Origin: Reyranella sp.
GTDB taxonomy: Bacteria; Pseudomonadota; Alphaproteobacteria; Reyranellales; Reyranellaceae
Assembly: GCA_019750135.1 (NCBI GenBank)
Contig: JAIEOV010000002.1
Coordinates: 1 to 64,000 of the forward strand
Direction: 5' to 3'
Length of the DNA stretch: 64,000 nt
Position 1 is the stretch's first letter, and the number at the start of each line of letters is the position of its first letter. Position numbers and translations under genes: made by a program. The notes under the pieces were generated by a model, which did no database searches, had not been told where the DNA came from, and saw only the letters and a list, made by a program, of their open reading frames with translations. This document shows positions 1 to 64,000 of this stretch, piece after piece.

Positions 1-84
1 TCTTTGGTCTTTGGTCTTTGGTCTTTGGTCTTTGGTCTTTGGTCTTTGGTCTTTGGTCTTTGGTCTTTGGTCTTTGGTCTTTGG
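1..84. repeat. Heptanucleotide tandem repeat, (TCTTTGG)x12
   Basis: The first 84 bases are twelve perfect copies of the 7-base unit TCTTTGG, with no sequence between them. The array starts at the window edge, so more copies may lie outside. It is pyrimidine/G-biased and much less GC-rich than the genes around it. It ends about 105 bases before the start codon of the transthyretin-like gene. Perfect identity of the copies points to recent slippage; copy number is likely to vary between isolates. Confidence 0.95.
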
Positions 85-189
85 AAGCTACTATGAGCCA
101 ATGGCTTACTACTCCAATGGCGTACCACTTGTCAATGTATATGTTTGCCGGTGATTCTGCTCAAGAATCGTTTGGTCGAGAGGGGCACC

Positions 190-525
190 ATGGCCGGCGG
201 CATTTCGATCCACGTCTACGACGTCTCCCGCGGCGTGCCGGCCGCGGGACTTCGGGTCGAGCTGCGCGGCCCCCACGGCAAGCTGCTGGTCGACGGCAAG
301 ACGGCGGCGCCGGGCACACTCGATGCTCCGACGCCCGCCACCGGCACTTACGAAGCCGTCTTCCACATCGGCGACTGGTACCGCGCCCAGGGCGTCGCGG
401 TGCCCTCGCCCGCCTTCCTGGAGACGGTGCCCTATCGCTTCGGCGTCGCAGACCTTGCGCAGCACTATCACCTGCCGCTCAAGATGACGCCCTGGGGCTT
501 CTCACTTTTCCGTGGCGGGGCCTGA
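190..525 (+). CDS. 5-hydroxyisourate hydrolase-like (transthyretin-related) protein
   Basis: A 111-residue protein with the full length and fold signatures of transthyretin-related hydroxyisourate hydrolases, which open the ring of 5-hydroxyisourate in urate breakdown. The N-terminal IHVYD segment supplies the first active-site histidine (residue 8), and the C-terminal HYHLPL segment supplies the second. Two other family landmarks are changed: the arginine of the DGR turn is replaced (PGTLDAP here), and the terminal YRGS tetrapeptide is replaced by FRGGA. The ATG at 190 is chosen over the upstream in-frame start at 145 because it follows a GAGAGGGG ribosome-binding site and matches the family N-terminus. 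No other urate genes lie beside it. Family membership is secure; normal catalytic activity is not. Confidence 0.8.
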   Translation: MAGGISIHVYDVSRGVPAAGLRVELRGPHGKLLVDGKTAAPGTLDAPTPATGTYEAVFHIGDWYRAQGVAVPSPAFLETVPYRFGVADLAQHYHLPLKMTPWGFSLFRGGA

Positions 526-577
526 CGCGCGGCACGCTCGTTGCTACTCAGGCGCAAGACACCGCTTGGGGGAAACG

Positions 578-1546
578 ATGATCGCTCGCAGACAGCTTCT
601 CGGCATGACCGCCGGCCTCGCGTTCGCTGGTACGGCCGCCGCGCAGGCGCCGTGGCCCAACCGTGCGCTGAAGCTGATCGTCACCTTCCCGCCGGGCGGC
701 GCCTCGGATGCGGCGGCGCGCGTCGTCGCCGGGCCGTTGTCGGAGAAGCTCGGCCAGACCGTAATCGTCGACAACAAGCCGGGCGGCGGCACGACCATCG
801 GCGCCAACTTCGTGCTGGCAGCCAAGGACGACTATCACACGCTCATGCTGTCGAACTCCGCGCCGCTCTCGATCGCGCCCTACCTGTTCGACAAGCCGCC
901 CTACGACCCGATCAAGAATTTCAGCCACGTCGCCTATATCGGCTCGGTCGCCAACGCCTTCGTCGTGCGGCCTGCGGTGCCGGCCAAGACCATGCCGGAG
1001 TTGATCGCCTGGATCAAAGGCCAGGGCAAGGTCGTACCCTTCGGCTCCGGAGGCCAGGGCTCGATCGGCCACATCATCGGCGAGATGTTCAAGGCCGAAC
1101 TCGGCTTGAACATGGAGCATATCGGCTATCGCGGCGCCGCGCCGATGTTCCAGGACATGATGGCGGACCAGCTCGACCTCGCCGTGGTCACGCTCACCGA
1201 AGTGTTGCCGCTCGCCAAGGACGGCAAGCTGCGCATGATCGCGCTCACCTCGACGCAGAAGGCGCCCAGTGCGCCCGACGTGCCGCTGGTCACCGAGCTC
1301 GGCTACCCCAAGCTGGTGGCCGAGAACTTCGTCGGCATCTCCGCGCCCGCCGGCATGCCGGCCGACGCGCAGGCCAGGCTGCACAAGGCCGCTGCCGAGG
1401 TGCTGGCCGACCCCAAGATCGTCGAGCGTTTGGGCGATCTCGGCTTCGTCACCAAGGCCATGAGCCCCGCCGAGTTCACCGCTTTCGTCGCCAACCAGGT
1501 CCAGAGCTTCCAGGCGCCGGTGAAAGCGTCCGGCGCCAAGCTCTGA
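578..1546 (+). CDS. Bug family tripartite tricarboxylate transporter substrate-binding protein
   Basis: A 322-residue periplasmic binding protein of the Bug/TctC family, which captures carboxylates or other small molecules. The N-terminus (MIARRQLLGMTAG...AAAQ) is a signal peptide with an arginine pair, cleaved after about residue 22. Mature family motifs follow: WPNRALKLIVTFPPGG near the start, then the GGGTTIGANFV loop and the GSGGQGSIGH segment. The ATG at 578 follows a GGGGGAAACG ribosome-binding site; a longer in-frame start at 512 overlaps the upstream gene and lacks one. No TctA/TctB membrane subunits are adjacent, as is usual for the many orphan Bug receptors. The ligand cannot be read from the sequence. 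Confidence 0.9.
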   Translation: MIARRQLLGMTAGLAFAGTAAAQAPWPNRALKLIVTFPPGGASDAAARVVAGPLSEKLGQTVIVDNKPGGGTTIGANFVLAAKDDYHTLMLSNSAPLSIAPYLFDKPPYDPIKNFSHVAYIGSVANAFVVRPAVPAKTMPELIAWIKGQGKVVPFGSGGQGSIGHIIGEMFKAELGLNMEHIGYRGAAPMFQDMMADQLDLAVVTLTEVLPLAKDGKLRMIALTSTQKAPSAPDVPLVTELGYPKLVAENFVGISAPAGMPADAQARLHKAAAEVLADPKIVERLGDLGFVTKAMSPAEFTAFVANQVQSFQAPVKASGAKL

Positions 1547-1620
1547 GCTGTAGCCGGACCGACGCATAAGTTTAACGGCCGCGCCAACATTCCCCAAAGC
1601 CAGGGTTGCTACGCCAGCAG

Positions 1621-1639
1621 GGCGGCCACACGGGCCGCC
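1621..1639. other. Short hairpin upstream of the acidic-protein gene
   Basis: A perfect 7-base-pair stem (GGCGGCC at 1621-1627 and GGCCGCC at 1633-1639) with a 5-base loop lies 19 bases before the next start codon. There is no T-run, so it is not a clear intrinsic terminator; it could terminate the upstream gene weakly or mark the 5' leader of the next one. Confidence 0.4.
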
Positions 1640-1657
1640 TTAGCGAAGGGGTAGCAA

Positions 1658-2122
1658 ATGGAGCACAGAGCAGTCACCGACGTCGCGACCGGCAGCTTCC
1701 GGCTGCGCAAGAGCGACCAGCATGCCGCCAGCAGCACGATCGTCGACATGGACAACGATGAGCTCATCACGCTCACGACCGTTGAAGTGTCCGATGGTGT
1801 CGTCCTGTTGCGTTGCCTCGAGTCCTCGACGACCGATCAGGAGGAACAGATCGAGGCGGAATCGGAGGAAAAGTCCGAGGACGAGGAGTCGGAAGAGGAA
1901 GACTCGGAAGAAGAGTCGGAAGAGGACGAAGAGGACCAAGAAGACGAAGAAGAAGAGGAAGAAGAAGAGGAAGAGACTCAGCACGCTGCCAAGGGGCGGA
2001 CCTACACCGTCGCCAGCGGCAACAGCGTGACCGTCCGCGCCGCTGTCATCCGGCTCGAGCCGGTCGGCAAGCAGACGGCCGAAGGCACCTACCGGATCCA
2101 CGTCCTCCAGACTGCGATCTAA
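1658..2122 (+). CDS. Hypothetical protein with a long Glu/Asp-rich tract
   Basis: A 154-residue protein of unknown function. Residues 1-58 look like an ordinary globular segment (VDMDNDELITLTTVEVSDGV). Residues about 60-108 are almost entirely Glu, Asp and Ser, including a long unbroken Glu run. Residues 110-154 are again ordinary and beta-rich (RTYTVASGNSVTVRAAVIRL). The ATG has a good ribosome-binding site (GAAGGGG). The acidic tract is encoded by GAA/GAG/GAC codons, so the DNA there is purine-only on this strand over long stretches. It has no signal peptide or membrane segment. A polyanionic linker binding basic proteins or metal ions is possible, but no function can be assigned. Confidence 0.7.
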   Translation: MEHRAVTDVATGSFRLRKSDQHAASSTIVDMDNDELITLTTVEVSDGVVLLRCLESSTTDQEEQIEAESEEKSEDEESEEEDSEEESEEDEEDQEDEEEEEEEEEETQHAAKGRTYTVASGNSVTVRAAVIRLEPVGKQTAEGTYRIHVLQTAI

Positions 2123-2144
2123 CGCTCGCACGCAGCCCAGTTCC

Positions 2145-2171
2145 CGGGCCGGTCGGCGAAGGATCGGCCCG
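2145..2171. terminator. Possible bidirectional terminator between convergent genes
   Basis: CGGGCCG (2145-2151) and CGGCCCG (2165-2171) form a perfect 7-base-pair stem around a 13-base loop, in the short gap between the convergent acidic-protein and cupin genes. No strong T-run is present on either strand, so assignment rests on position and symmetry. Confidence 0.35.
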
Positions 2172-2178
2172 CGCGCCG

Positions 2179-2562
2179 TCAGCTCGTGACGGGCGGCGCA
2201 CCTTCGAGATAGGTGCTCTTGCCCGGCGCGAACGGCTCGGGCGAGTTCCAGACGAACAGCACCCGCAGGACCTCCGGTCCCTCATTGCCCCAGGCATGCG
2301 CCGCGTTGGCGGGAATGATCACGCATTGCCCGGGCGCCGCCGTGGTGCGGACCTTGTCCATTTCCACCCAGATCTTGCCGGCCTCGATGAGGATGATCTC
2401 CTCGTACTCGTGGCGATGCAGTGGCGCGCCACAGCCGGCCTGTATGGTGTTGGCGAGGACGCCGACCCCGGCGGCGCCGCGCTCGCGGCTGACGATCCAC
2501 TTGCCGGTAATGCCCGGCCGCATGGGGAATTCGGGCATCGTCCCGTAGTCAACGACCGGCAT
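2179..2562 (-). CDS. Cupin domain protein
   Basis: A 127-residue single-domain cupin. The first cupin motif is visible as LHRHEYEEIILIEAGKIWVE, giving two histidines and a glutamate as probable metal ligands. The second motif is PGQCVIIPANAAHAWGN with its histidine. Such small cupins bind a metal and act as isomerases, dioxygenases or ligand sensors; the sequence does not tell which. The gene is transcribed away from the cyclase gene and converges with the acidic-protein gene. The ATG at 2562 is the only reasonable start. Confidence 0.85.
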   Translation of the reverse strand: MPVVDYGTMPEFPMRPGITGKWIVSRERGAAGVGVLANTIQAGCGAPLHRHEYEEIILIEAGKIWVEMDKVRTTAAPGQCVIIPANAAHAWGNEGPEVLRVLFVWNSPEPFAPGKSTYLEGAPPVTS

Positions 2563-2830
2563 GGTTTGCGCCTCATTGAGCTGTCCAGCTCAATAATACA
2601 GGATCAAAAGAGGGCGGGCATCCGCGGATAAGAAGCCGGCTCAACCGACGGTGACTCGGCGCATCGAGGTACTTGTCGCCGAGCTCCATCAGCGTGCGTC
2701 GGCCGACGAGAACCAACTGCTCAAGCCCAACGTTTTCGTGACCGAGGAGCTCGGTGCGCGGCTCTGCCGCCACTTTTTTGACGTGCTCGGCGGCAACCAT
2801 GCCGCGCCGCAACAGCCACGGACCGGTGCG

Positions 2831-4702
2831 ATGGTGCTTGAACTGGCGGGCCCCGGCCCACGACCGACGAAGCCCTCGGGCTGGCCGATCACGCGGTTGC
2901 TGCCCGTCGTGCTGGTCGGACTGATCTTCCTCGCCATGGTGCCGGTGATCGGCATCGCCTACTACGCCGCCCAGAGCAACTTCGAGAGCTCGTCGCGCCA
3001 GCTCAACGAGGTCATGGTCGACATGATCGAGCAGCGCCTGCAGGCCCATGTCGGGCCGGTCCGCGACCAGCTCGCCTATATCAGCGAGGCCGTGGCCAAG
3101 GGCGAGGTCGATTTCGACAACCGCGAGCAATGGAAGGCCTTCGCGCTCGGCACGCTCGCCGCCGCGCCGCAGGCCGTGGGCTTCGTCGTCATTCCCGTCA
3201 ACGGCGAGCCGATGCGCTTCACCCGCACCGACCGCAGCGTGGAGCTCGAGCGGCGCGAGAACCTGCCCTTTACCGACGCGCTGTTCGCCCAGGCGCGCAC
3301 CCTCAGCGGTCCGCAATGGGCCGAGCCGCAATGGTCGCTCGTGGTCGGCGAGCCGATCCTGCCGATCATCGTGCCGATCCGCGTGCGCGGCGAGTTTCGC
3401 GGCGTCATCGGCGCCGCCATCGGCACGTCGGACCTGTCGCGCTTCCTGAAAAGCCTCGAGCTCGCGGGCGAGCGCAAGCCGTTCATCCTGGCCGGCCGCG
3501 ACAAGGTGCTGGCCCATCCCTGGCTCGGCAAGGAGCAGGGCACCGTCGAACAGCGCGCCCGCGGCCGGCTCTCCGGCTTGAACGAGGTCAACGATCCCGT
3601 GCTGGCGGCGATGTGGGGGCCCGAGCCGAACGAGATCTCCTGGCTGAACGACGGCAGCACGGTCTCGGGCCATTGGAACTGGGTCGGCGACAGCAGCCAC
3701 GGCTGGATCTACCGCAAGATCGACGAGTACAAGCCGGCGTCGCTGATCATCGGCTATCACATCGCCGGCCGCGAATCGGCGTGGGCGCGCTGGATCGTGC
3801 GCGGCATCCTGATCGCCGGCGGCGTGCTGATGCTGCTGACGGCGATCATCGCGATCATGGTCGGCCGCCGCCTGTCGCGGCCCATCCTGGCGCTGGCCGA
3901 CGCCGCCCGCGCCGTCGAGCGGCTGGAGCTCGAGAAGGTGCCGCAGCTCGGCGACAGCAAGGTGCGCGAGCTCAACCTCGCGAACCGCGCCTTCGAGCGC
4001 ATGGCGCGCGGCCTGCACCTCGCCACCACCTACCTGCCGCGCGCCCTGGTCGCGCGGCTGATCGCCCAGCAGGGCGCGCTGCCGCCCGCCGAGGATCGCG
4101 CCATCACCATCCTGTTCTGCGATCTCGAAGGCTACACCGCCTACTCGCGCGGCCGGCCGGCGACCGAGACCGCCACCTATCTCAACGACCTGATGGCGCG
4201 CGTGGGTCCGGCGATCGAAGCGACAGGCGGCACCATCGACAAGTACATGGGCGACGGGCTGATGGCCTTCTGGGGCGCCCCCGAACCCAACGCCCAGCAT
4301 GCGCGCGCGGCCTGCCTCGGCGCGCTGTCCATCGCGCACGAGGTCGAGGCGTTCAATCGCGAGCGCCGCTTCGCCGGCCTCGCCGCCTGCCGCATGCGCG
4401 TCGGACTGCACACCGGCACCGTCCTGGTGGGCAATGTCGGCTTCGCCGGCCGCGTCGACTACACCGCGATCGGCGACGCGGTGAACGTCGCCTCGCGCCT
4501 GGAGCAGTTCGGCCGCCGGGCGCCGCGGCACGGCGAGGTGACGATCGTGGCCAGCGCAAGCTGCCGGACGGCGGCGCTGGACGGCTTCCTCTGGCTGCCG
4601 CTCGATGGCGGCCCGGCCGATGTCGCCGCCGATGCCGTGCCGTTGTCCCTGCTCAGAGGACGCACGGACGGCCTGATAAGGGACTTGCGAGGGGAAGCCT
4701 AA
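2831..4702 (+). CDS. Membrane-bound class III adenylate/guanylate cyclase with extracytoplasmic sensor
   Basis: A 623-residue receptor-type nucleotidyl cyclase. Residues about 22-46 form a first transmembrane helix, followed by a roughly 275-residue extracytoplasmic region that looks like a Cache-type sensor, a second helix (about 322-345), a HAMP-like linker (GRRLSRPILALADAARAVE) and a class III catalytic domain from about residue 420. Both metal aspartates are present (ITILFCDLEGYT and DKYMGDGLMAFWG), as is the NVASR segment with the transition-state Asn and Arg, so it should be active and make cAMP (or cGMP). The reading frame continues upstream to a GTG at 2651, which would add 60 residues; neither start has a strong ribosome-binding site. 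The ATG at 2831 is preferred because it places the first helix near the N-terminus. Confidence 0.85.
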   Translation: MVLELAGPGPRPTKPSGWPITRLLPVVLVGLIFLAMVPVIGIAYYAAQSNFESSSRQLNEVMVDMIEQRLQAHVGPVRDQLAYISEAVAKGEVDFDNREQWKAFALGTLAAAPQAVGFVVIPVNGEPMRFTRTDRSVELERRENLPFTDALFAQARTLSGPQWAEPQWSLVVGEPILPIIVPIRVRGEFRGVIGAAIGTSDLSRFLKSLELAGERKPFILAGRDKVLAHPWLGKEQGTVEQRARGRLSGLNEVNDPVLAAMWGPEPNEISWLNDGSTVSGHWNWVGDSSHGWIYRKIDEYKPASLIIGYHIAGRESAWARWIVRGILIAGGVLMLLTAIIAIMVGRRLSRPILALADAARAVERLELEKVPQLGDSKVRELNLANRAFERMARGLHLATTYLPRALVARLIAQQGALPPAEDRAITILFCDLEGYTAYSRGRPATETATYLNDLMARVGPAIEATGGTIDKYMGDGLMAFWGAPEPNAQHARAACLGALSIAHEVEAFNRERRFAGLAACRMRVGLHTGTVLVGNVGFAGRVDYTAIGDAVNVASRLEQFGRRAPRHGEVTIVASASCRTAALDGFLWLPLDGGPADVAADAVPLSLLRGRTDGLIRDLRGEA

Positions 4703-4774
4703 ATAGGTATTTCAGTACCAAATTACGCAAATAAGAAGCCTTAACAGCCGAAGCATGGGAGGGATGGGATCGGC

Positions 4775-6319
4775 ATGATCGAGGGCATTGAATTCGGGTC
4801 GGACCTCAAGGTGAGGCTGCCCGCCCGCTTCAACGTCGCCGTGCCGTTCGTCGACCGGCACCTCGCGGAAGGCCGCGGCGCCAAGGTCGCCATCCGCACG
4901 GCCAGTGAGACCGTCACCTATGCCCAGCTCGCCGAGCGTGTGAACCGCGCCGGCAATGCCCTGCTGGCCAACGGACTGAAGCCCGGCGACCGCGTGCTGA
5001 TGGTCGTGAAGGACTGCCCGGCCTTCTTCTATGTCTTCTGGGGAGCCATCAAGGCGGGCATCGTGCCGGCGCCGCTCAACACGATGCTGCGCGCCGCCGA
5101 TTACACCTACCTGTTCGAGGATTCGGGCTGCGGTCTCGTCGTCTACTCGACGGAGTTCGCCGCCGAGGTCGAGCCGGCGCTGAAGCAGACGGGCGTCAAA
5201 GCGAGCACGGTCGACGCCTTCCTAGCCGAGTTGCCCAAGGCTTCCGACAAGCTCGACGCGCGGCTCGCCTCGCCGACCGACGACTGCTTCTGGCTCTACT
5301 CCTCCGGCTCGACCGGCCGCCCCAAGGGGGCGGTGCACCTGCAGCGCGACATGGTGGTGACCAGCGAGTGCTACGGCGTGCGCGCGCTCGGCGTGCGCGA
5401 GGACGATGTGAGCTACTCCGCAGGCAAGCTCTTCTTCGCCTATGGGCTCGGCAACTCCATGACCTTTCCGCTGTGGACCGGCAGCACGGCGGTGCTCGAC
5501 GACCGCCGGCCGACGCCCGATTCGACCTTCGAGACCATCGAGACCTTCAAGCCGACGCTCTACTTCGGCGCGCCGACGCTCTTTGCCGCCCAGCTCGCGG
5601 CGCTGGAGAAGAAGCCGCGCGACTTCTCCAGCATTCGCGCCTGCGTCTCGGCGGCCGAGGCCCTGCCGGCCGACATCTTCCGCCGCTGGAAGGAGAAGAC
5701 GGGCACGGTGATCCTGGACGGCATCGGCTCGACCGAGTGCCTGCACATCTTCATCGGCAACCGGCTCGACGACTACAAGCCGGGCACCAGCGGCAAGCCG
5801 GTGCCGGGCTACGAGGTCAAGATCGTCGACGAGCACGGCAAGCCGGTGCCCAAGGGCGAGAGCGGGCGGCTGTGGATCCGCTCCGAATCGGCCGCCAAGT
5901 ACTACTGGAACAAGCCCGAGAAGACCGCCGAGACCATGGTCGAGGGCTGGCTCAACACCGGCGACACCTATCGCCAGGACGAGGACGGCTTCTTCATCTA
6001 CGACGGCCGCAGCGACGACATGCTGAAGGTCGGCGGCATCTGGTGCTCGCCGGTCGAGGTCGAGAGCTGCTTGATCACCCATCCCGCGGTGCTCGAGGCG
6101 GCCGTGGTCGGCCATGCCGACGAGCACAGCCTGATCAAGCCGAAGGCCTTCGTGGTGCTGAAACAGGCGGGCGGCGGCGGGGCGGCGCTGACCGAGGAAT
6201 TGATGGCGGTCTGCAAGAAGACGCTCGCGCCGTACAAGTATCCGCGCTGGGTAGAGTACGTGACTGAGCTGCCCAAGACGGCAACGGGGAAGATCCAGCG
6301 CTTCAAATTGCGCGGCTAG
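4775..6319 (+). CDS. Benzoate-CoA ligase family AMP-dependent synthetase
   Basis: A 514-residue ANL-superfamily enzyme that activates an aromatic or related carboxylate to its CoA thioester through an acyl-adenylate. Core motifs appear in order: YSSGSTGRPKGAVH (P-loop-like A3, near residue 175), GIGSTE (A5), LNTGDTYRQDEDGFFIYDGR (A7) and the TATGKIQRFKLR end carrying the C-terminal catalytic lysine. Overall resemblance is closest to benzoate-CoA ligases (family length about 510-530). It is directly upstream of a complete branched-chain-type ABC importer, a gene order typical for uptake and activation of aromatic acids. The exact substrate (benzoate, hydroxybenzoate or other) is not determinable. 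Confidence 0.88.
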   Translation: MIEGIEFGSDLKVRLPARFNVAVPFVDRHLAEGRGAKVAIRTASETVTYAQLAERVNRAGNALLANGLKPGDRVLMVVKDCPAFFYVFWGAIKAGIVPAPLNTMLRAADYTYLFEDSGCGLVVYSTEFAAEVEPALKQTGVKASTVDAFLAELPKASDKLDARLASPTDDCFWLYSSGSTGRPKGAVHLQRDMVVTSECYGVRALGVREDDVSYSAGKLFFAYGLGNSMTFPLWTGSTAVLDDRRPTPDSTFETIETFKPTLYFGAPTLFAAQLAALEKKPRDFSSIRACVSAAEALPADIFRRWKEKTGTVILDGIGSTECLHIFIGNRLDDYKPGTSGKPVPGYEVKIVDEHGKPVPKGESGRLWIRSESAAKYYWNKPEKTAETMVEGWLNTGDTYRQDEDGFFIYDGRSDDMLKVGGIWCSPVEVESCLITHPAVLEAAVVGHADEHSLIKPKAFVVLKQAGGGGAALTEELMAVCKKTLAPYKYPRWVEYVTELPKTATGKIQRFKLRG

Positions 6320-6379
6320 AGGTTTTCGGCTTTTATGCCGTCATCAGGGGACGGGGATCACGACAGGGAGCGATTACCC

Positions 6380-7555
6380 ATGAAAAGCAAATTGTTTGGC
6401 ACCGCAACGATTGCGGCGCTGGCCTTCGGCCTGCCCGCGATGGCCCAGACGCCGATCAAGATCGGCTTCGTCAGCACCTTCTCGGGGCCTCAGGCCGCGA
6501 TCGGCGAGGACATGCGCCGCTCGGTCGAGCTCGCCAAGGAGCATCTCGGCGGCAAGATGGGCGGCGTGCCGTTCGAGATCATCTACGAGGACGACCAGTT
6601 CAAGCCCGACGTCGGCAAGGCGCGCTCGGAGAAGCTCGTCCAGCAGGACAAGGTCAACGTCATCGCGGGCTACATCTGGTCCAACGTGCTGCTGGCCTCG
6701 CTGAAGAGCGTGACCGACGAGGGCGACACCATCCTGATCTCGTCCAATGCCGGGCCCTCGCAGATCGCGGGCGAGCTGTGCAACAAGAACTTCTTCTCGA
6801 CCTCATGGAACAACGACCAGACGCCGATGGCGATGGGCCAGTACCTGCAGGAGAAGGGCGTCAAGAGCCTGTACCTGATGGCCGGCAACTACGCTGCCGG
6901 CAAGGACATGCTCGCGGGCGTCAAGCGCACCTTCAAGGGCGAGATCAAGGGCGAAGACCTCACCAAGTGGCCCGACCAGCTCGACTTCTCGGCCGAGCTC
7001 GCCAAGATCCGCGCCGCCAAGCCGGACGGCATCTTCATCTTCTATCCCGGCGCGCACGGCGTGCAGTTCCTGCAGCAGTACGTCCAGGCCGGCCTCAAGG
7101 GCCAGGTCCCGCTCTACCAGGTGTTCTCGATCGACGCGATCACCCTGCCGCAGCAGAAAGAGCTGGCGCTCGGCACGCTCGGTGCGCAGGAGTGGGTCAA
7201 CGACCTGCCCAACGAGCAGAACAAGAAGTACGTCGCCGACTTCAAGAAGAAGCACGGCGTCTATCCGTCCTATTACGGCGCGCAGAGCTACGATTCGATC
7301 ATGCTGATCGCCTCGGCCGCCGAGGCGCTAAAGGGAGACCTGTCGAACAAGGACAAGGTCCGCGCCGAGATGAAGAAGGCCAACTTCAAGTCGCTGCGCG
7401 GCGACTTCAAGTACAACACCAACCAGTTCCCGATCCAGAACTTCTACATCCAGGAAGCCGTCAAGGATCCCGAGGGCATGATGACGGTGAAGACCATCGC
7501 CACCGCGGTGAAGGACGGCAAGGATCCGTACTACGAGAAGTGCCCGATGAAATAA
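6380..7555 (+). CDS. ABC transporter substrate-binding protein, branched-chain amino acid/aromatic acid type
   Basis: A 391-residue periplasmic binding protein of the Leu/Ile/Val-binding family (type I fold). The signal peptide is MKSKLFGTATIAALAFGLPAMAQ; the mature protein begins TPIKIGFVSTFSGPQAAIGE. The ATG at 6380 follows a CAGGGAG ribosome-binding site and is preferred over an in-frame ATG at 6335 that would precede the signal peptide. It lies between the CoA ligase gene and the permease genes. A strong hairpin after its stop codon may let it be expressed above the membrane subunits. Context suggests an aromatic acid ligand rather than an amino acid. Confidence 0.9.
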   Translation: MKSKLFGTATIAALAFGLPAMAQTPIKIGFVSTFSGPQAAIGEDMRRSVELAKEHLGGKMGGVPFEIIYEDDQFKPDVGKARSEKLVQQDKVNVIAGYIWSNVLLASLKSVTDEGDTILISSNAGPSQIAGELCNKNFFSTSWNNDQTPMAMGQYLQEKGVKSLYLMAGNYAAGKDMLAGVKRTFKGEIKGEDLTKWPDQLDFSAELAKIRAAKPDGIFIFYPGAHGVQFLQQYVQAGLKGQVPLYQVFSIDAITLPQQKELALGTLGAQEWVNDLPNEQNKKYVADFKKKHGVYPSYYGAQSYDSIMLIASAAEALKGDLSNKDKVRAEMKKANFKSLRGDFKYNTNQFPIQNFYIQEAVKDPEGMMTVKTIATAVKDGKDPYYEKCPMK

Positions 7556-7573
7556 GCCGCTGGGCTTGCGATG

Positions 7574-7607
7574 ACGGGAGCGCGGCGACGCGCTCCCGTT
7601 TCGTTTG
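7574..7607 (+). terminator. Terminator-like hairpin between binding-protein and permease genes
   Basis: An 11-base-pair perfect GC-rich stem (7574-7584 with 7589-7599) closed by a GCGA tetraloop is followed by TTTCGTTTG. It sits 18 bases after the binding-protein stop codon and before the first permease start. This position is typical of attenuating or mRNA-stabilising hairpins in binding-protein transporter operons. Confidence 0.7.
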
Positions 7608-7623
7608 CGGGGTTTGACGGGGG

Positions 7624-8538
7624 ATGGATTACCTACTGCTCCAGATGCTGAACGGCGTGCAGCTCGGCCTGCTGATGTTCCTGCTCGCCGCCGGACTGAC
7701 CTTGACCTTCGGCATCATGGACCTGGTGAACCTGGCGCACGGGTCGCTCTACATGATGGGCGCCTATATCGCCTGGACGCTGATCGGCTGGACCGACTCG
7801 TTCGTGCTGGGCGCCCTGCTGGCGCTGCCGGTCACCTTCCTGCTGGGCATCGTCGTCGAGGCCGTCGTGATGCGCAGGCTCTATGCCCGCGACCATCTCG
7901 AGCAGGTGCTGGCGACCTTCGGCCTGATCCTGTTCTTCAACGAGCTGGTGCGCGTGATCTGGGGGCCGGCCGGCAAGAGCATCGCCGTGCCCGCCTTCCT
8001 CAACCGCACCGTCGAGATCCTGCCCGGCGTCCCCTACCCGGCCTACCGCTTCGCCATCATCGTCGTCGGCGCGCTGGTGGCGGTCCTGCTGGCCTGGCTG
8101 GTGGCCCGCACGCGCGTCGGCATGCTGATCCGCGCCGGGGCGTCCAATCGGCGCATGATCGGCGCACTCGGCATCAACATCGAGCTGCTGTTCAGCCTGG
8201 TGTTCGGCCTGGGCGCGGTGTTCGCCGGCCTGGCCGGCCTGATGGCGGCGCCGATCACGTCGGTGAAGATCGGCATGGGCGACGACATCCTGATCCTCGC
8301 CTTCGTGATCATCGTCATCGGCGGCATCGGCTCGATCAAGGGCGCCTTCGTCGCCGCCATGGTGGTGGGCCAGATCGACATCGTCGGCCGCGCCTTCCTG
8401 CCCGATCTGCTGAAAACCTTCCTCAGCGCCAGCGCCGCCTCGAGCGCCGCGCCGGCGATCTCGCAGGTCCTGATCTACATCGTCATGGCGGGCGTGCTGG
8501 TGTGGCGGCCGACGGGCCTGTTCGGGCAGCGGACATAG
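7624..8538 (+). CDS. Branched-chain-type ABC transporter permease (LivH-like)
   Basis: A 304-residue inner-membrane permease of the LivH family with about eight hydrophobic segments. The N-terminus reads MDYLLLQMLNGVQLGLLMFLLAAGLTLTFGIMDLVNLAHGS, the standard LivH opening, and the family loop ASNRRMIGALGIN, which contacts the ATPase, is present near residue 175. The ATG follows GACGGGGG. It pairs with the LivM-like gene downstream to form the membrane channel for the upstream binding protein. Confidence 0.92.
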   Translation: MDYLLLQMLNGVQLGLLMFLLAAGLTLTFGIMDLVNLAHGSLYMMGAYIAWTLIGWTDSFVLGALLALPVTFLLGIVVEAVVMRRLYARDHLEQVLATFGLILFFNELVRVIWGPAGKSIAVPAFLNRTVEILPGVPYPAYRFAIIVVGALVAVLLAWLVARTRVGMLIRAGASNRRMIGALGINIELLFSLVFGLGAVFAGLAGLMAAPITSVKIGMGDDILILAFVIIVIGGIGSIKGAFVAAMVVGQIDIVGRAFLPDLLKTFLSASAASSAAPAISQVLIYIVMAGVLVWRPTGLFGQRT

Positions 8539-8561
8539 TCATGTGTGGGAGCAATCACCAC

Positions 8562-8645
8562 CACCTCACCCTGAGGAGCGACCCGCAGGGTCGCGTCTCG
8601 AAGGGTGGGCCACACCGAGACTGGTGCCCATCCTTCGAGACGCCG
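8562..8645. repeat. Palindromic intergenic repeat (REP-like), two hairpins
   Basis: Two adjacent hairpins fill the gap between the two permease genes. The first is GCGACCC-GCA-GGGTCGC (8578-8594, perfect). The second has 17-base arms (8594-8610 and 8626-8642) pairing with one G-T wobble around a 15-base loop. The flanking CTCACCCTGAGGAGC and CATCCTTCGAGACG words are, from general knowledge, hallmarks of a dispersed intergenic repeat common in alphaproteobacteria. The element lies inside an operon, so its transcript will fold between livH and livM. Confidence 0.75.
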
Positions 8646-8671
8646 TTGTCGACTGGGGCTGGCGTCCGCTG

Positions 8672-9664
8672 ATGAGCGACGTGCTCGCCTCCCTCCGCAC
8701 GCCCCGCGGGCTCATCACCATCCTGCTGCTGGCAATCCTCGCCGTCCTGCCGCTGCTGACCCAGGCCTTCGACCAGCGCTATCTGCTGTCGATCGGCACC
8801 CGCATCGTCATCTGGGCGATCGCGGCCATCAGCCTCAACATGATCCTGGGCTATGGCGGCATGGTGAGCTTCGGCCACGCCGTGTTCTTCGGCATCGGCG
8901 GCTATGCCGTCGGCATCCTGTCGCATCACGGCGTGGCGAACGGCTGGATCCAGTGGCCGGTCGCCATCGTCGCGGCGACCTTGTGGGCTGCCCTGGTCGG
9001 CGCGCTGTCGCTGCGCACACGCGGCCTCTACTTCATCATGATCACCTTGGCGTTCGCCCAGCTCGTCTTCTATGTCGGCGGCGGGCTGGAGGCCTACGGC
9101 GCCGACGACGGCCTCAACATCAGCCGCAGCCGCTTCCCCGGCCTTCTGGACCTGCGGGACAAAGCGTCGTTCTACTGGCTGTGCTTTGCCCTGCTCTGCG
9201 GCACCTTGTGGTTCTGCAGCCGCTTCGCCAATTCGCGCTTCGGCCTGGTGATCCGCGGCGCCAAGTCCAACGACCTGCGCATGACGGCGCTGGGCTTCCC
9301 CGTGTTCCGTTATCGTCTCGCGGCCTTCACGCTGTCGGGGGCGTTCGGCGGCATGGCCGGCATCCTGCTCGCCAACGAGGGCGCCTACATCTCCCCCGCC
9401 ATGATGTCCTGGGTGAAGTCGGGCGACCTTATCGTCATCGTCGTGCTGGGCGGCATGGGCACGCTGTTCGGCCCGCTCTACGGCACCATCGCCTTCTTCG
9501 TGCTGGAGGAATCGCTGAAGCCGATCCTCGACCTCCTGCACAAGGGCTGGGGCGAGTACTGGCAGATCGTGTTCGGTCCGATGCTGGTGCTGATCGCGCT
9601 TTACGCCAGGGGCGGCATCGATTCCCTGTTGGGTTCACCGAAAGAGTGGCGTCGCCATGGCTGA
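8672..9664 (+). CDS. Branched-chain-type ABC transporter permease (LivM-like)
   Basis: A 330-residue LivM-family inner-membrane permease. Family features include the RYLLSIGTRIVIWAIAAISLNMILGYGGMVSFGHA stretch near residues 30-65 (only part quoted as a guide) and the ATPase-contact loop GAKSNDLRMTALGF near residue 200. An upstream in-frame start at 8543 would translate through the palindromic repeat, so the ATG at 8672 is used. The gene end overlaps the start of the next ATPase gene by 8 bases. Confidence 0.9.
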   Translation: MSDVLASLRTPRGLITILLLAILAVLPLLTQAFDQRYLLSIGTRIVIWAIAAISLNMILGYGGMVSFGHAVFFGIGGYAVGILSHHGVANGWIQWPVAIVAATLWAALVGALSLRTRGLYFIMITLAFAQLVFYVGGGLEAYGADDGLNISRSRFPGLLDLRDKASFYWLCFALLCGTLWFCSRFANSRFGLVIRGAKSNDLRMTALGFPVFRYRLAAFTLSGAFGGMAGILLANEGAYISPAMMSWVKSGDLIVIVVLGGMGTLFGPLYGTIAFFVLEESLKPILDLLHKGWGEYWQIVFGPMLVLIALYARGGIDSLLGSPKEWRRHG

Positions 9665-10408
9665 GCCGCTGCTCTCCGCCGCCGGCCTAGTCAAGCGCTT
9701 CGGCGGTCTTCTGGCCACCGACAATGTCACGATCGACGTGCGTCCGGGCGAGATCCACGCCCTGATCGGCCCCAATGGCGCCGGCAAGACCACCCTGGTC
9801 CACCAGCTCACCGGCAACCTCAAGCCCGACACCGGCACCATTCATTTTGCCGGTCGCGACGTCACTCATCTTCCCGTGCATGCGCGGGTTCGGCTCGGCC
9901 TGGCGCGCTCCTTCCAGATCACCTCGGTGCTGCGCGAGTTCACCGCCCTCGAGAACGTGGCGCTGGCCGTGCAGGCCCATGCCGGCCATTCCTTCCGCTT
10001 CCTGGCCGACACGCGGCGCGACGAAAGCCTGCGCGGCCCGGCGCGGCGCGGCCTCGAAGAAGTCGGTTTGGCCGCGCGCGCCGCCACGCCGGCGGCAGCC
10101 CTGAGCCATGGCGAGCAGCGCCAACTCGAGATCGCCATGGCGCTGGCCGGCGATCCCAAGCTGCTGCTGCTCGACGAGCCCATGGCCGGCATGGGCGTCG
10201 AGGAATCGCAGCGCATGATCGGCTTTTTGCAAGGGCTGAAGGCGCGCGCCGGCATGCTGCTGATCGAGCACGACATGGACGCCGTCTTCCAGCTCGCCGA
10301 CCGCATCACCGTGCTGGTCTACGGCCGTGCCATCGCGTCGGGCACGCCGGCCGAGATCCGCGCCAACGCCGAAGTGCGCCAGGCCTATCTCGGCGAGGGA
10401 GACGCCTG

Positions 10409-10409
<1 letters not shown>
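9657..10409 (+). CDS. Branched-chain-type ABC transporter ATP-binding protein (LivG-like)
   Basis: A 250-residue ATPase of the LivG family. The Walker A motif GPNGAGKTT is near residue 38, the signature LSHGEQRQLEIA near residue 145 and Walker B LLLLDEPMAGM near residue 170, followed by the switch histidine in LIEHDMD. The signature has H instead of the common second G (LSHGE), as is usual for LivG. Its ATG overlaps the permease end and its stop overlaps the next start, indicating translational coupling. Confidence 0.93.
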
Positions 10410-11106
<697 letters not shown>

Positions 11107-11110
<4 letters not shown>

Positions 11111-12705
11111 GCCGCCCGCAGCCGGACGCGAAACGCCGCGCCGCGCTCGGCCGGCAGCAGGGTGATGTCGCCGCCGAAGGCCGCCACGCGCTGGCGGGCG
11201 ATCGCGAGGCCGAGGCCGGTGCCGCCGGCTTCGCGCGTCGTGGTGAAGAAGCGATCGAACACGCGCTCGCTGTTGCCCGGGGAGATGCCGCGCCCGTCAT
11301 CCGCGACATCGACCACCACGCCGTCCGGCGCGGCGCGCGCCGCGATGCGCACCGACGCCGCGGGCCCGCCATGTTGCCAGGCATTCTCCAGCAGGTTCGA
11401 GAGCACGATATCGAACGATTCGCGGTCGATCGCGGCGGCGAGCGACGTCGCGCCCTCGACCGACACCTTCTGCCCCTTGCCGCGCGAGGCCTCGGCCATC
11501 TCGCGCACGGCGCCGGCCACGTCGCAGGCCTCCTCGCCGCTCGGCATGAGAGCGTCGGCGCGCGCCAGCTCGAGGATGCGGCGCACCAGCCGCTCCAACC
11601 GGGCGGTGTCGTCCAGGATATTGGCCAGGAATTTGCGCCGCTCCTCGTCCGACATCTCCTCGAGATGGTCGCGCAGAAGCTCGGTGCTGCCGCGGATACC
11701 GGTGAGCGGCGTCTTGAGCTCGTGGCTGATGCTGAGCGCCAGCTCGCGCACATAGTCGGCGCGCGCCTGCAGGGTGCGCGCCATGGCGACGATCGAGTCC
11801 GACAGCGCCGCGGCCTCGCGCGTCATCGGCGCGGCCAGCGGCTGGACGGCACGCACGTCGCCTGCCGCGACGCGCTCGGCCATCGCCGCGAGCTGGCGGG
11901 TCGGCCGCACCACCGTGTAGCCCGCGAACCAGGCGAGCGCCGTCACCGAGATCACCAGCACGACCGCCAGCGCCAGCAGCGCATGGCGCTTGCCGTACAG
12001 CGTCTGCACGATGTTGCGCGGCGTGCGCCACACCAGCACGGCCCCCAGCACATGGCCGTCCGCCACCACCGGCACCGTGACGAACACGCGCAAGGTCGTG
12101 GCGCGGCTGATCGACTCCCAGCTCGGGCTGCCACTGACCGGCGGGCGATCGCGCAGCACCGCCACCGGCACACCCTGCAGCGCCTGCACCACTTCCTCCT
12201 GGCCGAGCAGGCTGCGGCCGAGATCGGCGTCGGCGGTCGCGGCGACGACGGTCCCCTGCGCATCGACGACGCGGATCGCGGCCAGCGTCATCTCGCGGAC
12301 GTTGGCCAGCACCGGCGTCAGCGTCTTGGCCACGGCGCGCGCGATCGGGTCGGCGGGCTTGTCCGCCGGCACGGCCTCGGGCGCCCGCGGCAGGATGGGC
12401 GAATCGGCGAGATCGAGTTGTGGCAGCAGGGCGCGCCAGCGCTCCGGCGAATAGGGCGTCGGCGTCACGCCCCAGTCCGCGGTCGCACGCGGCGTGGCGG
12501 CGAGTTCGGCCGGCGTGGCGCGCTCCAGCCAGGCCGTGCGGTAGGCCGCTGACAGCACGGCGGCCTGGGCGAGAAGCTCGGCCTCGGTCTGGCGGATCAG
12601 CGCGCTTTCATAGAGCCGCAGGAAGGCGATGCCGCCCACCGGCAGCAGCAGCACGGCGAGATAGGTCGCGAGCAGCAGCGTGCGGACGCGCGGCAGTCGG
12701 CGCAT
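11107..12705 (-). CDS. Sensor histidine kinase, CreC-like
   Basis: A 532-residue membrane kinase. An N-terminal transmembrane helix (about residues 8-30) is followed by a roughly 220-residue periplasmic sensor, a second helix (HALLALAVVLVISVTALAWF), a HAMP segment (RPTRQLAAMAERVAAGDV), a HisKA domain with the phospho-acceptor His in ALSISHELKTPLTGIRG, and an ATPase domain with NLLENAWQHGG (N box), DDGRGISPG (G1) and GGTGLGLAIA (G2). All catalytic motifs are intact. The ATG at 12705 is one base after the regulator stop codon, so the two are co-translated. A creD-like gene lies divergently on the other side of the regulator, which makes CreC the best functional guess; the signal is unknown. Confidence 0.88.
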
Positions 12706-12706
12706 G

Positions 12707-13378
12707 TCAGGTCGTGGCCAGGCGGTAGCCCACGCCATGCACCGTCTCGATCGGATCACCGCCCGCCGACTGGAACTTGGCGCGGATGTGGCGGACGTGG
12801 CTGTCGATGGTGCGGTCGCTGACGAAGCGGGCGCCGGCATAGGAGGCGGTCATCAAGTTCTCGCGCGTGAAGACGCGGCGCGGCTGGGCGGCGATGGTCT
12901 TGAGCAGCGCGAACTCGGTGGCGGTCAGGGTCACCTGCGTGCCGTCCCACGACGCGGCGATCGCCTCGAGGTCGACCACCAGCCGGCCGCGCACCAGCTT
13001 CTGCTCGCTGAGCATCGGGCCCTTGCGGCGCAGCACGGTCTTCACCCGCGCCACCAGCTCGCGCGGGCTGAACGGCTTGACGACGTAGTCGTCGGCGCCG
13101 AGCTCGAGGCCCACGATGCGGTCGATCTCCTCGTCCTTCGAGGTGAGGAAGATGACCGGCACGTCCGAGCCCTTGCGCAGGCGTTTGCACACTTCGGTGC
13201 CGTCAAGCTCGGGCATCAGGATGTCGAGGATCACCAGCGCCGGCCTCTCGCGCGCCGCGACATCGAGGGCGGCCAGGCCATCGCCCGCAGTCAGCGGCTG
13301 GTAGCCGGCACGGCGCAGGGCAAAGCACACGACGTCGCGGATGTGCGGGTCGTCGTCGACGACCAGGATTTTCTCCAT
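12707..13378 (-). CDS. Response regulator, OmpR/CreB-like
   Basis: A 223-residue two-component regulator. The receiver domain (residues 1-120) has the acidic pocket VDDD, the phospho-acceptor aspartate in LVILDILMPELDG, the conserved Thr/Ser region FLTSKDE and the lysine in DDYVVKPF. A winged-helix DNA-binding domain follows, with TATEFALLKTI and the recognition region VSDRTIDSHVRHIRAKF, then the VHGVGYRL end typical of the OmpR family. It is cotranscribed with the kinase gene and divergent from creD, which it probably activates. Confidence 0.92.
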   Translation of the reverse strand: MEKILVVDDDPHIRDVVCFALRRAGYQPLTAGDGLAALDVAARERPALVILDILMPELDGTEVCKRLRKGSDVPVIFLTSKDEEIDRIVGLELGADDYVVKPFSPRELVARVKTVLRRKGPMLSEQKLVRGRLVVDLEAIAASWDGTQVTLTATEFALLKTIAAQPRRVFTRENLMTASYAGARFVSDRTIDSHVRHIRAKFQSAGGDPIETVHGVGYRLATT

Positions 13379-13392
13379 GACGGGAGTCTAGC

Positions 13393-13425
13393 GCCTGTCC
13401 CGGTCGTGTCGACGGGCCGACAGGC
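13393..13425. promoter_or_regulatory. Inverted repeat in the creB-creD divergent region
   Basis: GCCTGTC (13393-13399) and GACAGGC (13419-13425) are a perfect inverted pair with 19 bases between them. They lie in the 129-base gap between the divergent response-regulator and creD genes. The position suits a regulator-binding or mRNA leader structure. It does not resemble the direct-repeat Cre tag known from E. coli, so binding by this regulator is only a guess. Confidence 0.35.
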
Positions 13426-13507
13426 ATTTGCACGGAATCTCCACAATCGCTCAACCGCCGCTGCACGCCTCGCCGCCACCCTGCGGGCTCCCCTTCCGGA
13501 GGTATCG

Positions 13508-14863
13508 ATGACCGACGACACCCTGCTGCCACCCTTGCCTGCGCCACCATCGCCACCGCGGCCCGGCGCCGGCCAGCAGCTGCGCGCCTTCCTGGCGAGC
13601 GACAGCCTGCTGGCGCGGGTCTCCGTGCTGGGCTTCCTCACCCTCGCCCTGATCATTCCGCTGAACATGATCGGCGGGGTCATCGCCGACCGGCGCACCT
13701 ACGAAACCGAGGCGACAAAGAGTGTCAGTGAAGCCTGGGGCGCCGAGCAGACGTTCGCCGGGCCGATCATCCTGGTGCCCTATCGACGTACGACCGGAAG
13801 TGCGGGCACGCTGACGCTGTTGCCCGAGAAGCTCACGATCGACGGCCACATCCAGCCGCAGAAGCGCCGGCGCGGCCTGTTCAGCGTCAACGTCTACACC
13901 GCCACGCTCGACGTGGCCGCCGAGTTCAAGACAAAGGCGTTGCTTGAAATGCTGGCGGACCAGCGCGAACCGGACTGGGCGAACGCCCGCCTCGAGATCG
14001 GCGTCAGCGACACACGCTCGATCGACGGGAGCGGCGTCGACATCGACGGCCAGATGGTCGAGTGGACGTCGACCACGGGCGGTGTGCTGTCCTCACTGAA
14101 GGCGGCGGTTGCCGCCGCGACGCTGACCGACCGCGAGACCGTCGCCGTACGCTTCCGCATTGCCATCGCCGGCAGCGGCAAGCTGGCCCTGGTCCCGCTC
14201 GGCCGGCGCACCGAGGCGATGGTTGCCGCTCCATGGCCTTCGCCCAGCTTCACCAGCCGCCTGCCACTCAACCAGGCGGTCGCCAACGATGGCTTCAGCG
14301 CCAAATGGGTGGTGTCCGATCTCGGCCGGCCCTACAGCCAGCTTTGGGACAGCGCCAGCCTGCGCAACGACCCTTCGCCCAAGACCGTGCTGGAATCGGC
14401 CTTCGGCGTCACCCTGCTGACGCCGGTCGATGCCTATCGCGAGACCGATCGGGCCATCAAGTACGGCATCATGTTCATCGGGCTCACCTTCGCGGCCAGC
14501 CTGCTGTTCGAGCTCGCCACCGGCACGCGGCCGCATGCCGCGCAGTACGGCCTGATCGGCCTGTCGCTCTGCGTCTTCTATCTGCTGCTCCTGTCGATCA
14601 GCGAGCAGATCGGCTTTGGGCCTGCCTACCTGGTGAGCGCGGCGGCCGTGGTCGCCCAGGCGACGGTCTACAGTCGGGCGCTGCAAGGTCGCACCACGCC
14701 AGCGCTCGCCTTCGGCGCCGTCCTGGCCGTCCTGTTCGGCGGCCTGTACGGCCTGCTGCAGCTCGAGGACGTGGCCCTGCTCACCGGGTCGGTGGTGCTG
14801 TTCGCGGTGCTGTCGGTGGCGATGTGGCTGACGCGCAACCTGCATCGCGCGCAGCCTGCCTAG
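13508..14863 (+). CDS. creD: CreD family inner-membrane protein
   Basis: A 451-residue CreD-family protein, close to the length of the E. coli protein. The N-terminal cytoplasmic tail is proline-rich, followed by a first transmembrane helix (about residues 38-60), the diagnostic family segment PLNMIGGVIADRRTYETEA, a large periplasmic region with GPIILVPYRR, and four or five C-terminal transmembrane helices beginning at YGIMFIGLTFAASLLFELA. CreD genes are regulated by CreBC-type systems and affect envelope stress and beta-lactam or colicin response in other bacteria. The ATG at 13508 follows TTCCGGAGG, an excellent ribosome-binding site. It is transcribed divergently from the two-component genes. 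Confidence 0.9.
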   Translation: MTDDTLLPPLPAPPSPPRPGAGQQLRAFLASDSLLARVSVLGFLTLALIIPLNMIGGVIADRRTYETEATKSVSEAWGAEQTFAGPIILVPYRRTTGSAGTLTLLPEKLTIDGHIQPQKRRRGLFSVNVYTATLDVAAEFKTKALLEMLADQREPDWANARLEIGVSDTRSIDGSGVDIDGQMVEWTSTTGGVLSSLKAAVAAATLTDRETVAVRFRIAIAGSGKLALVPLGRRTEAMVAAPWPSPSFTSRLPLNQAVANDGFSAKWVVSDLGRPYSQLWDSASLRNDPSPKTVLESAFGVTLLTPVDAYRETDRAIKYGIMFIGLTFAASLLFELATGTRPHAAQYGLIGLSLCVFYLLLLSISEQIGFGPAYLVSAAAVVAQATVYSRALQGRTTPALAFGAVLAVLFGGLYGLLQLEDVALLTGSVVLFAVLSVAMWLTRNLHRAQPA

Positions 14864-14878
14864 AAAGGACGAAAAGGC

Positions 14879-14910
14879 GCGGCCGTCCGCAAGGACGGCC
14901 GCTTGCCTTT
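14879..14910 (+). terminator. Intrinsic terminator after creD
   Basis: A perfect 10-base-pair GC-rich stem (14879-14888 with 14893-14902) is closed by a GCAA tetraloop and followed by TTGCCTTTC. It starts 16 bases after the creD stop codon and separates creD from the polyamine-type transporter operon. Confidence 0.8.
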
Positions 14911-14955
14911 CACAGGGCCCGCCGGAATGATGCCCGCGTCGTTCCGGAGAATTTC

Positions 14956-16038
14956 ATGCGCCTGTCTGTCCTTGCCTCGCTGCTTGCCCTCGCGGTCACC
15001 CCCGCCTTGGGACAGGGCCAGGTCAACGTCTACAACTGGTCCGACTATATCGCCGAGGACCAGCTGAAGGCGTTCGAGAGGGACACCGGCATCAAGGTCA
15101 ACTACACGACCTACGATTCCAACGAGATCCTGGAAGCCAAATTGCGCGCCGGCCGCTCGGGCTACGACGTCGTGGTGCCGACGGCCTCGCCGTTCTTCGT
15201 GCGCCAGCTCGCTGCCAACCTCTACAGGCCGCTCGACAAGGCCAAGCTCAAGAACCTGAAGAATCTCGACCCGGAAATCATGGGGGCGCTCGCCAAGTAC
15301 GATCCGGGCAACGCCCACGCCATCCCCTGGATGTGGGGCACCACGGGCATCGGCTACAACGTCGACGCCATCAAGAAGCGCATGGCCGACGCGCCGGTCG
15401 ATTCGCTGAAGATGATCTTCGATCCCGCGGTCGTGTCTAAGTTCGCCGATTGCGGCGTCATGATCCTCGACAGCGCCACCGACGTCTTCCCGGCGGCGCT
15501 GAAGTATCTCGGCCTCGATCCCGATTCCAAGAAGCCCGAGGACCTCGCCAAGGCGGCCGATGTCGTGAAGGCGGTGCGGCCCTACATCCGCAAGTTCCAT
15601 TCCTCGGAGTACATCAACGCGCTGGCCGGCGGCGACATCTGCCTCGCCTTCGGCTTCTCGGGCGACATCTTTCAGGCGCGCGATCGCGCCGCCAAGGCGA
15701 AGGACAAACAGACCATCGCCTACGCCATCCCGCGCGAGGGCTCGCTGCTGTGGATCGACGTCGCCGCGACCCCCAAGGACGCGCCCAACGCCGACAATGC
15801 GCTGCGCTTCCTCGACTTCCTGCTCGAGCCCAAGGTCGCGGCGGCCTCGAGCGAGCTCACGGGCTACGCCAACGCCAACGTTCCGGCAACAGCGCTGCTG
15901 CCCAAGGACATCTCCGGCAACCCGCTGATTTATCCGCCGGCCGACGTCCGCGCCAGGTTCTACACGATCACCGCCGGCACCGCCGAGCAGACCCGCGAGC
16001 GCACCAGGCTGTGGACCGCGGTGAAGACGGGTCGATGA
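14956..16038 (+). CDS. Polyamine ABC transporter substrate-binding protein (PotF/PotD-like)
   Basis: A 360-residue periplasmic binding protein for putrescine- or spermidine-like ligands. The signal peptide is MRLSVLASLLALAVTPALGQ and the mature protein starts GQVNVYNWSDYIAEDQLKAFE, the standard opening of the PotD/PotF family, with WMWGTTGIGYN further in. The ATG at 14956 follows TTCCGGAGA; longer in-frame starts run back into creD. It is the first gene of a four-gene importer operon. Confidence 0.9.
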   Translation: MRLSVLASLLALAVTPALGQGQVNVYNWSDYIAEDQLKAFERDTGIKVNYTTYDSNEILEAKLRAGRSGYDVVVPTASPFFVRQLAANLYRPLDKAKLKNLKNLDPEIMGALAKYDPGNAHAIPWMWGTTGIGYNVDAIKKRMADAPVDSLKMIFDPAVVSKFADCGVMILDSATDVFPAALKYLGLDPDSKKPEDLAKAADVVKAVRPYIRKFHSSEYINALAGGDICLAFGFSGDIFQARDRAAKAKDKQTIAYAIPREGSLLWIDVAATPKDAPNADNALRFLDFLLEPKVAAASSELTGYANANVPATALLPKDISGNPLIYPPADVRARFYTITAGTAEQTRERTRLWTAVKTGR

Positions 16039-16039
16039 C

Positions 16040-17041
16040 TTGAGCGCGGAGTCCATCGTCACCATCGAGGGCGTGAGCAAGCGCTTCGGCTCGATCGCCG
16101 CCTGTGATGGCGTCGATCTCGAGATCCGGCGCGGCGAGCTGTTCGCTCTGCTGGGCGGCTCAGGCTGCGGCAAGACCACGTTGCTGCGCATGGTCGCGGG
16201 CTTCGAGACGCCTGATACCGGCCGCGTCCTGATCGACGGCCAGGACATGACCGGCGTGCCGCCGCATCGCCGGCCGGTCAACATGATGTTCCAGTCCTAC
16301 GCTTTGTTCCCGCACATGGATGTGGCGGCGAACGTGGGCTACGGGCTGCGCCGCGAGGGCCTGCCGACGGACGAGATCGCGCGCCGCGTCGCCGACGCGC
16401 TGGACCAGGTGCGGCTAGCCGATCACGGCAAGCGCCGGCCGTCGCAGCTCTCGGGCGGCCAGAGACAGCGCGTGGCGCTGGCCCGCGCCCTGGTCAAGCG
16501 GCCCAAGCTGCTGCTGCTCGACGAGCCGTTGGCGGCGCTCGACCGCAAGCTGCGCGAGGGCACGCGCTTCGAGCTGGTGCGCCTGCAGGCCGAGCTCGGG
16601 TTGACCTTCGTCATGGTGACCCACGACCAGGGCGAGGCGATGTCCATGGCGAGCCGGCTCGCCGTCATGAACGAAGGACGCATCGTGCAGACCGGCGACC
16701 CGCACGAGATCTACGAGCATCCGCGCACGCGCTTCGTCGCCGACTTCATCGGCATCGCCAACATCCTGCCGGTCGACGGCGGCCGCGCCTGGCTGGCGCT
16801 CCGGCCCGAGAAGATCGGCCTGTTCGCCAACCGGCCCGATACCGACCGCGCAGAGCAGGGCCGCATCGTCGAGATCGCCTACGAGGGCGACCGCTCGCTC
16901 TACCGGGTGGCGATGGCCGACGGCAGCATGCTCCTGGTCTCGACGGCCAACGTCGCCCGCCATCCGCGCGAACCCTGGCCGCGCGGCCAGGAGGTTTGGC
17001 TGGGCTGGGCAACGGATGCAGGGCAGAGGCTGGAAGAATAG
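16040..17041 (+). CDS. Polyamine ABC transporter ATP-binding protein (PotG/PotA-like)
   Basis: A 333-residue ATPase that drives polyamine-type import. Walker A is GGSGCGKTT, the signature is LSGGQRQRVALARAL and Walker B is KLLLLDEPLAALD, with the switch VTHDQGEAM. The C-terminal 90 residues form the OB-like regulatory (TOBE) domain (LALRPEKIGLF). The start is a TTG at 16040, one base after the preceding stop; no ATG is available near the family N-terminus. Co-translation with the binding-protein gene is likely. Confidence 0.9.
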   Translation: MSAESIVTIEGVSKRFGSIAACDGVDLEIRRGELFALLGGSGCGKTTLLRMVAGFETPDTGRVLIDGQDMTGVPPHRRPVNMMFQSYALFPHMDVAANVGYGLRREGLPTDEIARRVADALDQVRLADHGKRRPSQLSGGQRQRVALARALVKRPKLLLLDEPLAALDRKLREGTRFELVRLQAELGLTFVMVTHDQGEAMSMASRLAVMNEGRIVQTGDPHEIYEHPRTRFVADFIGIANILPVDGGRAWLALRPEKIGLFANRPDTDRAEQGRIVEIAYEGDRSLYRVAMADGSMLLVSTANVARHPREPWPRGQEVWLGWATDAGQRLEE

Positions 17042-17043
17042 CC

Positions 17044-17880
17044 ATGCGCCTCGTCATCGCGCTGCCTTACCTCTGGCTCGCCACCTTCTTCCTGCTGCCG
17101 TTCGCGCTGGTGCTGGCGATCGCGTTCGGCGTCAACAATCCCGACGCCGTGCCGCCGGTCGATCTCGGCCTGTCGCTGAAGAACTTCCGCCTGCTCCTCA
17201 CCGACGATCTCTACCTCGCGGCCTGGCTGGGCTCGTTGCGCATCGCCGCGACCTCGACTGTGCTCTGCCTGTTGCTGGGCTATCCCATGGCCTACGCCAT
17301 CGCCCGCGCGCGGCCCGGCCTGCGGCCGCTGCTGCTGATGGCCGTCATCCTGCCCTTCTGGACGTCGTTCCTGATCCGCGTCTATGCCTGGATGGGCCTG
17401 CTCGCGAGCAACGGCATCCTGAACCAGTTCCTGCGCGCCACCGGCCTGATCGACAACCCCGGCACCATCCTGGGCACCGAATGGGCGGTCCATCTCGGCA
17501 TCGTCTACGGCTACCTGCCCTTCATGGTGCTGCCGGTCTATGCCGCGCTGGAGAAGCTCGACACAAGCCTGCTCGAAGCCGCAGCCGATCTCGGCGCCAG
17601 TCCGCTCGTCGCCTTCTTCACCGTCACCCTGCCGCAGTCCTTGCCCGGCATCCTCGCGGGCTGCCTGCTGGTCTTCATCCCGGCCGTCGGCGAGTTCGTC
17701 ATCCCCGACCTTTTGGGCGGCACCGGCACACTTATGATCGGCAAGGTGCTGTGGGACGAGTTCTTCCTCAATTCGGACTGGCCGCTCGCCTCCGCCGTCG
17801 CGATCTGTCTTCTGGTCCTGTTAGTCGGCCCGATCGCGCTCTTCCAGCGCCAGCAGGCCAAGAACCTGGAGCGCCAGTGA
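17044..17880 (+). CDS. Polyamine ABC transporter permease (PotH/PotB-like)
   Basis: A 278-residue permease with six predicted transmembrane helices. The cytoplasmic EAA loop reads LEAAADLGASPLVAFFTVTLPQS and the family segment YLPFMVLPVYAALEKLD precedes it. It begins two bases after the ATPase stop codon, and its own stop overlaps the start of the second permease gene. Confidence 0.92.
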   Translation: MRLVIALPYLWLATFFLLPFALVLAIAFGVNNPDAVPPVDLGLSLKNFRLLLTDDLYLAAWLGSLRIAATSTVLCLLLGYPMAYAIARARPGLRPLLLMAVILPFWTSFLIRVYAWMGLLASNGILNQFLRATGLIDNPGTILGTEWAVHLGIVYGYLPFMVLPVYAALEKLDTSLLEAAADLGASPLVAFFTVTLPQSLPGILAGCLLVFIPAVGEFVIPDLLGGTGTLMIGKVLWDEFFLNSDWPLASAVAICLLVLLVGPIALFQRQQAKNLERQ

Positions 17881-18746
17881 TGGTGGGCAGAGCGCGCCTG
17901 CCTTCGCCGAAGCGAAGTCGAGATGTGGGCACGGCATCGCCCCGGTCGCGCTTCGGCTTCGCGCAGGCAGGCTTCGCCTTCATCGTGCTGGCCTTCGGCT
18001 ACGCCTTCCTCTACCTGCCGATCGCGCTGGTGATCGTCTATTCGTTCAACGAATCGAGGCTGGTCACGGTGTGGGCCGGCTTCTCCACCAAATGGTGGAG
18101 CGCGCTGTTCGCCAACGAGGCGATGCTCGGCGCCGCCTGGCTGTCGCTGCGCATCGCCCTGGTGAGCGCTACGGTCGCTGCCGTGATCGGCCTCGCCGCC
18201 GGCTACGCCCTCGCGCGCGTGCCGCGCTTCTCCGGCCGCACCCTGTTCGGCAGTCTGGTGATCGCACCCATGGTCATGCCCGAGGTCGTGATGGGCATCT
18301 CCATGCTGCTGCTGTTCGTCGGCTCCGACCAGCTAATGGGCTGGCCCACCCGCGGCTTCCTCACCATCGCCATCGCGCACATCACGTTCTCCATTGCCTT
18401 CGTGGCCGTCGTCGTCCAGGCGCGCCTCGCCGATTTCGACCGCTCGCTGGAAGAGGCGGCAATGGATCTCGGCGCCACGCCATGGGTCACCTTCCGCACC
18501 ATCACCCTGCCGCTGATCGCGCCCGCGGTCGGCTCGGGCTGGCTGCTCGCCTTCACGCTTTCTCTCGATGATTTGATCCTGACGCAATTCGTCGCCGGCG
18601 CGCAGTCGGAGACCCTGCCGATGCGCGTCTATTCCAGCGTGCGCCTGGGCGTCGATCCGCAGATCAATGCGCTCGCCACCATCATCGTGGTCGTCGCAGC
18701 CTGTGCGCTGATTTTTTCCGGATGGCTGACGCGCAGGAAAGCTTGA
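17880..18746 (+). CDS. Polyamine ABC transporter permease (PotI/PotC-like)
   Basis: A 288-residue permease with six predicted helices; the EAA loop is EEAAMDLGATPWVTFRTITLPL. The conserved family N-terminus begins only around residue 33 (IVLAFGYAFLYLPIALVIVYSFNES). The first 30 residues are arginine-rich, unlike the family, and are encoded by an inverted repeat at 17893-17971. The ATG at 17880 shares its A with the upstream stop codon. A later start is not obvious, so the palindromic element seems to be translated as a new N-terminal extension. Confidence 0.88.
   Translation: MVGRARLPSPKRSRDVGTASPRSRFGFAQAGFAFIVLAFGYAFLYLPIALVIVYSFNESRLVTVWAGFSTKWWSALFANEAMLGAAWLSLRIALVSATVAAVIGLAAGYALARVPRFSGRTLFGSLVIAPMVMPEVVMGISMLLLFVGSDQLMGWPTRGFLTIAIAHITFSIAFVAVVVQARLADFDRSLEEAAMDLGATPWVTFRTITLPLIAPAVGSGWLLAFTLSLDDLILTQFVAGAQSETLPMRVYSSVRLGVDPQINALATIIVVVAACALIFSGWLTRRKA
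17893..17971. repeat. Palindromic element inside the 5' end of the potI-like gene
   Basis: An imperfect inverted repeat: CCTGCC plus CCGAAGCG on the left (17897-17914) pair with CGCTTCGG plus GGCAGG on the right (17949-17971), with unequal bulges between the two paired blocks. The centre spans about 34 bases. It lies wholly within coding sequence and keeps the reading frame, like the Rickettsia palindromic elements known to insert into genes. The words CTTCGGCTTCG and GCAGGCAGG suggest a dispersed repeat. Confidence 0.6.
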
Positions 18747-18802
18747 GCTAATCTCGCTGCCAGGGACAGAATAAATTTTACTGCAATTGGGGGAAGCAAA
18801 GG

Positions 18803-20023
18803 ATGGCATCGCGACGTAACGTGCTGAAGGGCGTAGGAATGGCCACTATCGGCGCGTCTCTGCCGATCAGCGGTGCCCTGGCGCAGAACGCGCCGGCGGC
18901 GGCACCTGCCGCCAAAGGTCCCAAGCTCCTCGAGATGGAAGGCAAGGCCAAGCTCGCCGTTCTCGGTGATCGCCCATTGGTCGCGGAGACGCAGGCGGCG
19001 CTGATGGACGACGACGTGACGCCGACCGACAAGCTCTTCGTGCGCAACAACGGCCAGGTGCCGGAAGCGACGCGCGATCCCAAGGCGTGGAAGATCAAGG
19101 TCGACGGCGAGGTCAACACGCCGCTGGAAATCACGCTGGGCGACTTGATGAGCCGCTTCCCAAACGTCACCTACCAGCTCGTGCTGGAATGTGGCGGCAA
19201 CGGCCGTTCCTTTTTCGAGCCCGAGGCGCGCGGCAACCAGTGGACCAACGGCGGCGCGGGCTGCCCGCAATGGACCGGCGTGCGCCTGGCCGACGTGCTG
19301 AAGGCCGCTGGCCTGAAGTCGAGCGCGGTCTTCACCGGCCACTACGGCGCCGATCCGACCTTGGCCGGCGAGACCGACAAGCCCACCATCTCGCGCGGCA
19401 TGCCGATCAAGAAGGCGATGGACGAGCACACGCTGATCGCCTTCAAACTGAACGGCCAGGACCTGCCGCTGATCCACGGCGCGCCGGTGCGCCTGATCGT
19501 GCCGGGCTGGGCAGGCTCACTCTCGACCAAGTGGCTGACCCGCATCTGGATCCGCGACAAGGAGCATGACGGCCCGGGCATGGGCGGCTTCTCCTACCGC
19601 ACGCCGAAGACGCCCATCGTGCCGGGCAGCAAGGGCAACGAGAAGGACATGGCGATCCTGGAATCGATGCCGGTGCGCTCGGTCATCACCTTCCCGGCCG
19701 ACGGCACCAAGCTCGCCGCCGGCACCAGGAAGATCGACCTGCGCGGCAATGCCTGGGCCGGCGACTGGGACATCAAGACCGTCGACATCTCGATCGACGC
19801 CGGCAAGACGTGGAAGAGCGCCAAGGTGAACCCGCCGGCCAACAAGTTCGCCTGGCAGCGCTTCACCGCGTCGATCGACCTGCCGAGCTCGGGCTACTAC
19901 GAGGTCTGGTCGCGCGCGACCGACAGCAACGGCGTCACCCAGCCCTTCCAGGCGACCAACTGGAACCCGCAGGGCTATGGCGCCAACCCGATCAGCCGCA
20001 TCCGCGTCCTCGTCGAATCTTGA
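18803..20023 (+). CDS. Sulfite oxidase family molybdopterin enzyme (sulfite dehydrogenase-like)
   Basis: A 406-residue exported molybdoenzyme. The N-terminus MASRRNVLKGVGMATIGASL is a twin-arginine signal (SRRNVLK), as expected for a cofactor-loaded protein. The molybdenum-ligand cysteine lies in LVLECGGNGRSFF near residue 130, followed by the GNQWTNGGAGCPQWTGVRLADVL region, and the C-terminal Ig-like dimerisation domain starts near residue 290. A cytochrome c gene follows with overlapping codons, so electrons from the oxidised substrate probably go to that cytochrome. Sulfite is the likely substrate (SorAB/SoxCD-like), though related enzymes act on other oxyanions or sulfoxides. Confidence 0.88.
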   Translation: MASRRNVLKGVGMATIGASLPISGALAQNAPAAAPAAKGPKLLEMEGKAKLAVLGDRPLVAETQAALMDDDVTPTDKLFVRNNGQVPEATRDPKAWKIKVDGEVNTPLEITLGDLMSRFPNVTYQLVLECGGNGRSFFEPEARGNQWTNGGAGCPQWTGVRLADVLKAAGLKSSAVFTGHYGADPTLAGETDKPTISRGMPIKKAMDEHTLIAFKLNGQDLPLIHGAPVRLIVPGWAGSLSTKWLTRIWIRDKEHDGPGMGGFSYRTPKTPIVPGSKGNEKDMAILESMPVRSVITFPADGTKLAAGTRKIDLRGNAWAGDWDIKTVDISIDAGKTWKSAKVNPPANKFAWQRFTASIDLPSSGYYEVWSRATDSNGVTQPFQATNWNPQGYGANPISRIRVLVES

Positions 20024-20460
20024 GAGAGATCACCGTCACCCACGTCGTCGTCATCACTCTGGCGGCGACGTTCATCCTGCTTGGCCTCGACCGCGCGGGC
20101 GAATTGCGGCCGAACCGGCTGGTCTACGTGCTGCCCGTGGCCAAGCCCGCGGCCGTGGCGGCGCCGCAGCACGACCCAGACAAGGGCAAGCCGCCGCCGC
20201 ACAACGACAAGCCCGAGGACCTGCCCGACGGCAAGGGACGCGACGTCACCTTTTATACCTGCACGGCCTGCCATGGCGTGGCGTTGATCAAGGCGCAGGG
20301 CCTGACGCGCGAATTGTGGGACTCGACCTTCGACCTGATGCTGGAGAAGCATCGCATGCCGCCGGTGCCGGCGGCCGAACGCGGCGAGATCCTCGACTAT
20401 CTCGCCGCGACCTTCCCGCCGCGCCGTCGCGGACGTGGCGACGACAATCCGTTCAAATAG
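20020..20460 (+). CDS. Cytochrome c subunit of the sulfite-oxidase-like enzyme
   Basis: A 146-residue single-heme cytochrome. An N-terminal hydrophobic segment (ITVTHVVVITLAATFILLGL) acts as signal or anchor, a proline/lysine-rich linker follows, and the CTACH heme-binding motif lies near residue 86. The distal methionine is probably in the HRMPPVPAAE segment. The start is the TTG at 20020, overlapping the TGA of the molybdoenzyme gene (TTGA), which indicates coupled translation. Size and pairing resemble SorB. Its 3' end overlaps the HxlR-family gene on the other strand by 8 bases. Confidence 0.85.
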   Translation: MREITVTHVVVITLAATFILLGLDRAGELRPNRLVYVLPVAKPAAVAAPQHDPDKGKPPPHNDKPEDLPDGKGRDVTFYTCTACHGVALIKAQGLTRELWDSTFDLMLEKHRMPPVPAAERGEILDYLAATFPPRRRGRGDDNPFK

Positions 20461-20761
20461 CCTTCGCCCATTTCTCCGACCAGACGTGCAGCGGCAGGAA
20501 CAGCCGCAACAGCTCTTCGCCAAGGTCGGTGAGGCGATAGCCTGCTCCCTCGTCCAGGCGCACCAGCTTCGCCTCGCGCAGTTCGGCGAGCCGCGTGTTG
20601 ATGATGGTCGGGCTGGCGCCGATCGCGTCCTGCAGGTCACGGAACCGCCGCGGCTCCTCGCGCAGCTCCCAGACGATGCGCAGCGTCCACCGCCGGCCCA
20701 GAAGGTCGAGCAGCGCCGTGATTGGGCGGCCGGTGCGCGAGCCGCGTACGCGCTTCACCAT
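20453..20761 (-). CDS. HxlR family transcriptional regulator
   Basis: A 102-residue winged-helix regulator. The HxlR signature is seen in LLDLLGRRWTLRIVWELREEPRRFRDLQ, followed by the recognition helix ASPTIINTRLAELREAKLV and the wing GYRLTDLGEELL. It lacks the usual cysteine near the N-terminus, so redox sensing is not indicated. It is divergent from a carboxymuconolactone-decarboxylase-family gene, and two palindromes in the 64-base gap between them are probable binding sites. Confidence 0.9.
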   Translation of the reverse strand: MVKRVRGSRTGRPITALLDLLGRRWTLRIVWELREEPRRFRDLQDAIGASPTIINTRLAELREAKLVRLDEGAGYRLTDLGEELLRLFLPLHVWSEKWAKAI

Positions 20762-20777
20762 CTATTACACTCCGTTA

Positions 20778-20815
20778 CTACAATTTCTGTAGCATCATCG
20801 CTACAGGAAGTGTAG
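20778..20815. promoter_or_regulatory. Twin operators, CTACA-N5-TGTAG, for the HxlR-type regulator
   Basis: Two perfect palindromes of the form CTACA-N5-TGTAG occupy 20778-20792 and 20801-20815, 23 bases apart start to start. Between and overlapping them is a perfect CTGTAGC-N6-GCTACAG repeat (20787-20806). They fill the gap between the divergent regulator and CMD-family genes, so both promoters are within reach. This arrangement is typical for HxlR dimers binding cooperatively on one face of the helix; binding is inferred. Confidence 0.75.
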
Positions 20816-20825
20816 CACACAGACC

Positions 20826-21368
20826 ATGACCCGCATCGCTCCCACCGAACCACCCTACGAATCCCAGATTGCCGCCGCGCTCGAGCGCATCATGCCGCCC
20901 GGCGTGCTGCCGCTCGTGCTGTTCCGCACCATGGCGAAAAGTCCGCGCGTCTTCGCCAGGATGTTCGCCGGTGCCCTGTTGGACAAAGGCCCGCTCGCGC
21001 TGCGCCAGCGCGAGATCGTGATCGACCGCACGACGGCGCGGTTGGGCTGCGAATATGAATGGGGTGTCCACATCACCTTCTTCGCCGAGCGTGCGGGCTT
21101 CACACCCGAGCAGGCGGCCGCCACGGTCACCGGCGCGAGCGACGCTGCGTGCTGGTCACCCGACGAGCAGACGCTGATCGCCCTGGTCGACGACCTGGTC
21201 GATCGGCGTACCATCGGCGATGCCACCTGGCGCAGCCTCACCGCGCATTTCGACGAAGCCCAGATCCTCGAAGCGATCGCCCTCGTGGGCTGCTATCACA
21301 CGATAAGCTTCCTCTGCCGCGGCCTGGAACTGCCGTTGGAGAGCTACGCCGCACGCTTCCCTCGTTGA
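20826..21368 (+). CDS. Carboxymuconolactone decarboxylase (CMD) family protein
   Basis: A 180-residue all-helical protein of the AhpD/CMD family. The core reads LRQREIVIDRTTARLGCEYEWGVHITFFAERAGFT, with the family Glu-x-x-x-Gly-Val-His pattern instead of the CxxC of AhpD, so a lyase or isomerase-like role is more likely than a peroxidase role. It is divergent from, and probably controlled by, the HxlR-type regulator. Substrate unknown. Confidence 0.85.
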   Translation: MTRIAPTEPPYESQIAAALERIMPPGVLPLVLFRTMAKSPRVFARMFAGALLDKGPLALRQREIVIDRTTARLGCEYEWGVHITFFAERAGFTPEQAAATVTGASDAACWSPDEQTLIALVDDLVDRRTIGDATWRSLTAHFDEAQILEAIALVGCYHTISFLCRGLELPLESYAARFPR

Positions 21369-21404
21369 GGGTGCGGGTGGGCGCGGCCTGTGCCATCGTA
21401 CGCG

Positions 21405-22967
21405 ATGTTCCGGCGGGCGTTCCTTCTCGGTGCTGCGGGGCTGCTGGCCCCATGGCCCGCCCCTGCGCAATCCGCAACGCGCGAGAAGATCGCCGCGGCA
21501 TTGCCGAAGCTCAAGGAACTGGCGCGGCAGATCACGGACAAGGCGCAGGTGCCGGGGCTCTCGATCGCCATCGTCCATCGCGACGAGGTCGTCTTCCTGG
21601 AAGGCTTCGGCGTGCGCCAGACCGGCCGGCCCGAAGCCGTCGACGACGACACGGTCTTCCAGCTTGCGTCACTGTCGAAGCCGTTGTCCTCGACCGTCGT
21701 CTCCGCCCTGGTGAGCGACGGCAAGGTCTCGTGGGACAGTCGGCTCCGTGACATCGACCCCGGATTTGCCCTGCAGGACGAGCTCGCCGCCGCCAACGTC
21801 ACCGTCCGCGACCTGTTCGCCCATCGCAGCGGATTGCCGGGCCATGTCGGCGACGACATCGAGGAGCTGGGGTTCAGCCAGGGCGAGATCCTGCATCGCC
21901 TGCGCCTGGCCAGGCCCGCCTACGGCTTCCGCAACGGCTACTCCTACAGCAACTTCGGCCTGACCGAGGCCGCCGTCGCCGCCGCCCGCGTCTCGGGCCA
22001 GAGCTGGGAGGAAGCCGCCGAAGACAGGCTCTACAAGCCGCTCGGCATGGCCTCGACCAGCTCGCGATATCGCGACTTCCTGAACCGTCCCAACCGCGCC
22101 GGCCTGCACGTGCCGGTCGATGGTATCGTAGGGGGCAGCTGGGCCTCGTTCACCAAGCGCAACCCGGATGCGCAGGCACCCGCCGGCGGTGCCAGCTCGA
22201 ACGCGCGAGACCTTACGCATTGGCTGCGCCTCTTGCTGGCCGACGGCCGGCATGGCGCCCGCCAGATGATCGCGAGGGAGGCGCTGCAACAGGCGCATAT
22301 CCCCGCGATCGTGCGTGGCGTCGATCCGAACACCGGCGCCGCGTCGTTCTATGGCCTGGGCTGGAACATCGACTATCGCGCGCACGGCGTCGAATGGAGC
22401 CACGCTGGTGCCTTCAGCGCCGGCGCGCGTACGCTGGTGCACCTGATCCCGGGCGAGCAGCTCGGCATCGTCGTGCTGTCGAACGCCTTCCCAACGGGCG
22501 TGCCCGAAGGCATCGCCATGACCTTCTTCGACCTGGTCTTCGAGGGCAAACCGACCAAGGACTGGGTGACGACGGCCAACGATGTCTTCCAGGCCGGCTA
22601 CGACGCGATGCTGAAGCCGTCGCTCGCCTATGCCTCGGAGCCGGCCTCGCCGGCACCGCCGCTGGCGCCCGAGGCCTATCTCGGCGACTACGGCAACGAC
22701 TATGTCGGCGACGCCAAGGTGACCGAGTCGGGCGGAGCGCTCTATCTGCATCTCGGACCGGCCGGCCGACGCTTTCCGCTCAATCCCTTCAATCGAGACG
22801 TGTTCACCTATACGCCGATGTCGGAAGCGCCCAAGGCGCGCATGGGCGTCAGCTTCCTGATCGGGCCGGACGGCAAGGCGAGCGAGGTCACGATCGAGGA
22901 CCTCAACGACTACGGCATGGGACGACTGACGCGCATGCCCTCTACAGCGCCGCAACGATCTCGCTGA
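21405..22967 (+). CDS. Serine hydrolase of the beta-lactamase class C/PBP family
   Basis: A 520-residue exported serine hydrolase. The signal peptide is MFRRAFLLGAAGLLAPWPAPAQ. The catalytic S-x-x-K tetrad is in LASLSKPLSS near residue 80, the Y-x-N motif in GYSYSNFG near residue 180, and the third motif as HAG in WSHAGAFSAGA. A C-terminal region of about 120 residues follows the hydrolase domain, as in many esterase-type members. It may be a peptidase or esterase rather than a true beta-lactamase. A GTG at 21390 would add five residues; the ATG at 21405 fits the signal peptide better. The 3' end overlaps the convergent AHSA1 gene by 26 bases. Confidence 0.85.
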   Translation: MFRRAFLLGAAGLLAPWPAPAQSATREKIAAALPKLKELARQITDKAQVPGLSIAIVHRDEVVFLEGFGVRQTGRPEAVDDDTVFQLASLSKPLSSTVVSALVSDGKVSWDSRLRDIDPGFALQDELAAANVTVRDLFAHRSGLPGHVGDDIEELGFSQGEILHRLRLARPAYGFRNGYSYSNFGLTEAAVAAARVSGQSWEEAAEDRLYKPLGMASTSSRYRDFLNRPNRAGLHVPVDGIVGGSWASFTKRNPDAQAPAGGASSNARDLTHWLRLLLADGRHGARQMIAREALQQAHIPAIVRGVDPNTGAASFYGLGWNIDYRAHGVEWSHAGAFSAGARTLVHLIPGEQLGIVVLSNAFPTGVPEGIAMTFFDLVFEGKPTKDWVTTANDVFQAGYDAMLKPSLAYASEPASPAPPLAPEAYLGDYGNDYVGDAKVTESGGALYLHLGPAGRRFPLNPFNRDVFTYTPMSEAPKARMGVSFLIGPDGKASEVTIEDLNDYGMGRLTRMPSTAPQRSR

Positions 22968-23430
22968 TCTTGCCGACGATGCGCTGCCAGCCGGAGCTCA
23001 TGGCGCCATAGGCGAAATCGTTGCCCGGAGAGCGGAAGCCGGCATGGACCATACGCAACCGCGTGCCCTTGCCTTCCGGTTGCAGCGTCCACGTCACGAC
23101 GCTGTCGAGCCGCGAGCCGTAGCTGTCCTTGCCGTCCTCGGCATCGGCGCCGCCCTGCCAGGAATAGATCAGGCGGCGGAACGGCACGACCTCCAGCACC
23201 TCGCACTGCACGATGCCGTCCCACGCGCCGATCGGCCGCGTCGTGAAGGTGAAGCGCTTGCCCACGCCCGGCTCGAAGTCGTTGGGCATCAGCCAGCGGC
23301 CGATCAACTCGGCCGTGGTGAGCGCCGTCCACACCCGCTCCGGTGGATAGGGCAGCACGTCCTCGACGATGATGTCGCGGACGATCGACCTATCGCCGCC
23401 GCGGTCTGGCTTTCGGGCGGGGTTTGTCAT
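22942..23430 (-). CDS. AHSA1/SRPBCC domain protein
   Basis: A 162-residue START-like protein of the AHSA1 (activator of Hsp90 ATPase-like) family. The fold opens with IVEDVLPYPPERVWTALTTAELIGRWL and continues with the RFTFTTRPIGAWDG strand and the C-terminal helix SSGWQRIVGKISEIV. Such proteins bind hydrophobic ligands. The gene overlaps the ArsR-family gene upstream by 41 bases, the common ArsR-AHSA1 pairing in which the regulator controls the pair. Confidence 0.87.
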   Translation of the reverse strand: MTNPARKPDRGGDRSIVRDIIVEDVLPYPPERVWTALTTAELIGRWLMPNDFEPGVGKRFTFTTRPIGAWDGIVQCEVLEVVPFRRLIYSWQGGADAEDGKDSYGSRLDSVVTWTLQPEGKGTRLRMVHAGFRSPGNDFAYGAMSSGWQRIVGKISEIVAAL

Positions 23431-23755
23431 CGTCCATCTCCTTCAATACGGTCCTGAGGTTGGCGAAGCGCTCGCGCCAGAAGACGCCGTAGTAGCCGAG
23501 CCAGTCGGCCAGCGGCGCCAGTCCGCGAGGCTCGCAGCGATAATGGATGAGGCGGCCGTCGCGCCGCTCGCCCAGCAGGCCCGCCTCCTTGAGCGCACGC
23601 ACATGCTGGGAGATCGCCGGTTGCGAGACGTCGTTGCGCTCGGTCAGGGCGCCCACCGTGAGCTCGCCCGCCTCGGCGATCTGCTCGAACACGACGCGCC
23701 GCGTCGGATCGGCCAGCACGCGCATGACGACGGCAATGTCGGTGTTGGGCGTCAT
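23390..23755 (-). CDS. ArsR family transcriptional regulator
   Basis: A 121-residue ArsR-type winged-helix repressor. The N-terminal helix reads VMRVLADPTRRVVFEQIAEAGELTVGALTER, the recognition helix VSQPAISQHVRALKEAGLL and the wing RRDGRLIHYR. Metal-binding CxC motifs are absent, as in the AHSA1-associated subgroup. The ATG at 23755 is used; a GTG one codon upstream is also possible. There is no clear ribosome-binding site, and a TATACT sequence on this strand lies only some 15-20 bases upstream, so the mRNA leader may be very short. A perfect palindrome sits just upstream. Confidence 0.9.
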   Translation of the reverse strand: MTPNTDIAVVMRVLADPTRRVVFEQIAEAGELTVGALTERNDVSQPAISQHVRALKEAGLLGERRDGRLIHYRCEPRGLAPLADWLGYYGVFWRERFANLRTVLKEMDDDKPRPKARPRRR

Positions 23756-23766
23756 CACAGATAGAT

Positions 23767-23782
23767 AAGTATATACTTATAT
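23767..23782. promoter_or_regulatory. Palindromic operator of the ArsR-AHSA1 pair
   Basis: ATAAGTATATACTTAT is a perfect 16-base palindrome, 12 bases upstream of the ArsR start codon. The DNA here is strikingly AT-rich against the surrounding GC-rich genes. On the minus strand the palindrome contains TATACT, a plausible -10 box, so a bound repressor would block its own promoter. Autoregulation is inferred from position and symmetry. Confidence 0.75.
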
Positions 23783-23814
23783 ATAGTCAAGACCCCGCTC
23801 GACAGGCGCGGGCG

Positions 23815-24159
23815 CTAGGCCCGGCAACGCGTCGACGCCGAGATGTAGTTCGGAAGGCCGGCGAACCAAAGCTGCAGCTCGACATTGTCGAGCGGGACCC
23901 ATTCATGGTCTTCGCGCTGGGCCTTGTCCCAGGCCATGATCACGGCGCCGGTGGCACTGCGATCGATGTAGAGACCGCCGTCGCGGAACGAACGGCTCGT
24001 TTGTGAATGCCCCGAGCGTCGATGTGATCTCGCCGTGGGCCGATGCATTACTACAAGCGTCATAGGGCACCTCAGCACTCTTAAAGTCCGGCGAGCGTAG
24101 GCCCGGGCCCTCAGGCGTACTGTGATTTTGCCCACGTCCACATCTAGTCTGCGCGCCAC
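23815..24159 (-). CDS. Uncertain ORF, possibly the remnant of a degraded gene
   Basis: A 114-residue frame on the same strand as, and 28 bases downstream of, the FAD oxidoreductase gene. Its last 60 residues (DGGLYIDRSATGAVIMAWDK... ending at ISASTRCRA) have normal protein composition and host-like codon use. The first half is arginine-rich and unconvincing, and an overlapping second frame (23903-24172) looks more protein-like there (GEITSTLGAFTNEPF). This suggests a frameshifted or decayed gene. I do not recognise the family. The rest of 23783-24187 holds nothing else I can support. Confidence 0.3.
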   Translation of the reverse strand: MARRLDVDVGKITVRLRARAYARRTLRVLRCPMTLVVMHRPTARSHRRSGHSQTSRSFRDGGLYIDRSATGAVIMAWDKAQREDHEWVPLDNVELQLWFAGLPNYISASTRCRA

Positions 24160-24187
24160 ACCTCGAACACAATCTGTTCTTCTGCGC

Positions 24188-25240
24188 CTAACATGGCTGC
24201 AGCCTCGCCAGACCGAATGGGTCGAGCAAAGGGTGGCGTCGCCCTGCCAGAATCTCCTCTGCAGCCATTGATCCCAAGGCCGGTGCGAGCGTGATGCCGG
24301 AATGAGTCACGGCAAAGTAAAGACCATCAATGCCGACGGCGCGACCGACCAACGGCAAGCGATCACGCGGGATCGGCCGCGAGGCAACGATCTGAAAGTC
24401 GAGATCCATTGTCGTCCGGTTCGGGCGAAACAAGGCCTTCATCGCGGCCAGGAGATCGACCGCCGCTTCCGCACTGGCCGCCGCCACAAGCCTGCCGTCA
24501 GCCGCCTGCCGCAGTTGCAACTCAGGCGTCATGACCAGGCCGTTGAGCAACCGCGGCATCGGCCTGGTCGCGGCCAACACGGCCGGGGGAGCGGATACCG
24601 GCAGGACGAACCCGGCAGTCGCGGCCAGTTCGGCCGCACCGGCGCCGGCGGCGACGACGACCGTGTCGGCGATGAGGCGTCCATTCTCAGTATCGACTCC
24701 GACAACCCGGCCGCCTCGCACCTCGATCGATTGCGCAAACCGGCCGGCGGCCAGCATCGCGCCGCGCTCGCAGGCCGCTGAGAGAAGGACGCGCGTAACA
24801 TCCAGGGGGTCGACCGCACCTTCGCGCGGCGCATGCACGGCAAGCTCCGGCGGATCGGCAAGGCTCGGTTCGATGCGCGCCGCCTCGTCGCGACCGACAC
24901 AGCGCACGTCGTAGCCCCAAGCTGCGTGCTGCGCGGCGAAGGCCTCCAATCGGTCGCCAGGCAGCTCCCAGTTGAGGCTTCCAGTCCAGGCAACACGCAC
25001 GGCCGGAATCTCACGCTCGAGCCGACGCCATTCTTCCATGGCTTGCGCACGCAAGCGAAAATAGGGCTCGGGGTTTCCCCAGCTCACATTGATCCAGGCC
25101 CAGGAATTGCGCGTCGCAATGCCGCCCGGTTCACCGCCGTCGATGACGGTGACGCGCGCACCGCGGTCCGCGAGATGCCAAGCGATCGAGGCGCCGATGA
25201 TTCCACCGCCGACGACCAGGATTTCGGGCTTGGCCGTCAA
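24188..25240 (-). CDS. FAD-dependent amine/D-amino-acid-type oxidoreductase
   Basis: A 350-residue flavoenzyme of the DAO family. The FAD-binding dinucleotide fold is EILVVGGGIIGASIAWHLADRGARVTVID at the N-terminus, and the C-terminal flavin contact region is GLYFAVTHSGITLAPALGSMAAEEIL. It probably oxidises an amino acid or amine. The start is taken as the TTG at 25240, four bases after the upstream stop and preceded by AGAGGC; a longer GTG start at 25285 would add residues that merely mirror the end of the transporter gene. It is the last gene of a three-gene minus-strand operon. Confidence 0.82.
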   Translation of the reverse strand: MTAKPEILVVGGGIIGASIAWHLADRGARVTVIDGGEPGGIATRNSWAWINVSWGNPEPYFRLRAQAMEEWRRLEREIPAVRVAWTGSLNWELPGDRLEAFAAQHAAWGYDVRCVGRDEAARIEPSLADPPELAVHAPREGAVDPLDVTRVLLSAACERGAMLAAGRFAQSIEVRGGRVVGVDTENGRLIADTVVVAAGAGAAELAATAGFVLPVSAPPAVLAATRPMPRLLNGLVMTPELQLRQAADGRLVAAASAEAAVDLLAAMKALFRPNRTTMDLDFQIVASRPIPRDRLPLVGRAVGIDGLYFAVTHSGITLAPALGSMAAEEILAGRRHPLLDPFGLARLQPC

Positions 25241-25244
25241 GCCT

Positions 25245-26399
25245 CTAGCGCCTGACGTAGCGGTCGATGCCGAGAACGACGACACCGAACACGAGTCCCC
25301 AGAACGCTGAGCCCACGCCCATCAGCGTGACGCCCGAGGCGGTCACCGCGAGCGTGCCGGAGGCGGCGAAGCGATCCTGATCGGCCGAGAGCGCGGCGCC
25401 CATGGCGCCCGCCATCGAGCCCAGCAGCGCGGTGCCGGCGACGGTGGCCAGCAACGCCGGCGGCAGGGCGCCGAACAAACCGACCAGCGATGCGCCGAAC
25501 AGCGCGATCAGGCACCACCAACCGGCATAGAAGACGCCCGCCTTCCAGCGCTCGGCTGGATCGGGATGCGCTTCGGGACCGGTGCAGAGAGCAGCGGAGA
25601 TCGCCGCGAGATTGGTGGTGTGGGCGCCGAGGAAAGCGCTGCCCAGCGACGCCGCGCCGGTGGCGGCGAGCACGGCCTGCGTCGGCGGCTCGTAACCGGA
25701 GGCGCGCAGCACGGCAAAGCCGGGCAGGTTCTGCGATGCCATGGTGACGAGATAGAGCGGCACGCCGAGCCCGATCAGCGTCGCGGCATCCCATGCCGGC
25801 ATCACCAGTTCGGGCCGCGACAGGCCGAGCGCTGGTATCGGCTTCACCAGGCCGAGGCCGACCGCGATCAGCGCGCCGGCCACCAGCACGATCAGCGAGG
25901 CCAGCGTCGGCACCAAAATGCGCGCCACCAGGAACAGGGCGATCATGGGCAGCACCAGGAGCGGCGCGCTGGGCACGTGCTCGACCATGGCGGTGACGAG
26001 GCGCAGCAGGATGCCCGCCAGCATCGCCGCGGCGATGCTGGCCGGTATCTTCTCGATCAGCCGGGCCAACGGCCGGATCGACGCCGTCAGCAGGATCAAC
26101 ACCGCCGCCAGCACGAAGGCGCCCACGGCGGCGCCGATGCCGGGCACGCCCGAGGTGGAGGCGATCAGCGCCGCGCCCGGCGTCGACCAGGCGGTGATGA
26201 TGGGCATGCGATAGCGCACGCTGAGCCAGAGACCGGAGAGCGCCATGGCGATGGCGAGGCCGGAGACCCACGAGCTCGCCTGCCCCGGCGTGGCGCCGAC
26301 GGCGGCGGCCGCCGCCAGCACGACGGGCAAGGTGCCGCCGACGCCTGCCACTGTCGCAACCAGCGCGGCGCTGGCGGTCGAGATCAGGCCGGATTTCAC
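25245..26399 (-). CDS. BenE family transporter
   Basis: A 384-residue membrane protein of the benzoate/H+ symporter (BenE) family with about 11-12 hydrophobic segments. Characteristic pieces are MKSGLISTASAALVATVAG at the N-terminus, YRMPIITAWSTPGAALIAS and GAHTTNLAAISAALCTG. The start is a GTG that overlaps the upstream stop (GTGA). Despite the family name, the neighbouring ureido/amide hydrolase and amino-acid-type oxidase suggest a nitrogen compound as substrate; that is inference. Confidence 0.88.
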   Translation of the reverse strand: MKSGLISTASAALVATVAGVGGTLPVVLAAAAAVGATPGQASSWVSGLAIAMALSGLWLSVRYRMPIITAWSTPGAALIASTSGVPGIGAAVGAFVLAAVLILLTASIRPLARLIEKIPASIAAAMLAGILLRLVTAMVEHVPSAPLLVLPMIALFLVARILVPTLASLIVLVAGALIAVGLGLVKPIPALGLSRPELVMPAWDAATLIGLGVPLYLVTMASQNLPGFAVLRASGYEPPTQAVLAATGAASLGSAFLGAHTTNLAAISAALCTGPEAHPDPAERWKAGVFYAGWWCLIALFGASLVGLFGALPPALLATVAGTALLGSMAGAMGAALSADQDRFAASGTLAVTASGVTLMGVGSAFWGLVFGVVVLGIDRYVRR

Positions 26400-27640
26400 G
26401 GAGAGTTCGCTCTCTCGACCATCGCCTGCAGGAGGATCTGGGCGCCGGCGCCGATGTCGGCCTTGTCGGCGTCCTCGATCTCGTTGTGGCTGATGCCGTC
26501 CTTGCACGGCACGAAGATCATGGCGGTCGGCGCGACGCGGCTGACATAGCAGGCGTCGTGGCCCGCGCCGCTCACGATGTTCATGTGGGCATAGCCCGCC
26601 TGCTCCGCGCCTCGGCGCACCGAGTCGACCAGCTCGCGAGCGAAGGGCGACGGCGGGAAGTACCAGATCTGCTCGATCTTGACCTCCAGGCGATGGCGCC
26701 TGGCGATGTCGGCGGCGGCCGCCCGCATCTCGGCGTCCATCCTGGTCAGTTCGCCGTCGTCGGGATGACGAAAGTCGACCGTCATGAACACGCGGCCAGG
26801 GATGGTGTTGCGCGACTGCGGCTGGCTTTCGATCACGCCGATGGTCGAGCGCCCGTTCGGCCGGTTGCCGATCCTGCGGCATTCGACGATCAGCTCGGCC
26901 GCGCCGACCAGCGCGTCGCGTCGGCCTTCCATGGGCGTGGTGCCGGCATGGCTCTCCATGCCGGTCCACGAGACCTCGTACCAGCGCTGGCCCTGCGCGC
27001 CGGTGACGACGCCGATCGTCTTCTTCTCGCGTTCGAGGATCGGCCCCTGCTCGATATGCGCTTCGAAGAAAGCTCCGACCTTGCGGCCGCCGACCGGCTC
27101 CTTGCCGTCATAGCCGATCGCCTTCAGCGCCTCGGAGAAGGTGACGCCGTCGCGATCCTTGATACCGAGCGCGTGGTCGAGCGTGAAGGCGCCGCCGAAC
27201 ACGCCCGAGGCCACCATGGCCGGCGCGAAACGGCAGCCCTCCTCGTTGGTCCACACGGCCACTTCGATCGGCGCCTCGGTGACGTAGCCCGAATCGTGGA
27301 GCACGCGCAGAACTTCGAGCCCGGCCATCACGCCATAGGCGCCGTCGAACTTGCCGCCGGTCGGCTGGGTGTCGAGATGCGAGCCCGTCATCACCGGCGG
27401 CTTGTCCGGATCGCGGCCCTCGCGGCGAGCGAAGATGTTGCCGAGCTGGTCGACCTTGATGCTGCAGCCCGCCGCCTGGGCCCAGCGCACGAAGAGATCG
27501 CGGCCTTGGCGGTCGAGATCGGTCAGCGCGATGCGGCAGACACCGCCCTTCTCGGTGCCGCCGATCTCGGCCAACTCCATCAAGCTCGACCACAGGCGGT
27601 CGGAGTCGATGCGCAGATTGGGACGGTCAGCGGGCTTCAT
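26396..27640 (-). CDS. M20 family Zn-dependent amidohydrolase (allantoate/N-carbamoyl amino acid type)
   Basis: A 414-residue metallo-amidohydrolase. The two-metal site is visible: GSHLDTQPTGGKFDGAYG (His and bridging Asp), NEEGCRF (Glu pair) and FEAHIEQGP (His), with the C-terminal SGAGHDA carrying the last histidine ligand. This set matches the allantoate amidohydrolase / beta-ureidopropionase / N-carbamoyl-L-amino-acid hydrolase branch. It heads the operon with BenE and the FAD oxidase, a set that could import a ureido compound, hydrolyse it and oxidise the released amino acid. Confidence 0.88.
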   Translation of the reverse strand: MKPADRPNLRIDSDRLWSSLMELAEIGGTEKGGVCRIALTDLDRQGRDLFVRWAQAAGCSIKVDQLGNIFARREGRDPDKPPVMTGSHLDTQPTGGKFDGAYGVMAGLEVLRVLHDSGYVTEAPIEVAVWTNEEGCRFAPAMVASGVFGGAFTLDHALGIKDRDGVTFSEALKAIGYDGKEPVGGRKVGAFFEAHIEQGPILEREKKTIGVVTGAQGQRWYEVSWTGMESHAGTTPMEGRRDALVGAAELIVECRRIGNRPNGRSTIGVIESQPQSRNTIPGRVFMTVDFRHPDDGELTRMDAEMRAAAADIARRHRLEVKIEQIWYFPPSPFARELVDSVRRGAEQAGYAHMNIVSGAGHDACYVSRVAPTAMIFVPCKDGISHNEIEDADKADIGAGAQILLQAMVERANSP

Positions 27641-27721
27641 GTGGGCTCCAGAGAATACAACCGTTGGACCCTAGCACGCTCTTCGTATCCCAGCTCAAAT
27701 TGATCAGCGATCGAGGACCCT

Positions 27722-27937
27722 GTGGCAAAGAGCAAACTAAGCAAGGCGAAATCCCGGACCTCCAAAATCATCATCGGCGACGGCACCCTTTCTGAAGAAG
27801 AACAAGAGAGGATGGCGTTGCTGTTGATCCTGCATTGGGGCGAACGGCAATACGCCGAAGGCAAGGTTGTGCCGGCAGCGGAAGCTTTCAGGCGTATCCG
27901 TGCGCGCTTGCAGCAACGTCGAACGAAGAAGAGATAG
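27722..27937 (+). CDS. Small hypothetical protein, antitoxin-like C-terminus
   Basis: A 71-residue basic protein starting at GTG. The C-terminal half (ERQYAEGKVVPAAEAFRRIRARL) resembles the tail of several type II antitoxins and of addiction-module proteins, where a phrase like EGKVVPAxEAFxRIR is common. The N-terminus is lysine-rich and shows no clear DNA-binding fold. No toxin gene is adjacent. It may be an orphan antitoxin or an unrelated small protein; codon use is less GC-rich than its neighbours. Confidence 0.5.
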   Translation: MAKSKLSKAKSRTSKIIIGDGTLSEEEQERMALLLILHWGERQYAEGKVVPAAEAFRRIRARLQQRRTKKR

Positions 27938-27974
27938 CGGCGGCGATACGGCCGACCGAACAGCCTCGCCCCCT

Positions 27975-28958
27975 TCAGGCCCGCAGCGCGGGTCTCTCAT
28001 TGTCCTGGACCGTCGGTTCCGAGTGGAACAAGGCGCTGACCGATTCACCGTTGTTGATCCGCCGCATGGCTTCGGCCAGGGCCGGGGCGATGGACAATAC
28101 CGTGAGCTTCGACACCTGCTTCTCGGCGGCGATGGGAACCGTGTTCGTGCAAACGATCTCCAGCACGTCGGGCTCCGCCGCCAGGCGCCGGGTGGCGGAA
28201 CCGGAAAGGATGCCATGCGTGCAGGCGATCCGAACGGACCGAGCCTTGTGGTCGCGCAGATGCCGAAGCAGTTCCAGGATGGATCCGCCGGTCGCGATCT
28301 CGTCGTCGAGGACGATGACATCGCGGTCGCGGACATCGCCGATCAGCATCGAAATCCTGACCTGCGTATCGCTGAGCCGCTCCTTTGCTCCCGCGGCCAT
28401 GGGTACACCCAGCCTCTTGGCGAAGGCCGCGGCACTCTTGGCATTGCCCAGGTCGGGGGACACGACGACGCCGTTGGCGAGGTCATAGCGCTGGAAATGT
28501 TGGGCGAACTCGCCGAGCGCATGCAGGTGGTCGACGGGCACGCTGAAGAACCCGTGAACCTGCGGCGAATGGAGCGTCATCGTGAGGATGCGGTCGGCGC
28601 CTGCTGTCGCCAGCAGGTCAGCGACCAGGCGGCCGCCGATCGAGATGCGCGGCGCATCCTTTTTGTCGGATCGCGCATAGGCATAGTGAGGGATGACGGC
28701 CGTGATCCGCGCCGCCGACGCGCCCCGGACGGCATCGAGCATCAGCAGGAGTTCGACGAGATGGTCCTGGACGGGCGAGCTCAGCGGCTGGATGAGGAAG
28801 ACATCCTGCTCGCGACAGTTCGCCTGCAGTTGCACCTCGATGCAGTCGTTCGAGAACCGCTTCAGCCTGGTCGGCAGCAACGGAACGCCGAGCGTCGCGC
28901 AAATCTCTTCAGCCAGGGCGGGATGAGCACTACCACTGAAGATGGCGATCGGACTCAA
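27975..28958 (-). CDS. prs: Ribose-phosphate pyrophosphokinase (PRPP synthetase)
   Basis: A 327-residue PRPP synthetase making phosphoribosyl pyrophosphate from ribose 5-phosphate and ATP. Both phosphoribosyltransferase-like domains are present, with YARSDKKDAPRISIGGRLVADLL in the ATP region and the PRPP-binding loop VIVLDDEIATGGS. That loop differs slightly from the common DDIIDTGGT, so this may be a divergent or second copy. The TTG at 28958 is chosen because AGGAGG lies seven bases upstream; a longer frame opens at 28976 but would start before the ribosome-binding site. Confidence 0.85.
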   Translation of the reverse strand: MSPIAIFSGSAHPALAEEICATLGVPLLPTRLKRFSNDCIEVQLQANCREQDVFLIQPLSSPVQDHLVELLLMLDAVRGASAARITAVIPHYAYARSDKKDAPRISIGGRLVADLLATAGADRILTMTLHSPQVHGFFSVPVDHLHALGEFAQHFQRYDLANGVVVSPDLGNAKSAAAFAKRLGVPMAAGAKERLSDTQVRISMLIGDVRDRDVIVLDDEIATGGSILELLRHLRDHKARSVRIACTHGILSGSATRRLAAEPDVLEIVCTNTVPIAAEKQVSKLTVLSIAPALAEAMRRINNGESVSALFHSEPTVQDNERPALRA

Positions 28959-29120
28959 CGGAGGTCCTCCTCGCAACGATTTGGGCGGCCACGCGCGCAG
29001 CTTATGGCAGACTGAGCACCGCCGATCAACGCCCGAGCGCTATGCGGACCCAAAGGCTGGCCCGTTGGCTCCGGTACGGCTATGGGTCGAGCCTCGCCAG
29101 CAGGGACACGCACACGCAAG

Positions 29121-30296
29121 ATGCTTCCGCTCTCCGACACGCTCGTCCTCGACCTCACGCAAGTCATCGCCGGTCCCACGGCCGGCCAGATCCTGGGCGA
29201 CATGGGCGCCGATGTGATCAAGGTCGAGCCGCTGCACGGCGAGCATTTCCGTCCGCATTTTGGCGGCGCCTGGGTGCCGTCGATGAACCGCAACAAGCGC
29301 GGGCTTGCCCTGGACCTGCGCACCGAGGGCGGGCGCGAGGTGCTGATGCGGCTCGCCCGCAAGGCCGACGTCTTCATGGAGGCCTTCACGCCGGGCGTCA
29401 TCGACAAGCTGGGCTTCGGCTGGGAGAAGCTCAGCAAGGAGAATCCGCGGCTGATCTACGCGTCGATCTCGGGCTACGGCCAGACCGGCCCCTATGCCAG
29501 CCGCGCCGGCTACGATCCCTGCATCCAGGCCGAGATCGGCCTGATGGACGCGACCGGCCCCGACGGCGGCGAGATGTGCCGCGTCGGCACCGCGGCGATC
29601 GACTATTCGACGGGCTCGTTCTGCGCCGCCGGCATCGCCTTCGCCTTGCTGGGGCGCCATAAGACCGGCCGCGGCCAGCGGCTCGACCTGTCGCTGTTCG
29701 ATGTCGGCATGCACCTGATGAGCCACTGGATCACCAATCATGGGCTGACTGGCGAAGACCCCATCCGCATGGGCACCTCGAACTCGATCCTCTGCCCGTT
29801 GCGCGTGTTTCCGACCAAGACCCAGCCGATCTTCATCGCCGGCACCAATGACGCCTTCTGGAAGATCTTCTGCACGGCGCTCGGCAAGAAGGACTGGCTG
29901 GAGGACAAGCGCTTCGCCACCAACGCCGATCGCGTCGCCAACCGCGCGATCCTCGAGCCGTTGATCGAGGCGTACTTCCTCCAGCACACCTGCGACGAGC
30001 TTCTCGACAAGCTGATCCCCGCCGGCATGGCCTGCTCGGCCGCCTACCGGATCAGCGAGGCCATGGTGAGCCCGCATGCGAAGGCGCGTGGCAGCGTTCT
30101 GGAGATCGACTATCCGGGCATCGGCCCGGTGAAGTCGGCGAACAATCCGATCAAGCTCTCGGACGCGCCGATTGAGACGCGGCTGAGGTCGCCCGCGGTC
30201 GGCGAGCACACGGTCGAGATCATGCGTGAAGTGGGTTTCAGCGATACCGAGATCGCGGCCTTGCGCGACGCCAAGGCGATCGCCTGCCAGTCTTGA
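29121..30296 (+). CDS. CaiB/BaiF family CoA-transferase
   Basis: A 391-residue class III CoA-transferase, moving CoA between carboxylic acids. The N-terminus LPLSDTLVLDLTQVIAGPTAGQILGDMGADVIKVE is the family opening, and RNKRGLALDLRTEGG and SISGYGQTGPYASRAGYD follow. The likely catalytic aspartate is in LDLSLFDVGMH. The ATG at 29121 is preferred over an in-frame ATG at 29082 because it matches the family N-terminus. The donor and acceptor acids cannot be read from the sequence. Confidence 0.88.
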   Translation: MLPLSDTLVLDLTQVIAGPTAGQILGDMGADVIKVEPLHGEHFRPHFGGAWVPSMNRNKRGLALDLRTEGGREVLMRLARKADVFMEAFTPGVIDKLGFGWEKLSKENPRLIYASISGYGQTGPYASRAGYDPCIQAEIGLMDATGPDGGEMCRVGTAAIDYSTGSFCAAGIAFALLGRHKTGRGQRLDLSLFDVGMHLMSHWITNHGLTGEDPIRMGTSNSILCPLRVFPTKTQPIFIAGTNDAFWKIFCTALGKKDWLEDKRFATNADRVANRAILEPLIEAYFLQHTCDELLDKLIPAGMACSAAYRISEAMVSPHAKARGSVLEIDYPGIGPVKSANNPIKLSDAPIETRLRSPAVGEHTVEIMREVGFSDTEIAALRDAKAIACQS

Positions 30297-30336
30297 AAAA
30301 AAATGCGGCGCCGCCCGGGGGAAGGACGGCGCCGCA
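30296..30336 (-). terminator. Intrinsic terminator of the small exported-protein gene
   Basis: A perfect 10-base-pair stem (30304-30313 with 30327-30336) around a 13-base loop is followed, on the minus strand, by a run of eight T (30296-30303). This is a textbook rho-independent terminator for the minus-strand gene ending at 30352. It directly abuts the stop codon of the convergent CoA-transferase gene. Confidence 0.88.
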
Positions 30337-30351
30337 CTCTCGCTGAGTCTC

Positions 30352-30642
30352 CTAGCCGCGGGGCGGCAGGGAGATCTTGGCGTTCTGCAGCGCCTTCTCG
30401 ATGGCGGCGATACCGCTCGTGTCGCCGGCCTTGCACTGCTCGGCGGCATGGCGGGTCTCAAGGCCGGTCGACGGCCGGTTCTTGGCCGGCCCGCCGCCGA
30501 GGTAGCGCTCGTACTTCTGGACCACGGCGTCGCAGTAGGCGGCCTGCTTGGTGTCGGCCGAGGCGCCGGCTGCCAGCAGGAACGCGGCCGCCAGAACGCT
30601 GCCGACGGTCAGGGTCATCGTCTTGGTGATCATCTTCGTCAT
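30352..30642 (-). CDS. Small exported hypothetical protein
   Basis: A 96-residue protein with a signal peptide (MTKMITKTMTLTVGSVLAAAFLLAAGASA) and a mature domain of about 67 residues with two cysteines (QAAYCDAVVQKYERYLGG and AAEQCKAGDTSGIAAIEKAL) that could form a disulfide. The ATG at 30642 follows GGAGG; the frame opens earlier at a GTG (30654) that overlaps this ribosome-binding site. Helical, periplasmic, function unknown. It has its own strong terminator, so it is probably a single-gene unit. Confidence 0.75.
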   Translation of the reverse strand: MTKMITKTMTLTVGSVLAAAFLLAAGASADTKQAAYCDAVVQKYERYLGGGPAKNRPSTGLETRHAAEQCKAGDTSGIAAIEKALQNAKISLPPRG

Positions 30643-30983
30643 GTGAGCCTCCACTGCTCTTCGTTGTGCCCGTCTGTTTGCGAGCGGCGTGGTTTTCGAC
30701 GGCGGCCGAGGCGAGAATCGGGCGGCAGAATTTCGGCGGGCTTACAAGCGCGCCTGCGTTGTACGCAGGCGCAACATGATGAACGATGGTCGTTGCAATG
30801 CGGGGTTTGAAACTGTCATAGCAGCACTGGCGAACGTTCGGCGGCGAGCGTTTCGGGCAACGCCCACGAAACGCGGCGGAGCCCGCATCGGGTTGGTGTA
30901 TTTGCGCAACACCACCCACGCAGGCGCCGCCTCTGGAATAATTTGAGCGCACTTGAATCGATGTATGGCATTCTGCGGGCCGC
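30643..30983. other. 341-base gene-free stretch with one perfect hairpin
   Basis: No convincing gene is seen between the exported-protein gene and the next membrane-protein gene. It must hold both divergent promoters. A perfect 10-base-pair hairpin with a 3-base loop (GCGCCTGCGT-TGT-ACGCAGGCGC) lies at 30750-30772, without a T-run. An 85-residue frame at 30689-30946 is arginine-rich and not supported. Confidence 0.6.
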
Positions 30984-31730
30984 ATGACGCCGCTCAGTCA
31001 CCAGGGCCTCTACCGCAACTCAGCGCTGATGCTGGCCGGATTTCTGGGAGCGATCGCGCTGCTGATCGGCGGGATCGCCGCCGCCCTGCACGTCGCCAAC
31101 ACGGGCGACGAGCTGGTGCCTCTGGTCTTCGGTACGCTGGGCGTGTTCGTGCTGGTCGTTGTGGTATGCATGCTGATGGCGCTGCGCCAGCATCGCTGGA
31201 CGATCGAGGCGCAGGCGGTGCTGATCGAGGAGCGGCCTCTGGTGCCACTGACCGGCCGCCGTCGCATGCGGCGCGTGCCCTTCATCGAGATCGCCGGCCT
31301 GAGCTCCGTCCAGAACGCGGCCGATGATCTGTTGACCCTCACGGCCCGCGACGGCGAGCACTTCGTCTTGCCGCCGGGCCTGCAACCGGGTCAGGGCCTG
31401 ATCCGCAAACCCGACCAGGCCGGCCTTGGCGCCTTTGCCGGCGAGCTGTTGGGGGCAATGACCGCGGCAGGCATCGCGGCGCCACCGGTGGCCGCCGGCC
31501 TCGGCTTCTGGAACCGCCCGGCAGGCCTCATCCTTCTCGGCATCACGCTGCTGGTGACCTTGCCAATGGCCGCCGCTGCCCTGTGGGGCATGTGGGAGGG
31601 CGCGGCGGTCCGTCATCGCGGCGGCGAGGCCGTCGCGATTTTTGTGATGATGCCGATTGGCGTGGCCTGGGCGATGGTGCGGTCGTGGAAACGCCGGCGC
31701 TCGGTGCTGCGGGCGCTTCGCGAGTCGTAG
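30984..31730 (+). CDS. Hypothetical membrane protein
   Basis: A 248-residue protein with about four transmembrane helices: two near the N-terminus (residues about 13-36 and 45-68) and two near the C-terminus (about 178-200 and 210-232). The cytoplasmic middle (IEAQAVLIEERPLVPLTGRRRMRRVPFIEIAGLSS, with a strand-rich continuation LLTLTARDGEHFVLPPG) resembles the PH-like domains of small bacterial membrane proteins. I do not recognise the family. The ATG is at 30984; the gene ends 34 bases before the deacetylase-like gene and may be cotranscribed with it. Confidence 0.7.
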   Translation: MTPLSHQGLYRNSALMLAGFLGAIALLIGGIAAALHVANTGDELVPLVFGTLGVFVLVVVVCMLMALRQHRWTIEAQAVLIEERPLVPLTGRRRMRRVPFIEIAGLSSVQNAADDLLTLTARDGEHFVLPPGLQPGQGLIRKPDQAGLGAFAGELLGAMTAAGIAAPPVAAGLGFWNRPAGLILLGITLLVTLPMAAAALWGMWEGAAVRHRGGEAVAIFVMMPIGVAWAMVRSWKRRRSVLRALRES

Positions 31731-31764
31731 TATACGAACCACCGATCAAGGAGCCGTTTGCCCC

Positions 31765-32793
31765 GTGAAAATCATCTATTCCGACAAGCATGCCCAGCAC
31801 GACCCGCAGACGTTCTTCGTGCGCGGCGTCAAGCAGCGCAGCTCGGAGCAGCCCGAGCGCGCCGATCGCCTGCTCGCCTCGGCCAAGGGAGCGGGCCACG
31901 AGATCCTGGCGCCGAAGGCATACGGCGCCGCGCCCGCCGCGACCGTGCATACGCCGGAGTATCTCGACTTCCTGCAGACCATCGCACGCGACTGGGCCAA
32001 GCTGCCCAACGCCTCGGCCGAGGTCGTGCCCAACGTCCATCCCGCGCATTATCCCGCGACCTATCCCAAGGCACTGGCCGGCCGCGCCGGCTGGCACCAG
32101 GTCGACCTCGCCTGCCCGATCGGCCCGCACACCTGGGACGCCGCCCTGGCCGCCAGCGAATCGGCCACCACGGCGGCCGACCTGGTGCTCGACGGCACGC
32201 GCGAGGTCTATGCGCTCTGCCGGCCGCCCGGCCATCACGCCTACGCCGACATGGCGGGCGGCTTCTGCTTCCTGAACAACACCGCGATCGCGGCCGAGCG
32301 CCTGCGGCAGAAGCACCAGCGCGTCGCTGTGCTCGATGTCGACGTCCATCACGGCAACGGCACGCAGGGCATCTTCTTCGACCGCAACGACGTGCTCACC
32401 GTGTCGATCCACGCCGATCCCGCCGAGTACTATCCCTACTTCTGGGGCCACGCCCACGAGACCGGTACCGGCAAGGGCAACGGCTGCAACCTCAACCTGC
32501 CGCTGCCGCTCGGCTCGCCGGACGCGCCCTGGCTGCAGGCCGGCGACAAGGCGCTGGCGCGCATCCGCGAGTTCGCGCCGGGCGCGCTGGTCGTGGCGCT
32601 CGGCCTCGACGCCAGCGAAAGCGATCCGCTGCAGGGGCTGAAAGTGACCGGCGCGGGCTTCCATGCGATGGCGCAGAAGATCGCGGGCCTTGGGCTGCCC
32701 ACGGTGCTGGTCCAGGAAGGCGGCTATCTCAGCGACGACCTCGGCCGCAACCTCGTCCAGTTCCTGTCCGGCTTCGAGAAAGGCCGTCCATAG
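31765..32793 (+). CDS. Histone deacetylase family amidohydrolase (acetylpolyamine amidohydrolase-like)
   Basis: A 342-residue Zn-dependent deacetylase. Active-site pieces are clear: RPPGHHAYADMAGGFCFLNN (tandem general-base histidines and following glycine loop), VLDVDVHHGNGTQ (Zn ligands Asp and His) and GLDASESDPLQG (third Zn ligand Asp). The N-terminus MKIIYSDKHAQHDPQ and the ERADRLL segment match acetylpolyamine amidohydrolases, which remove acetyl groups from acetylated polyamines or similar amines. The start is the GTG at 31765 with AAGGAG upstream. A polyamine-type importer lies elsewhere in the window, but the nearest partners are a PLP enzyme, NifU-like and ATP-grasp genes. Confidence 0.9.
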   Translation: MKIIYSDKHAQHDPQTFFVRGVKQRSSEQPERADRLLASAKGAGHEILAPKAYGAAPAATVHTPEYLDFLQTIARDWAKLPNASAEVVPNVHPAHYPATYPKALAGRAGWHQVDLACPIGPHTWDAALAASESATTAADLVLDGTREVYALCRPPGHHAYADMAGGFCFLNNTAIAAERLRQKHQRVAVLDVDVHHGNGTQGIFFDRNDVLTVSIHADPAEYYPYFWGHAHETGTGKGNGCNLNLPLPLGSPDAPWLQAGDKALARIREFAPGALVVALGLDASESDPLQGLKVTGAGFHAMAQKIAGLGLPTVLVQEGGYLSDDLGRNLVQFLSGFEKGRP

Positions 32794-32797
32794 GAGC

Positions 32798-32853
32798 GCG
32801 GACCTCCAGGTCCGCATCGGGATCATGAGCCGGCCAGAGGCCGGCGGTCCGGA
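32798..32853. repeat. Palindromic intergenic element, copy A
   Basis: Two perfect hairpins: GCGGACCT-CC-AGGTCCGC (32798-32815) and GCCGGCC-AGA-GGCCGGC (32829-32845), followed by GGTCCGGAAGA. The second half shares the frame CATGAGC...GCGGTCCGGAAGA with the element at 35749-35813, while the stem in the middle differs. It separates the deacetylase and PLP-enzyme genes. Confidence 0.65.
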
Positions 32854-32869
32854 AGAGCGGAGCAACGCA

Positions 32870-34021
32870 ATGAAGGACTCGAACCTGTCGCCGGAGACCC
32901 TGATCGCGCAAGCGCTGGGCGAGATCGATCCGGTGTCGGGCGCCCTGGCACCGCCGATCAGCCTCTCGACGAACTTCGAGCAGGCGGCCGACGGCTCCTA
33001 CCATCAGGGCCGCGTTTACTCGCGGGCCGACAACCCGACCTACGAGCAGGCCGAGCGCATGCTGGCGATGCTCGAAGGCGCCGCCGGCGGCTGCATCCTG
33101 TTCGCCTCGGGCATGGCCGCCGCCACCGCCGTCTTCCAGTCGCTGATCCCAGGCGATCACGTCGTGGTGTCGCGCATGCTCTACTGGGGTGTGCGCAAGT
33201 GGCTGGCCGAGTTCGGCCTGTCGTGGGGCCTCGACGTCGAGTTCGTCGACACGTCCGATCTCGACGCCGTGACGGCGGCGATCCGGCCGGGCGACACTCG
33301 GCTGGTCTGGCTGGAAACACCGGCGAACCCGACCTGGGACGTCACCGATCTGCGCGCGATCTGCGACCTGGCGCACGCCGCCGGCGCACGCGTTGCCGTC
33401 GACAACACCGTGCCGACGCCCGTGCTCACGCGACCGATCGAGTTCGGTGCCGATCTCGTCGTGCACTCCGCCACCAAGTATCTCAACGGCCACAGCGACG
33501 TCGTCGCCGGAGCGGTGCTGAGTGCGCGCAACGATCCGTTCTGGCAGCGCATCCGCTCGTGGCGGCGAACCGGCGGCGCCGTGCCGGGACCGTTCGAGGC
33601 CTGGCTGCTGGTGCGCGGCATGCGGACCCTGTTCCTGCGCGTGCAGCGGGCGTCGGAGTCCGCGCTCTTGATCGCACGCCACTTCGAGACGCATCCGGCG
33701 CTCAGCACCGTCCTCTATCCCGGCCTGCCCTCCCACCCCGGCCATGCCATCGCCGCGCGCCAGATGACCGGCGGCTTCGGCGGCATGTTGTCGGTCCGGG
33801 TCGCGGGCGGAATCGAGCCGGCAAAGTCGGTGCTCGCCAAGGTCAAGGTCTTCAAGCGCGCCACGTCGCTCGGCGGCGTCGAAAGCCTGATCGAGCACCG
33901 CAGCAGCATGGAGGGTCCGTCCTCGCCGGTGCCCGACGACCTGCTGCGCCTGTCGGTGGGAATCGAATCACCGATGGACCTCATCGCCGACCTGGAGACG
34001 GCGCTCCGTGGCAATCGCTGA
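32870..34021 (+). CDS. Cys/Met metabolism PLP-dependent enzyme (cystathionine gamma-synthase/lyase family)
   Basis: A 383-residue fold-type I PLP enzyme of the trans-sulfuration family, acting by elimination or replacement at the beta or gamma carbon of Cys, homoserine or related amino acids. The PLP lysine is in HSATKYLNGHSDVV near residue 205; the cofactor phosphate region FASGMAAATAVFQSL, the aspartate in VAVDNTVPTPVLTRP and the substrate arginine in LLRLSVGIES are present. The ATG at 32870 follows GAGCGGAGCAACGC. Its 3' end overlaps the NifU-like gene by 14 bases. Which reaction it catalyses cannot be fixed from the sequence. Confidence 0.88.
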   Translation: MKDSNLSPETLIAQALGEIDPVSGALAPPISLSTNFEQAADGSYHQGRVYSRADNPTYEQAERMLAMLEGAAGGCILFASGMAAATAVFQSLIPGDHVVVSRMLYWGVRKWLAEFGLSWGLDVEFVDTSDLDAVTAAIRPGDTRLVWLETPANPTWDVTDLRAICDLAHAAGARVAVDNTVPTPVLTRPIEFGADLVVHSATKYLNGHSDVVAGAVLSARNDPFWQRIRSWRRTGGAVPGPFEAWLLVRGMRTLFLRVQRASESALLIARHFETHPALSTVLYPGLPSHPGHAIAARQMTGGFGGMLSVRVAGGIEPAKSVLAKVKVFKRATSLGGVESLIEHRSSMEGPSSPVPDDLLRLSVGIESPMDLIADLETALRGNR

Positions 34022-34526
34022 CAAGGTCACCGCCGCCCTGCAGGCGAGCATCCTGCCGTCCGTGATCGCGCGCGGCGGCGAGATCCGCCTGCTCCGCGTC
34101 GAAGGCGGCACGGTCGTCCTCGAGGTCACGGGCTCGCCGGGCGCCGCCCTGCCCCTGATGGGGCGCATCGAGGCCCTGATCAAACGCGCCGTCCCCGAGG
34201 TCGTCGAGGTGCGACTCGTCGGGCCCTCTGGCCCACCGGCAGCCGCCATAGGCGACGTCACCGACCTCGCGCGCGGCGTGCTCGAGCGCGACATCAATCC
34301 GGTGATCGCCGCCCATCGTGGACATGCCAGCGTCGTGGCGGTGGAGAACGGCTGGGTGCGGCTGCGTCTCGAAGGCGGATGCCAGGGCTGCAGCCTGGCC
34401 GAGGTGACGCTGCGCCAGGGCATCGAGCCGCTGTTGCGCGAGAAAGTGGCGGGGGTCGTCGGATTGATCGACGTCACCGATCACGAAGCGGGCCGCGAGC
34501 CGTTCTACTCGGCGGCCAAGCGATGA
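34008..34526 (+). CDS. NifU-like protein with two tandem domains, only one keeping CxxC
   Basis: A 172-residue protein made of two NifU C-terminal-type domains. The second (about residues 90-160) has the Fe-S cluster motif in GGCQGCSLAEVTLRQGIEPLLRE. The first (about residues 8-72) aligns along its length (LPSVIARGGEIRLLRVEGGTVVLEV, then AVPEVVEVRLV), but the cysteines are replaced (GSPGAALPLM). One Fe-S cluster per dimer is therefore expected. The C-terminal tail [18 protein letters not shown] is shared by some stand-alone NifU-like proteins. The GTG start overlaps the PLP gene and its stop overlaps the ATP-grasp start, so the three are coupled. Confidence 0.85.
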   Translation: MAIADKVTAALQASILPSVIARGGEIRLLRVEGGTVVLEVTGSPGAALPLMGRIEALIKRAVPEVVEVRLVGPSGPPAAAIGDVTDLARGVLERDINPVIAAHRGHASVVAVENGWVRLRLEGGCQGCSLAEVTLRQGIEPLLREKVAGVVGLIDVTDHEAGREPFYSAAKR

Positions 34527-35749
34527 GCAGCCCCGCCGCCGTCAAGGGCAAGTGCATCCTGCTGCTGGTCCCGCCGATCACCTACCGGGCCACCGACTTC
34601 GTCGACGCCGCCAAGCGGCTCGAGCTCGATGTCGTCATCGGCAGCGACGGCGCGTTGCCGCTGGGCGGCAATCCCGTGGTGCGTGTGGACCCGAACGATC
34701 TCGACGGCAGCGTCCGCCGTCTCCTCTCCGCGGTCGGCCGGGTCGACGCGGTCGTCGCCGTCGATTCCGACATGCTGCCGCTGGCGGCCCGGCTGGGTGC
34801 CGCGCTTGGCCTCGCCGGCAACGCGCCCGATGCGGTTGCCGCGGCGGCCGACAAGGCGATGCAACGCCGCCTGTGGGCCGAGGCAGGCATTGCGCAGCCG
34901 GGATTTCGCATCCTTTCCAACGACGACATCGACGGCAGCCGTCTCGGCTTTCCCTGTGTCGCAAAGCCCGTCTCGCTCAGCGCCAGCCGCGGTGTGCTGC
35001 GGGCCGACGATAAGGCCGCTTTGACGGCGGCAGTGGTGGAGATCCGCGCCATCCTCGCCGAGAGCGGCCACGCGCAAGACGAGCCGATCCTGGTCGAGGA
35101 ATACGTTCCGGGATGGGAGCTGAGCATCGACGGTCTGCTGACCGATGGCGCGCTCGCGGTCACGGCCGTCTTCGACAAGCCCGACACGCCGGACGGGCCG
35201 ACCTTCGAGGAGACCCTGCTCGTCACGCCCTCGCGGCTGCCGGCGGCGACGCTGGCCGCCGCCACGAGCCTTGCCGAACGCGCGGCCCGAGCGCTCGGGC
35301 TCCGTCACGGTCCGATCCATGCCGAGCTGCGCATCGACGAGCGGTCGGGCGAACCGCGACCTGTCATGCTGGAGCTGGCGGCGCGGTCGATCGGCGGCCT
35401 GTGCTCGCGCTCCCTGCACTTTCTCGACGGCACGAGCCTCGAGATGTTGATCCTGATGAACGCGCTCGGTGCCGGCGTCGAGCTCAGGCCGCCGCGCGGC
35501 GCGTCGGGAGTCCTGATGCTGCCGGTGGAGCGCGGCGGAATATTGCAGCGCATCGAGGGGCAGACGGAGGCGCGCGCCGTCACGGGCGTCACCGGTCTGT
35601 CGATCACCATTCCGATCGGCCAGACCGTGCGCCCTCTGCCGCAGGGCGACCGCTATCTCGGCTTCATCTTCGCCGAAGGCCGCGACGCCGGCGACGTCGA
35701 GGCCGCACTGCGCCTCGCCCACGGCAAGCTTCGGGCGATCATCGTCTAG
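34523..35749 (+). CDS. ATP-grasp domain ligase
   Basis: A 408-residue ATP-grasp enzyme, the kind that joins a carboxylate to an amine or thiol through an acyl-phosphate. The ATP-grasp core spans about residues 110-300: [33 protein letters not shown] (phosphate-binding), [19 protein letters not shown] and the metal-binding [14 protein letters not shown]. The N-terminal Rossmann-like part ([26 protein letters not shown]) resembles amino-acid ligases such as those making dipeptides or modified peptides. The ATG overlaps the NifU stop (ATGA). Substrates are unknown. Confidence 0.85.
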
Positions 35750-35813
35750 TCTTCCGGACCGCGCGTCCCCGCGCGCCTCATGAGCGCGCGGGGACGCGCG
35801 CGGTCCGGAAGAC
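35749..35813. repeat. Long palindromic intergenic element, copy B
   Basis: A near-perfect inverted repeat: the left arm at 35749-35776 (28 bases) pairs with 35784-35813 (30 bases, one CG dinucleotide extra) around a 7-base loop containing CTCATGA. It begins at the last base of the ATP-grasp stop codon, so it may also end or protect that transcript. It shares the words CATGAGC and GCGGTCCGGAAGA with the element at 32798-32853. Confidence 0.75.
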
Positions 35814-35883
35814 CATGCCACTGGAGTGGCGCGCGCCCAGCGGGCATAGTCCCGCTTACACAACACCAGCAACGGAGTTCCCG

Positions 35884-37602
35884 ATGGCCACCGTCGCCGA
35901 CCTGATGGCACAGACTCTCACCGTCGCCGGTGTGAAGCGCATCTACGGCGTCGTTGGCGACTCCCTGAACGGCTTCACCGATTCGCTGCGCAAGCAGAAG
36001 AAGATCGACTGGATCCACATGCGCCACGAGGAGGCCGCGGCCTTCGCCGCCGGCGCCGAGGCCCATCTCACCGGCGAGCTCGCGGTCTGTGCCGGAAGCT
36101 GCGGGCCGGGCAACCTGCACCTGATCAACGGCCTGTTCGACTGCCAGCGCAGCCGCGTGCCGGTGCTGGCGATCGCCGCCCACATCCCGAGCGGCGAGAT
36201 CGGCGGCTCGTATTTCCAGGCGACGCACCCCGAGCATCTGTTCGCCGAGTGCGCCCACTATGTCGAGCTGGTCTCCAACGTCGACCAGATGCCGCGCATC
36301 CTCGAGAAGGCGATCCGCATCGCCGTCGCTGAGCGCGGCGTTGCCGTCATCGTGATCCCGGGCGACATCGCCTTGCAGTCGACCGACGCCAAGGCCGCCA
36401 CGTGGCTGGCGCCGAAACCGCCCGTCGTGCAGCCGTCCGAGCCCGACATCGATGCGCTGGCGAAGATCCTGAACGACGGCGAGCGCATCACCCTGATGTG
36501 CGGCGCGGGCTGCGCCGGCGCGCATGCCGAGATCGTGAAGCTCGCGGATATGCTCAATGCGCCGATCGTGCACTCGCTGCGCGGCAAGGAGCATGTCGAG
36601 TACGACAATCCCTTCGACGTCGGCATGACCGGCCTGATCGGCTTCTCTTCGGGCTACGCCGCCATGAAGGCGTGCGACACCCTGCTGCTGCTGGGCTGCG
36701 ACTTCCCCTACCGCCAGTTCTATCCAGAGGGCGCAGCGGTCGCGCAGGTCGACATCCGCGCCGAAAGCCTCGGCAACCGCTGCCATCTGACGCTGGGCGT
36801 GGTGGGCGACGTGCTGGCGACGGTGATCGCCCTCCTGCCCAAGCTCAAGAAGAAGACGGATTCGAAGTTCCTCGACGCCGCCCGCGCCGACTACCGCAAG
36901 GCGCGCGACGATCTCGACAAGCTGGCCGAGGGCAAGCCGGGCGGCAAGATCATCCATCCGCAGTATGTCGCGCGGCTCTTGAGCGAGCTTGCCAGCGACG
37001 ACGCGATCTTCACCTGCGACGTCGGCACCCAGACGGTGTGGGCGGCGCGTTACCTCGAGATGAACGGCAAGCGCCGGCTGATCGGCTCGTTCAACCACGG
37101 CTCGATGGCCAACGCGCTCTTGCAGGCGATCGGCGCCCAGGCGACGTTCCCCAAGCGGCAGGTCGTGTCGATGTCGGGCGACGGCGGCTTCTCGATGATG
37201 ATGGGCGACTTCATCAGCCTCAGCCAGCTCGGCCTGCCGGTGAAGGTCGTGGTGCTGAACAACGGTACCCTGGGCTTCGTCGAGATGGAGATGAAGGCGA
37301 GCGGATTCCTCGACGTGGGCTGCGAGCTAAAGAACCCGAACTTCGCCGCCATGGCTGAGGCCATGGGCATCAAGGGCGTGCGCGTCGAGGCGCCGGACGA
37401 CCTCGCAGGCGCCCTGCGCGATGCCCTCGCGCACGATGGCCCGGCCCTGGTGGACGTCGTTAGCGCGCGCCAGGAACTCGCCATGCCGCCCAAGGCCACG
37501 CTCGGCCAGGCGCTGAACTTCAACCTGTTCCTGCTGAAGGCGGTACTGGATGGCCGCACCGCTCAGGTCATTGACCTGGCGCGCGTCAATCTCAGGATCT
37601 GA
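35884..37602 (+). CDS. Thiamine-diphosphate enzyme, pyruvate dehydrogenase (quinone)/PoxB-like
   Basis: A 572-residue three-domain ThDP enzyme. The cofactor-activating glutamate is in [18 protein letters not shown] near residue 50, the ThDP/Mg motif is [29 protein letters not shown] (GDGG to NN), and the middle domain has the FAD-type features of the PoxB/acetolactate synthase group. It is closest to PoxB, which converts pyruvate to acetate and CO2 with electrons to ubiquinone. The C-terminal membrane-binding tail is short and not clearly amphipathic. It has its own leader after the palindromic element; the ATG follows ACGGAG. Confidence 0.87.
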
Positions 37603-37608
37603 CCTCGA

Positions 37609-38481
37609 TCAGTCCCGCTCGATCGGCAGCGACTCCGTCTTCGCCCATTCGCCCATCGAGGCGTCGTAGAGCGTGATGTCGTCGTGGCCGAGCTGGTGCA
37701 GCAGGAACAGGTCGATGGTGGCCGAGATGCCGCCGCCGCAATAGCAGATGGTGCGCTTGTCCTTCGACACGCCCTGGGCGGCGAATTTCGCCGCCGCGTC
37801 GGCAAGCGTCGTGAATCCCTTGGTCGCGGGATCGATCAGTGTGGCCGCCGGAACGTTGACGCTGCCGGGGACGCGGCCGGGTCGACCGTAGCGGCTGGGC
37901 TCCAAGCCTCGATGGAACTGCGGCCCCAGCGCATTCACGGTGACGATGTCGCGGCTTCCGATGGCAGCCTTGACTCTTGCGGCATCGACGAACAGGCCTT
38001 CGCGCGGCGTTGCTACGAAAGTGGCCGGCGGATAGCCGCGCGGCGCGCCTGTTTCGAGAGGACGGCCTTCGGCCTTCCATTTGTCGAGGCCGCCGTCGAG
38101 CACGGCGGCGTCGAAGCCGAGCGAACGCAGCATCCACCAGAACCGCGTCGCCCACATCATCGTGCCGATGCTGTAGAGCACGACGCGCGTGCCGGGCCCG
38201 ACACCGTGGCGGCCGAACGCCGCCTGCAATTTGGCGACGGGCGGCATCATGAAATGGAGATGCGTGTTGGTGTCGGAGAACTCGCCCTGAAGGTCGAGGA
38301 AGTCGGCGCCGGGGATATGGCCCTCCTCGAACGTCTTGCGGCCAGGCACAGCGTTGTAAGGCTCGGCCGAGCCCGCCGGCGTCGGCTCGAGGTAGGTCGT
38401 GCAATCGAACACGCGCAGCGACGGGTCGCCGAGCGACGCCGCCAGGGTATTGGTGTCGATCAGGGCAGCAGGGTCGCGCAT
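37609..38481 (-). CDS. 3-mercaptopyruvate/thiosulfate sulfurtransferase (SseA-like)
   Basis: A 290-residue double-rhodanese protein. The N-terminal rhodanese domain is inactive, as usual; the C-terminal one carries the active-site cysteine in ICYCGGGISATIDLF, a six-residue loop close to the mercaptopyruvate type. It transfers sulfur from mercaptopyruvate or thiosulfate to an acceptor. It is cotranscribed with the alcohol dehydrogenase gene upstream, 9 bases away, and converges with the PoxB-like gene. Confidence 0.87.
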   Translation of the reverse strand: MRDPAALIDTNTLAASLGDPSLRVFDCTTYLEPTPAGSAEPYNAVPGRKTFEEGHIPGADFLDLQGEFSDTNTHLHFMMPPVAKLQAAFGRHGVGPGTRVVLYSIGTMMWATRFWWMLRSLGFDAAVLDGGLDKWKAEGRPLETGAPRGYPPATFVATPREGLFVDAARVKAAIGSRDIVTVNALGPQFHRGLEPSRYGRPGRVPGSVNVPAATLIDPATKGFTTLADAAAKFAAQGVSKDKRTICYCGGGISATIDLFLLHQLGHDDITLYDASMGEWAKTESLPIERD

Positions 38482-38490
38482 GGTCCAACC

Positions 38491-39540
38491 TCAAATCAGG
38501 AAAACGCCTTTGCCGTCCGCCTGCTTGTCGAACAGCTTATAAGCCTCGTCGGCCTGGTCGAGCGACCAGCGATGCGTGAACAGCTTGTCGACATCGACCT
38601 TGCGCTCGACGCAGAACGCCGCGCACTCGGCCTGGATCACGGTGGAGAAGGTCCAGGAGGCGATCAGCGTCATCTGGCGCCGAAGCAGGTGCGGGCTGAC
38701 GTCGATCGTGATGTCCCCGCCCTCGCCGACGAAGCACATGGTGCCCCAGACCTTGGTGCTGCGGATGGCATTGAGGCGGGCGTCGCGGTTGGACGACGTA
38801 TCGAGCGTCAGGTCGGCGAACTTGCCGTGTGTCAGCTCCTTGATCGCGGCGACCGGATCGTTGGAGCCCGGGTTGACCAGCTCGTCGGCACCGAATTCGC
38901 GGGCACGTTCCAGCCGCTGCGCGTTGGTGTCGAGCGCGATCACCCGCGCGCCCATCGCCTTGGCGAACTGCGTGCCGGCAAGGCCGACGGGTCCCTGGCC
39001 GAAGATGGCGATGGTGTCGCGGCCGGAGACGTTCATGCGCCGCAGCGCGCCATAGGCGGTACCGGAGCCGCAGGAGATGGCGGCACCGGCGGTGAAGCTC
39101 AGCGCTTCGGGCAGCGGCACCATCGTGTTGGCCGGCACCTTCAGATACTTGGCGTGGCCGCCATGGGCATTGTTGCCGTAGACCTTCACCGGCACTTCTT
39201 GGCAGAGCTGCTGCCAGCCCGAGCGGCAATGGCTGCACTGGGTGCAGCCCTGATAGTGATGCACCATCATGCGGTCGCCGACCTTGGCTTCCGCGGCGGT
39301 AGCGCCCGGCCCGACGGCGACGACGACGCCGCAGGGCTCGTGTCCGGCGATGACCGGCTCGGCGCTTGCCGGGATGCCCGAGGCCCGAGGCACGGTCTTC
39401 GACCGGCGGTACTGGTGCAGATCGGACCCGCACATGCCGGAGGCCTTCATCTCGAGCACCACTTCGCCCGGACCCGGCGTGGGATCGGGGAAGTTCATGA
39501 TCTCGACGGCACGTTCGCCAGGAAAGGTCACGCCACGCAT
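38491..39540 (-). CDS. Zn-dependent alcohol dehydrogenase (MDR family)
   Basis: A 349-residue medium-chain dehydrogenase. Catalytic Zn ligands are Cys in ASGMCGSDLH and His-Glu in AGHEPCGVV; the structural Zn site is the four-cysteine lobe CTQCSHCRSGWQQLC. The nucleotide-binding fold reads IAIFGQGPVGLAGTQFAKAMGARVIALD, with an acidic residue after the second strand, so NAD is favoured. Substrate unknown; likely an alcohol, polyol or threonine-like compound. Confidence 0.87.
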   Translation of the reverse strand: MRGVTFPGERAVEIMNFPDPTPGPGEVVLEMKASGMCGSDLHQYRRSKTVPRASGIPASAEPVIAGHEPCGVVVAVGPGATAAEAKVGDRMMVHHYQGCTQCSHCRSGWQQLCQEVPVKVYGNNAHGGHAKYLKVPANTMVPLPEALSFTAGAAISCGSGTAYGALRRMNVSGRDTIAIFGQGPVGLAGTQFAKAMGARVIALDTNAQRLERAREFGADELVNPGSNDPVAAIKELTHGKFADLTLDTSSNRDARLNAIRSTKVWGTMCFVGEGGDITIDVSPHLLRRQMTLIASWTFSTVIQAECAAFCVERKVDVDKLFTHRWSLDQADEAYKLFDKQADGKGVFLI

Positions 39541-39569
39541 CGCTTCCTCCGTTTGTCGTTGGAGGGACT

Positions 39570-40340
39570 CTATCGGATCGACGCAAGACGGGCGATGGCG
39601 AGATCGAGATCGGGCGAGGTACCGTCGGCCAGATGCCAGGCTGCCGACAAGCCCGTAAAGGCCAACGTCCAGTCAAGAAGACGTTGCCGCTCGACCGATG
39701 CGGCGGCAGACAGTACATCGACCTGACGTGCGAAACGCCGCGGCGTCAGCGCCGTCGCGGCGCCGGGATTGCGCAGGATGTTGACGAAGTCGAACGTCCG
39801 CTCGCCCAGCAGCGCCTTGGGGTCGATGGCGAGCCAGCCACGTTCGCCGCCATCGAGAACGTTGCCGTGGTGGATATCGCCGTGCAGCACGACGACGTCG
39901 CGTGAATCGGCCAGCAGCGCCTGCGCGAGCAAGCCGCCCTGTATCCGTGCGGCCGGCGCCAGGGCTTCGAACCAGCGCACCAGAGGAACGAGTTCGGGCG
40001 GTGGTCCGGAGCGCGGCGCATGCAGGCGCATGGTCACGTCGCATAGAATGCGGCTCGCCTCATCGTCCTCACCGGCAGCGACCAGGGCCGCGAGCGAGCG
40101 CGAGCCGTCGAGCCGCTCAAGGAGCAGCGCAGGCCCATGCTGCGCCAAAACCCGGGCCGCACCGTCGCCGTCCCACCACGCCATCAGCGCGCCGCCGCGG
40201 CGTTCCTCGTCCTCGTGGGCGATCTTCAGCATGGCGGGCACGCCGTTGTGGCGCACGGGCAGCAGCAGGGACGAAGATGTTTCGATCGGCTCGCCGTCGG
40301 GAACGAGATCCCAACGCGCGAGGTGGACGCCGAGACTCAA
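39570..40340 (-). CDS. Aminoglycoside 6-phosphotransferase (APH(6))/hydroxyurea-kinase family protein
   Basis: A 256-residue small-molecule kinase of the APH fold. The catalytic loop is VVLHGDIHHGNVLDG (Asp base, Asn), the metal-binding Asp is in WLAIDPKALLGERTFDFVNIL, and the ATP lysine is in PAMLKIAHEDEE. This pattern matches the streptomycin/hydroxyurea kinase family. The start is the TTG at 40340, overlapping the TGA of the metallo-hydrolase gene (TTGA); the longer frame upstream is only the shadow of that gene. Chromosomal members are often of unknown substrate, so resistance is not implied. Confidence 0.82.
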   Translation of the reverse strand: MSLGVHLARWDLVPDGEPIETSSSLLLPVRHNGVPAMLKIAHEDEERRGGALMAWWDGDGAARVLAQHGPALLLERLDGSRSLAALVAAGEDDEASRILCDVTMRLHAPRSGPPPELVPLVRWFEALAPAARIQGGLLAQALLADSRDVVVLHGDIHHGNVLDGGERGWLAIDPKALLGERTFDFVNILRNPGAATALTPRRFARQVDVLSAAASVERQRLLDWTLAFTGLSAAWHLADGTSPDLDLAIARLASIR

Positions 40341-41170
40341 TCGCCGCCGTTGCCGCCGACCACCATGACGGTGAGCTTCTCGGGCAGCTCCTCGCGCACG
40401 ACCTCGATGGTGCGCCGGTCGGGCCAGACGAAGTCGGCATCGAGCTCGGACATCAGGCTCTCGAAGCGGTCGACCTGGGCGCGGCCCCAGTAGTGCATGG
40501 GCAGCACGATCTTGGGCTGGACCTGCTTGATGACGTCGACCATCAGCGGCATGCCCATCGTGTAGGCGCCGTCGATCGGCACCATCAGCACGTCGATGCG
40601 GCCGAGCTCGTCGAGATGCTCCTTGGTCAGGCGATGGTGCAGATGGCCGAGATGGGCGATGCAGAGATCGGCGATGGCGTAGATGAAGATCGAGTTGCCG
40701 TTGATGCGCGCCGAGTTGCCACCCCAGTCGCGGGCGTTGGTCGGCACGTTCCACACCTTCATGTCCTTCAGCGCCACGTCATGCTTGGCCTCGGTCTCGC
40801 CGGGCTTGGAGGGCCAGCCGCGCAGCACGTAGGTGATGCCCTCCTCCGGGTCGTCGGTGAAGTGCGTCGAATGCGCGTTGTTCATGGTGACGATGTCGGG
40901 CTTGCGGCCGAAGCCGTTGACGCCGTTGTAGTCGGTGATGGCGCGCACGCCCTGCGGCGTGTCGATCTGGTAGCTCGAATGGCCGAGGAAGGTGATGATG
41001 GCGCGGCTCGGCGAGCTGCCGGCGGCGAACGGCACGCCCTCGAGCGAGGCGACCCGGATGCCGAGCCGTTCCAGCCCCGCCACGTTCTGCGAGCAGCGCG
41101 CCAGGACAGGTCCTGCGATGAAAGCGAAGGCGGCAGTGAGCAGGGCCAGCAACGGAAATCGACGGCTCAT
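40337..41170 (-). CDS. Exported MBL-fold metallo-hydrolase
   Basis: A 277-residue protein with a signal peptide (MSRRFPLLALLTAAFAFIAGPVLA) and an UlaG-like beta-lactamase fold. The first metal motif is atypical: NNAHSTHFTDD replaces the usual HxHxDH. Later histidines are present in HLGHLHHR and VLPMHYWGR. The ATG at 41170 follows AAAGAGG and starts the signal peptide; a longer start at 41191 is unlikely. It may be a lactonase- or phosphodiesterase-like enzyme with a reduced metal site. Confidence 0.8.
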   Translation of the reverse strand: MSRRFPLLALLTAAFAFIAGPVLARCSQNVAGLERLGIRVASLEGVPFAAGSSPSRAIITFLGHSSYQIDTPQGVRAITDYNGVNGFGRKPDIVTMNNAHSTHFTDDPEEGITYVLRGWPSKPGETEAKHDVALKDMKVWNVPTNARDWGGNSARINGNSIFIYAIADLCIAHLGHLHHRLTKEHLDELGRIDVLMVPIDGAYTMGMPLMVDVIKQVQPKIVLPMHYWGRAQVDRFESLMSELDADFVWPDRRTIEVVREELPEKLTVMVVGGNGGD

Positions 41171-41263
41171 CGGGACCTCTTTCGCGCGCATGATGCGGCT
41201 GACCTTCGGTGCTTCGCAAGCGCCGTGCCGGAGATGAAGATCACAGTCGCGTCGAATGGAGTG

Positions 41264-41295
41264 TCACGTGCTGCGGCGTCGCCGCTCACTCGCGC

Positions 41296-41311
<16 letters not shown>
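41264..41311. repeat. 16-base direct repeat, 32 bases apart
   Basis: TCACGTGCTGCGGCGT occurs at 41264-41279 and again at 41296-41311. The second copy overlaps the 3' end of the DUF433 gene and abuts its tetranucleotide tract. The pair looks like a small duplication and may have been involved in the gene's altered end. Confidence 0.85.
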
Positions 41312-41514
<203 letters not shown>

Positions 41515-41700
41515 GGCTCGAATTTAAGAGGTAGTTCGATTGAGGAACAGCTGACGGCACGCTAGCGCCATCCACGATTAGTGGTGCCAGCAGGGTTCAT
41601 CGATACCATCGATTGTATGCCGAGAGGCTTCTACGGCACGAAAAAATTCAACGACGACTGCATCGCTGACTCTCGTTGACTCCTCGCTGTGAGAGGGTTA

Positions 41701-41715
41701 GAACAAAACAAGAAC
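41701..41715. promoter_or_regulatory. LexA (SOS) box, GAAC-N7-GAAC
   Basis: GAAC at 41701-41704 and again at 41712-41715, with seven bases between, is an exact match to the alphaproteobacterial LexA site (GTTC-N7-GTTC on the other strand). It lies 44 bases before the imuA start codon in AT-rich DNA, and 186 bases from the DUF433 start. SOS control of the imuA-imuB-vapBC-dnaE2 operon follows directly; effect on DUF433 is possible. Confidence 0.88.
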
Positions 41716-41758
41716 AATTAATCCCCACCGCGTTTCCATCAGCCTGTTCGAGGGGGCG

Positions 41759-42595
41759 ATGCCCGTCATTTCCCCGAATGCCTTTGCTCCCTCTGCCGCC
41801 AACGATGCTGCAGCTCCGGTCGCAGCGGATTTGCGCGAGAAGGTCCGCCGCCTGGAGCGAGCACACAGCGCCGAGCGCGCCGGCCAGCAGGCCGTGCCGC
41901 TGGGCGTGTCGGCGATCGACGCTCTCCTGCCCAGCAACGGTCTGCTGACCGGCGCCCTGCACGAAGTCGAAGCGGGGCCCGCGCCGTCCGGCCGCGTCGC
42001 CTCGCACGACGGCGCCGCGCTGGGCTTCGCCGCTCATCTTCTCGGCCGCTTCGGCACGCTCAGGCCCAACGGCACCCTGCTGTGGTGCCGCCGCCCCCTC
42101 GGCGCTTCCGATGCACCGCCCTATGCCGCCACGCTGGCCGCCTGGTTCGATCCGGCGCGGCTGCTGATGGTCACGGTGCGACGCGACGAGGATCTGTTCT
42201 GGGCCATGGAAGAAGGCCTGCGCTGCCCCGGCATGGCGGCCGTGCTGGGCGAGACGCGCGCGACCGATCTCACGGCCGGCCGCCGCCTGTCGCTCGCCGC
42301 CGAGAAGAGCGGCGTGCCCGCCCTGCTGCTGCGCGGCCAGCCCGCACCGCCGCAAAGCGTGTGCACGACGCGCTGGCGCGTCGCCTCGGCCAACACGCAT
42401 TCGACGCCCGGCCTCAACGACGTCGGCGCACCGCGCTGGCGCACCGAGCTCAGACGCAACCGTTTCGGCGCCCCCTCTGCCGCTGAAACACCCACCTGGC
42501 TTCTGGAGTGGAACGATGAAGCGCATTGTCTCTCTGTGGTTCCCCAAGCTTTCCACGGATCGACTCGCGAGAGCGACGCCCGATTGGTCGGCTAG
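41759..42595 (+). CDS. imuA: ImuA, SOS mutagenesis RecA-like protein
   Basis: A 278-residue ImuA-family protein, the RecA/SulA-like partner of ImuB and DnaE2 in damage-induced mutagenesis. Family features are LREKVRRLERAHSA, the VPLGVSAIDALLPSNGLLTGALHEVE segment that mimics the RecA start, LLWCRRPLGASD near the middle and WLLEWNDEAHCL near the end. The ATG at 41759 follows AGGGGGCG, downstream of a LexA box. It overlaps imuB by 80 bases, an unusually long overlap. Confidence 0.92.
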   Translation: MPVISPNAFAPSAANDAAAPVAADLREKVRRLERAHSAERAGQQAVPLGVSAIDALLPSNGLLTGALHEVEAGPAPSGRVASHDGAALGFAAHLLGRFGTLRPNGTLLWCRRPLGASDAPPYAATLAAWFDPARLLMVTVRRDEDLFWAMEEGLRCPGMAAVLGETRATDLTAGRRLSLAAEKSGVPALLLRGQPAPPQSVCTTRWRVASANTHSTPGLNDVGAPRWRTELRRNRFGAPSAAETPTWLLEWNDEAHCLSVVPQAFHGSTRESDARLVG

Positions 42596-44249
42596 CCCCC
42601 CTACGCTGCAGAGCAGCTTCGGAGGGCCTAAATCAGGAAGGGAATCCAGGTCCTCCGTAGCTCCGCAGGAGCGATGGAGGACTAGAGCGGCCGCCACCGT
42701 CGTCTGGCTGGAAGGCTGCCCGCGCCTGATCGCGGTCAACCCGCATGCCCGCACCGCCGGCCTGCGCCCGCACATGCGGCTCGCCGATTCGCGCGCGCTT
42801 GTGCCCGACCTGGTCACGACGCCGGGCGAGCCGCAGGCCGACCAACGCCTGATCGAGACCATCGCCAACTGGTGCGACCGCTACACGCCGTGGGTGGCGA
42901 TCGATCCGCTGGGCGGCGCCCTCGCCGAGGAAGGCGTGGAAGCCTGCAGCACCGGCGGCTTCGGCGGCGATGCCGGCTTGCTGCTCGACATCACCGGCTG
43001 CACTCATCTCTTCGGCCAGGGCGAGGCGGGCGAGCGCGCGCTGCTGGCCGATCTCACCGAACGCCTGGCGCGCCACGACCTCACCTGCCGCGCGGCGATG
43101 GCCGATACCGCGGGCGCGGCCTGGGCGCTGGCTCGCTTCGCCGAACGCCAGGCCGATCTTTACTGCCCGTCACGCGGCCATCGCGAAGCGCTTGCCAAAC
43201 TGCCGGTCGAAGGCCTGCGGCTCGACACGCCGATCGTGGAAACCTTCCTGAAGCTCGGTCTGCGCCGTATCGGCGATCTCTATCCTCTGCCGCGCGCTCC
43301 GTTGGCGCGACGCTTCGGCGACCAGCCGCTGACGCGTCTCGACCAGGCGCTGGGCACCATCATCGAGCCCATCGAGCCGCGCCGCACGCCGCCTGCCTTC
43401 CGCACGCGGCTCGCCTTCGTCGAGCCGATCGGCCGGCCCGAGGACATCGCCGCCGCGACCAGCCGCCTGCTGGCCGCCCTCTGCCGGCAGTTCGAGCAGG
43501 CGGGCGTCGGCGCCCGCAAGCTCGAGATCGCGCTCTATCGTGTCGACGGCTCGGTCGATCGCACGTCGATCGGCACCAGCCGGCCCAATCGCGACAATCC
43601 CCGGCTGATGAAGCTGTTCGAGGAGAAGCTGGGCGAGCTCGATCCCGGCTTCGGCGTCGAGCTGATGATTCTCGCCGCCCCCGAGGTCGAGTCCTGGAGT
43701 GGCACGCAGGACGCGCTGCCCGATTCGGGCGCGATCGCCGCTTCCCTGGGCGAGGACGGCACGATCGATCTCGCCGACCGCCTGGCCTTGCGCCTGGGCG
43801 CGCAGAACGTCGTGCGCCTGCTGCCGCGCGACAGCCATCTGCCCGAGCGCGTGCAGACGGCCGGCGCCGTGGCCGAGCCCGCCGCCGCCGGCGCCTGGCA
43901 GCGCGTGGCCGGGATGAAGGGCGCACGGCCGACCCGGCTGCTGCAGCGGCCCGAGCCGGTCGACGTCATGGCCCACGTACCCGACGATCCGCCCTCGGTC
44001 TTCCACTGGCGCCAGCATGCCCATCGCATCGTGCGCGCCGAGGGACCCGAGCGTGTGGCCGACGAATGGTGGCGGCCGCGTCCCGACGGCAGCCGACCAC
44101 CCGCCAACATCGTGCCGCCCTACCGCGACTACTATCGCGTCGAGGACGACGATGGCGGCCGCTTCTGGCTGTTCCGCGACGGGGCCTACCGGATGGCGGC
44201 CAATGGCCGGCAGACGGCCCGCTGGTTTCTCCATGGATTCTGCGCATGA
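42516..44249 (+). CDS. imuB: ImuB, Y-family polymerase-like subunit of the SOS mutasome
   Basis: A 577-residue ImuB. It keeps the Y-family fold but not the catalytic acids; in the mutasome it acts as the hub linking DnaE2 to the sliding clamp. The N-terminus MKRIVSLWFPKLSTDRL, the GDAGLLLDITGCTHLFGQGEAG palm segment and the LRRIGDLYPLPRAPLARRFGD helix-hairpin-helix region are clear. Between residues about 27 and 56 lies a stretch absent from other members (LQSSFGGPKSGRE... RWRTRAA), encoded by a pair of inverted palindromes. The stop overlaps the antitoxin start codon (ATGA). Confidence 0.9.
   Translation: MKRIVSLWFPKLSTDRLARATPDWSASPPTLQSSFGGPKSGRESRSSVAPQERWRTRAAATVVWLEGCPRLIAVNPHARTAGLRPHMRLADSRALVPDLVTTPGEPQADQRLIETIANWCDRYTPWVAIDPLGGALAEEGVEACSTGGFGGDAGLLLDITGCTHLFGQGEAGERALLADLTERLARHDLTCRAAMADTAGAAWALARFAERQADLYCPSRGHREALAKLPVEGLRLDTPIVETFLKLGLRRIGDLYPLPRAPLARRFGDQPLTRLDQALGTIIEPIEPRRTPPAFRTRLAFVEPIGRPEDIAAATSRLLAALCRQFEQAGVGARKLEIALYRVDGSVDRTSIGTSRPNRDNPRLMKLFEEKLGELDPGFGVELMILAAPEVESWSGTQDALPDSGAIAASLGEDGTIDLADRLALRLGAQNVVRLLPRDSHLPERVQTAGAVAEPAAAGAWQRVAGMKGARPTRLLQRPEPVDVMAHVPDDPPSVFHWRQHAHRIVRAEGPERVADEWWRPRPDGSRPPANIVPPYRDYYRVEDDDGGRFWLFRDGAYRMAANGRQTARWFLHGFCA
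42594..42682. repeat. REPIN-like inverted pair of palindromes inside imuB
   Basis: Two 33-base palindromes face each other: 42594-42626 and 42650-42682, separated by 23 bases. The second folds as GTCCTCC-gta-GCTCC-gca-GGAGC-gat-GGAGGAC. The reverse complement of the first matches the second at 24 of 33 positions. The unit lies within the imuB frame and preserves it. This is the layout of REPIN/palindromic mobile elements, here translated. Confidence 0.72.
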
Positions 44250-44488
44250 AAAAGAACACGCTCACCATCCGCGGGCTCGACGACAAGGTCGTCGAAAACC
44301 TGAAGGCGCGCGCCCGCACGCGCCGTCACTCCCTCGAAGCCGAGCTGCGCGCGATCCTGAGCCAGGCAGCGCGCCAGCCGTTGGTCCTCGATCCGTTGGC
44401 CGAGGCCGACCGCATCGCTGCCATGACGCCGCTCGTCCGGCCGATGGCCGAGGAGCGGCCGCTGATGTGCGCAGGAGGCGAGCCATGA
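44246..44488 (+). CDS. FitA/VapB-like ribbon-helix-helix antitoxin
   Basis: An 80-residue antitoxin. The ribbon-helix-helix domain is KKNTLTIRGLDDKVVENLKARARTRRHSLEAELRAILSQAA, the FitA/VapB pattern, followed by a toxin-binding tail (PLAEADRIAAMTPLVRPMAEERP). Its ATG overlaps the imuB stop and its stop overlaps the toxin start, both as ATGA. It therefore sits as the third gene of the SOS mutasome operon. Besides blocking the toxin it may bind DNA near the operon promoter. Confidence 0.87.
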   Translation: MKKNTLTIRGLDDKVVENLKARARTRRHSLEAELRAILSQAARQPLVLDPLAEADRIAAMTPLVRPMAEERPLMCAGGEP

Positions 44489-44925
44489 TCGTGGTGATCG
44501 ATCCCGGCGTCGCCATCAAATGGTTCGTCGAGGAGCCGCTGCGGCCGCAGGCGCGCTCGCTGCTGGTGCATGGCCACGAGGTGATGGCGCCCGACATCCT
44601 GATCGCGGACGTGGCCGACCTCGCCTGGAAGAAGACCGTCGCCGGCGAAATCTCATCCGACCAGGCCGAGCCCATCGTGCGCAACATCGGCCTGCCCGCC
44701 TTCATCTCGGCCTTCGTCGAATCGACCCGCCTGCGCAACCGCGCGCTGTCGCTTGCCCTGCAGTGCGGCCGTCCGGTGCACGACTGCTTCTATGCCGCCT
44801 GCGCCGAGGCAGTGGGCGCGCCGCTGGTCAGCAGCGACGAAACCTTCCTGCAGGCGCTCAAGCTCGAGGGCATCGCCCTGCGCGGCGTGCCGCTGACGCG
44901 CATCCATGAGCTCGCCGACGCGTGA
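44485..44925 (+). CDS. VapC-like PIN-domain ribonuclease toxin
   Basis: A 146-residue PIN-domain protein. Acidic active-site residues are Asp6 (VVIDPGVAIKWF), Asp42 (ILIADVADLAW, where most VapC have Glu), Asp100 (PVHDCFYAACAEA) and Asp118 (LVSSDETF). VapC toxins cleave tRNA or rRNA and halt translation. It starts by ATGA overlap with the antitoxin and ends three bases before the dnaE2 start codon, so toxin, antitoxin and error-prone polymerase should be made from one SOS-induced mRNA. Confidence 0.88.
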   Translation: MIVVIDPGVAIKWFVEEPLRPQARSLLVHGHEVMAPDILIADVADLAWKKTVAGEISSDQAEPIVRNIGLPAFISAFVESTRLRNRALSLALQCGRPVHDCFYAACAEAVGAPLVSSDETFLQALKLEGIALRGVPLTRIHELADA

Positions 44926-44928
44926 ACC

Positions 44929-47900
44929 ATGTATGCCGAGCTACAGGTCACGACCAACTACAGCTTTCTGCGCAGCGGCTCGCATCCCGGTGAGCTGGTG
45001 CTGCAGGCGGCAGCGCTCGGCCATACCGCCATCGGCATCACCGACCGCAACACGCTGGCCGGCGTGGTGCGGGCCTATGCGGCGCTCAAGGAGTATTACG
45101 AGGATCATCCGACGCCGCCGGAGCAGCAGACCAGGCTTCTGGTCGGCTGCCGTATCGAGACGCACGACGGCTATTCCCTGCTCGCCTATCCCACCGACCT
45201 CAACGCTTACAAGCGCCTGTCTCGCCTGCTGACGGTCGGCAACCGCCGCGCCGCCAAGGGCCAGTGCGATCTCACCTTCGACGATCTTTCAGCCCACGCT
45301 GAAGGGATTTTGGCCATCGTCCTGCCGCCGCGCCGGCCCGATGATCCGGCCTTCCGCGAACGGCTACGCGCGCTCGCCCGCCTGTTCGGAGACCGCTGCT
45401 ACCTCGCCGGCACCGCGCTGTTCCGCGGCGACGATGCCAAGCGGTTGGCCACGCTCGACAATCTCGCCGCCGAGATGGGCGTAGGCCTGGTGGCGACCAA
45501 CGACGTGCACTACCACGAGTCCAAGCGGCGGGCGCTGCAAGACGTGGTGACAGCCATTCGGCTCGGCTGCACCGTCGACGCGCTGGGCTTCCGCCGCTTC
45601 GCCAGCGCCGAACGGCATCTCAAGGATCCCGTGGAGATGGCGCGCCTGTTCCGTCGCCATCCGCGCGCCATCGAACGCACCCAGGAGATCGTGAACCGCT
45701 GCAGCTTCACGCTCGACCAGCTCACCTACCAGTATCCCGTGATGTACGAGGGCGGCGAGACGCCGATGGACAAGCTCATGCGGCTCACCTGGGAAGGTGC
45801 GGCCCGCCGCTATCCCGAGAGCGTCCCTGAGAAGGTCGCCACCACGATCCGGCACGAATTCGAGCTCATCCGAAACAAGGAAATCGCACCCTACTTCCTG
45901 ACGGTGCACGAGATCGTCATGCAGGCGCGCAAGATGGGCATCCTTTGTCAGGGTCGCGGCTCGGCCGCCAATTCCGCCGTCTGCTATTGCCTGGGAGTCA
46001 CCTCGGTCGATCCGGATAAGGCCGACGTCCTGTTCGAGCGCTTCCTGTCCAACGAGCGCAACGAGCCACCCGACATCGACGTCGACTTCGAGCACGAGCG
46101 GCGCGAGGAGATCATCCAGTGGATCTACAACGAGAAAGGCCGATCGCGCGCCGCCCTTGCCGCCACGGTGATCTCCTACAGGAGTCGCAGCGCCATCCGT
46201 GAGGTCGGCAAGGCGCTCGGCCTGTCGCCCGACACGGTGGGCGCCATGGCCGACACGGTATGGGGCATCGGCTCGGGCGGCGTCGATGTCGGCCATGTCC
46301 GTGAAGCCGGTCTCGATCCCACCGATGCCCGGCTGATGCTGGCATTGGAACTGTCGGCCGTGCTGTGCGGCTTCCCGCGCCACCTCTCGCAGCATGTCGG
46401 CGGTTTCGTGCTCACCGAGGACCGCCTCGACGAGCTGATCCCCATCCAGAACGCGGCCATGGACGACCGCACCGTCATCGAGTGGGACAAGGACGATCTC
46501 GACGCCCTCAAGATCTACAAGGTCGACGTGCTGGGCCTCGGCATGCTGACCTGCCTGCGCAAGAGCTTCGACCTGATCGAGAAGCACTATGGCGAGCGAA
46601 AGACGCTCGGCATGACGGACGAGGATCCTGCCATTTACGAAATGCTGGGCCGGGCCGATTCGGTCGGCGTGTTCCAGGTCGAAAGCCGGGCGCAGATGTC
46701 GATGCTGCCGCGCCTGAAACCCAAGAAGTACTACGACCTCGTCGTCGAGGTGGCGATCGTGCGGCCCGGGCCCATCCAGGGCGGCATGGTCCATCCTTAC
46801 CTGAAGAATCGCGCGGCGCCCGAGAAGGTCACCTATCCCAAGCCGGAGCTTAAAAAAATCCTCAAGCGCACGTTGGGCGTGCCGCTGTTCCAGGAACAGG
46901 CGATGCAGATCGCCATCGACTGCGCGGGCTTCAAGCCGGAGAAAGCCGACAAGCTGCGGCGCGCCATGGCGACGTTCCGCCGGGCCGGCACGATCCACAA
47001 GCTCAAGCGGGATTTCATCGAAGGCATGGTCGGCAACGGCTACGAACGCGAGTTCGCCGAACGCTGCTTCAAGCAGATCGAAGGCTTCGGCGAGTACGGC
47101 TTCCCCGAAAGCCACGCCGCGAGCTTCGCCATCCTGGTCTACGACTCCTCGTGGGTGAAGCATTACTACCCCGAGGTCTTCGCTGCCGCCCTGCTCAACT
47201 CCCAGCCCATGGGCTTCTATGCCCCGGCCCAGCTCGTGCGCGACGCGAAGGAGCATGGCGTCGAGGTGCGGCCGCCCGACGTCAATGCCAGCGACTGGGA
47301 CTGCACGCTCGAGCCCAGCCAGAACAATCGTTGTGCCTTGCGACTCGGCTTGCGCCAGGTCACGGGCCTGGCCGAAGACGACGTCAAGCGCATGGTCGAG
47401 CGCCGCACCGAGCGCTATCGCGATCCAGCCGACCTGTGGCGGCGCTCCGGCCTCAACAAGCGGCAGATCGTGGCGCTGGCCCGCGCCGATGCCTTCGCCT
47501 CGCTCGGCCTGTCGCGCCGCGACGTGCTGTGGGCGGTGCGCGGCTTCTCCGACGCCAAGCTGCCGTTGCTCGACGGTCCGGGCAAACTGCGCGATCTCGA
47601 ACCCAAGGTCTCCCTGCCCTCCCTGACCCTGGGCGAACAGGTGGTGGACGACTACGGCGCGTTCTCGATGTCGCTGCGCTGCCATCCGCTGGCATTGTTG
47701 CGCCCGCGTCTCGCAAACCGCGGCGTGTCACCGACCGAGGTGCTGAAGACCTCCAGGAACGAGGACGAATTCATCCTGGCCGGCCTGGTCCTGGTGCGCC
47801 AACGGCCGGGCACCGCCTCGGGCGTGGTGTTCGTCACCATCGAGGACGAGCACGGCATCGCCAACCTCGTGGTCTGGCCCAAGGTCTTCGAGGCCCATCG

Positions 47901-48228
47901 CCGCATCGTCATGGGCTCGCGCCTCTTGGGTGTGCGCGGCCACGTGCAGCGCGAAGGGCTGGTGATCCATCTTGTCGCCGAGGAGCTGTGGGACTGGTCG
48001 GCCGAGCTCGATTCCATTTCCGAGATCGACGAGGACTTCCGCCTGACCCACGGCCGCGGCGACCAGGTGCGCACCGACCGCCCCGACCCGCGCGCCCATC
48101 TACCGGTCCCCGAGGCCAACGCCACGCGTCATCGCGTCAAGAAGCCTCCGCCGGCGAAAGGCTACGACCGCAGCCGCATTCATCTCGACCGCCCCAAGAT
48201 CAAGATCGCCTCACGGGATTTCCACTGA
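44929..48228 (+). CDS. dnaE2: DnaE2 error-prone DNA polymerase III alpha subunit (ImuC)
   Basis: A 1099-residue C-family polymerase, the catalytic subunit of the SOS mutasome. The N-terminal PHP domain begins YAELQVTTNYSFLRSGSHPGEL with GITDRNTLAG. The palm has GRGSAANSAVCYCLG and the catalytic pair in PPDIDVDFEHERREE near residue 380; helix-hairpin-helix and OB domains follow (FILAGLVLVRQRPGTASGVVFVTIED). Length and the missing tau-binding tail fit DnaE2 rather than DnaE1. The ATG at 44929 is the first codon after the toxin gene. Its stop shares bases with the next start (TGATG). Confidence 0.95.
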   Translation: MYAELQVTTNYSFLRSGSHPGELVLQAAALGHTAIGITDRNTLAGVVRAYAALKEYYEDHPTPPEQQTRLLVGCRIETHDGYSLLAYPTDLNAYKRLSRLLTVGNRRAAKGQCDLTFDDLSAHAEGILAIVLPPRRPDDPAFRERLRALARLFGDRCYLAGTALFRGDDAKRLATLDNLAAEMGVGLVATNDVHYHESKRRALQDVVTAIRLGCTVDALGFRRFASAERHLKDPVEMARLFRRHPRAIERTQEIVNRCSFTLDQLTYQYPVMYEGGETPMDKLMRLTWEGAARRYPESVPEKVATTIRHEFELIRNKEIAPYFLTVHEIVMQARKMGILCQGRGSAANSAVCYCLGVTSVDPDKADVLFERFLSNERNEPPDIDVDFEHERREEIIQWIYNEKGRSRAALAATVISYRSRSAIREVGKALGLSPDTVGAMADTVWGIGSGGVDVGHVREAGLDPTDARLMLALELSAVLCGFPRHLSQHVGGFVLTEDRLDELIPIQNAAMDDRTVIEWDKDDLDALKIYKVDVLGLGMLTCLRKSFDLIEKHYGERKTLGMTDEDPAIYEMLGRADSVGVFQVESRAQMSMLPRLKPKKYYDLVVEVAIVRPGPIQGGMVHPYLKNRAAPEKVTYPKPELKKILKRTLGVPLFQEQAMQIAIDCAGFKPEKADKLRRAMATFRRAGTIHKLKRDFIEGMVGNGYEREFAERCFKQIEGFGEYGFPESHAASFAILVYDSSWVKHYYPEVFAAALLNSQPMGFYAPAQLVRDAKEHGVEVRPPDVNASDWDCTLEPSQNNRCALRLGLRQVTGLAEDDVKRMVERRTERYRDPADLWRRSGLNKRQIVALARADAFASLGLSRRDVLWAVRGFSDAKLPLLDGPGKLRDLEPKVSLPSLTLGEQVVDDYGAFSMSLRCHPLALLRPRLANRGVSPTEVLKTSRNEDEFILAGLVLVRQRPGTASGVVFVTIEDEHGIANLVVWPKVFEAHRRIVMGSRLLGVRGHVQREGLVIHLVAEELWDWSAELDSISEIDEDFRLTHGRGDQVRTDRPDPRAHLPVPEANATRHRVKKPPPAKGYDRSRIHLDRPKIKIASRDFH

Positions 48229-49113
48229 TGAAGTTCGGCATTCACCACGCATCCTGGCTCGACCCTCCCGATCTGGCCGAGATCTTCGAAACGACCAAAT
48301 TGAAAGCGCAGTGGGCGGAAGAACACGGCTTCACCTGGTTCTCGGTGATGGATCACATGATCCAGATCCCGGGTGTCGGCCCGCCTGACGAACCGATCCT
48401 GGAAGGCTGGACCGCGCTCGCAGGCCTCGCCACATCCGGCTGGCCACCCTGGTCACGGCCTCGGTTATCGCAATCCCGCGTATCTCGCCAAGGTCGCGGC
48501 CAGAGTCGATCTGATCAGCCGCGGACGGCTGACGCTCGGCATCGGCGCCGGCTTCTTCGAGGATGAGTACCGGCAATACGGCTGGGCGTTCCCGCCAAAG
48601 GCGGCGACCCGCATCCGGCAGATGGAGGAAGCGGTCGAATTGATCCTGAAGATGTGGGCCGAGCCGCGCACGACCTTTCACGGCCGGTATTTCCACGTCG
48701 AGCACGCGATCCTCGAGCCCAAGCCGCCGCAGAAGCCGCGCCCGCCGGTGATGATCGCCGGCGCCGGCGAGCAGATGACCTTGCGCGCCGTCGCCCGTTT
48801 AGCCGACGCCTGCAACCTCGCCCGTAGCGACATCCTCGAGACGCGGCACAAGCTTGCCGTGCTGAAGCGGCATTGCGATGCGCTGGGTCGCGACTACGAC
48901 ACGATCGAAAAGACGCTCGTCCTGCGCTGGCTGCTTGAACGCCTGGTGCCGCGCGGCTCGTCGCCAGGTTTCCTCGGCACGGTATCAGAAGCCATCGACC
49001 TGATGGGCCAATACCGCGACGCCGGCATCGACCTGATGATCCACAGCGACGGGCTGAACGACATGGAGAGCCGCGAGCTCCTCGTCTCCGATGTCATGCC
49101 GCACTTTGCCTGA
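48228..49113 (+). pseudogene. Frameshifted LLM-class (F420-dependent-type) oxidoreductase
   Basis: A luciferase-like monooxygenase-family gene whose parts lie in three frames. Residues from MKFGIHHASWLDPP to PILEGWTALAGLAT are in frame with the ATG at 48228. The next segment, IRLATLVT, is in a second frame (from 48434), and everything from GLGYRNPAYLAKVAARVDLISRGRLTLGIGAG to DVMPHFA (ending 49113) is in a third. The first break seems to have lost about 10-13 bases, the second a single G in a GG(G) run. Two breaks argue for a real pseudogene, though a sequencing error at the second is possible. The ATG overlaps the dnaE2 stop. Confidence 0.78.
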
Positions 49114-49139
49114 CGGCGCCCGAAGCAAGCATGTCAACT

Positions 49140-49385
49140 TTATTTGCGGGAACGCCTTTTCTTCACGTTCTCGCCCAGAACCGGGCGCAGGAGGTCTACG
49201 CCGCGACGCACTCGTACCGAGCCTGGATGAGTACCGAACAAAGACTGCGTACGCTCGTTTTCTACAAGCAGTCGACGCACGGCAATTGCGACCACATTGG
49301 TGGTATCGCCGCCTGTGATCTTGTCAGCAGCCTTTTCGATGAGAGCCACGACATCGGGGCGTCTGATTCTGACGACACTAGCCAT
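49140..49385 (-). CDS. Orphan VapB-like antitoxin
   Basis: An 81-residue protein: MASVVRIRRPDVVALIEKAADKITGGDTTNVVAIAVRRLL opens like the Rv0623/VapB family of antitoxins, and the tail LFGTHPGSVRVRRGVDLL is a toxin-binding-type end. No PIN-domain gene follows it. The ATG at 49385 follows AGGAAAG. The DNA is visibly less GC-rich than the flanking repair genes, hinting at acquisition. It lies between the luciferase-like pseudogene and the helicase gene. Confidence 0.62.
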   Translation of the reverse strand: MASVVRIRRPDVVALIEKAADKITGGDTTNVVAIAVRRLLVENERTQSLFGTHPGSVRVRRGVDLLRPVLGENVKKRRSRK

Positions 49386-49430
49386 AAGAGCTTTCCTGCC
49401 ACCGACAGTGACCAGCGGCCTGTCGCAACT

Positions 49431-51911
49431 CTACGACAGCCGCGTCGCCTCGTCGATCAGCTCCTGGGCGGCGATGTCCAGCAGTTCGTCCTCCGCGGTG
49501 CCGTCGAGCACGCGCTCCTTGCCGATCTCGAGCAGGATCGGCACGGCGAGCGGCGAGATGCGGTCGAGGCGGCGGTAGTCGATGCGGCCCTTGGCGCGGC
49601 GCAGCAGTTCACCCAGGCGACGCACGTCGGCCAATTGCCAGGCAGCGTCCTGGCGGGTGGCGCGCAACAGGATGTGGTCGGGCTCGTGGCGGCGCAGGGC
49701 GTCGTAGATCAGGTCGGAGCTGAAGGTGACCTGGCGGCGCGATTTCTCCTCGCCCGGGAAGCGGCGCTCGATCAGGCCGGCGATCACCGCGACGTTGCGG
49801 AAGGAGCGGCGCAGCATCGTCGATTCGTCCATCCACGTTTCGAGGTCGTCGCCCAGCATGTCCTCGTCGAACAGCTGGTCGAGCTGTTGCTTGGTCGGCG
49901 GGCGAAGACCCCAGATGCCCAGCACATAGTCGGTGGCGACGAAGCCCAGCGGCTTCAGGCCCATGCGCTCCATGCGCCGGGTCAGCAGCATGCCCAACGT
50001 CTGGTGCGCGTTCCGGCCCTCGAAGCAGTAGGCGACGATGAACTGCTTGCTGCCGCGGGGAAATCCCTCGATCAGCAGGCGGTTGCCGGCGGGCAGAGTC
50101 GAGCGGATGCGCTGCACGCGCAGCCATTCGCGCACCTCGGGCGGGAGCTTGGGATGACGGGACGGGTCCTGCAGGATGCCGCGCACCCGCTCAGCCAGGA
50201 AAGTCGAGAGCGGCAAGCGGCCGCCGCCATAGGCCGGCACCTTGGGATCGCCGCCAGTCGCAGGCGAGCATTGGGCGATAAGCTCCTTCACGCCCTCGAA
50301 ACGCAGCATGCGGCCACCGAAGACAAAGGTGTCGCCCGCCACCAGGCCCTGGATGAAGGATTCCTCGACCTCGCCCAGGATGGGGCCGCGCTTCAGCTTC
50401 ACCTTGATCAGCGGCAGCTCGACGATGGTGCCGACATTCATGCGGAACTGCCGCGCCACCAGGGGCGAGGCCAGCATCCAGCGCCCGTCGGGCAAATGCT
50501 TCAAGCGGTGCCAGCGCTCGTAGGCCGCCAGCGCATAGCCGCCGGTGGCGACGAAGTCGAACGTGTCGTCGAAATCCTTGCGCGGCAGCTCGCGGTAGGG
50601 CTGCGTCGTCAGCACCTCCTCGTAGAGCTGGTCGCGGTCGATCGGCTGGGCGCAGGCGCTGCCGACGATGTGCTGGGCCAGCACGTCGAGACACGGAGGC
50701 CGCGGCGGATCGCCGTCGAGCTCGCGCGCCTCGACGGCTTCCAGGGCGGCGAGCGATTCCAGCACCTCGAAGCGGTTGGCCGGCGCGATCATGGCGCGGC
50801 TGGGCTCGTCCAGGCGATGGTTGGCGCGGCCGATCCGCTGCATCAGGCGGCTCACGCCCTTGGGCGCGCCCATCTGTATCACGAGATCGACGTCGCCCCA
50901 GTCGATGCCGAGGTCGAGCGAGGAGGTTGCGACGACGGCACGCAATTTGCCGGCAGCCATCGCCGCCTCGACCTTGCGGCGCTGCTCGACGGCCAGCGAG
51001 CCGTGATGAAGGCCGATCGCCAGGTTCTCCTCGTTGATGCGCCACAGCCGGTCGAACACCAGCTCGGCCTGGGCACGGGTGTTCACGAACACGATCGAGG
51101 TCTTGTGCTGGCGGATGATGTTGTAGACCTCGGGCACCGCGTGATGGCCCATGTGCCCGCCCCACGGCAGGCGCTCCTGGGCGTCGATGATCGACACGAC
51201 CGGCTGCGCGCCGGGCTCGCCCTGGACGATCTCGACCTCGTCCTTGACGGCGAGGAACTGCGCCAGCTCCGGCGGGTCGGCGACCGTCGCCGAAAGGCCG
51301 ACGAAGCGCACCTGCGGCGCCAGGGTGGCGACGCGCGCCAGGCAGAGCGCCAGGTGATGGCCGCGCTTGCTGGTGGCGAAGGAATGCAACTCGTCGATGA
51401 TCACGCAGCGCAGGCTGGCGAAGAACTCGGCCGCGTCGGGATAGGACAGCAGCAGCGCCAGCGATTCCGGCGTCGTCATCAGAAGGTCGGGCGGCCGCTC
51501 GCGCTGCCGCAGCCTCCGGCTCTGCGGCGTGTCGCCGGTGCGGCTCTCGGCGCGCACCGGCAGGGCCATCTCCGCGATCGGCATCTCGAGGTTGCGGCGG
51601 ATGTCGGTGGCCAGCGCCTTCAAGGGCGAGATGTAGAGCGTGTGCAGCTCGCCCTTGCCCTTCTTGTGGGCCAGGTCCTTGCCGGCCAGCCGTCGCTCGG
51701 TGAGCTCGATCAATGACGGCAGGAAGCCAGCCAGGGTCTTGCCTCCGCCGGTCGGCGCGATCAGCAGCGCGCTCTTGTCCTGTTTTGCCAGGTCGACCAG
51801 GGCAAGCTGGTGCGACCGCGGCGCCCATCCGCGGCTCTCGAACCAGCGTGAAAACAGGTCAGGAAGACCTATATCTCGCCGGTAGGATGCATCAGCTTCA
51901 ATGACCGACAC
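49431..51911 (-). CDS. Ligase-associated DEXH-box helicase (Lhr-like)
   Basis: An 826-residue superfamily 2 helicase of the ligase-associated DNA damage response group. Walker A is APTGGGKTLAGFLPS, the DEAH-type box is IDELHSF, motif III is LSATVADP and motif VI is QRIGRANHR, followed by the Lhr-type C-terminal domains. It is divergent from the exonuclease and ligase genes, with which such helicases are typically grouped. The only in-frame start near the family N-terminus is the GTG at 51911, which overlaps the start of the divergent exonuclease gene by 11 bases. Confidence 0.93.
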   Translation of the reverse strand: MSVIEADASYRRDIGLPDLFSRWFESRGWAPRSHQLALVDLAKQDKSALLIAPTGGGKTLAGFLPSLIELTERRLAGKDLAHKKGKGELHTLYISPLKALATDIRRNLEMPIAEMALPVRAESRTGDTPQSRRLRQRERPPDLLMTTPESLALLLSYPDAAEFFASLRCVIIDELHSFATSKRGHHLALCLARVATLAPQVRFVGLSATVADPPELAQFLAVKDEVEIVQGEPGAQPVVSIIDAQERLPWGGHMGHHAVPEVYNIIRQHKTSIVFVNTRAQAELVFDRLWRINEENLAIGLHHGSLAVEQRRKVEAAMAAGKLRAVVATSSLDLGIDWGDVDLVIQMGAPKGVSRLMQRIGRANHRLDEPSRAMIAPANRFEVLESLAALEAVEARELDGDPPRPPCLDVLAQHIVGSACAQPIDRDQLYEEVLTTQPYRELPRKDFDDTFDFVATGGYALAAYERWHRLKHLPDGRWMLASPLVARQFRMNVGTIVELPLIKVKLKRGPILGEVEESFIQGLVAGDTFVFGGRMLRFEGVKELIAQCSPATGGDPKVPAYGGGRLPLSTFLAERVRGILQDPSRHPKLPPEVREWLRVQRIRSTLPAGNRLLIEGFPRGSKQFIVAYCFEGRNAHQTLGMLLTRRMERMGLKPLGFVATDYVLGIWGLRPPTKQQLDQLFDEDMLGDDLETWMDESTMLRRSFRNVAVIAGLIERRFPGEEKSRRQVTFSSDLIYDALRRHEPDHILLRATRQDAAWQLADVRRLGELLRRAKGRIDYRRLDRISPLAVPILLEIGKERVLDGTAEDELLDIAAQELIDEATRLS

Positions 51912-52917
51912 CCTGAATCCTCGCTCCTGGCTCTACCCGACGCCGCGCGGCCTCTACTGCAAGCCGGGCGACTTCTACATCGATGCGGCAGCCGCCGTGC
52001 CGCGGGCGGTGATCACCCACGGCCATGGCGACCATGCCCGCCCCGGCCATCGCAACGCGCTCGCCACGCCGGAAACGCTCGCCATCATGCGCACCCGCTT
52101 CGAAGGCATGCCGGACACCAGCCAGCAACCCTTGAAGTATGGCGAAAGCGTGCGGATCGGCGAAGTGGATGTCGAACTGGCCCCCGCCGGACACATCCTG
52201 GGCTCGGCGCAAGCAGTGCTTGCATATAGGGGTCAACGCATTGTGGTGTCGGGCGATTTCAAGCGCCGGCCCGATCCGACCTGCCCGCCTTTCGAGCCGA
52301 TCCCCTGCGACGTCTTCATCACCGAGGCCACGTTTGCGCTGCCGGTTTTCCACCATCCCTCCGACATGGGCGAGATCGGCAAGCTCCTGCGCTCGGTCGC
52401 GACCTTCCCCGAACGCACGCATTTGGTGGGTGTATATGCCCTCGGCAAGTGCCAGCGCGTCATCAAGCTTTTACGCGCGGCAGGGTGGGACAAACGAATC
52501 TGGTTGCACGGCAGCCTGCTGGCCCTGTGCAAGCTATACCAGGAGCAAGGGGTCGATCTCGGCGACATCGCCCATGTCGGCGATGCCATCCTGGAGACCT
52601 TCCGCGGCGCCATCGTGCTCTGCCCGCCGTCGGCCATCGCCGACCGCTGGTCGCGACGCTTCGCTGATCCGGTTCCCGCGGTGTGCTCGGGCTGGATGAG
52701 CGTGCGGGCGCGCGCGCGCCAGAGCGGCGCCGAGCTGCCGCTGATCGTGTCGGACCACGCCGATTGGGGCGAGCTCTGCCAGACTTTGAAGGACGTCGGC
52801 GCGCCCAAGGTCTGGGTGACGCACGGCCGCGAGGAGGCCCTGGTCCACATGGCGCGCTCGATCGGTATCGATGCCGAGGCGCTGCATCTCGCCGGTCGCG
52901 AGGAGGAAGGGACCTGA
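51901..52917 (+). CDS. Ligase-associated MBL-fold exonuclease
   Basis: A 338-residue metallo-beta-lactamase/beta-CASP nuclease. The metal motif is ITHGHGDHARPGH near residue 40, with APAGHILGSAQ, VVSGDFKRR and SDHADWGEL supplying later ligands. It matches the ligase-associated DNA damage response exonuclease, expected to trim DNA ends for the neighbouring ligase. The stop overlaps the ligase start (TGATG). Confidence 0.93.
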   Translation: MTDTLNPRSWLYPTPRGLYCKPGDFYIDAAAAVPRAVITHGHGDHARPGHRNALATPETLAIMRTRFEGMPDTSQQPLKYGESVRIGEVDVELAPAGHILGSAQAVLAYRGQRIVVSGDFKRRPDPTCPPFEPIPCDVFITEATFALPVFHHPSDMGEIGKLLRSVATFPERTHLVGVYALGKCQRVIKLLRAAGWDKRIWLHGSLLALCKLYQEQGVDLGDIAHVGDAILETFRGAIVLCPPSAIADRWSRRFADPVPAVCSGWMSVRARARQSGAELPLIVSDHADWGELCQTLKDVGAPKVWVTHGREEALVHMARSIGIDAEALHLAGREEEGT

Positions 52918-54542
52918 TGCAGGCCTTCGCCGCCCTGCTCGATGCCCTGTCCTACCAGCCGGCACGCAACGCCAAGCTCCGGCTGATCGAGACGTATCTG
53001 CGCGAAACGCCCGATCCCGATCGCGGCTGGGCGCTGGCGGCGCTGACCAGCGGCCTTAACTTCCCCGCCGCCAAACCCGCGCTGCTGCGCGGCTTCGGCG
53101 AGGACAAGATCGGGCCGGAGCTGTTCCACCTGTCCTACGATTATGTCGGCGATCTCGCCGAGACGCTCTCCCTGATCTGGGAAACCGATCCCAGCGCCGG
53201 ACCGCCGCCGGCCCTGGGCGAGGTCGTCGACACCTTGCAGACCGCGACCAAGATGCAGACGCCGGCGATCCTCAAGCGCTGGCTCGATTCGCTGGACGCC
53301 ACCGGCCGCTGGGCGCTGCTGAAGCTCTTGACCGGCGCGTTGCGCGTCGGCGTGTCGGCCCGATTGGCCAAGCAGGCGGTCGCCAACATCGGCAACCAGC
53401 CGGTCGATGCCGTCGAGGAGATCTGGCACGGCCTCACGCCGCCCTACCGGCCACTGTTCGATTGGCTGCTGCACGAGGCGCCGCGGCCCAGCAGCAATGC
53501 CGGCGGCGCTTTCCTGCCGCCGATGCTGGCCAATCCCATCGAGCAGGCCGAGCTCGAAGCGCTCGATCCCACGCACTTCCGCGCTGAATGGAAATGGGAC
53601 GGCATCCGCGTGCAGGTCGCCTCCTCCGGTGGCGTGAAGCGGCTGTACAGCCGTGCCGGCGAGGACGTGTCGGCGGCGTTCCCCGACATCGTCGAGGCGA
53701 TCGACTTCGAGGGCGTGTTCGACGGCGAGCTCCTGGTGCGCCGCGACGAGGCGGTGGCGCCGTTCAACGACCTGCAGCAGCGGCTGAACCGCAAGGTCGT
53801 GACGCCCAAGATGCTGAAGGACCATCCGGCGCACGTGCGGCTCTACGACGTGCTGTGGCTCGAGGGCGAGGATTTGCGCGCGCTCTCCTTCGACCAGCGA
53901 CGCGCCCGGCTGGAAGCCTGGAACGCCGAGAAGCCGCGGGCGCGCTTCGACGTATCGCCGCTGGTGATCTTCACCGACTGGGCGCATCTCGCCACCCTGC
54001 GCGAATCAATGAAAAGCGACGGCATCGAAGGATTGATGCTGAAGCGCGGCGACAGCGCATATCTCGCCGGCCGGCCCAAAGGCCCGTGGTTCAAGTGGAA
54101 GCGCGATCCCATGCTGGTCGACTGCGTCCTGATGTATGCCCAGCGCGGCCACGGCAAGAGGAGCTCCTTCTATTCGGACTTCACCTTCGGCTGTTGGCGG
54201 GAGGCAGCGGGCAAGCGCGAGCTGGCGCCGGTCGGCAAGGCCTATTTTGGATTCACCGACGAGGAGCTGCGCTGGCTCGACAAGTGGGTCCGTGACCATA
54301 CGACCAACCGGTTCGGCCCGGTCCGCGAGGTAGCGCCCGAATTGGTGCTGGAGATCGCCTTCGACGGCATCGCCCGCTCGACCCGCCATAAATCCGGACT
54401 GGCCATGAGGTTTCCCCGGATCAACCGCATCCGGACCGACAAGCCGGCGGCCGAGGCCGACACAATAGATAATCTCCTCAAGCTCCTAGGCACGACGGGG
54501 GTCGAAAAACCCGACGAAAATGCCTATGTTACGGCACCATGA
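52917..54542 (+). CDS. ATP-dependent DNA ligase (ligase-associated repair cluster)
   Basis: A 541-residue ATP-dependent ligase. The N-terminal DNA-binding domain spans residues 1-200, the nucleotidyltransferase domain has the adenylated lysine in [12 protein letters not shown] near residue 227 plus [15 protein letters not shown] and WFKWKRD motifs, and an OB fold ends the protein. It seals nicks in the helicase/exonuclease repair set. The usual fourth gene of this cluster, the PdeM phosphoesterase, is not in the window. The stop overlaps the moaA start (ATGA). Confidence 0.93.
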
Positions 54543-55531
54543 TCGACCCGTTCGGCCGGCATATCACTTACCTGCGCGTCTCTGTGACGGACCGCTGCGA
54601 TTTCCGCTGCGTCTATTGCATGGCCGAGGACATGACGTTCCTGCCCAAGGCGGAGGTGCTATCGCTGGAGGAACTGGAGCGGCTGTGCTCGGCCTTCGTC
54701 CGCCGCGGCGTGAAGAAGCTGCGGCTGACCGGCGGCGAGCCGCTGGTGCGCAAGAACGTGATGTCGCTGATCAAGGGCCTGGGTCGCCATCTCGACAGCG
54801 GCGCGCTCGAGGAGCTGACGCTCACCACAAACGGCAGCCAGCTCGCCAAGTACGCCAAGGAGCTGGCGGCGGTCGGCGTCCGGCGCCTCAACGTGTCGAT
54901 CGACACGTTGGACAAGGACAAGTTCCGCGAACTGACCCGCTGGGGCGATCTCGACCAGGTGCTGCGCGGCCTCGATGCGGCGCAGGATGCCGGGCTGCAC
55001 ATCAAGATCAACGCGGTGGCGCTACGCGGCGTCAACGACATGGAATTCGACCGGCTGATCCGCTGGAGCCACGGCCGCGGCATGGATCTCACCCTGATCG
55101 AGGTCATGCCGATGGGCGAGATCGGCGATGCGGCGCGGCTCGACCAGTACCTGCCGCTGTCGCTGGCCCGCGCCAACATCGGCAAGCAGTTCACGCTGAC
55201 CGAGACCGACTATCGCACCGGCGGCCCGGCGCGTTACTTCAAGGTCGAGGAGACCGGCGGCCGGCTGGGCTTCATCACGCCGCTCACCCATAATTTCTGC
55301 GAAAGCTGCAATCGCGTGCGGCTGACCTGCACCGGCACGCTCTACATGTGCCTGGGCCAGGAGGACGCCGCCGATCTTCGGGCGCCGTTGCGGGCGTCGG
55401 AAAGCGACGAGATCCTCGACAAGGCGATCACCAACGCGATCGCGCGCAAGCCCAAGGGCCACGACTTCATCATCGACCGCCGCCACTCGGGCCCCGCCGT
55501 GCCGCGCCACATGAGCGTCACGGGAGGCTAA
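54539..55531 (+). CDS. moaA: GTP 3',8-cyclase MoaA, molybdenum cofactor biosynthesis
   Basis: A 330-residue radical-SAM enzyme for the first step of molybdopterin synthesis. The N-terminal cluster motif is CDFRCVYC near residue 20, the SAM contact is [12 protein letters not shown], and the C-terminal cluster uses [14 protein letters not shown]. The required GG end (VTGG) is present. It overlaps the ligase gene by four bases (ATGA), an odd functional pairing. The window's sulfite-oxidase-like enzyme needs this cofactor. It converges with the DMT transporter gene with a 4-base overlap. Confidence 0.95.
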
Positions 55532-56454
55532 GCCTCCGGCCCAGCCTTCGTATCCGCCGTCTTGATCTGCGCCCGCCGCACCGCCTCGCGGTGCGAGATG
55601 TACATGGCGCTCCCGAAGATCACCGCCGCGCCGACGAAGGTCCAGGCGTCGGGCGTCTGGAAGAACAGGAAGTAGCCCAAAAGCGTGTTCCAGATCAGCG
55701 ACAGGAAGCCGATCGGCTGCAGCAGCGTTATGTCGGCCAGCTGATAGCCGCGCTGCTGGCAGATGTGGCCGAGCGTGCCGCACAGGCCGGCAGCGAGGAA
55801 CCACAGCAGGTCGACCCAGTTCGGCGTCTGCCAGAACCAGATGGCGAATGGCGCGGCGCAGATGACGATCACGAGGTTCTGCCAGATCACGATGGTGTTG
55901 GCCGAATCGGTGCGGGCCAGCGCCTTGGAGATCAGGTTGGAGGCCGAGAAGATCGGCGTCGACACCAGGATGCAGATGACGCCGAGATGCAGCGCCGAGA
56001 AGCCCGGCCGGATGATGATCATGGCGCCGATGAAGCCGACGATGACGGCGAGCCAGCGCCTGAGCCGTACGTCCTCGCCCAGGAACAGCGCCGCGCCGAC
56101 AGTGACGAAGATCGGGCCAGTGAAGCCCAACGCCGTGATCTCCGCCAGGGTGGTGAGCGGCAGGGCCACGAACCACAGCATCATGCCGGCGGTGTGGATG
56201 GCGCCGCGCGAGATGTGCAGGCCCATCCGGTTGGTATGGAGAGAGCGGTAGGGCCCCAGCCGGATCACCAGCGGCAGCAGGAACATGGCGCCGAACAGGT
56301 AGCGCATGAACGCCATGACGTAGGGATTGAGATGCTGCGAGGGGATCAGCGTGAAGACGTTCAGGAGCGCGAACACCACCCCCGACATGCCGACCCACAG
56401 GATTCCGCGAAGATTGGGCGGCAGCGCCAACCAGCGAGCGACGAAAGAAGACAC
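55528..56454 (-). CDS. DMT family EamA transporter
   Basis: A 308-residue exporter with ten predicted transmembrane helices as two EamA repeats. Typical pieces are [19 protein letters not shown] and [22 protein letters not shown] in the first repeat, and [22 protein letters not shown] in the second. Such proteins export amino acids or metabolites; substrate unknown. Confidence 0.88.
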
Positions 56455-56516
56455 GCCGCGACTATGTCATGGCGTGTGAACCGTCGCACGCTTGCCGGTG
56501 TTTTTGTTCCGCGGCG

Positions 56517-57236
56517 CTACGCCTCGCCCACGGCCTCGCCGTCGGCCTGCACCGTCGGGACGACATAGGCGCCGTCGCGCAGGCCGGCGACGCGCTCGAC
56601 CAACTCCTCGAGGTAGGGATCGTGGATGTGCAGGGCGCGTGCGTGAGCCGCCGTGTTGGCGAGATAGTCGCGGCAGGCGCCGCGGCGGCCCTCGGCGAAA
56701 GCGATGTGATGCGCCGCCCGCTCGATCGGCAGGTCGCCGCAATACTGGCAGTGCGCCGTGTCGACGACGAAGGTGAGGGCGGTGACGGTGCGCCCGTCGC
56801 GCAACGTCGTCGCCACCCAGGAGGGCTGATAGATGCCGGCCAGCATCTCGCGATTCCACACCAGCCCGAGTTCGCTCTCGACCTGATGCGGCTCCAGCCG
56901 GTAGGCGATGCCCTCGCAGGCCCCGCCCTGCTCGAGCGCCAGCATCAGGCCGGGCAGTTCGGGCGTGCCGCGGCCCATCGGCATCCAGAAGCAGAAGGAA
57001 CGGCGCCAGCCGTCGACACGGCAGGGCTGCTGCTCGGCGAACTCGATGGCCGGATTCCACATCAGCGAACCATAGGCGAACACCCAGAGTTCCTCGCCGG
57101 GCTGGTGCCGCGCCATCGCCGTCTTGAAGCTCGCCGCGCGCTCGGCGGACGACAGGAAGAAGTGGTATCCGGCCTTGTGGGCGTCTGCGACGATCTGATC
57201 GACGTTCTCGGATGACAGGTCTTCGCGCTTCAGCAC
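56517..57236 (-). CDS. ChaC-type gamma-glutamylcyclotransferase (glutathione-specific)
   Basis: A 239-residue cyclotransferase that releases 5-oxoproline from glutathione. The substrate loop VFAYGSLMWNP near residue 55 is the ChaC signature, followed by GWRRSFCFWMPMGRGTP and GLVWNREMLAGIYQP. The start is a GTG at 57236, ten bases after the MaoC stop codon. It is the downstream gene of a two-gene unit. Confidence 0.87.
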   Translation of the reverse strand: MLKREDLSSENVDQIVADAHKAGYHFFLSSAERAASFKTAMARHQPGEELWVFAYGSLMWNPAIEFAEQQPCRVDGWRRSFCFWMPMGRGTPELPGLMLALEQGGACEGIAYRLEPHQVESELGLVWNREMLAGIYQPSWVATTLRDGRTVTALTFVVDTAHCQYCGDLPIERAAHHIAFAEGRRGACRDYLANTAAHARALHIHDPYLEELVERVAGLRDGAYVVPTVQADGEAVGEA

Positions 57237-57246
57237 GACCGGCCTC

Positions 57247-57714
57247 TCAGGCGCCGTACACGATGGACATGGTCTCCGCCACGCAGGCCGGACGCTCCTT
57301 GCCCTCGATCTCGATGGTGACCTGGTTGGTCAGCCGCACGCCGCCCTTGTCCATGGCATCGGCGGCAATGAGCTTGGCGCGGGCGCGGACCCGCGAGCCC
57401 GCCGGCACGGGACTGGTGAAGCGCACCTTGTTGCAGCCGTAGTTGATGCCGTTGCGCACGTTGTTGATGTGCGAAATCTGATGGTTGAGCATCGGGATCA
57501 GGGAGAGCGTGAGGAAGCCGTGGGCGATGGTCTTGCCGTCCGGCATGTCCTTCTTGGCCCGCTCGACATCGACGTGAATCCACTGATGATCACCCGTCGC
57601 CTCGGCAAACTGGTTGATCCTCTCCTGCGAAACCTCGACCCAGTCACTGACCCCAATTTCCTGGCCCACGTATTTGTGCATCTCGTTCGGGTGGGCGAAT
57701 TCCCTTTTTGCCAT
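57247..57714 (-). CDS. MaoC family (R)-specific enoyl-CoA hydratase
   Basis: A 155-residue hot-dog-fold hydratase. The catalytic pair is in FAEATGDHQWIHVDVERA (Asp and His), followed by GKTIAHGFLTLSLIPML. It hydrates enoyl-CoA in fatty acid or polyester metabolism; the NodN-like branch is closest. The ATG at 57714 follows TTAGGGAAA; a longer frame to 57828 runs into the intergenic region and is rejected. Confidence 0.88.
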   Translation of the reverse strand: MAKREFAHPNEMHKYVGQEIGVSDWVEVSQERINQFAEATGDHQWIHVDVERAKKDMPDGKTIAHGFLTLSLIPMLNHQISHINNVRNGINYGCNKVRFTSPVPAGSRVRARAKLIAADAMDKGGVRLTNQVTIEIEGKERPACVAETMSIVYGA

Positions 57715-57857
57715 TTTCCCTAACCTCGGCGATGTTTTTATTGCCTTGCCCCTGCAATATACCACGGAACCGTTCCCAAGCGGACAAATCTCCGATCGCG
57801 GAACACCCCCTGTCCGCATGGCGATCATAGTTCAGTGGTATGAGGCACCGCCCTCCA

Positions 57858-57897
57858 ATCGGGTGCCATTTGTAGCGATCGGGTCCCATTTGTATCG
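57858..57897. repeat. Tandem 20-base repeat upstream of the enoyl-CoA hydratase gene
   Basis: Two head-to-tail 20-base units (57858-57877 and 57878-57897) differ at only two positions. The common core is ATCGGGT-CCATTTGTA-CG. They end 56 bases before the hydratase start codon and lie in the divergent gap shared with the MaoC gene. Two near-identical sites two helical turns apart suit cooperative binding by a regulator. Confidence 0.85.
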
Positions 57898-57953
57898 TTG
57901 CGCCCTTTTGCCCATCATGCACTCCACAAGATTGCACATGAGGGAGCCCCGCG

Positions 57954-58778
57954 ATGGCATACGACACGGTTTTGTACGATGTGGCGGACCGTATCTGCAC
58001 CATTGCACTCAACCGTCCCGAGAAGTTGAATGCCTGGACACGCCAGATGCACATCGACCTCAAGGACGCCATGCACAGGGCCGGCGCCGATCCCGAGGTG
58101 CGGGCGATCATCTTGACAGGCGCCGGACGCGGCTTCTGCGCCGGCGCCGACATGGGCGGGCTGCAGGCTATCGGGGCGGGCGGCGGCGGCGCTGATCGCT
58201 CGACCAAGGCCGCAGAGGCACTGCAAGGTGGCAGCACGTTGCCCGAGTTCAAGATGGCCTACTCCTACTTCCCAGCCATCCCGAAATTCATCATCGCTGC
58301 CATCAATGGACCGGCCGCCGGCCTGGGCTTCGTCATCCCGCTCTATGCCGACCTTCGGTTCGCGGGGGAATCGGCGGTCTTCACCACGGCGTTCGCCCAG
58401 CGCGGCCTGATCGCCGAGCACGGCGTGAGCTGGCTGCTGCCGCGCCTGGTCGGCCTGCCGGCCGCCATGGACCTGCTCTGCTCGGCGCGCAAGTTCCGCG
58501 CTCCAGAAGCGCTGCAGCTCGGCCTGGTCAGCCGAGTTATCCCCGACGACAAGCTGATGGTCGAGACCCGGGCCTACGCCACCCTGCTCGCCAATACCGT
58601 CTCGCCGCGGTCGGTGGCGGTGATGAAGCGGCAGATCTGGGAGGCCGAGTTCCAGACCCTGGCCGAGGCCACCACCCAGGCCAATCACGAGATGGAGCTC
58701 TCCTTCCAGACCGCCGACTTCAAGGAGGGTGTCGCCCACTTCCTGGAGAAGCGCGCGGCCCGGTTCACCGGGAAATAG
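57954..58778 (+). CDS. Enoyl-CoA hydratase/isomerase (crotonase) family protein
   Basis: A 274-residue crotonase. The oxyanion-hole segments are GAGRGFCAGADMGG and NGPAAGLGFVIPLYADLRF; a candidate catalytic glutamate lies in RGLIAEHGVSWLLPRLVG. The first of the two classical glutamates is not present, so isomerase or hydrolase activity is as likely as hydration. It follows a pair of tandem repeats that may control it. Confidence 0.87.
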   Translation: MAYDTVLYDVADRICTIALNRPEKLNAWTRQMHIDLKDAMHRAGADPEVRAIILTGAGRGFCAGADMGGLQAIGAGGGGADRSTKAAEALQGGSTLPEFKMAYSYFPAIPKFIIAAINGPAAGLGFVIPLYADLRFAGESAVFTTAFAQRGLIAEHGVSWLLPRLVGLPAAMDLLCSARKFRAPEALQLGLVSRVIPDDKLMVETRAYATLLANTVSPRSVAVMKRQIWEAEFQTLAEATTQANHEMELSFQTADFKEGVAHFLEKRAARFTGK

Positions 58779-58781
58779 TTC

Positions 58782-59579
58782 TCACACCTTCTCGGTTTCG
58801 CTGGCCCTGGGCTGCCAGGTCATCAAGCGGCGTTCCACGGCGCCGACGGCGGCGTCGAGCGCCAGCGCGAAAGCCGTCAACACCAGGATGCCGGCGAACA
58901 CCGTGTTGATGTCGAAGGTGCCCTCGGCCTGCAGGATCAGGTAGCCGACGCCGCGCGAGGAGCCGAGATATTCGCCGACCACGGCGCCAACGAAGGCGAG
59001 GCCGACGGCGTTGTGCAGGCTCGCGAACACCCAGCTCATGGCCGACGGCAGGTAGATCGAGCGCAGGAGCTGGCGCTTGGAGGCGCCCAGCATGCGAGCA
59101 TTGGCGATCAGGTTGGGGCTGACCTCGCGGACACCCTGGTAGACGTTGAAGAACACCACGAAGAACACCAGCGTGACGCCCAGCGCCACCTTCGACCAGA
59201 TGCCGAGGCCGAACCACACCGCGAAGATCGGCGCCAGCACGACGCGCGGCATGGAGTTGAAGCCCTTGATGTAGGGATCCATCACCGCCGAGGCGGTCGG
59301 CGACAGGGCCAGCCACAAGCCGATCGCCAGGCCGAACGCCGAGCCGATGAAGAAGCCCAGCGCCGTCTCGAGCAGGGTGACGCCGAGATGGCCGAAGATC
59401 TCGCCGGTCGTGAACCACTCGTAGATGACCCAGAAGACCTTCTGCGGCTCCCCGAAGAAGAAGGCGGCCCGGTTGGCCTTGTCGAAATAGAACGGCGGGA
59501 TCAGGCCGGGCGCCGTCATGACGTACCAGAAGGCGACGATCAGACAGACGACCAGGATTTGCAGGGAACGCAGCCTCAC
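58782..59579 (-). CDS. NitT/TauT-type ABC transporter permease
   Basis: A 265-residue inner-membrane permease with six predicted helices of the nitrate/sulfonate/taurine family; the ATPase-contact loop is ANARMLGASKRQLLRSIYLPSAM. The start is a GTG one base after the ATPase stop codon. It forms an importer with the two genes upstream. Confidence 0.9.
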   Translation of the reverse strand: MRLRSLQILVVCLIVAFWYVMTAPGLIPPFYFDKANRAAFFFGEPQKVFWVIYEWFTTGEIFGHLGVTLLETALGFFIGSAFGLAIGLWLALSPTASAVMDPYIKGFNSMPRVVLAPIFAVWFGLGIWSKVALGVTLVFFVVFFNVYQGVREVSPNLIANARMLGASKRQLLRSIYLPSAMSWVFASLHNAVGLAFVGAVVGEYLGSSRGVGYLILQAEGTFDINTVFAGILVLTAFALALDAAVGAVERRLMTWQPRASETEKV

Positions 59580-59580
59580 G

Positions 59581-60402
59581 TCATGCCGCCTTCTGCGCCG
59601 CGTAGGCCTTCAGCACTTCTTCCTTCATGGCCGCCCAGATCTCGCGATGCAGCGCCAGGAAACCCGGCGTCATGCGGATCTCCGACACGTCGCGCGGCCG
59701 CGGCAGGTCGACCTTGAAGTCGCCGATCGGCCGGGTCGCCGGACCGGCCGACAGCACGACGACACGATCGGAGAGCGCGATCGCCTCCTCGAGGTCGTGG
59801 GTGATGAAGAGCACGGATTTCCTGTCCTCGGCCCACAGCGCCAGAAGCTCGTTCTCCATGAGCTGGCGCGTCTGCACGTCGAGCGCCGAGAAGGGCTCGT
59901 CCATCAGCAGGATGTCGGGACTCAGGATCAGGGTCTGGGCGAGCGCCAGGCGCTTGCGCATGCCGCCCGACATCTGGTGCGGATAGCGATCGCCGAAGCC
60001 CGCGAGGCCGACGCGGCGCAGCCACGCCTCGCCCTGCACGACCGCCTCGGCGCGCGACACGCCCCTGAACTCGAGGCCCGCGATCACATTGTCGATGCCG
60101 GTGCGCCACGGCATCAGCGCGTCGGCCTGGAACATGTAGCCGGCGCGCCTGTTGACGCCGTCGGCCGCGATCAGCGGCTGGCCGAACACCGAGACCGAGC
60201 CTTGGCTCGGCGCCAGCAGGCCGGCCGCGATGTTGAGCAAGGTGGACTTGCCGCAGCCGGTCGGCCCCACCACCGAGACGAACTCGCCCTCGGCGATGGT
60301 GAGCGAGGCGTTGGCCACCGCGGTGTAGGCGCCGCCGCCGTCGCGGGCGGCGAAGCGGCAGGTGATGTCCTTCAGCTCGAGCGCCGGAACGCTGCTGCTC
60401 AT
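59581..60402 (-). CDS. NitT/TauT-type ABC transporter ATP-binding protein
   Basis: A 273-residue ATPase. Walker A is GPTGCGKSTLL, the signature MSGGMRKRLALAQTL and Walker B ILLMDEPFSALD. The ATG overlaps the binding-protein stop codon (ATGA), so translation is coupled. In-frame extension upstream is only shadow sequence. Confidence 0.92.
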   Translation of the reverse strand: MSSSVPALELKDITCRFAARDGGGAYTAVANASLTIAEGEFVSVVGPTGCGKSTLLNIAAGLLAPSQGSVSVFGQPLIAADGVNRRAGYMFQADALMPWRTGIDNVIAGLEFRGVSRAEAVVQGEAWLRRVGLAGFGDRYPHQMSGGMRKRLALAQTLILSPDILLMDEPFSALDVQTRQLMENELLALWAEDRKSVLFITHDLEEAIALSDRVVVLSAGPATRPIGDFKVDLPRPRDVSEIRMTPGFLALHREIWAAMKEEVLKAYAAQKAA

Positions 60403-61436
60403 CAGCTGCGCTTGCCGGCGCGCGCCGCGAACTCGTTCGTCCAGGTGTCGGCGAGCTTGATGCTGGCGGGCTTGATCGCGGGATCGCCCTCGGCCAGGAA
60501 CTTCAGGCAGTTCTCGGGACCGCCCGCCGGCATCTGGCCGTCCGGCGAGATCGTGTCGCGCACGGCGGCGAAGGCCTTTTCGTAGAGCGCGCGGTCGCCC
60601 AGCAGATAGGCTTCCGGCACGGCCTTGGCGACATCGGCGGGCGCCGCCGTCTGCAGCCACTGATCGGCACGCACGATCGCCGTCGCCAGCGCCTGCGCTG
60701 TGTTCGGCGTCTTCTTCAGGAGCTCGGGCTGGCCGTAGAGGCAGGCCGCCGGGAAGGCGCCGCCGAACAGTTCCTGATTGCCCTTCATGGTGCGCGTATC
60801 GACCATGATCTTGATCAGCTTCTTGTCCTCCAGGATGGTGACCGCCGGGTCCGACTGTGACACGCCGTCGACCTCGCCCTTCTCGATCGCCGCCACCACC
60901 GACGCGCCGGCGCCGACGCCGATCGCCACGATATCGGTCGGCTTCAGCCCTCCCTTGGCGGCCCAGTTGTTGACCAGCATGTGGGTCTGCGATCCGGGTG
61001 CGGTGACGCCGAACTTCATGCCCTTGATGTCCGCGGGTCCCTTGACCTTGGCGGCGACGTCATTGCGCAGGCCGATGGCGAGCTGCATGCCGCGGCCGAT
61101 CAAAGCGAAGCCGACGATATCCTGGCCGCGCTGCTGCATGCGGATGGTGTGCTCGTAGGCGCCGGCGACGACATCGGCGCTGCCGCCCATCAGGGCCTGC
61201 AGCGACTTGGCGCCGCCCTGGAAGTCGTTGATCTCGACGTCGAGGCCGGCCTCTTTGAAGAAGCCCTTGGTCTCGGCGATGGTGAGCGAGAGGTAGTACA
61301 GCGCCGACTTGCCGCCGACGGCCAGCACGACCTTGGTCTTCTCCGGCTTGCCCTGCGCGCGAGCGACGTAGGGCGCAGCCACCAACGCCGGGGTCGCGGC
61401 CAATATCGTCCGACGCCGCATGTGCAGCTTGGTCAT
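60402..61436 (-). CDS. NitT/TauT-type ABC transporter substrate-binding protein
   Basis: A 344-residue periplasmic protein. The N-terminus MTKLHMRRRTILAATPALVAAPYVARAQ is a twin-arginine-like signal peptide. The mature protein has the THI5/SsuA-like pattern KGFFKEAGLDVEINDFQGGAKSLQALMGGSADV. The ATG at 61436 follows AGGAGGAAACG. Flanking crotonase genes suggest an organic acid or sulfonate linked to CoA metabolism. Confidence 0.9.
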   Translation of the reverse strand: MTKLHMRRRTILAATPALVAAPYVARAQGKPEKTKVVLAVGGKSALYYLSLTIAETKGFFKEAGLDVEINDFQGGAKSLQALMGGSADVVAGAYEHTIRMQQRGQDIVGFALIGRGMQLAIGLRNDVAAKVKGPADIKGMKFGVTAPGSQTHMLVNNWAAKGGLKPTDIVAIGVGAGASVVAAIEKGEVDGVSQSDPAVTILEDKKLIKIMVDTRTMKGNQELFGGAFPAACLYGQPELLKKTPNTAQALATAIVRADQWLQTAAPADVAKAVPEAYLLGDRALYEKAFAAVRDTISPDGQMPAGGPENCLKFLAEGDPAIKPASIKLADTWTNEFAARAGKRS

Positions 61437-61499
61437 CGTTTCCTCCTGGATTGGATTTGTTGTCGGCGAGAGTGCCGCATGCCCTGTTGGGCGGCAACG

Positions 61500-62363
61500 C
61501 TATTTGAACGGCCGCTCCTTCCACCACGGAAAATAGGACGGCATGCCGCTGGTCACCTTCATGGGGAATTTCGCCGGGCGCTTTTCCAGGAAGGCGGTCA
61601 CGCCCTCCTTCACGTCGTCCGACTTGCCGCGGGCGTAGATGCCCTTGGAATCGACTTTGTGGGCCTCCATGGGATGGTCGGCGCCTAGCATCTTCCAGAT
61701 CATCTGGCGATTCAGCGCCACCGACACCGGGGCGGTGTTGTCGGCGATCTCGCGGGCGAGCGCATATGCCGCGGGCAGAAGTTCGTCCGCTTTATGGATC
61801 GACCGCACCAGGCGGCCCCTGAGCGCCTCGTCGGCCGGGAAGACGCGGCCGGTCATGACCCACTCCAGCGCCTGCTGCGGGCCGACCAGGCGCGGCAGGA
61901 ACCAGCTCGAGCAGGCCTCCATCACGATCGCGCGCCGGGTGAAGACGAAGCCGTAGCGCGCCGCCTCCGAAGCGAGCCGTACGTCCATGGCGAGCTGCAT
62001 GGTGACGCCGACCCCGACGGCGGGGCCGTTGCAGGCGGCGATGGTGGGCTTCAGGAGATCGAACAGGCGCAAGGTGAACAGGCCGCCACCGTCGCGATGG
62101 CCGTCCAGCCCGGGATCGACCGGTCCGCGATTCTCGGAATTGAAGGTGTTGGCGCCGCCCGACAGGTCGGCGCCGGCACAGAAGCCGCGCCCCGCGCCGG
62201 TGAACACCACGGCGCGCACGTCGTCGTCGCGGTCGGCGCGGTCCATGGCATCGAGCAGCTCCGACAGCATCCTGCCGGTGAAGGCGTTGAGCTTGTCCGG
62301 CCGGTTCAGCGTGACGGTGAGGATGCCGTCCCTGGTCTCGTACTTGATCTGCTCGTAGTCCAT
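61500..62363 (-). CDS. Enoyl-CoA hydratase/isomerase (crotonase) family protein
   Basis: A 287-residue crotonase with oxyanion-hole segments GAGRGFCAGADLSGG and NGPAVGVGVTMQLAMDVRL. A catalytic glutamate candidate is in VMEACSSWFLPRLVG. The ATG at 62363 heads the minus-strand run that continues with the NitT/TauT-type importer 63 bases further on, so they may form one operon. Confidence 0.88.
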   Translation of the reverse strand: MDYEQIKYETRDGILTVTLNRPDKLNAFTGRMLSELLDAMDRADRDDDVRAVVFTGAGRGFCAGADLSGGANTFNSENRGPVDPGLDGHRDGGGLFTLRLFDLLKPTIAACNGPAVGVGVTMQLAMDVRLASEAARYGFVFTRRAIVMEACSSWFLPRLVGPQQALEWVMTGRVFPADEALRGRLVRSIHKADELLPAAYALAREIADNTAPVSVALNRQMIWKMLGADHPMEAHKVDSKGIYARGKSDDVKEGVTAFLEKRPAKFPMKVTSGMPSYFPWWKERPFK

Positions 62364-62391
62364 CGGCTCCTCGACTTTGACGGCTTCGCCG

Positions 62392-62724
62392 TCAATGCTG
62401 ATTGATCAAAACGACGCCGCCCATGATCAGGGCGATGCCGCCGATCTGCTTGATGCCGAACGGCTCGCCGAAAAGAAAGTGCCCGAGCACCGCCACGATC
62501 GCATAGGAGAGCGATACGCTGGGAAAGGCGACCGACACGGGGATCTTCCGCAGCGCGACGATGTAGAGGAAGGCCGCCGAGCCGTAGAGCGCCAGGCCCG
62601 CCAAGGTCGAGGGCCGCATCAGCTGGCTCACGAAATCCGGGGCATCGGCGCCGGCCTTGAGCAGCATCTGCCCGCCGATGCCGGCCAGGATGCCGATGCC
62701 CAGCGCCACGTAGTAGACCGTCAT
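62392..62724 (-). CDS. Small DMT/EamA-like membrane protein (ArnE-like)
   Basis: A 110-residue protein with four transmembrane helices, resembling half an EamA transporter or the ArnE/ArnF subunits that flip an undecaprenyl-linked sugar. The helix pair MTVYYVALGIGILAGIGGQMLLKAGA and PVSVAFPSVSLSYAIVAVLGHFLFGE is the small-multidrug-type repeat. It follows a glycosyltransferase gene by 3 bases, which supports a lipid-linked sugar role. Confidence 0.78.
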   Translation of the reverse strand: MTVYYVALGIGILAGIGGQMLLKAGADAPDFVSQLMRPSTLAGLALYGSAAFLYIVALRKIPVSVAFPSVSLSYAIVAVLGHFLFGEPFGIKQIGGIALIMGGVVLINQH

Positions 62725-62727
62725 CGT

Positions 62728-63759
62728 TCAGGACTCCCCTCGAGAAGGCTCGCGGTGCGGCTGGCCTGCGGCGCGCGTGTCGACCTTGGGCCGCTCGCTC
62801 TCCAGCCCACCGGGAGCGCGATGGAAGACCTCGCGCACGAGGTACTGCGGCTTGCGGTTCACGGCGAGGAACATGCGGCCGAGATACTCGCCGATCAGCC
62901 CGACAACGACGAGCTGCACACCGGCCAGCACCAGCACCGCCACCATCAGCGAAGCCCAGCCTTGCGGCGGCTTGTCCGACACGATCGCCTCGACGACCAC
63001 GATGACGGCGGCGAGCGCACCCAGGGCGCCGAAGGCCAGGCCGAACAGCGTCGCCAGCCGCAGCGGCATCACAGAGAAATTCAGGAACATCGACAGCCAC
63101 AGCCGGATCAGGCGGCGCAGCGTGTAGTTGGACCGGCCCTCGACGCGCGGCAGGTGCTCGACCTGCAGGCGGCCGACATTCTGCGTCACCTGGAACACCA
63201 GCCCGTCGACATAGGGATAGGGCCCCTCGTAGCTCGCCGTGATGCGCTCGCGCACGAAGGCGGAGATGCAGCGGAAGCTCGAGAGATAGAGGCCCGGCGG
63301 CTTGTCGATCAGGCGATCGGCGCACCAGTTGGTGAAGCGGCTGCCGAGATTGCGCCATGCGGCATGCTGCTTCTCGGCGTAATAGGTGTAGACCGCGTCG
63401 TAATTGCCGTCGCGGGCATGCTCGAACAGGCGCTTCACCTCGCTCGGCGGGTTCTGCAGGTCGTCGTCCATGGTGATGGCGTAAGCGCCCTTCGCCCGTG
63501 CCAGTCCCGCCATGACCGCGTTGTGCTCGCCGAAATTGCGGCTGAGGCTCAGCACCGTGACCGGCGCGCCGGGTTCGGCGGCAAGCTGCTTGCAGACGGC
63601 GAGGCTGTCGTCGGGCGGACAATCGACCACCAGGACGATCTCCAGCCCACCCTCGATGTCGAGGCCGCGCAGCGCATTCACGAGTTCGCCCACCGTGTTC
63701 GCGCCGTTGTAGACCGGAACGACCACGGAAAGCGCCGGGGATGGCAGGGCGTCAACCAT
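62728..63759 (-). CDS. Family 2 glycosyltransferase, ArnC/dolichol-phosphate-mannose-synthase-like
   Basis: A 343-residue glycosyltransferase. The GT-A domain opens LSVVVPVYNGANTVGELVNAL and has the metal-binding triplet in AITMDDDLQNPPSEV. Two C-terminal transmembrane helices (LATLFGLAFGALGALAAVIVVVE and LMVAVLVLAGVQLVVVGLIGEYLGR) match enzymes that move a sugar to polyprenyl phosphate. The ATG overlaps the end of the methyltransferase gene by 8 bases. Confidence 0.9.
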   Translation of the reverse strand: MVDALPSPALSVVVPVYNGANTVGELVNALRGLDIEGGLEIVLVVDCPPDDSLAVCKQLAAEPGAPVTVLSLSRNFGEHNAVMAGLARAKGAYAITMDDDLQNPPSEVKRLFEHARDGNYDAVYTYYAEKQHAAWRNLGSRFTNWCADRLIDKPPGLYLSSFRCISAFVRERITASYEGPYPYVDGLVFQVTQNVGRLQVEHLPRVEGRSNYTLRRLIRLWLSMFLNFSVMPLRLATLFGLAFGALGALAAVIVVVEAIVSDKPPQGWASLMVAVLVLAGVQLVVVGLIGEYLGRMFLAVNRKPQYLVREVFHRAPGGLESERPKVDTRAAGQPHREPSRGES

Positions 63760-64000
63760 CGCGCGCAGCGACCACGATCAGAGAGCCGCCGAACGGCAGG
63801 CTGATGCCGGCGGCAATCACCGACCGCTCGACGGCGAGGGCCGTCGAGAAGAGGGCATCCAGCCAGCGCGGATAGTCGCGAACGTCGCTTTCGGCGTCGT
63901 CACGCTCGAGCAGTCGGTGAACAAGCATCAGGGGAAACAGCAAGGTGTTCCAATAGCTGGACCTCAGCACGCGAAAGCCGTTGCCCGTAAGCAAGGCCCG
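63752..64000 (-). CDS. Methyltransferase C-terminus (partial, cut by window end)
   Basis: Only the last 82 residues are inside the window. They read ALLTGNGFRVLRSSYWNTLL... and end AAGISLPFGGSLIVVAARDG, the C-terminus of class I SAM-dependent methyltransferases that commonly sit beside polyprenyl-phosphate glycosyltransferases. The apparent TTG at 63994 is not the true start; the frame is open to the window edge. The SAM-binding part lies outside. Confidence 0.7.
   Translation of the reverse strand, partial: RALLTGNGFRVLRSSYWNTLLFPLMLVHRLLERDDAESDVRDYPRWLDALFSTALAVERSVIAAGISLPFGGSLIVVAARDG

Follow-up and report, generated by a model that had tools for sequence, protein, structure and literature searches.

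The window analysed here, a 64,000-nucleotide (64 kb) stretch of Reyranella sp. DNA, carries on its forward strand a mutasome operon with the gene order imuA-imuB-vapB-vapC-dnaE2 and a LexA-type box in front. The box (GAAC-N7-GAAC, GAACAAAACAAGAAC; 41701..41715) lies 58 nt 5' of the start of imuA (41759..42595), in agreement with a preliminary description that had placed a LexA box ahead of the operon. The imuA gene was identified by its position, by tblastn in relatives and by a match to NF033429 ImuA that is under the curated cut-off (E 8.1e-14). It is followed by imuB (42516..44249; PF00817 IMS, E 1.8e-6; synteny), encoding a Y-family-like protein of 577 aa, and the operon ends with dnaE2/imuC (44929..48228; PRK05672, 1373 bits), encoding an error-prone DNA polymerase of 1099 aa. 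Between them lie vapB (44246..44488), encoding an 80 aa FitA-like ribbon-helix-helix (RHH) antitoxin homologue conserved across the genus (Pfam FitA-like_RHH, PF22513, E 6.3e-14), and vapC (44485..44925), encoding a PIN-domain protein of 146 aa (Pfam PIN, PF01850, E 2.2e-8, 35.2 bits versus a cut-off of 23.6; PDB 2fe1 PAE0151, E 2.4e-6). The best phmmer match of VapC was a PIN protein and the best Foldseek matches were PIN/VapC proteins, all of them weak. The coordinates and the Pfam matches thus bear out the vapBC insertion between imuB and dnaE2, and the junctions are as first described, with ATGA overlaps at imuB/vapB and vapB/vapC and a dnaE2 start 3 nt past the vapC stop. The 4-nt vapB-vapC overlap was also present at all 39 Reyranella loci with both genes.

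Analysis of the genus revealed a LexA-type box 44-67 nt 5' of imuA at all 41 Reyranella loci where the beginning of imuA could be read. The bare GAAC-N7-GAAC pattern, which we take to be the alphaproteobacterial LexA consensus, occurs three times in the window. No LexA-type box was found between imuB and dnaE2 in the 41 Reyranella loci or the window, and a simple scan restricted to the sigma-70 consensus identified no sigma-70-like site at 41500-45100. Extra synonymous constraint was not detected at the 3' end of imuB, and the consensus scan and the constraint analysis together identified no internal promoter or operator near vapB. We infer that the genes from imuA to dnaE2, including vapBC, are expressed on a shared transcript.

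The preliminary description had called for a search for conserved synteny, and this analysis revealed the pair well past one strain. It occupies the imuB-dnaE2 junction in 43 of the 60 Reyranella genomes with a readable junction; the other junctions comprised 14 without the pair, two with vapB only and one with a vapB relic. The pair is dispensable, given the 14 of 60 readable junctions that do without it. Outside the genus, linked vapBC was identified in two more genera of the same family and in another family of the order, and further linked copies were found in nine genomes from eight other alphaproteobacterial families (one of them vapC alone). A one-strain insertion is ruled out by these data. 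The statement that imuB and dnaE2 are directly adjacent in most genomes held in part for Alphaproteobacteria. Among 40 junctions hand-picked from class hits outside the family, one of them (G104) chosen in the knowledge that vapC was present, imuB lay within 2.4 kb of dnaE2 in 37; the gap was 55 nt or less in 25 of these 37, and the other 12 hold other sequence. The best 12 matches to the A3 profile at class level were all at dnaE2, a result that is to some extent built in, because the profile included the majority of these sequences or a close relative of them. A phylum-level search for copies outside Alphaproteobacteria, at E 1e-30, yielded 15 matches, spread over 13 of 398 genomes, and only those in G000 and G103 were at dnaE2. 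Orphan antitoxins were present in G042, G069 and G352 and resemble what a working pair would leave behind on losing its toxin. No relatives were detected in the viral_contigs scans. A role in anti-phage defence was considered and rejected, with no PADLOC match at E 0.01.

Trees were inferred with FastTree. When the linked VapCs were held as one clade, the likelihood was higher by 12.3 lnL units (p-AU 0.836; 21 of 53 linked rows used), so a single origin of the linked VapCs was not rejected by the AU test. VapC distances followed ImuB distances across 31 genomes (rho 0.70), with none of 2000 permutations as high. A DnaE1 single-gene tree of 20 genomes conflicted with the ImuB+DnaE2 tree on the placement of vapBC-free genomes, and G067, which has a canonical pair, fell inside the vapBC-free clade of the ImuB+DnaE2 tree. 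Operon exchange or weak resolution could each explain this conflict.

Alignment of VapC revealed an altered catalytic site, and the earlier statement that the PIN active-site acids are intact fails for the window's clade. The four canonical acids are D, E, D and D; the window has D6 (44500..44502), D42 (GAC, 44608..44610), D100 (44782..44784) and D118 (44836..44838). The catalytic Glu42 was absent from 41 of 41 aligned Reyranella VapCs, which form the main clade; the residue is Gly in 40 of them, and the window has Asp. The remaining acids also vary in this clade: Asp6 is replaced by Glu in 5/41, Asp100 by Glu in 14, Ala in two and Gly in one, and Asp118 by Asn in two, Glu in one and Gly in one. 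The complete D/E/D/D set was present in 25 of 27 unlinked VapCs; an acid was missing from the other two (L154 and L175) as well, so such losses are not confined to linked copies. The 27 unlinked VapCs share 34 conserved columns, of which the main clade keeps 22 and changes 12; the changed columns include 7, 8, 42, 45, 96, 99, 116 and 117, sequence neighbours of the catalytic acids. Ser8, His96 and Tyr99 are conserved in the unlinked VapCs; in the main clade Ser8 was retained in 3/41 and His96 and Tyr99 in none.

The antitoxin is altered to match. In the Shigella VapBC complex, Arg64 of the antitoxin touches Glu42 and Asp98 of the toxin, as described in an excerpt of PMC3384007. The C-terminal tail of the window VapB (residues 63-80; 44432..44485) is without the [LIVA][LIVW]RxxR motif of its canonical relatives, and this Arg motif was found in 0 of 40 main-clade VapBs compared with 9 of 9 linked canonical pairs (G061, G064, G067, G103, G278, G297, G301, G378 and G438). 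An antitoxin Arg placed to plug the active site was thus identified neither in the window nor in the main clade. The RHH core, judged by eye, was conserved in 41 aligned VapBs. G104 and G234 show the same pattern as the Reyranella main clade, and G075 has lost Asp100 and retained the tail. Co-loss of acid and tail was seen in two lineages, the Reyranella main clade and G104/G234.

We also examined selection on the five operon genes in 31 genomes. Median dN/dS was 0.229 for vapC (median dS 0.54), 0.232 for imuA, 0.178 for imuB, 0.198 for the dnaE2 N-terminus and 0.387 for vapB, which is under the weakest constraint of the five. A comparison of vapC between G104 and G234 gave a dN/dS of 0.062 at a dS of 1.27. 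Thus vapC is under purifying selection and constrained like imuA.

Since the catalytic centre and the tail appear to be lost and the rest is under purifying selection, the pair is most likely a non-toxic RHH-PIN complex. The explanation we favour, with about even confidence and with its biochemistry extrapolated from sequence, is that a disarmed pair has been retained as a non-toxic, SOS-induced accessory of the mutasome. An alphaproteobacterial FitAB-type VapBC would be an ancient arrival at the imuB-dnaE2 junction that has since moved together with the mutasome operon. In an ancestor shared by most Reyranella copies, both partners would have been altered, with the PIN toxin deprived of its catalytic centre (Glu42 replaced by Gly, and conserved residues nearby also changed) and the antitoxin of the C-terminal Arg tail expected to block that site. 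Purifying selection would then have preserved the RHH domain and PIN fold, together with the place in the operon and the overlap of vapB with vapC, and the RHH-PIN complex would be produced alongside ImuA, ImuB and DnaE2 in the SOS response. There it may bind nucleic acid or a mutasome partner as a pseudo-nuclease accessory, comparable to ImuB as a catalytically dead polymerase. The linkage, the SOS-type box, the co-degeneration and the constraint can be read from the genomes; VapC would have lost its RNase activity, and VapB and VapC are predicted to form a complex and to act in the mutasome. A more specific proposal, which we advance tentatively and consider the less probable outcome, is that VapC is a pseudo-nuclease mutasome subunit, a second dead enzyme next to ImuB that was recruited from a toxin-antitoxin pair. 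In Reyranella, and independently in the G104/G234 lineage, the RHH-PIN complex would then steer or limit the mutagenesis that depends on DnaE2.

In the main alternative, the PIN protein may still be a nuclease of altered specificity, with its second carboxylate shifted by one helical turn (Glu42 to Glu/Asp45) and a matched antitoxin, acting as an SOS-induced RNase on a new target. We regard this as rather unlikely. Codon 45 encodes Asp in the window (44617..44619); an acidic residue (Glu or Asp) occupies this position in 40 of 41 main-clade VapCs, compared with Asn in 33 of 35 canonical VapCs. Residues 6, 42 or 45, 100 and 118 are all acidic in 36/41 main-clade VapCs, and a modified metal site may therefore persist; the purifying selection on vapC also fits. 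Against this, Asp6 and Asp100 interchange with Glu, Asp100 and Asp118 are each non-acidic in 3/41, and Ser8, His96 and Tyr99 are lost as well. An AlphaFold model of VapC from a 36-row genus alignment was weak (pLDDT 67, pTM 0.63), as was its best Foldseek match (2fe1, E 5e-3, TM 0.43-0.47), and we therefore make no geometric claim.

It seems improbable that the RHH-PIN complex is a DNA-binding autoregulator that merely tunes transcription of the mutasome operon. The conserved RHH core would suit this role, and the FitAB hetero-octamer binds its own operator (PMC3384007, in part); the imuB 3' end, however, showed no extra synonymous constraint, and the LexA-type box was the only conserved site found, the simple consensus scan of the operon having given no sigma-70-like site. 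The preliminary description had proposed an ordinary VapBC module, either a growth-halting RNase coupled to the SOS response or an addiction lock on the mutasome. For the window's clade this appears quite improbable, because both versions presuppose an active nuclease and an antitoxin whose tail fits it; Glu42 is gone from all 41 aligned main-clade VapCs and the Arg tail from all 40 main-clade VapBs, and the window itself has Asp42 and no tail motif. The nine linked relatives with canonical acids and tail favour the toxin reading, as do the three orphan antitoxins with their resemblance to toxin loss from working pairs, and for linked relatives with both elements intact (G061, G064, G067 and class members) it would be reasonable on their residues. 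A precedent is E. coli dinB-yafN-yafO, likewise a toxin-antitoxin pair in an error-prone polymerase operon, in which DNA damage induces the pair via the upstream dinB promoter (available text of PMC2814082). Unlike VapC, YafO is a homologue of RelE and not a PIN protein; it is encoded downstream of dinB and can be expressed from a separate, autoregulated promoter. A disarmed, functionless relic, retained for now because its deletion would upset coupled translation into dnaE2, is very improbable: the pair is absent, reduced or decayed at 17 of 60 readable junctions and vapB has the operon's highest dN/dS, but the dN/dS of vapC, at the divergence of both the genus and G104/G234, disfavours neutral decay as the main reading.

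The non-toxic accessory proposed here can be compared with known systems. Like FitAB-type VapBC (N. gonorrhoeae FitAB; PDB 2bsq, 2h1o), the Reyranella pair consists of an RHH antitoxin gene (PF22513) followed by an overlapping PIN gene; unlike it, the pair has no catalytic Glu42, has altered residues beside the acids, is without the antitoxin Arg tail and sits within an SOS polymerase operon. ImuB resembles VapC in that its catalytic acids are lost and the protein is retained, in its case as an essential mutasome component (PMC3901139 and PMC6511836, in the portions available); ImuB is a standard mutasome part, whereas VapBC is an optional extra found in some alphaproteobacteria. In a reply to a reviewer, the authors of PMC2701414 (seen as an extract) suggested that some PINs may be inactivated and that solo toxins or antitoxins may be exapted. 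Unlike such solo genes, the two Reyranella genes have stayed side by side in a single operon, and the losses in toxin and antitoxin match.

If correct, the favoured explanation would provide a worked example of how a toxin-antitoxin pair is domesticated, with the killing part of one partner and the blocking part of the other lost in step and the disarmed pair still selected for within a core stress operon. It further points to two unrecognised partners in some mutasomes. G067 and R. soli would represent natural before-and-after versions, and a role of chromosomal toxin-antitoxin pairs tied to SOS mutagenesis would become directly testable in culturable environmental bacteria. R. soli and R. 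aquatilis are culturable, and members of Reyranella live in soil and water.

The window's operon, from a parent assembly of 8.46 Mb in 160 contigs, comprised imuA (41759-42595; ImuA model match, score under the curated cut-off) followed by four genes assigned with Pfam/NCBIfam: imuB (42516-44249; Y-family-like), vapB (44246-44488; FitA-like RHH protein), vapC (44485-44925; PIN) and dnaE2 (44929-48228; error-prone polymerase). A genome search for vapBC between imuB and dnaE2, the check named in the preliminary description, revealed conserved synteny, with linked vapC (at the imuB-dnaE2 junction) in 43/65 Reyranella genomes. VapC at ≥71% identity was found in 41/61 genus genomes, all 41 matches having imuB and/or dnaE2 beside them within the limits of the contigs; two (G067, VapC 59%, and G068) of four further genus genomes (G066-G069) were also linked. 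Identity to the window VapC was 73-94% in 36/39 loci of named genomes, the matches in this range including R. soli NBRC 108950 and Rhodospirillales bacterium URHD0017; these VapC relatives assign the window to Reyranella. vapB and vapC overlapped by 4 nt in the window and in 39/39 Reyranella loci with both genes, and imuB and vapB overlapped as ATGA in the window and five genomes (G004, G012, G014, G020 and G048), with a short gap at most other loci. Among the 22 remaining Reyranella genomes the junction was unreadable in G006, G007, G027, G033 and G044; vapBC was absent from it in 14 of the 17 others, G042 and G069 carried vapB with no intact vapC, and G050 an apparent vapB relic (by eye). 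In four junctions that lack vapBC or hold remnants, inspection by eye showed GC-rich repeats, of the CTTCGAGACGCTTCGCTGCG type at locus L090 (600-900) and of the CCACTCCAGTGGCGC type at L097 (4260-4500), L061 (4390-4470) and L066 (4430-4500). G016 (L067) had a second, divergent imuA-imuB-dnaE2 operon without vapBC (DnaE2 56% identical).

A LexA-type box, GAAC-N7-GAAC, which we take to be the alphaproteobacterial consensus, was located at 41701-41715, 58 nt 5' of the window imuA. Because the 64 kb window contains three copies of the bare pattern, what counts is the constant position: the box lay 44-67 nt 5' of imuA in 41/41 Reyranella loci whose imuA start could be read, which bears out the LexA box described earlier ahead of the operon. 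No such box was found between imuB and dnaE2 in the 41 Reyranella loci and the window, and no sigma-70-like promoter at window 41500-45100. The box also preceded imuA in 9 of 11 further loci; at L212 it lay before imuB, with imuA lacking a match, and at L195 inside the estimated imuA start.

The four PIN acids of VapC (canonically D/E/D/D, DEDD) were placed at positions 6, 42, 100 and 118 by alignment to PAE0151 (2fe1) and canonical relatives. DEDD was present in 25/27 unlinked VapCs (sited elsewhere), a non-random sample returned by profile and paralogue searches, the exceptions being L154 (Gly42) and L175 (Gly100). It was also present in linked VapCs outside the main clade of Reyranella (G061, G064, G067, G103, G278, G297, G301, G378, G385 and G438). 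In the main clade (n = 41, window included; G017, split over two contigs, was left out), position 42 was Gly in 40 sequences and Asp in one, that of the window. Thus the gene layout of the preliminary description stood, but its intact PIN acids did not. Position 6 was D36/E5, position 100 D24/E14/A2/G1 and position 118 D37/N2/E1/G1. Of 34 columns conserved in unlinked VapCs, the main clade differed at 12, Ser8 (retained in 3/41), Asn45, His96, Tyr99 and Thr116 being among these, and kept 22 (among them V4, K12, W13, A23, A35, P36, W48, P97, Y103 and A105). G104 and G234, of one genus code, had lost acid 3 and carried Asp in place of Glu42; G075 had lost acid 3 alone.

The C-terminus of canonical VapBs carries a motif of the type QTDSVxLLREDRxR. 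This tail was present in 9/9 linked canonical pairs with VapB, in 0/40 main-clade pairs and in neither G104 nor G234; the orphan VapBs of G042, G069 and G352 retained it, as did G075, counter to the pattern. Among unlinked DEDD pairs with VapB, 23/24 fitted, the single miss (L183) having a similar ending, TIRADR. The Fisher value for the acid/tail association (3e-9) treats relatives as independent, its real weight being two lineages only. According to passages of PMC3384007, tail Arg64 of the Shigella VapBC antitoxin, equivalent to Arg68 of FitAB, bonds toxin Glu42 and Asp98, although the Shigella antitoxin fold differs from the VapB here.

Selection was examined by Nei-Gojobori dN/dS in 31 main-clade genomes (465 pairs). 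Medians were 0.229 for vapC, 0.387 for vapB, 0.178 for imuB, 0.198 for the dnaE2 N-terminus and 0.232 for imuA; if Glu42 was lost once, all 465 pairs diverged after the loss. The vapC genes of G104 and G234 gave 0.062 at dS 1.27, and VapC and ImuB distances were correlated (rho 0.70, 0/2000 permutations). Under continued constraint, the two matched losses suggest a pair that would no longer kill and would still have some role in this SOS-type operon. ImuB is a polymerase without catalytic activity in passages of PMC3901139 and PMC6511836; by analogy, the simplest guess is that VapBC may be a pseudo-nuclease RHH-PIN complex working with the mutasome. The alignment leaves room for a nuclease with a relocated acid, as an acid at 6, 42/45, 100 and 118 persists in 36/41 main-clade VapCs. 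Inactivity of some PINs and exaptation of solo toxin-antitoxin parts are already suspected in passages of PMC2701414, and the E. coli dinB-yafNO operon (PMC2814082) is a precedent for such a pair within an SOS polymerase operon. No paper in the open-licence library searched combined imuB, dnaE2 and vapC; no VapBC-type pair in a mutasome operon was described in titles and abstract openings of the papers listed there on imuA/imuB/dnaE2, the mutasome, VapBC, toxin-antitoxin pairs and Reyranella (for the search with Reyranella, 10 of 33 matches), and the available portions of PMC3901139 and PMC6511836 contain no word starting with 'toxin'.

Beyond the genus, vapBC preceded dnaE2 in 2/10 other genomes of the family (G061, G064) and in G075, the single genome examined from another family of the order. 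dnaE2 was detected at E 1e-150 in 174/385 class genomes, and linked VapC outside its own family in at least nine, from eight family codes (G103, G104, G234, G278, G297, G301, G378, G385 and G438), a lower bound with at most ten candidates scored per genome. In 40 class junctions chosen by hand, 37 with imuB nearby, the imuB-dnaE2 gap was ≤55 nt in 25/37 and 12/37 held other sequence, including vapBC of G104; the adjacency ascribed earlier to most genomes is only moderately true here. An insert alone is therefore unremarkable; the recurrence of one VapBC lineage is remarkable. A quick tree of 21 of the 53 linked and 27 unlinked VapCs required linkage to change twice; when the linked VapCs were constrained to one group, the likelihood improved by 12.3 (p-AU 0.836), so the test does not reject a single origin, nor does it establish one. 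At the G352 junction vapB was followed by another ORF, presumably REP-transposase-like, with no vapC match. G385 had vapC without vapB at the junction and no VapB-profile match in its 86%-complete genome, and its VapC is possibly a solo toxin, or its vapB may lie on a missing contig; this canonical VapC (L168 994-1413) directly overlaps imuB. In G103 (Rhodospirillaceae ECT2AJA-110-B; L146 4990-5819) the linked VapC carried a ~140 aa extension, and another ORF, RHH-like by eye, lay upstream of vapB.

Within the window imuB, 42590-42700 is a palindrome-rich in-frame stretch; this imuB is ~90 bp longer than its match in G004 (L055), so the stretch may be a small repeat element within a coding gene. 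A small ORF at 41296-41514 (-), presumably DUF433-like by eye, has a C-terminus running into a CLPACLPACLP repeat, and another downstream of the operon, at 49140-49385 (-), resembles by eye another antitoxin-type protein.
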